A stretch of DNA of 18,860 bases from Clostridia bacterium (GTDB lineage Bacteria > Bacillota > Clostridia > Christensenellales > CAG-314), in NCBI GenBank assembly GCA_017452035.1, contig JAFTNE010000049.1:1-18860 (forward strand). Direction: 5' to 3'. A program made the translations under genes and the position numbers. The notes beneath the pieces are model-generated. The model saw only the letters and a program-made list of their open reading frames with translations, was not told the DNA's origin and ran no database searches. Below, one piece after another: positions 1 to 18,860 of this stretch (position 1 is the stretch's first letter; each line of letters opens with the position of its first letter).

Positions 1-162
1 TCTTAGCAAATCTATACGCTGCCAGAAGTTTTGCTGGGCAAAAAGGATATCTCCACTTTGGCAATTGCAACGGACACAAACCCAACCTACAAGTACGTTG
101 CCAGCCGTTGCGAAGAGTTTGGTATCACCATCCCCGAAGGCTACGTTGCTATCGAAGAATAA
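1..162 (+). CDS. 3' end of ABC importer substrate-binding protein (TrpX-like), apparently frameshifted
   Basis: Partial gene entering from the left edge and ending at TAA 160-162. The last 46 codons read EVLLGKKDIS..., then a tail with NPTYKY, EEFGITIPEGY and a terminal IEE. This resembles the C-terminus of the COG2984/TrpX-type lipoproteins that deliver substrate to the permease/ATPase pair encoded next. In the frame that carries this tail, codon 2 is TAG (4-6), so the frame cannot continue upstream. The frame two bases over (3-23) reads LANLYAA, which joins naturally to EVLLGKK if one extra A near position 24 is ignored. I therefore infer a 1-nt insertion, which could be a sequencing error or a real mutation. 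Family assignment rests mainly on the two downstream partners. Confidence 0.6.
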
Positions 163-189
163 TTTGACATTACACAACTTGCACAAAAC

Positions 190-206
190 AGTGTTGCAAC
201 AACACT
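190..206 (+). other. intercistronic stem-loop between binding protein and permease genes
   Basis: Perfect 7-bp inverted repeat (AGTGTTG / CAACACT) with a 3-nt CAA loop and no T-run after it. It lies 28 nt past the binding-protein stop and 20 nt before the permease start. Such hairpins often protect the 3' end of binding-protein mRNA so that it outnumbers the membrane subunits; that role is inferred here. Confidence 0.4.
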
Positions 207-226
207 AAACAAAAATTGAGGTTTTT

Positions 227-1150
227 ATGGTTTACTTGAATGCCCTTCCCGGAGCAATTGGACAAGCGTTGATCTGGGGCATCATGGCGATAGGCTTGTT
301 TATCTCCTACAAAATTTTAGACTTTGCCGACTTGACGGTTGATGGCTCGATGGTAACTGGTGCAGGCACTTGCGCCGTGCTGATTGCCAACGACGTACCC
401 ACTGGTGTTGCCATTTTGGTGGCATTTATTGCCGGTATGCTTTGTGGACTTGTTACTGCATTTTTGCACACAAAGATGGGTATCCCACCAATTATGAGTG
501 GTATCCTCACTCAACTTGCGCTTTGGTCTGTCAATTTGAAAATTATGGGCAAAGCGACCATTTCCCTTGTTGGCAAAGACCTACTTGTTGCCAGAGCAGA
601 TACTGGTATGTCTATCATCATCTTGGTGGCATTTGTTACCGTTGTAATTGGCATTTTGTACTGGTTTTTTGGCACAAAGCTTGGTTGCGCAATTCGTGCA
701 ACAGGTTGCAACGAAGAAATGGCCCGTGCGCAAGGTGTAAACACCAACACAACAAAGGTTTTGGCCTTGGTGCTTTCTAACGGCCTTGTTGCCCTTGCTG
801 GAGCATTGCTTTGTCAGTACAACGGCTCGGCAGATATAAACATGGGACGTGGTGCTATTGTAATTGGGCTGGCAGCAGTAATCATCGGTAGCGTTATCGT
901 TTCCAAAATTAGTAGTAACTTTGCCGTTCAACTTGTAGGAGCAGTGATTGGTTCAATTGTGTACTACCTTGTTTACCAACTTGTAATTTGCATGGATTGG
1001 GATACAGATCTACTCAAACTGCTTTCGGCAATGCTTGTTGCAGTGTTCCTTGCAGTGCCACATTTCAAGCAAAAGTTCAACAAGTCCAAATTTGTCATTG
1101 CTGATGTAAATGGCGACAACCAACCCAACGGAGGTGAAACCAATGCTTGA
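227..1150 (+). CDS. ABC importer permease (TrpY-like, COG4120 type)
   Basis: A 307-residue polytopic membrane protein of the branched-chain/ribose permease superfamily, about 8 to 9 hydrophobic segments. The start (GALPGAI-type opening followed by a GLFISYKILDFADLTVDGS stretch) and the central segment with GCNEEMARAQGVNT fit the permease of the three-part uncharacterised importer family that includes TrpXYZ. The GCNEEMARAQGVNT region is where the cytoplasmic coupling helix that contacts the ATPase is expected. GAGG at 218-221 sits 5 nt before the ATG. The stop overlaps the ATPase start by 8 nt (ATGCTTGA), so the two are translationally coupled. Substrate is not readable from sequence: relatives are linked to tryptophan or other amino acids, and no T-box leader is visible because the operon start lies outside the window. 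Confidence 0.85.
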   Translation: MVYLNALPGAIGQALIWGIMAIGLFISYKILDFADLTVDGSMVTGAGTCAVLIANDVPTGVAILVAFIAGMLCGLVTAFLHTKMGIPPIMSGILTQLALWSVNLKIMGKATISLVGKDLLVARADTGMSIIILVAFVTVVIGILYWFFGTKLGCAIRATGCNEEMARAQGVNTNTTKVLALVLSNGLVALAGALLCQYNGSADINMGRGAIVIGLAAVIIGSVIVSKISSNFAVQLVGAVIGSIVYYLVYQLVICMDWDTDLLKLLSAMLVAVFLAVPHFKQKFNKSKFVIADVNGDNQPNGGETNA

Positions 1151-1928
1151 AGTTAAAAATTTGCTAAAAGTTTTCCACCCCAACACAGTAAACCAAAAAA
1201 TTGCACTAAACAACGTCAGTTTGCACCTTGACGAAGGAGATTTTGTCACAGTAATTGGTGGCAACGGCGCAGGCAAAAGCACACTTCTCAACTGTATTGC
1301 AGGTGTGTTTGGCGTGGAAAATGGTAGTATCATCATTGACGGTGTAGACGTTACCAAACTACCCGAACACAAACGCGCAAAGTTTGTATCTCGCGTATTC
1401 CAAGACCCCATGAAAGGCACAGCTGCCAGCATGAATATCGAAGATAACCTTGCTTTGGCAAGTCAACGTGGTAAATCGCACGGCCTAGCATGGAACGTAA
1501 CAAAAAAGGACAAAGAGTATTTTACCGAACTTGTCAAAACGTTGGGGCTTGGTTTGGAAACTCGCATGAGCACCAAAGTTGCATTGCTTAGTGGTGGCCA
1601 ACGCCAAGCACTCACGTTGCTTATGGCAACATTAAACAAACCAAAGCTTTTGCTTTTGGACGAGCACACAGCAGCCCTTGACCCCAAAACAGCCGAAAAG
1701 GTGCTTTCCCTCACACGAGATATCACCTCTCAAAACAATCAAACCACGGTGATGATAACTCACAACATGAAAGACGCTATCGAAATGGGCAACAAACTTA
1801 TCATGATGAGCGAAGGACGCATTATCTACACAGCCAGTGGCGAGGAAAAGAAAAACCTTACCGTTGACGGCCTGTTGGCAAAGTTCCGTGAAATCGGTCA
1901 ACAAAACGACAGAATTTTGTTGAGCTAA
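1143..1928 (+). CDS. ABC importer ATP-binding protein (TrpZ-like, COG1101 type)
   Basis: A 261-residue ATPase that should power the permease encoded upstream. Walker A GGNGAGKST at 39-47, Q-loop in VFQDP near 86, signature LSGGQ at 149-153, Walker B KLLLLDE with D-loop AALDP at about 168-181, and switch His in ITHN at 207. The Walker B is followed by HTAALD, a pattern I associate with this COG1101-type branch rather than with the more common PTSALD. The frame is open 11 codons further upstream, but the ATG at 1143 is chosen because GGAGGTG at 1130-1136 lies 6 nt before it. It overlaps the permease stop by 8 nt. The operon ends at the strong hairpin 50 nt downstream. Confidence 0.9.
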   Translation: MLEVKNLLKVFHPNTVNQKIALNNVSLHLDEGDFVTVIGGNGAGKSTLLNCIAGVFGVENGSIIIDGVDVTKLPEHKRAKFVSRVFQDPMKGTAASMNIEDNLALASQRGKSHGLAWNVTKKDKEYFTELVKTLGLGLETRMSTKVALLSGGQRQALTLLMATLNKPKLLLLDEHTAALDPKTAEKVLSLTRDITSQNNQTTVMITHNMKDAIEMGNKLIMMSEGRIIYTASGEEKKNLTVDGLLAKFREIGQQNDRILLS

Positions 1929-1978
1929 TGTAGATAGGCATTTTTAAATATATCGCAAAATTATTAACTCCTCCATAC

Positions 1979-2011
1979 AAAAAGACCACCAAACACATTG
2001 GTGGTCTTTTT
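1979..2011. terminator. bidirectional rho-independent terminator
   Basis: Perfect 12-bp stem AAAAAGACCACC / GGTGGTCTTTTT with a 9-nt loop. Each strand ends in five T residues, so it can stop the importer operon on the plus strand and the convergent minus-strand unit that ends at 2224. Confidence 0.9.
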
Positions 2012-2094
2012 GTTGTAAATTTTAAGTGTAATTTTGCAAATTTTGTAAAAAAATCGGATAGTATTTACGTCTATTAACAAATCAAAGTATGATA

Positions 2095-2138
2095 GCTATT
2101 TGCATCTACTTGCACAATAATTGCAGGTGGCTATTTGC
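2095..2138. repeat. 9-bp direct repeat flanking a small hairpin in a convergent gap
   Basis: GCTATTTGC occurs at 2095-2103 and again at 2130-2138. Between them CTACTTGCA (2106-2114) can pair with TGCAGGTGG (2122-2130) through two G-T pairs, with a 7-nt loop. There is no T-run, so it is not an evident terminator. The rest of the 2012-2223 gap shows nothing I recognise. Confidence 0.3.
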
Positions 2139-2223
2139 CAATGCTTATTTAGTAATTAGCTAAAAGTAAATGATTTGTCCTTTTGCAATTGTACTGTTAT
2201 TTTTCGGAAGTGATACACAAACT

Positions 2224-2637
2224 TTAACTCTTCTTTTTATTAAGTCCCAACTTGTCTACAAGGTCTGCTAAAATTTTGCCTACGTTGTTGTCATAGATGT
2301 GTCGGCGTATGCGCTTTTGTAACAAAGTGCGCTCCTTTGGGGTAAGGTTTACGTTGTCGCATCGCTCCATTAGCAGTTTGAACTTTTGGTTGTCCGTCAT
2401 ATCGCTATCCAAAATATCTTCGTGTCGCATTATGAATACTTTGAACTCTCCCACCTCACGTTGAACAATCAGTTTTTTGAGGCTATCAAACTCCTCCTGG
2501 GTGAGCTCACTTGTATCGTACTTTGCCAAAATTTTGTCGGCATGTTGCTCGGATGTTAAAAGTACGTCACACAAAATGTCGTAGTGCGTATTGTCGTAAT
2601 CGTAAAAAATTTCACGCAAAAGCTGTTTGTATGTCAT
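2224..2637 (-). CDS. hypothetical protein, small charged helical
   Basis: 137 residues with no family I recognise. The protein is rich in Asp, Glu, Lys, Arg and Leu, has no signal peptide or membrane segment, and reads as a series of amphipathic helices with a basic C-terminal tail (GLNKKKS). Phrases such as LTQEEFDSLKKLI and LTPKERTLLQKRI have the look of helix-turn-helix-like or helical-repeat modules, but no clear DNA-binding motif is visible. The ATG at 2637 is preferred over a TTG four codons upstream because a GGGGGAA ribosome site (2642-2648) fits it and overlaps the TTG. It lies 93 nt downstream of the fused ABC transporter gene on the same strand, separated by a hairpin, so co-transcription is uncertain. 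Cytoplasmic by inference. Confidence 0.6.
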   Translation of the reverse strand: MTYKQLLREIFYDYDNTHYDILCDVLLTSEQHADKILAKYDTSELTQEEFDSLKKLIVQREVGEFKVFIMRHEDILDSDMTDNQKFKLLMERCDNVNLTPKERTLLQKRIRRHIYDNNVGKILADLVDKLGLNKKKS

Positions 2638-2675
2638 ATTTTCCCCCAAAAAAAGATAGTAGCAATCTGTAAAGT

Positions 2676-2705
2676 ATCCCCACGAGTTTTGATACGCGTG
2701 GGGAT
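2676..2705 (-). terminator. hairpin after the fused ABC transporter gene, possible weak terminator
   Basis: Perfect 9-bp stem ATCCCCACG / CGTGGGGAT with a 12-nt loop, 26 nt past the transporter stop. Read on the minus strand it is followed by ACTTTACAG, a poor T-run, so it may only partly stop transcription into the 137-residue gene. Confidence 0.5.
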
Positions 2706-2730
2706 GTTTTGTAGTTTGATTTGTGTTTTG

Positions 2731-5700
2731 TTACTCTGTTCTTAATGCAACAACAGGGTCTTTTTTGCTTGCGCTACGTGATGGAATTATACCAGCAATC
2801 AACGTCAAGAACATGCTTATTGCAACAAGTATCACGGCAAACTCAACAGGCAACACTGCCTTCAAGCTGGCAAGGCCCGTCAGTGCAAACAAAATTGCGT
2901 TTAACGGTATACAGAACAGATAGGTAAACAGTACGCCGATTAAGCCAGAGGCAAAACCTATGATAACCGTTTCCACGTTGAACATACCAGCAACGTCACG
3001 CTTGGACGCACCCACAGCGCGCAAAATACCAATTTCCTTTGTGCGTTCCTGTACGGATATCAAGGTGATTACGCCAATCATGATGGAGGAAACGATAAGA
3101 GAAATGGATACAAATGCAATCAACACGTAGGTAATTGCTTGGATGATGGTAGTAATACCACTCATCAAAAGTCCAACGTAGTCGGTGTATTTGATTTGGC
3201 TATCCTCTTCCTTACCTTCGTTAAACTTGTCGATATCTGCCTCAATAACCTGTTTGTTTTCAAAGCTGGATGCATACAAATTGATGGCAGACGGACTGGC
3301 AATATCCAAGCATCCAAGTTTAAGCAGGTTGTCGTCATAGGTAGTGTCAGCAAACTCAATTACGAGGTCAAACCACTTTACCTTTGTCTCCATATCTGCA
3401 TCAGCAAGCGCTTGATCCATATCGTCAGCGTAGGCAGGCGTTGGATAGTATTTGTTGGCATCTGGGTAGTCTTGCATCTTCTTTTCTTGTGCCTTCATTG
3501 GCGCGTAGGAAGAAAGCATTGTCATAATTTGCGAGTCACTTGCAGTGTCGATATAGTTTGCCATTGTTTGGCTAAACATCGCCATTTTGCTTTTTAGTTC
3601 CGTCCTAATTTCCTTCATACCCTCTTCGGTGGATGCCTTGGCAACAAGTTCAGCTTTGGCTTGTGCAATCTCCTCTTCTGTGGGGGTGGTCATTATTTGA
3701 ACATACAAAGTGTGTTTTTGCCTGTCATCTTGCTTGCCAATGTGTTCAGTAACGGTATCTGCCTTTTCTTGGTCGGAGATGTGGTTGTTACGGAAGTACT
3801 TTCCTGTAAATACGTCAACGTCTGGGTTGGCCTTTTGCGCATCGGCAATTGCAGAGCTTTGTGAGTTGGCAATTACGTGTTCAACAAGTTTGTAGGTGTA
3901 GCAAAGCGTACCACCAAGCATATGGTTGGATGCATCTGGGTTTGGACGAATGATACCGGTAATTTTGAGTGTCAATCCCTTGTCTTCGTCTTCGTACAAA
4001 CCTTCCAAACCACCTTCCAACTCTCTTAGGTCGTACCAAGTGTCGCCTTGTTGGTTGTAGCACTCGTGTTCAAAAATGGTGCGATAGGTCAAGCTCATCA
4101 CTTCGTCAAACGACCACTTTTTAGAGGTTGTCTCCGGTGGTTTTTTGTCGGAGTTTACTGCGTCAATGATGGCCTCGATTTCTTCGGTGGATTTAAGTCC
4201 CAACGCGTACAACGTCATGTCGTCAATTTCGTTGTTTTTGTCAACAACCAAAATAATTTCGTTTGCGGCAGTGGGCCAGCGTCCGTGGATGAGGTCGTAT
4301 TGGTCTTTGATGAGGTCGTTAACAACGCCACCATCCTTGTTGGGCAAAATTTCCTCCCAAATGGTCATACCAAAAACGGAGTTCATCATCATTTCTGCCA
4401 TACCACCCGTGCCAATGCCCACGTTGGATACGTCCACGCCGTAAATTTCGCCAAGCAGTGTCATCATCAAATCTTGTGTATCAGCCTCGATAACTTCACC
4501 CTCGGTGTCTTTGGTGTAAATTTGTAGGTCTAAGTCGTAACCGTAGTGCACGCCACTGATTGCGTTGTAAATATCGCTTTGGGGATTTTTAAGTTGCTCA
4601 TCAAGGTGCGCTTTGTAACCCTTGAGGTCGTTTTCGCTTTGAGATTTTTCACTTAACGATTTTGTCAAGTTGTAAAATGCAAGCTTTTCGTAGATGTTGT
4701 CGTCCACCTCGTGGTCGCCACCTGATTGTGCGCCAGCAGCGAACACTTGGAACATTGCCGACATATCTCCATTGGACTGTTGCAACGTCAGTGGGTAGGA
4801 TGCCAACGTTTCTTCCTGCACGGAGTTGATATACCCCGACATACCAGTGGACACGGCGTAAATAAGCGCAATACCAATGATACCAATACTACCAGCAAAA
4901 CTGGTCAAAATTGTACGTCCCTTTTTGGAAAACAGGTTTTTTAGCGACAACATAAAGGATGTCCAAAAAGATAGCGTTGGTTTCTTTTCTTTGCGCTTTT
5001 TCTTTTTGTTTTTCTTGTCCATTTGTTCGCGAACGTAGGCAACGTCCTCGTTTACGCGTTGTTCGAGCAGTTCGTCCTCGGTAAGGGGCTTGCTGTCGGA
5101 AATTACCAAACCATCAAGCATACGTACAATACGTGTTGCGTATTGTTCGGCAAGCTCGGGGTTGTGGGTAACCATAATAACCAAGCGTTTTTTGGATATT
5201 TCCTTCAAAATATCCATTACTTGTACGCTTGTTTCGGTATCCAGTGCGCCCGTTGGTTCGTCTGCCAAGATGATATCTGGGTTGTTTACAATAGCACGCG
5301 CAATTGCAACACGTTGCATTTGACCACCACTCATTTCGCTTGGACGTTTGTGGTACATGTTTTTGAGGCCCACTTGGTCCAACGCTTCCATTGCACGACG
5401 GCGACGCTCGGCCTTTTTTACGCCGGAAAGTGCCAATGCAATTTCTACGTTTTGCAATACCGTTTGGTGAGGAATGAGGTTGTAACTTTGGAACACAAAA
5501 CCAATTGTGTAGTTACGGTAGGCGTCCCAGTCCCTATCTTTGAAGTCTTTTGTAGATTTGCCATTGATGATAAGGTCGCCAGTGGTGTACTTATCCAAAC
5601 CACCAATAATGTTCAATAGGGTGGTTTTTCCACAGCCAGATTGACCAAGTATGGCAACAAACTCGCTCTTTCTAAAATCCAGCGATACGCCACGCAGTGC

Positions 5701-5757
5701 ATCAACGGAAAACTCGCCGGCCTCGTATCGTTTTGTTATGTTACTTAGTTGTAGCAT
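2731..5757 (-). CDS. fused ABC transporter ATPase/permease, MacB/FtsX type
   Basis: A 1008-residue single-chain transporter half. N-terminal ATPase: Walker A GQSGCGKT 38-45, signature MSGGQ 142-146, Walker B IILADEPTG 162-170, switch His 198. A lysine-rich linker (about 248-260) leads to a first membrane helix near 283-303. A large external domain of roughly 550 residues follows, then a C-terminal FtsX domain (about 860-1008) with three membrane helices and the cytoplasmic loop QERTKEIGILRAVGASKRDV typical of MacB/LolC/FtsX permeases. Such proteins act as dimers and move peptides or lipoproteins, or transmit force across the membrane, rather than import. The ATG at 5757 is chosen over an in-frame upstream codon because AAGGAG sits 8 nt before it. 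Substrate unknown; no adjacent two-component system is in the window. Confidence 0.9.
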   Translation of the reverse strand: MLQLSNITKRYEAGEFSVDALRGVSLDFRKSEFVAILGQSGCGKTTLLNIIGGLDKYTTGDLIINGKSTKDFKDRDWDAYRNYTIGFVFQSYNLIPHQTVLQNVEIALALSGVKKAERRRRAMEALDQVGLKNMYHKRPSEMSGGQMQRVAIARAIVNNPDIILADEPTGALDTETSVQVMDILKEISKKRLVIMVTHNPELAEQYATRIVRMLDGLVISDSKPLTEDELLEQRVNEDVAYVREQMDKKNKKKKRKEKKPTLSFWTSFMLSLKNLFSKKGRTILTSFAGSIGIIGIALIYAVSTGMSGYINSVQEETLASYPLTLQQSNGDMSAMFQVFAAGAQSGGDHEVDDNIYEKLAFYNLTKSLSEKSQSENDLKGYKAHLDEQLKNPQSDIYNAISGVHYGYDLDLQIYTKDTEGEVIEADTQDLMMTLLGEIYGVDVSNVGIGTGGMAEMMMNSVFGMTIWEEILPNKDGGVVNDLIKDQYDLIHGRWPTAANEIILVVDKNNEIDDMTLYALGLKSTEEIEAIIDAVNSDKKPPETTSKKWSFDEVMSLTYRTIFEHECYNQQGDTWYDLRELEGGLEGLYEDEDKGLTLKITGIIRPNPDASNHMLGGTLCYTYKLVEHVIANSQSSAIADAQKANPDVDVFTGKYFRNNHISDQEKADTVTEHIGKQDDRQKHTLYVQIMTTPTEEEIAQAKAELVAKASTEEGMKEIRTELKSKMAMFSQTMANYIDTASDSQIMTMLSSYAPMKAQEKKMQDYPDANKYYPTPAYADDMDQALADADMETKVKWFDLVIEFADTTYDDNLLKLGCLDIASPSAINLYASSFENKQVIEADIDKFNEGKEEDSQIKYTDYVGLLMSGITTIIQAITYVLIAFVSISLIVSSIMIGVITLISVQERTKEIGILRAVGASKRDVAGMFNVETVIIGFASGLIGVLFTYLFCIPLNAILFALTGLASLKAVLPVEFAVILVAISMFLTLIAGIIPSRSASKKDPVVALRTE

Positions 5758-5836
5758 AAAGTTTCTCCTTGTTGGTAAGTGTGTTTTGGTAAATGCAATT
5801 TGCATGTTGCAAAACCAAACACATCAGTTTTGCACA

Positions 5837-5868
5837 ATTATATGTTCAAACGCTTAAATAGTGCTTAA
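5837..5868 (-). promoter_or_regulatory. possible promoter with direct repeats for the fused ABC transporter
   Basis: On the minus strand a TATAAT (5837-5842) lies 80 nt before the start codon, with no good -35 box. Upstream, TTAAGC occurs twice (5852-5857, 5863-5868) with an 11-bp period, about one helical turn, close to where a -35 box would be. This is the layout of an activator-dependent promoter; the activator is unknown. Confidence 0.35.
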
Positions 5869-5877
5869 TTTTGTTAC

Positions 5878-6681
5878 TTATTTGTACCCTTGTCGGGGCG
5901 TGGTGGAATTTTTTTTGTCCACCTTGCCATCCGTCAAAAACTTCAACGTCTCACGAATAAAGTCGCAGTCACGGCTGGATTGCATCAGCATGTGGCCAAC
6001 GTCAGGGTAAAGAATGGTTTGCATATGCACAAAGTTTTTTGCAATGTAGTCGATGGAGGTTTGTGGCACAAGCTCGTCAAGTTGTCCCCAAATTACCAAC
6101 AGTGGCGTGTCAATGGGAGCGTGCGCCTCAACTTCTACGTTTACCGTCTTGATGATGTTGGAAAAGGTCGTAAAGGTGTACATGTTCAAGTTGGGGAAAA
6201 AGTTGCGCAGTGCAGCATTGCTTGATGCAATGGTGTTGCCAACGTATGGCGAAAGCGCCTTTTGCATGGAGGCAATTCTGTCTTTTAGCGACCCAACAGT
6301 CTTTGTGTAGGTATCTGCAACAAAGCGTAGGTAAAATTTTAGTGTAGAAAGTGGACTATCCAAGTTGATATATTTGTTGGCAGGGGCAACAAGAACAGCC
6401 TTGTGTACTTTGCGTTGGGTGCAAAGGTAGGTTGTAAGTGCGCCACCCATCGAGTAGCCCACAACGTCAATTTGGTCGTAATGTTTTGCAAGTTCGTCAT
6501 AGCAGTGCAAAACAGCCTTCAAGGTGTTTTCTACCGTAAACTTTCTAAAATCCAACTTGTCGTTATGTCCAGGGATTTTGCACGCAATAACTTTGTCGTA
6601 CATACCAAGGTGTTCGTACAGTCGTCCAAAGTCGTGTATTTCGCTCAAAAATCCGTGTATTGTCATCAATGCTTTGGTCAT
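5878..6681 (-). CDS. alpha/beta hydrolase (lysophospholipase/esterase-like)
   Basis: A 267-residue serine hydrolase. The nucleophile elbow GYSMGG places Ser77 as nucleophile, Asp202 in GQLDELVP and His230 in PDVGHMLM complete the triad, and HGF at 9-11 after the first strand is the oxyanion-hole motif. The cap between about 100 and 185 is helical. The overall pattern resembles carboxylesterases and monoacylglycerol lipases (short-chain ester hydrolysis), but substrate cannot be read. No signal peptide, so cytoplasmic. It starts 1 nt after the uracil-DNA glycosylase stop, with AAGGAG inside the end of that gene, so the two are one transcription unit and probably coupled. The C-terminal 15 residues (KVDKKNSTTPRQGYK) look like a disordered tail. 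Confidence 0.85.
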   Translation of the reverse strand: MTKALMTIHGFLSEIHDFGRLYEHLGMYDKVIACKIPGHNDKLDFRKFTVENTLKAVLHCYDELAKHYDQIDVVGYSMGGALTTYLCTQRKVHKAVLVAPANKYINLDSPLSTLKFYLRFVADTYTKTVGSLKDRIASMQKALSPYVGNTIASSNAALRNFFPNLNMYTFTTFSNIIKTVNVEVEAHAPIDTPLLVIWGQLDELVPQTSIDYIAKNFVHMQTILYPDVGHMLMQSSRDCDFIRETLKFLTDGKVDKKNSTTPRQGYK

Positions 6682-6682
6682 T

Positions 6683-7369
6683 TTACCACTTAATCTCCTT
6701 GTGTTGAAGTGCTAAAAATTCGTTCGCCTTCGAAAAGTGTCCACAGCCGAAAAATCCACGATATGCCGACAGTGGGCTGGGGTGAGGTGCAGTAAGCACC
6801 AAGTGTTGGTTGTTTGTGATAAGACGTTTTTTTGCAATGGCGTTGCTGCCCCACAGCATAAACACCATTCCACGCTCGCGCTCGTTGAGGTAGCGTATCA
6901 CTGCATCGGTAAATTGTTCCCAACCTTTGTCCTTGTGTGAGTTTGGCTTGCCTGCCTCTACTGTCAACGCAGTGTTTAGTAGCAATACCCCTTGTCTAGC
7001 CCAAGGTGTAAGGTCGCCACCAACAATTTTAGATTTGTACCCCAAATCTTCCTCAATTTCCTTAAAGATGTTTTGCAAGCTCATTGGTGGCAAAACGCCC
7101 TTTGGTACGGAAAAACTCATACCCATGGCTTGTCCCTCGTTGTAGTAGGGGTCTTGGCCAATTATTACCACGTTAACGTCGCCGTAGGCCGTTTGGTCAA
7201 AGGCGTTTAGCATAAGGTGCTTTGGTGGGTAGATGGTTTTTGTGGCGTATTCGTTCACCAAAAATTTGCGTAGCTCAACAAAGTAGGGCTTAGTAAATTC
7301 CTGATGGAATACCTCCTCCCAGCCGTTGTAGTCGCGTGTTTGTTGAATTTTTGATGCAGTTTGTGACAT
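6683..7369 (-). CDS. ung: uracil-DNA glycosylase, family 1 (UNG)
   Basis: A 228-residue enzyme, the usual length, that removes uracil from DNA to start base-excision repair. Water-activating motif GQDPYY at 71-76 contains catalytic Asp73 and thymine-excluding Tyr75, the uracil-binding stretch LLNTALTV at about 130-137 includes Asn132, and the leucine-loop motif HPSPLS starts at His196. The sixth residue of the first motif is Tyr where the textbook enzyme has His (GQDPYH). ATG 7369 is chosen because AGGAAAG lies about 5 nt upstream; the frame is open 47 codons further, but that extension is unlike the family. The 223-nt gap upstream to the galactose mutarotase stop has no clear promoter or terminator, so transcription may come from the upstream gene. 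The alpha/beta hydrolase follows directly. Confidence 0.95.
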   Translation of the reverse strand: MSQTASKIQQTRDYNGWEEVFHQEFTKPYFVELRKFLVNEYATKTIYPPKHLMLNAFDQTAYGDVNVVIIGQDPYYNEGQAMGMSFSVPKGVLPPMSLQNIFKEIEEDLGYKSKIVGGDLTPWARQGVLLLNTALTVEAGKPNSHKDKGWEQFTDAVIRYLNERERGMVFMLWGSNAIAKKRLITNNQHLVLTAPHPSPLSAYRGFFGCGHFSKANEFLALQHKEIKW

Positions 7370-7592
7370 ATTCTTTCCTACTAGTATGTGCGTTTGTGTG
7401 ATGGAATTGTATTTTTGATACAAAGCCACAAATTTTGTTCGTTTGCAAAGATTTTTGCCGTCAGTTGTTTGATTAGCAATTGTATTTATCGCAAAACAAA
7501 ACCTTTGCATTGTGATATAACAATGTTATTGTACATACCCAAGATACAATAAAAGTAAACTTTTGTTGCACTTTGGCATTATTTGTGTAATT

Positions 7593-8603
7593 TTAGTCCT
7601 TTATGCCAAAAACGTATTGAGTTTTGGAGTAGAACTGTTCGCCCTTGTGCAAAATGGGCTTTTTGTAGTCGTCGTGGTTGATAGCATCTGGCCAACATTG
7701 TGTTTCTAAACAAAAACCACTACGCTTGGGGTATATTGCCTTGCCAAGGTTGCCTGCAAGAAAGTTTCCACTGTAAAATTGCACGCCGGGCATATCTGTG
7801 TAGCAGTCCATTGTGATGCCCGTCTTTGGCGAAAATGCCCGTGCAAAGTGAGGCTGAGATAAACAAAAGTTGTGGTCGTAGCCACAGCCGTTTACCAGTT
7901 GTGGATGGTCTTGGTGGATGTCTTGACCAATGGCCTTTGGTGTACGAAAATCAAAGGGGCTACCTTGTACTTCTGTTTTGGCTATTGGTATCAATGTTTC
8001 GTCCACTTGAAGGTAACTATCGGCAAAAATTTGCAATACGTTATCTAAAATACTACCGTCATCGTGGCCGTTCAAGTTGAAATAGACGTGGTTTGTTGGG
8101 TTGAACAGTGTTGTTGCATCACTTTCGCCAAAGTACTCGATGGCAAGATCCTTTCCACTAATTGTGTACTTTACCGACCAAGTCAAGTTGGCTGGGTAAC
8201 CTTGGTCGCCGTCATCACTGTGGCAAGTAAGCACCAAGCTTTCCCCTTCAACTTTGGCGTCGTACACCTTTTTGTGGAAACCATCAAAGCCACCGTGCAA
8301 ATGGTTTGCGCCATTGTTGCAGTCGAGGGTGCAGTGTTTTCCCTCCAAAACAAACTTGCCCTTGGCAATTCGATTACCACATCTACCTACAACGCATCCC
8401 ATAAAGTCGCCCTTTGGGCCAGCAACGTCAGAGGCATTTGTCATAGCAAGGGCAACGTCCACAAAGTTGCCATTTTTGTTAGGAACTTTCAATTCAACAA
8501 TGGTTGCGCCCAGCGTCAAAACTGTAACGGAAATGTCGTCACTCAAAGTGTAAGCATAAATTTCCTGCCCATTGTAGTTATCGAAAAAAGCCTTGGTAAT
8601 CAT
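7593..8603 (-). CDS. galM: galactose mutarotase (aldose 1-epimerase)
   Basis: A 336-residue enzyme interconverting alpha and beta anomers of galactose or glucose, feeding the Leloir pathway. The catalytic set known from the family is present: Arg in GRCGNRIA near 74-78, His103 in NHLHGG, general acid His172 in NPTNHVYFNL, Asp243 in GYDHNF, and general base Glu300 in FCLETQCWPD. No signal peptide, so cytoplasmic. ATG 8603 has a GGGGGAT ribosome site 6 nt upstream and is preferred over a start eight codons earlier. It has its own strong promoter at 8646-8674. No other galactose genes are in the window, though a sugar importer lies about 7 kb away on the other strand. Confidence 0.95.
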   Translation of the reverse strand: MITKAFFDNYNGQEIYAYTLSDDISVTVLTLGATIVELKVPNKNGNFVDVALAMTNASDVAGPKGDFMGCVVGRCGNRIAKGKFVLEGKHCTLDCNNGANHLHGGFDGFHKKVYDAKVEGESLVLTCHSDDGDQGYPANLTWSVKYTISGKDLAIEYFGESDATTLFNPTNHVYFNLNGHDDGSILDNVLQIFADSYLQVDETLIPIAKTEVQGSPFDFRTPKAIGQDIHQDHPQLVNGCGYDHNFCLSQPHFARAFSPKTGITMDCYTDMPGVQFYSGNFLAGNLGKAIYPKRSGFCLETQCWPDAINHDDYKKPILHKGEQFYSKTQYVFGIKD

Positions 8604-8645
8604 TTTGCATCCCCCATTTTTGCGCAAGCAAAGTTGGTGAATCTA

Positions 8646-8674
8646 ATTATACTACTTGATTTTGCATTTGTCTA
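8646..8674 (-). promoter_or_regulatory. sigma-A-type promoter of galM
   Basis: On the minus strand TAGACA (8669-8674) and TATAAT (8646-8651) are separated by exactly 17 nt. The predicted start of transcription is about 35 nt before the galM ATG. Confidence 0.75.
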
Positions 8675-8738
8675 TAAAAATTTATTTAGTAGTAGATACA
8701 CAAGTGGTTTTTTACACCAAAAAAGGTGCATTTTGTGC

Positions 8739-8775
8739 AAAAAAAGGACAGCTCCCACAGAGAGAACTGTCCTTT
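8739..8775 (-). terminator. rho-independent terminator of the DUF308 gene
   Basis: Read on the minus strand, stem AAAGGACAG / CTGTCCTTT (9 bp, 15-nt loop) is followed by a run of seven T. It lies 18 nt past the stop at 8793 and separates this unit from the galM promoter. Confidence 0.9.
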
Positions 8776-8792
8776 GTGATGTTGTTATCAAG

Positions 8793-9254
8793 TTACTTTT
8801 TGAAATATGGTATAAGTAGCAATATACCTTCGATAATAAATATAACACCAATAACGATAAATACCCAGCTGATAGCTGCAAATCCGTTTGTAGCAAGCAA
8901 AACACCAATAATAATGGTAATTGCAAGTCTAAGTAGGTCCATACCCTTTTTACCACTCTTTGCAAAGTCTGTCACAGCAGAAATTATGAGAAGAACGCCA
9001 AAAATAACAAGCGCAACTTCCAACAACAACCAGCCGAACACAATGATAAGCGCACCAAACAATAGGTTGATAACACCGTTTTGTGTTTGCTTGTTGACAA
9101 CTTGTACAATACCTTTGATGATAAGTACAATACCTGCAACTGTCAAAATCCAGTTTACAATGCTATCTTTAAAGATGCAAAACAATACACCAATAACAAT
9201 GTACAGCAATGCAGATAGCAAACTACTTTCCGTCTTTCTACTTTTCTTTGCCAT
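8793..9254 (-). CDS. HdeD/DUF308-like six-helix membrane protein
   Basis: 153 residues with a basic N-terminus (MAKKSRKTES) followed by about six hydrophobic segments arranged as three similar hairpins (roughly 12-28, 33-53, 61-79, 80-97, 106-122, 126-149). The recurring small-residue pattern (IxGVLF, AGIVLIIKGI, IGVIFIIEGI) is the short repeat of the DUF308/HdeD family, whose founding member is linked to acid resistance in E. coli; the biochemical role in Firmicutes is unknown. AAGGAG lies 9 nt before ATG 9254, which decides the start. The gene stands alone, with a terminator after it and a long, possibly structured leader before it. Confidence 0.8.
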   Translation of the reverse strand: MAKKSRKTESSLLSALLYIVIGVLFCIFKDSIVNWILTVAGIVLIIKGIVQVVNKQTQNGVINLLFGALIIVFGWLLLEVALVIFGVLLIISAVTDFAKSGKKGMDLLRLAITIIIGVLLATNGFAAISWVFIVIGVIFIIEGILLLIPYFKK

Positions 9255-9330
9255 AATTATATCTCCTTGTTTAAATGTTTTCAAATTTGATTATATGCCT
9301 TTTGCAAGACGTATGTTACAAATAATCACT

Positions 9331-9382
9331 AAGCCAAGTGGGTAACTCAACAGCTACCTAAAAGGCCGACACGAATTGGCTT
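9331..9382 (-). promoter_or_regulatory. nested inverted repeat in the leader of the DUF308 gene
   Basis: Outer 7-bp perfect stem AAGCCAA / TTGGCTT closes a 52-nt element. On the minus strand an inner 6-bp stem GGTAGC / GTTACC with a TGTTGA loop sits toward its 3' side, leaving a 17-nt bulge on the 5' side. It falls within the predicted 5' leader. I recognise no known riboswitch class in it. Confidence 0.35.
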
Positions 9383-9428
9383 ATGACAATTGTAAACACA
9401 CTACCAAAAGTCATTTTACGATGTTGCT

Positions 9429-9458
9429 ATTGTAACACAATTCCTCTCAAAATGGCAA
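9429..9458 (-). promoter_or_regulatory. candidate promoter of the DUF308 gene
   Basis: On the minus strand TTGCCA (9453-9458), 18 nt, then TACAAT (9429-9434). It implies a leader of about 165 nt before ATG 9254. A TATAAT nearer the gene (9289-9294 region) lacks a matching -35 box. Confidence 0.45.
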
Positions 9459-9558
9459 CTGCTCTTTGAATGTTTTTTATTATGGGCAAACATTTTTTTG
9501 CCAAATGTTGTTGCTATGTCACAAACTTGTTTGGTAATGTTACTTGAAACTTTCTACA

Positions 9559-9587
9559 TTGACATACGCGCCAATAAATGGTATAAT
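9559..9587 (+). promoter_or_regulatory. perfect-consensus sigma-A promoter
   Basis: TTGACA (9559-9564), exactly 17 nt, TATAAT (9582-9587). Transcription should start about 9594, only some 24 nt before the ATG at 9618. This also rules out the longer upstream reading of that gene. Confidence 0.9.
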
Positions 9588-9617
9588 TTTGCTATTCTAA
9601 CACACAAAGGTGGTACA

Positions 9618-10397
9618 ATGTCAGCAACTCCCGATCAAACACTTAAGTTCACAATAGATTTCAACTCTGTATTGATGAATCACCAAATGCCCCCAGAGGA
9701 AAAAATCCCCAAACTTTTGCAACTGCAAACACGCCTTGACGAATTACCCAATGAGCAGTCCAAGGTGCTTTTCAAGTTGCAGTCCAACCTTTCCATTGGT
9801 CAGTGCTACGTTGATGCGCATCAGAAGTACAACCTAACCAACGTTGTGGAGGAGTGCAAAATCTTGCTACACAAATTGGAAGAGTACGATTTTGCCCACC
9901 AACCACAAAAGGTGTGGGGGTATCTTGCCGAAAGATTTCAATCTTACTACGGCGAACTGATTGACCTTTGTCAAGCAAAAAACCACCAACGCGACATTGC
10001 CTACTGTCACCAAGAGGTCGCTCGCATTTGGGACAGGGCAGGCAACGAATCCAACTGTGTTCGCGCCTTTGTTTTGTCCAACGTGGCACTGTCGAAAGTG
10101 CCAGGCAAATTTGCGTTGACACAAGCGCAACTGGTGGAGCAATTCCCTGACGAAATGGAGTACATCCAGCAAATTTTTAGCACACGTACGCTAAAAAACG
10201 ACCCAATTGAGCAGACGGAAGAGTACATTGCCGTATACGATGATGCCGAGCGTATTATCCAAGGGCTAATCGAGCAACAAGGACGTATGCCACGCACACC
10301 TGACCAGTATTGGAACATCAAGCAAGAGGTGTTGGAGTTGCACTTTGGCATCACTTGGCGCAGTCCACGAGTTATGAACCCCGGTGTGAGGTTTTAA
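9618..10397 (+). CDS. hypothetical protein, helical, upstream of the AAA+ locus
   Basis: 259 residues, not recognised. No signal peptide or membrane helix. It is Gln- and Glu-rich and mostly helical, with segments such as KVLFKLQSNLSIGQCYVDA and IAYCHQEVARIWDRAGNESNCVRAFVLSN that resemble TPR-like helix pairs. The C-terminal tail (QYWNIKQEVLELHFGITWRSP, then MNPGVRF) is Trp/Pro-rich and ends abruptly; I have an impression of similar tails in uncharacterised Firmicutes proteins but cannot verify it. ATG 9618 is set by AAAGGTGG 4 nt upstream and by the promoter at 9559-9587, which excludes the 40-codon upstream extension. The next gene begins 154 nt downstream behind its own promoter, so the two may be separately expressed. 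A partner or adaptor role for the AAA+ protein is only a guess from adjacency. Confidence 0.75.
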   Translation: MSATPDQTLKFTIDFNSVLMNHQMPPEEKIPKLLQLQTRLDELPNEQSKVLFKLQSNLSIGQCYVDAHQKYNLTNVVEECKILLHKLEEYDFAHQPQKVWGYLAERFQSYYGELIDLCQAKNHQRDIAYCHQEVARIWDRAGNESNCVRAFVLSNVALSKVPGKFALTQAQLVEQFPDEMEYIQQIFSTRTLKNDPIEQTEEYIAVYDDAERIIQGLIEQQGRMPRTPDQYWNIKQEVLELHFGITWRSPRVMNPGVRF

Positions 10398-10449
10398 CAA
10401 AGGGTATTTTGACTTTGTCAACGCGCAAGTAAGTATTGCTCAAAAGTCG

Positions 10450-10479
10450 TTGACATAGTTTCAACAAATAAGTTATACT
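10450..10479 (+). promoter_or_regulatory. promoter of the AAA+ locus
   Basis: TTGACA (10450-10455), 18 nt, TATACT (10474-10479), about 70 nt before the ATG at 10552. Confidence 0.7.
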
Positions 10480-10551
10480 TAATAAGATAATCATAAAAAA
10501 AAACAAAAGTTTCACACAAAAGTAAAGTTTACAAAAAAAGGAGCATTGACC

Positions 10552-12738
10552 ATGCAAAAAAGTAAATTTTTCAGATTTATACTTGCTTGTTGCCAAACGG
10601 AAGAAGATATCAACAAGGGTAAGCCTGTTAGTATCAACGTGTTTTTTGGCACAGTTTTAAAGGCTCTTGCCATTGGCAAAGAGGCTTTTAGAGGCGCAGT
10701 GGCAGACTCGGATTTGGACGAAATGGGCGTAGAATTGGATGCCGTAAAGGAAAAGGTATCAGTACATACATCCGACTTTGTTCAAGCTCACGACAATTTG
10801 TTTAGCTACATTGCCTCCAACAGTGGTGGATTTTTGGATAACTACTTGTATGCAAAAATCATGACCGAGTTCGAAATCAACAAGCCAGCGTCTTACGTTA
10901 TTACAGTAACGGACGTTTGCCAAAAGATTTTGGACGACCCAACACAAGCTATCAAATACGCTTTGAACATGGGCGAACAACCACAAACATCATCAGAAAG
11001 CACACCTCTTGATGACGACTTTATCTCCACACTTTTGGGAGGACCAAAAAACAAGCACACCCCAGGTGGCGCGCAAACAGCAACCCCACCAACGGTTGAA
11101 CCAAAGGGCAAACCCACAGGCATGATTGCAGATATTGTCAAGCGCACCGATAGTATTCGTGAAATTTTGAGCAAGTCTGTCTACGGTCAAGACCACGCAA
11201 TCAGCGCATTTGCATCCGGCTACTTCCAAGCCGAGCTTACTGCTGCCACACAAAAGCATCGCGATAAACCCAAGGCAACATTCCTTTTTGCAGGTCCTCC
11301 AGGAACGGGTAAAACATTCCTTTCCGAACAAGTTGCTCAAGCATTGAAACTTCCGTTTAGAAGATTTGATATGAGCGAGTACTCCGACAAGGAGGCCAAC
11401 CTCGAGTTTGCCGGCAGTGACAAAGTTTACAAAAACGGTGCCGAAGGTAACGTTACCGGCTTTGTTGCCAAAAACCCCAAGTGTATCTTGCTCTTTGACG
11501 AGGTAGAAAAAGCCCACCTCAACATCATTCACCTGTTCTTGCAAATTTTGGACGCTGGTCGTTTGCGTGATAACTACACAGACGAAGATGTAAGCTTTAC
11601 CGATGCCATCATCATCTTTACAACCAACGCTGGTCGTCAAATGTACGAAGATGAGTCCATCAACCTGCTGACAGCATCTCGCAAGAGTATTTTGCAAGCT
11701 CTTTCCACTGACGTCAACCCCATTACAGGTGTGGCATTGTTCCCACCTGCAATTTGCTCACGCTTTGCATTTGGTAACGTAATTATGTTCAACCACATGT
11801 CGGCAAGTCACCTTATGCAAATTGCCGATGGCGAAATGCGCAAGCAAGCAAAGGCTATCATTACCAAGTCTAACGTAAAAATTGAGTTGGACGAACGCCT
11901 TCCCTATGCCGTTATTTTTAGCGAAGGTGGCAAGGCAGATGCGCGTACTATCAAGGGTAAAAGTATCAGCTTTGTTTACCAAGAGCTGTACGAATTGTTG
12001 CGCTTGGTAAACTCCGAAAACAACAACTACTCGGTAGAAGAACTCAAATCTATCAAGTTTGAGTTGTTACTTCCCGAAAACGAACGCGTTCTTGCATTGT
12101 TTGAACGTCAAGAAAAACCCGACGTGTTATTATTTGCTGACGAAGACGTTGGCAAGAAATGCACCTCTTTGATCAAGAGTGCAAACGTACACGTTGCCAA
12201 CGACCAAGAGGAAGCTCTTACCATTTTGGAAAAGAACGATATTGCCATTATCGTTTGCGACCTCAAATGCGGACAAAAGGGTGCAACAGCCAACGCTTTG
12301 AGTGTAGAAGATACCGACTCTTGTGGTCGCGACTTCTTTGACTACCTGACCTCTCGTGGTAAAGGTCCACTTTACGTTTTGGCGCATGACGAAAAGGAAA
12401 TCAGCCGTGAGGAGTGGTTCTCCCTTTCCAAGGCTGGCGCAACGGGTGTGCTCATTATGAAGGGTGGCACAGTATCGCTGGATAAGGCTGTTATTCGCGA
12501 AACAACCAAGGTATTCCAACACAAAAACCTGTTTGAACTTGGCCGTGCAAACAAGGTTGTAACATTTAAGACGTTGCAACAAATTTCCGAAGACGGAAAA
12601 GAGGCAAAAATTGTACTGTTCGATTTTAGACTTAAAACAGCAGTGGATGCACAAGATAGCCACGGCGTTTTGGATGCAGTTAGCAAACCAAACGTACATT
12701 TTAGTGACGTTATCGGCGCAAAGGATGCCAAGGACTAA
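10552..12738 (+). CDS. ClpB-D2-like AAA+ ATPase with receiver-like domain; 5' part of a split AAA+/FtsH fusion
   Basis: 728 residues up to TAA 12736-12738. Residues 1-140 are helical and unassigned, possibly Clp-N-like; 145-190 is a Pro/Thr-rich linker. The AAA+ module (about 195-490) has Walker A GPPGTGKT 248-255, Walker B CILLFDE 311-317 in the Clp-type context DEVEKAH...LQILDAGRLRD, sensor-1 Asn359 (TTNAG), a candidate arginine finger in CSRF near 404, and sensor-2-like DARTIKG near 463. Residues 523-660 look like a receiver fold: VLLFADED, Asp570 in IIVCDLK, AGATGVLIMKG with Lys637. The last residues (NVHFSDVIGAKDAKD) are the lead-in of an FtsH AAA domain that continues past the stop. ATG 10552 is preferred over TTG 10546 since AAAAGGAG (10536-10543) sits 8 nt before it. 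No membrane segment. Likely an unfoldase-type ATPase. Confidence 0.85.
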   Translation: MQKSKFFRFILACCQTEEDINKGKPVSINVFFGTVLKALAIGKEAFRGAVADSDLDEMGVELDAVKEKVSVHTSDFVQAHDNLFSYIASNSGGFLDNYLYAKIMTEFEINKPASYVITVTDVCQKILDDPTQAIKYALNMGEQPQTSSESTPLDDDFISTLLGGPKNKHTPGGAQTATPPTVEPKGKPTGMIADIVKRTDSIREILSKSVYGQDHAISAFASGYFQAELTAATQKHRDKPKATFLFAGPPGTGKTFLSEQVAQALKLPFRRFDMSEYSDKEANLEFAGSDKVYKNGAEGNVTGFVAKNPKCILLFDEVEKAHLNIIHLFLQILDAGRLRDNYTDEDVSFTDAIIIFTTNAGRQMYEDESINLLTASRKSILQALSTDVNPITGVALFPPAICSRFAFGNVIMFNHMSASHLMQIADGEMRKQAKAIITKSNVKIELDERLPYAVIFSEGGKADARTIKGKSISFVYQELYELLRLVNSENNNYSVEELKSIKFELLLPENERVLALFERQEKPDVLLFADEDVGKKCTSLIKSANVHVANDQEEALTILEKNDIAIIVCDLKCGQKGATANALSVEDTDSCGRDFFDYLTSRGKGPLYVLAHDEKEISREEWFSLSKAGATGVLIMKGGTVSLDKAVIRETTKVFQHKNLFELGRANKVVTFKTLQQISEDGKEAKIVLFDFRLKTAVDAQDSHGVLDAVSKPNVHFSDVIGAKDAKD
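11293..11315 (+). repeat. 23-bp perfect direct repeat, copy 1 (Walker A of the first AAA+ module)
   Basis: Identical over 23 nt to 12823-12845. Both copies encode GPPGTGKT with the same codon at every position. Confidence 0.85.
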
Positions 12739-12813
12739 CTTACCTATTTTATTGAGTATCTCAAAAACCCAGCCAAGTTCCGTCGCCAAGGAGTAAAGCC
12801 ACCAAAGGGAATT

Positions 12814-14016
12814 TTGTTGTATGGTCCTCCAGGAACGGGTAAAACCTTGCTTGCCAAAGCAATGGCTGGCGAAAGTGACGTAACGTTCATTCGTGCCGAA
12901 GGTAACCAATTTTTGAAACGCTACGTTGGCGAAGGTCCTCAAGCAGTACACGATTTGTTCAAAACTGCACGCAAGTATGCTCCATCCATTTTGTTTATTG
13001 ACGAAATTGATGCCATCGGTAAAAACCGTGGCGACTCTGCTCGCGACACAAGTGACGTTTTGACATCCTTCTTGACAGAGATGGACGGATTTAACGTGGA
13101 TATTGAAAGACCAGTATTTGTACTTGCTGCTACCAACTTTGAAGTAGAGCAAGGAACGTCTCGCTCGCTTGACCCAGCATTGCTTCGCCGTTTTGACAGA
13201 CGTATTTACGTTGAACTTCCCAACAAGGAAGAGCGTATTCAATTTATCAACTACAAAATTGCAAAAATTGCCAGCCACAACTTGACGGCTGAGCAAATTG
13301 AAAACCTTGCAATTCGCTCTACAGGTTCTAGCCTTGCCGACCTCGACTCGGTATTTGAAATGGCAATTCGTGATGCTATCAAAGCTGGTTGCAATACTTT
13401 GACTGATGCCATTTTGGAAGAGGCGTTTGAACGCTTTACCAGTGGTGACATCAAAAAGTGGGCTGGTGACGAACTGCTTAGAACTGCTCGTCACGAGGCA
13501 GGCCATGCACTTGTTTGCTGGTATGCTGGCGAAAAGCCCAGTTATCTTACCATTGTTGCGCGCGCAAGCCACGGTGGCTACATGCAACACGACTCCCACG
13601 AAGACAAGGGTTCCTACACCAAAAAGGAACTGTTGGATCGTGTTCGTACATCCCTTGCTGGTAGATGTGCCGAAATGGTTTACTATGGCGACGAGGATGG
13701 CATTTCCACCGGTGCAAGTGGCGACCTTCGTCATGCCACACAAACCATCACAAATATGATTTGCTACTACGGCATGGACGAAAAAATTGGTATGAGTAGT
13801 GTAGATATGGATGCTGTAAAACGCTCTCCTTACTACATGCAAATTATCACACGTGTTAACGAAATTTTGCAAGAACAACTGCAAATTACCAAGCGTATTA
13901 TCGAGGCTAACAAGCACGCAATCGACAACCTTGTAAAAGCTTTGTTGGAGGAAAACTCCCTTAAACAAAAGGAAATTGACGACATTTTGTCTAAGTCGGG
14001 CGTTGTACGCATATAG
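12814..14016 (+). CDS. FtsH-type AAA+ ATPase with M41 zinc peptidase; 3' part of the split fusion
   Basis: Homology to FtsH begins before this point, at 12739 directly after the TAA (LTYFIEYLKNPAKFRRQ...). TTG 12814 is merely the first plausible start, with a weak AAGGGA site, and a product starting there would lack the first strand of its AAA domain. Visible motifs: Walker A GPPGTGKT (12823 on), pore loop YVGEG in place of the FtsH FVG, Walker B ILFIDEIDAIG, the second region of homology ending in LRRFDRR with both arginine fingers but without the PG of the usual LRPGRFDR, zinc motif HEAGH at 13492-13506, and the third zinc ligand Asp in GASGD (13723-13725). The peptidase is therefore complete. 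FtsH normally has two N-terminal membrane helices; none exist here or in the upstream half, so the enzyme would be soluble. May be a pseudogene remnant. Confidence 0.7.
   Translation: MLYGPPGTGKTLLAKAMAGESDVTFIRAEGNQFLKRYVGEGPQAVHDLFKTARKYAPSILFIDEIDAIGKNRGDSARDTSDVLTSFLTEMDGFNVDIERPVFVLAATNFEVEQGTSRSLDPALLRRFDRRIYVELPNKEERIQFINYKIAKIASHNLTAEQIENLAIRSTGSSLADLDSVFEMAIRDAIKAGCNTLTDAILEEAFERFTSGDIKKWAGDELLRTARHEAGHALVCWYAGEKPSYLTIVARASHGGYMQHDSHEDKGSYTKKELLDRVRTSLAGRCAEMVYYGDEDGISTGASGDLRHATQTITNMICYYGMDEKIGMSSVDMDAVKRSPYYMQIITRVNEILQEQLQITKRIIEANKHAIDNLVKALLEENSLKQKEIDDILSKSGVVRI
12823..12845 (+). repeat. 23-bp perfect direct repeat, copy 2 (Walker A of the FtsH-type module)
   Basis: Second copy of the 23-bp segment at 11293-11315, 1530 bp apart and in the same reading frame. 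Confidence 0.85.
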
Positions 14017-14060
14017 TTGTGTTCACACACTTTGTCCGGCTCAAAAAGTAACAGTTTGAC

Positions 14061-14089
14061 TTGACGCGCTTGGTTTTGACGTATATATT
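14061..14089 (+). promoter_or_regulatory. orphan promoter candidate
   Basis: TTGACG (14061-14066), 17 nt, TATATT (14084-14089): one mismatch to consensus in each box. A 27-nt near-palindrome (CTGG / CCAG plus flanking T and A runs, 14088-14114) overlaps the predicted transcription start. Confidence 0.5.
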
Positions 14090-14113
14090 TTTACTGGTAT
14101 TTTGCCAGCAAAA

Positions 14114-14212
14114 ATGGAAGTTCTATCAGTATGTAAAAAATTAAAAGAATATCTGTTGCCGTTTTCACCAATTTCCACAAACAAAGTGGTTATTCAAGCA
14201 ACAAAATCTTAA
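14114..14212 (+). CDS. possible 32-residue small protein
   Basis: ATG 14114 to TAA 14210-14212 encodes a 32-residue peptide beginning MEVLSVCKKLKEYLLPF, with an amphipathic first half and a Thr/Ser/Lys end. It lies between the orphan promoter and the terminator. There is no ribosome binding site before the ATG, so it may be chance and the transcript may be a non-coding RNA instead. Confidence 0.15.
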   Translation: MEVLSVCKKLKEYLLPFSPISTNKVVIQATKS

Positions 14213-14230
14213 ATAAAGCTAACGCAAACA

Positions 14231-14267
14231 AAAGCGTCTCAAACATACATGTTTGGGACGCTTTTTT
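14231..14267 (+). terminator. rho-independent terminator
   Basis: 14-bp stem AAAGCGTCTCAAAC / GTTTGGGACGCTTT with one G-T pair and a 6-nt loop, followed by six T (14262-14267). It ends the orphan unit and may also stop read-through from the FtsH-type gene 215 nt upstream. Confidence 0.9.
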
Positions 14268-14384
14268 GTGGGCAAAAATTGGCTTATTGGCAGTGCATAA
14301 AACATTTGTTCCAAAGTGTTGTCGAAAGCTGTCAAAAGTGAAAACATAATGTCAAAGTTAGCTTTACAAACACCTCAAAATCTC

Positions 14385-14413
14385 TTGATTTTTAGTGCAA
14401 TCTATGGTAAAAT
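14385..14413 (+). promoter_or_regulatory. promoter of the RDD membrane protein operon
   Basis: TTGATT (14385-14390), 17 nt, TAAAAT (14408-14413), giving a leader of roughly 115 nt before ATG 14535. Confidence 0.6.
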
Positions 14414-14534
14414 GCAATTGTGTTAAATTGCGCCTTTTTAAAAGTGGTGCACAATATAACACAAGTGCGGCAATGCCTTTTGTGGCGTTGACTTGGCTAA
14501 GATTACTACTAATTTTTGAGGGCGACCCACCAAA

Positions 14535-15350
14535 ATGATTTATGATTTGCAAAAAGCCAGCATATTAAAAAGATTTTCAGCATTTTTGCTGGATATCATC
14601 TTAATTTTTATCTTGGCTACAGGTTTTGCTCTTGCAATATCTGCCATTGCAGATTTTGATGGTAAGCTGGAAAGAATTGAAAGTATAGATGCTGAGTGTG
14701 TCAAAGAGTACGAGTTACACAAGTATCTCCCCGTACCGGAAGGCGCAGGCGAAGACTTCAAGTTCAGCATGAACATCACCGAAGAAACTTACAAAAAGTT
14801 AACTGACGAAGGTAAAGCTGCTTATGATGCGGCGCGCAAAGCCTATATTGACAAATCTGGCCAAGATATGATGCAAGACTACGCCGAGTTGATGGGCATT
14901 GTGTACTTGATGCTTTCGTTAGGATTGTTCTTTGCGACGCTCATTATTGAGTTTATTATTCCATTAATTCTCAAAAACGGCCAAACGCCAGGCAAAAAGA
15001 TTTTTGGTATAGGGGTAATGCTCGTCACTGGCGTAAAAATTAGCCCAATCGCACTGTTTGTAAGAGCAATGCTTGGCAAATACGCCATTGAAACAATGGT
15101 TCCCGTATCACTGGCGTTTATATTCTTCCTTTTGGCCCCCACAGGCACAATTTTGTTGGTTTTGATTGCAATAGCAATTCTGCAAATCGTATTGATTATT
15201 GCAACAAAAAACAATTCACTTATACACGATATCGTTTCTAGTACAGTAACGGTGGATATGTCCACTCAGATGATTTTCGCAACTTACGACGATCTCCTTG
15301 CATACAAACAAGACGTTGCAAAAAGCGAAGCTGACAAAAAGCCTTATTAA
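14535..15350 (+). CDS. RDD family membrane protein
   Basis: 271 residues. The N-terminal helix ILKRFSAFLLDIILIF (Arg13, Asp20), the NGQTPGKKIFGI motif at 148-159 and a C-terminal LIHDIVSSTVTV segment at 229-240 are the hallmarks of the RDD family, integral membrane proteins of mostly unknown function (some are reported as Na+/H+ antiporters). About four to five membrane helices: near 14-37, 119-147, 160-180, 190-223. The loop between helices 1 and 2 (about 38-117) is long, hydrophilic and acidic, unlike the short loop of minimal RDD proteins. The ATG is poorly served: TGAGGG at 14517-14522 is 12 nt away. A 34-nt gap holding a hairpin leads to the next membrane protein gene, with which it shares a terminator. 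Confidence 0.85.
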   Translation: MIYDLQKASILKRFSAFLLDIILIFILATGFALAISAIADFDGKLERIESIDAECVKEYELHKYLPVPEGAGEDFKFSMNITEETYKKLTDEGKAAYDAARKAYIDKSGQDMMQDYAELMGIVYLMLSLGLFFATLIIEFIIPLILKNGQTPGKKIFGIGVMLVTGVKISPIALFVRAMLGKYAIETMVPVSLAFIFFLLAPTGTILLVLIAIAILQIVLIIATKNNSLIHDIVSSTVTVDMSTQMIFATYDDLLAYKQDVAKSEADKKPY

Positions 15351-15374
15351 ATATTGAAGTAAAGTACAATATTT
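15349..15374 (+). other. intercistronic hairpin abutting a ribosome binding site
   Basis: Perfect 8-bp stem AAATATTG / CAATATTT with a 10-nt loop. It begins within the RDD stop codon and ends directly before the CAGGAG site (15375-15380) of the next gene. All A/U except one G-C pair, so marginally stable; it could modulate access to the ribosome site. Confidence 0.35.
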
Positions 15375-15384
15375 CAGGAGATAA

Positions 15385-15843
15385 ATGATGACTAAGAAAT
15401 TTAACAAAGAATTGTTTGCAAAAATTGCCTACTTTGTGGGAGCATTCGCTGTAGTTGTTGGAGCTTTGTTGTTCGTTTTGTTGACGGACTTCCTTCTCAA
15501 GTTGGGTGCTGCGTGGATGTTTGTAACTATCGTTTTGGCGTTGGGCGCTTGCGTATGTCAAGTGCTTTCCGACACATACAGAGATAGACGTAAGACTGCC
15601 ATCATTTTGAAAGCAGTTGCCATTTTCCTTTGCGTTTTGCTTATTGCATTTATGTTCATCTATATGATGACGGCGTTCAATGGTATGGACAACCCCGACA
15701 ACATCTTCTATATCAAAAAGTATACAAAATCAAATAAATCTATTTGTACTGTGGTGGTTATCGTAACAGTTGTTTTTTCCGTGCTTTCTATTGCGGGATT
15801 GACATTTGATTTGGTAAAAACCATCACCAGCAAGGATGAGTAA
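15385..15843 (+). CDS. hypothetical four-helix membrane protein
   Basis: 152 residues, not recognised. Basic start (MMTKKFNKELFAK), then hydrophobic segments near 12-32, 38-58, 70-95 and 118-140, with a basic DTYRDRRK loop between the second and third and a polar stretch (NGMDNPDNIFYIKKYTKSNK) between the third and fourth. The predicted topology has both ends in the cytoplasm. CAGGAG at 15375-15380 suits either of two adjacent ATG codons (15385 or 15388); the second has better spacing. It lies 34 nt after the RDD gene and before a terminator, so the two likely form one operon and may act together in the membrane. Confidence 0.75.
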   Translation: MMTKKFNKELFAKIAYFVGAFAVVVGALLFVLLTDFLLKLGAAWMFVTIVLALGACVCQVLSDTYRDRRKTAIILKAVAIFLCVLLIAFMFIYMMTAFNGMDNPDNIFYIKKYTKSNKSICTVVVIVTVVFSVLSIAGLTFDLVKTITSKDE

Positions 15844-15852
15844 TAATAAGTG

Positions 15853-15890
15853 AGAAGTCAAGCGTTGGATTTAGACGCTCGACTTCTTTC
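15853..15890 (+). terminator. rho-independent terminator of the RDD operon
   Basis: Stem GAAGTC-A-AGCGT / ACGCT-C-GACTTC (11 pairs with one A-C mismatch, 9-nt loop) followed by TTTCCC and, slightly later, TTTTT. It lies 9 nt past the stop of the 152-residue gene. Confidence 0.8.
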
Positions 15891-15954
15891 CCATTTTTAC
15901 ATATTTTTCAAAAAATAATCAAATAAAAAATAAAACAAAAGGAAGGAAAAGGAC

Positions 15955-17055
15955 ATGAAAGTAGTTCTCCAAGATTTGACAAAAATCTTTCCCAGCAGAA
16001 ACAAAAATGGTCAAGAAGTTGTTGCTGTAAACAAGTTTAACTTTGAGATCCCCGATGGCAAACTCATTGGTTTGCTTGGACCATCTGGTTGTGGTAAAAG
16101 TACAACGTTGTACATGATTTGTGGTTTGCAACAACCATCTGGTGGCAAAATCTTCTTTGGTGATGACGACGTTACTGAACTCTCTCCAGAAAACCGTGGT
16201 GTAGGCTTGGTATTCCAAAACTATGCATTGTATCCACACATGACTGTTAAGCAAAATATCATGTTCCCTCTTGAAAACTTGAAGGGTGATGATAGAATGA
16301 CAAAATCACAAATGTTGGAACGTGCATACCACGTTGCAAAACTTGTTCAAATTGACGATTTGATGGATCGTAAACCAAGCGAACTGTCTGGTGGTCAACA
16401 ACAACGTGTTGCTATTGCTCGTGCTTTGGTTAAAATGCCAAGAGTTTTGTTGTTGGACGAACCACTTTCTAACTTGGACGCACGCCTTCGTTTGCAAACT
16501 CGTGAAGAAATCAAGCGTATCCAAAAGGAAACAGGTATTACAACAGTATTCGTAACCCACGACCAAGAAGAAGCAATGTCCATTTCCGACATGATCGTAG
16601 TTATGAAACTTGGTGTATTGCAACAAATTGGTAAACCACAAGACGTTTACGACAATCCAACAAACTTGTTCGTTGCAAAATTCCTTGGTACTCCTCCAAT
16701 CAACGTTTTGGATGGCGAAGTTAAAGGGGAAAAGCTTTACATTGGCGACGTTGCTGTATTGGACGTTAAGGGTGCAGCCGACCAACTTGTTCACGTTGGT
16801 ATCCGTCCAGAAGGATTTATCGTAGATGATAACGGCGCATTTGAAAGCAACCTTTCCAACGTAGAAGTTATGGGTCGTGACGTAAGTATTGTTTCTACAC
16901 ATCCTGCTTCTCAAAACCCAGTTATCCGTTCTATCGTTGATGCTGACAATAAGATTGCAGAGGGTGCTACAACAGTTAAATTCTCTCTCAAACCACACAA
17001 AGTATTCCTTTTCAATAGGGACACAGAAGAAAGAGTATATTTTGAGGTGAAGTAA
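15955..17055 (+). CDS. sugar ABC importer ATP-binding protein (MalK/UgpC/MsmK-like)
   Basis: A 366-residue CUT1-type ATPase. Walker A GPSGCGKST 42-50, Q-loop VFQNYALYPHM near 87-97, signature LSGGQQQRV 144-152, Walker B VLLLDEP 164-170 with D-loop SNLDA, switch His202 in VTHDQEEA. The C-terminal third (about 240-366) is the OB-fold/TOBE regulatory region, with VGIRPEGF as in MalK-type proteins. A purine-rich ribosome site (AAGGAAGGAAAAGG, 15939-15952) precedes the ATG by 2 nt. The stop overlaps the permease start by one base (TAATG), so they are coupled. Many Firmicutes sugar importers borrow a shared ATPase; here it is the first gene of its own operon. I see no clear promoter in the 65 nt after the preceding terminator. 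Substrate unknown. Confidence 0.93.
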   Translation: MKVVLQDLTKIFPSRNKNGQEVVAVNKFNFEIPDGKLIGLLGPSGCGKSTTLYMICGLQQPSGGKIFFGDDDVTELSPENRGVGLVFQNYALYPHMTVKQNIMFPLENLKGDDRMTKSQMLERAYHVAKLVQIDDLMDRKPSELSGGQQQRVAIARALVKMPRVLLLDEPLSNLDARLRLQTREEIKRIQKETGITTVFVTHDQEEAMSISDMIVVMKLGVLQQIGKPQDVYDNPTNLFVAKFLGTPPINVLDGEVKGEKLYIGDVAVLDVKGAADQLVHVGIRPEGFIVDDNGAFESNLSNVEVMGRDVSIVSTHPASQNPVIRSIVDADNKIAEGATTVKFSLKPHKVFLFNRDTEERVYFEVK

Positions 17056-17990
17056 TGGTAGATAAAAGTCAACAATGGAAAGCGTGGATATACCTCGCTC
17101 CAGCCATCGTGTTGATGCTAATCTTTACAGTTTGGCCCATTTTCAACACAATTTTGATGGCATTTAAAGAAGGCTACAACCCAATGTACGAACTCAACCC
17201 TGCGTTTGACGGTTGGACGTTTGGCCTTCAAAACTTTATCGATTTGTTTGCTCACGCAAGCGCATTTACAAATGCTCTTGTAAATACGTTGCTCCTTTGC
17301 GTACTTACAGTACCGGTTTCTACAATGTTGGCACTCTTGATTGCAGTAGCGTTGAACTCCATCAAGCCTTTGCAAAAGTTGCTACAAACAATCTTCTTCC
17401 TGCCATACGTTACAAACAGTATCGCTATCGGTATGGTATTCTCCGTAATGTTCAACATTGTTGGTGACGTGGGAGATCCTAGTGCTAACTATGGTGTAAT
17501 TAACCAAATCTTTGGCACAATGATTAACTGGATGAACCTTGGTTCTACCAAAGTTGCAAACTACGCAGTAATGGTAATTTACATTGTTTGGAACGCCCTT
17601 CCTTTCAAAATTCTTGTTTTGTTGGGCGGCCTCCAAGGTGTAAACAAGCAATACTACGATGCGGCAAAGGTAGATGGCACAAGCAAGACTCGTGTATTTT
17701 GGCGCATAACTGTTCCTCTTGTATCCCCAATGATCGTATACGTTCTTATCACTGGTTTCATCGGTGGTTTCAAAGAGTATTCCAGTATCGTTGGTATTTT
17801 TGGCGAAGATATGGGCGCGGCAGGACAACAAGCTCACGAAAACATGAACACAATGGTCGGTGTTATCTACGATGCGTTGCCTTCCGGTCAGTATGGTAAG
17901 GCGAGCGCTGCAGCTTTGGTGCTGTTTGCTATCATTTTGGTTGTAACACTTATCAACCTCAAGATTAGCAAAAAGACAACTCACTATTAA
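17055..17990 (+). CDS. sugar ABC importer permease 1 (MalF/UgpA-like)
   Basis: A 311-residue inner-membrane subunit with six predicted helices (first near 10-36, then about 70-100, 106-136, 168-190, 217-243, 285-303). The ATPase-contacting EAA loop is clear: YYDAAKVDGTSKTRVFWRITVPL at about 200-222 (only part quoted in the family pattern DAAKVDG...P), as in CUT1 permeases. Its loop before the last helix (about 244-284) is long and Gly/Ala-rich. GAGGTGA at 17044-17050 is 4 nt before the ATG, which overlaps the ATPase stop. Permease 2 follows 14 nt after the stop. With permease 2 it forms the membrane channel for an oligosaccharide or similar polyol substrate delivered by a binding protein not in the window. 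Confidence 0.92.
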   Translation: MVDKSQQWKAWIYLAPAIVLMLIFTVWPIFNTILMAFKEGYNPMYELNPAFDGWTFGLQNFIDLFAHASAFTNALVNTLLLCVLTVPVSTMLALLIAVALNSIKPLQKLLQTIFFLPYVTNSIAIGMVFSVMFNIVGDVGDPSANYGVINQIFGTMINWMNLGSTKVANYAVMVIYIVWNALPFKILVLLGGLQGVNKQYYDAAKVDGTSKTRVFWRITVPLVSPMIVYVLITGFIGGFKEYSSIVGIFGEDMGAAGQQAHENMNTMVGVIYDALPSGQYGKASAAALVLFAIILVVTLINLKISKKTTHY

Positions 17991-18004
17991 TAAGGAGGTG
18001 CAAT

Positions 18005-18860
18005 ATGGAAGAAAAGAAAATAGATCAACAAGTTGCCCCTCAAGTAGTGGAAGACGTTCAAGATATCGACTCTAAAATTGCTTTTGGAACAAACAGCCTT
18101 GTTGACAAAGCAATGGACGAATCTGCCGTAATGACAGAACGCAAAATTGAACAAGTCAAAAAACGTCAAAGAGTTGCAAAAGTAATCGGCCAAGTTGGCG
18201 TTTACGTATTTTTGATTGCAATGGCTCTTATCGTTTTGTTCCCATTCTATTGGATGATCATTTCATCATTAAAAACAAAAGACGAGTATTACCTTACCAC
18301 TCCAACGTTTTGGCCCACACAAGGTTGGGACTTTGCAAACTACGCACAAGCTTTCAAGGTTGGTAACCTTGGTGTAACCTTTGCCAACACAGTGTACGTA
18401 GGTATCGTTTCTACAGCATTGTCTTTGGTAATCACCGTACTTTCTGCCTTTGCACTTGCAAGACTTGAGTTCAAAGGTAAAAACCTGTTGTTTGCAGGCA
18501 TGCTTGCAACAATGATGATCCCAGGCGAATTGTTTACAATCACAAACTACAAAACAGTAGTCGATATTGGTTGGACAAACACCTTTACAGTTTTGATTGT
18601 ACCATTTTTGGTAAGCGTATTTTACATTTACCTTCTTCGTCAAAACTTTATGCAAATTCCAGACGAACTGTACTACGCAGCAAAGGTAGACGGAACAAGC
18701 GACCTCAAATATTTGTGGAAGGTTATGATTCCTATCGCAATGCCATCATTGATTTCCATCACCATTCTCAAAATGATGGGCGCGTGGAACAGCTACGTAT
18801 GGCCACGTTTGGTTGCATCTGATGACGTTCACGCACTTATCACTTACAAGCTTCGTACAA
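18005..18860 (+). CDS. sugar ABC importer permease 2 (MalG/UgpE-like), cut by the window edge
   Basis: 285 codons are present and the frame is still open at the right edge. An excellent AAGGAGGTG (17992-18000) lies 4 nt before the ATG. The first helix (about 61-84) ends in the FPFYWMIISSLK motif typical of MalG-type permeases. The EAA loop YYAAKVDGTSDLKYLWKVMIP falls at about 221-241, followed by WNSYVWPRLVASDD, another family mark. The unusual part is a hydrophilic, charged N-terminal extension of about 60 residues before the first helix, whereas most relatives have 10 to 20. It includes a helical charged stretch (about 33-58) that could form a coiled coil. The missing end should be only some 30 residues judging by the family. 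It pairs with the permease just upstream. Confidence 0.92.
   Translation, partial: MEEKKIDQQVAPQVVEDVQDIDSKIAFGTNSLVDKAMDESAVMTERKIEQVKKRQRVAKVIGQVGVYVFLIAMALIVLFPFYWMIISSLKTKDEYYLTTPTFWPTQGWDFANYAQAFKVGNLGVTFANTVYVGIVSTALSLVITVLSAFALARLEFKGKNLLFAGMLATMMIPGELFTITNYKTVVDIGWTNTFTVLIVPFLVSVFYIYLLRQNFMQIPDELYYAAKVDGTSDLKYLWKVMIPIAMPSLISITILKMMGAWNSYVWPRLVASDDVHALITYKLRT

What the first reader, a model, noticed from the sequence alone, without database searches (positions are those of the whole stretch)
12736..12738. In-frame TAA splits an AAA+/FtsH fusion inside a conserved motif
The 728-residue frame ends with NVHFSDVIGAKDAKD and the same frame resumes after the TAA with LTYFIEYLKNPAKF. FtsH proteins have one unbroken segment here (pattern VxFxDVxGxxEAKEEL...FLKxPxKF), with Glu at the stop position. 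Coding signal is undamaged on both sides: all ATPase and zinc-peptidase residues are intact. That argues against old decay and for a recent GAA-to-TAA change, an assembly error, or readthrough (the stop is followed by C, often considered a leaky context). TAA is the normal terminator of neighbouring genes, so global code reassignment is unlikely.
Basis: partly seen in the sequence, partly recalled or inferred. Interest (0 to 1): 0.75.

Follow-up and report, generated by a model that had tools for sequence, protein, structure and literature searches.

The report
One-assembly stop in protease gene
A gene for a large protein-degrading machine in an uncultured gut bacterium carries a stop codon in its middle, but its known close relatives have the gene whole, so this is most likely an ordinary private mutation or a sequencing error and not a hidden coding trick.

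Summary
One reading frame (10552-14016) is cut once, by TAA at 12736-12738, inside the conserved segment before the Walker A motif of an FtsH-type AAA+/M41 protease fused to a Clp-type AAA+ module. The aligned residue is Glu in all 119 other homologues listed, seven of them 97-100% identical; the stop form is listed once, from this contig (P0015). Of 27 other genomes with the gene among 396 searched, 25 show no stop in the match, one shows only its terminator, and one stop (G339) was not located. Programmed readthrough, recoding and a two-gene reading are not supported. Two readings stay level without reads: a recent nonsense mutation in a dispensable gene (3 of 25 genomes of the genus carry it; two further residues unseen in homologues), or a consensus error (264 contigs, 79% complete; essential rpoC in the same assembly has a one-base frameshift but is in one frame in 5 of 5 congeners with a hit). 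Ordinary; low interest.

The parts
10537..10543 (+). Shine-Dalgarno-like AAAGGAG before ATG 10552
   Evidence: read from sequence
10552..12735 (+). first half of the frame, 728 aa: N-terminal region, Clp-type AAA+ module, middle region without Pfam match, first residues of the FtsH-type AAA segment
11266..11685 (+). Clp-type AAA+ module (Pfam AAA_2; residues 239-374 in the window half, 239-378 in P0001)
11587..11589 (+). codon 346, Asp in this copy; Glu in 119 of 119 homologues
12736..12738 (+). in-frame TAA; aligned residue 729 is Glu in 119 of 119 homologues
12739..14016 (+). second half of the frame, 425 aa, ending in TAG
12781..12783 (+). codon 744, Arg in this copy; Arg in 0 of 119 homologues
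12811..13215 (+). FtsH-type AAA module (residues 754-888 by P0001)
13480..13986 (+). Peptidase M41 domain (residues 977-1145 by P0001), HEAGH at residues 981-985

Best explanation
A single fusion gene, dispensable in this genus, has taken a recent one-base nonsense change in one lineage. Translation would stop after 728 residues, leaving a Clp-type AAA+ module without its FtsH-type motor and zinc protease. A restart is unlikely to give a working motor: the first in-frame start candidates (TTG 12814, TTG 12817) lie two to three codons before Walker A (12823-12846), so a product from them would lack the conserved segment in front of it, and the other candidates lie after Walker A. Shown: the stop, its absence from the listed relatives, the sporadic distribution, two extra unusual residues. 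Inferred: that the change exists in the living organism, that the product is truncated, that function is lost. It is level with the error reading below.
For: Glu at residue 729 in 119 of 119 homologues; seven full-length sequences of 97-100% identity are whole. Only 3 of 25 genomes of the genus (this one included) and 28 of 396 of the order match P0001 at E <= 1e-90, so absence is tolerated; a separate FtsH frame of 646 aa with an N-terminal hydrophobic segment is open in the same genome. This copy has 3 residues never seen in the 119 (the stop, 346, 744), 2 of them among 150 invariant columns; the ABC control of the same contig has 0 never-seen and 0 of 235, and 1036 residues of RpoC have 0 and 0 of 431. 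Of the 5 positions at which the window differs from P0001, 4 (346, 394, 729, 744) are states shared by none of the other six near-identical sequences.
Against: The stop was the reason for looking, so it should not count as evidence of drift: without it there are 2 never-seen residues, 1 at an invariant column, and 1 of 149 against 0 of 666 is about p = 0.18 by hand (with the stop, 2 of 150 against 0 of 666, about 0.03). More distant homologues also carry never-seen residues, up to 36. The assembly contains at least one gene-breaking error (rpoC). The stop form has no second contig. No conspecific DNA or reads could be examined.
Confidence: 0.47

Rival explanations
1. Consensus error of a fragmentary, probably low-coverage metagenome assembly; the organism's gene is whole.
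For: 264 contigs, 79% complete. rpoC of the same assembly (G000:C206, L169) lies in two frames with one one-base gap in 3726 aligned bases; of 6 congeners searched, 5 have it in one frame and 1 (G010) had no hit; P0241, identical over the 1036 residues of the second piece, is whole. Among 123 gene pairs judged coding, G000 shows 2 clear mid-gene stops (this one and an acetyltransferase ORF) and 1 unresolved; in the reverse direction 0 of 138 are mid-gene, the 6 rows with stops lying within 24 residues of the match start. Cooley and Wright 2024 (PMC11017572; abstract and section list seen) report that many putative pseudogenes come from assembly errors and that high coverage is needed.
Against: RpoC shows no substitution in 1036 residues against P0241 (its first 222 residues show one, position 4), and the ABC control shows no never-seen residue, so substitution errors look rare in these two; both clear stops lie in genes that are plausibly dispensable. 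Coverage itself is not known.
Confidence: 0.47
2. Programmed or strain-specific readthrough (or local recoding) of the TAA gives both a 728-aa product and the full-length 1154-aa protease.
For: Both flanks look coding; nothing in the DNA alone forbids some readthrough.
Against: 0 of 119 other listed homologues have a stop here; 12 of 13 other frames of the window that I listed end in TAA; none of the 4 tRNAs found in 80 fetched contigs of G000 (388 kb, about a third of the genome) reads TAA, and the window has no tRNA; most of the genome's tRNA genes were not seen.
Confidence: 0.02
3. Two separate genes, the second starting after the stop.
For: TTG 12814 follows a purine-rich stretch (AAAGGGA).
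Against: Homologues are single frames (in one search G378 and G370 appear as two pieces, G378 at contig ends, G370 within one open frame). A start at 12814 removes the conserved segment before Walker A, and the AAAGGGA encodes conserved protein residues there.
Confidence: 0.01

Closest known systems
FtsH (ATP-dependent zinc metalloprotease; NCBIfam TIGR01241)
   Same: Second half matches over the AAA and M41 domains (3.8e-95); a profile of 34 family members matches solved FtsH chains such as 4ww0, 6gcn and 2ce7 over profile positions about 723-1170
   Different: 319.9 bits for the second half, under the curated cut-off of 600; no strongly hydrophobic segment (maximum 19-residue hydropathy 1.35 in P0001, against 2.64 in the genome's ordinary FtsH); a Clp-type AAA+ module and some 700 residues stand in front
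ClpA/ClpB second AAA+ module (TIGR02639, TIGR03346)
   Same: Residues about 199-450 match (ClpA 8.4e-45, ClpB 6e-31)
   Different: Only one such module; far below the cut-offs (153.2 against 993.15 and 107.6 against 1232.1 bits)
Nonsense pseudogenes, real or made by assembly, in bacterial genomes (Cooley and Wright 2024, abstract seen)
   Same: A single private internal stop in an otherwise open frame, in a fragmentary assembly that also breaks an essential gene
   Different: Nothing distinctive found

Membership tests
FtsH family | AAA module plus M41 peptidase with HEAGH | tested here: met
   in the frame after the stop
FtsH family | curated whole-protein score (TIGR01241, 600 bits) | tested here: not met
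   319.9 bits, second half only
FtsH family | N-terminal membrane anchor | tested here: not met
   hydropathy maximum 1.35 in P0001; a simple measure
Clp-FtsH fusion family (uncharacterised; called AAA family ATPase where a source names it) | AAA_2, AAA and M41 in one chain of about 1150 aa | tested here: met
   34 of 34 members scanned, chosen from the 120 listed; the window copy meets it only if the stop is ignored
Conserved programmed readthrough gene | stop conserved among homologues | tested here: not met
   0 of 119
Genome with TAA reassigned | TAA not used as terminator | tested here: not met
   12 of 13 other listed frames of the window end in TAA
Assembly artefact | reads disagree with consensus | not testable with these tools
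   no reads at hand

The most novel reading that the evidence does not exclude
The stop is real and kept: this lineage makes a protease-less 728-aa Clp-type AAA+ protein, alone or beside a little full-length enzyme from leaky termination, so that the unfoldase and protease functions of a two-motor fusion are uncoupled.
Probability: 0.03. Interest if true: 0.5.

Novelty: already known. Interest (0 to 1): 0.12.

Why it matters
Mainly as a caution: a lone stop in one metagenome assembly should be compared with near-identical relatives and with essential genes of the same assembly before readthrough is proposed. The fusion itself (a Clp-type plus FtsH-type two-motor protease without an evident membrane segment, sporadic in one order of gut Clostridia) is the more interesting object; two paper searches (listings only) showed nothing on it.

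Tried and rejected
Readthrough, recoding and two-gene readings were tested against homologues and not supported.

A two-way search for frame breaks between G000 (81 contigs with the window, 407 kb of 1.24 Mb) and G016 (60 stretches, 892 kb of about 1.5 Mb) gave 23 stop rows in one direction and 2 in the other, and 4 and 2 frameshift rows. Filtered by third-position mismatches, 123 pairs were kept and 16 set aside as shadow or unclear in the first direction, 138 and 7 in the reverse. Of the 10 kept G000 rows with stops, 7 lie at the ends of the match, 2 are clear mid-gene stops (the window, L150) and 1 (L044, two stops in an 84-aa match) is unresolved. Of the 6 frameshift rows, two are rpoC seen from both sides; one L054 row is a gap in the leader before a ribosomal-protein-L13-like start on the other strand (named by eye); L186 is a gap in the spacer before ATG 1262; the other L054 row and the L050 row were not settled.

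Other conserved genes: rpoB, no stop reported in its covered parts; secA in two pieces at contig ends, no stop; ileS matches on several contigs, none with a stop; polC weak matches only, one with a TAA, not followed. Defence-family models matched only the AAA modules. No conspecific DNA was found, only proteins, so synonymous change could not be used. Literature: three searches (listings seen), one abstract. In this revision I took account of the stop being the reason for the test and moved the two leading odds from 0.49 and 0.45 to 0.47 each.

Full report
What is there. The frame 10552-14016 encodes a 1154-residue design interrupted once, at codon 729 (TAA, 12736-12738). The first half holds a Clp-type AAA+ module (AAA_2, 2e-29; best NCBIfam match ClpA, 153 bits against a cut-off of 993) and the second an FtsH-type AAA module and an M41 peptidase. 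In the near-identical relative P0001 the domains fall at residues 239-378, 754-888 and 977-1145. No strong membrane segment is seen in P0001 by a simple hydropathy scan.

Homologues. A protein search with the read-through frame scored 8000 candidates, found 5862 and listed the best 120. One of these (P0015, 728 aa, 1 contig of 18860 bases) is the window's own truncated product. The other 119 all have Glu at the aligned position. Seven of them (P0001-P0007, 97-100% identity) are full-length with Glu.

Distribution. 3 of 25 genomes of the genus, this one included, and 28 of 396 of the order (drawn from a larger group, two candidates scored per genome) match P0001 at E <= 1e-90. Incomplete genomes may hide some copies. 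Of the 27 other genomes, 25 show no stop inside the match; G052 shows one TAG, which is the gene's terminator, since the frame in L007 ends there; G339 shows one TGA that I could not locate. The genome has a separate FtsH frame of 646 aa on contig C154.

Is the copy decaying? Within the 15 closest sequences the window has 3 private residues at columns otherwise invariant (E346D, the stop, L744R); P0001-P0006 have none, but P0007-P0014 have 2 to 88. Measured against all 119, the window has 3 residues never seen elsewhere, 2 at invariant columns; P0001-P0006 have 0, while most of the 13 less similar sequences examined have 1 to 36, and four of them 1 to 4 at invariant columns. Controls from the same assembly: the ABC transporter protein of this contig has 0 never-seen residues and 0 of 235 invariant columns changed, though 2 private residues within its closest 15; 1036 residues of RpoC have 0 and 0 of 431. 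With the stop left out, since it prompted the test, 2 never-seen residues remain, 1 at an invariant column, which is weak evidence.

Is the assembly sound? rpoC, single-copy and essential by general knowledge, lies in two frames with one gap in 3726 aligned bases against G016. It is in one frame in 5 of 6 congeners searched, the sixth having no hit, and whole in P0241, identical over the second piece. That frameshift is best read as an assembly or sequencing error. Of 123 coding pairs, G000 shows this stop, one other clear mid-gene stop (an acetyltransferase ORF) and one unresolved case; of 138 in the reverse direction, none is mid-gene. So errors exist here, though substitutions look rare in the two controls.

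Readthrough and recoding. None of the 119 homologues has a stop here; TAA ends 12 of 13 other listed frames of the window; no tRNA for TAA among the 4 found in about a third of the genome or in the window. In-frame restarts lie two to three codons before Walker A or after it.

Conclusion. The stop is a private change, recent by the near-identity of its whole relatives: a real nonsense allele in a dispensable gene (0.47) or a consensus error (0.47). Either way it is ordinary.

Noticed in passing
L169 (G000:C206), about 4080-4104: rpoC of the window's own assembly is split into two frames by a one-base gap; 5 of 5 congeners with a hit have it in one frame.
   Followed up: yes
L150 (G000:C52), 3204-3635: An acetyltransferase ORF, whose intact relative in G016 matches aminoglycoside 6'-N-acetyltransferase models, also has one in-frame stop in this assembly.
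   Followed up: no
L035 9546-14599; L036-L039: Distant relatives of the fusion lie near other signalling genes: in L035 a YbjN-like protein, a vWA protein and a Ser/Thr kinase. YbjN-like frames in L036 and L037 and kinase-like frames in L038 and L039 were only read by eye. None of the 8 window neighbours scanned with Pfam matched these.
   Followed up: partly
window 9618-10397 (+): Protein of about 259 aa without a Pfam match, directly upstream of the fusion; kept at the same place in G016 (69% identity) but without a match in L035-L039.
   Followed up: partly
window 10552-14016 and its family: A two-motor protease design (Clp-type AAA+ plus FtsH-type AAA-M41) called only AAA family ATPase where a source names it; the stretch between the two AAA modules has no Pfam match in the window half.
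   Followed up: partly
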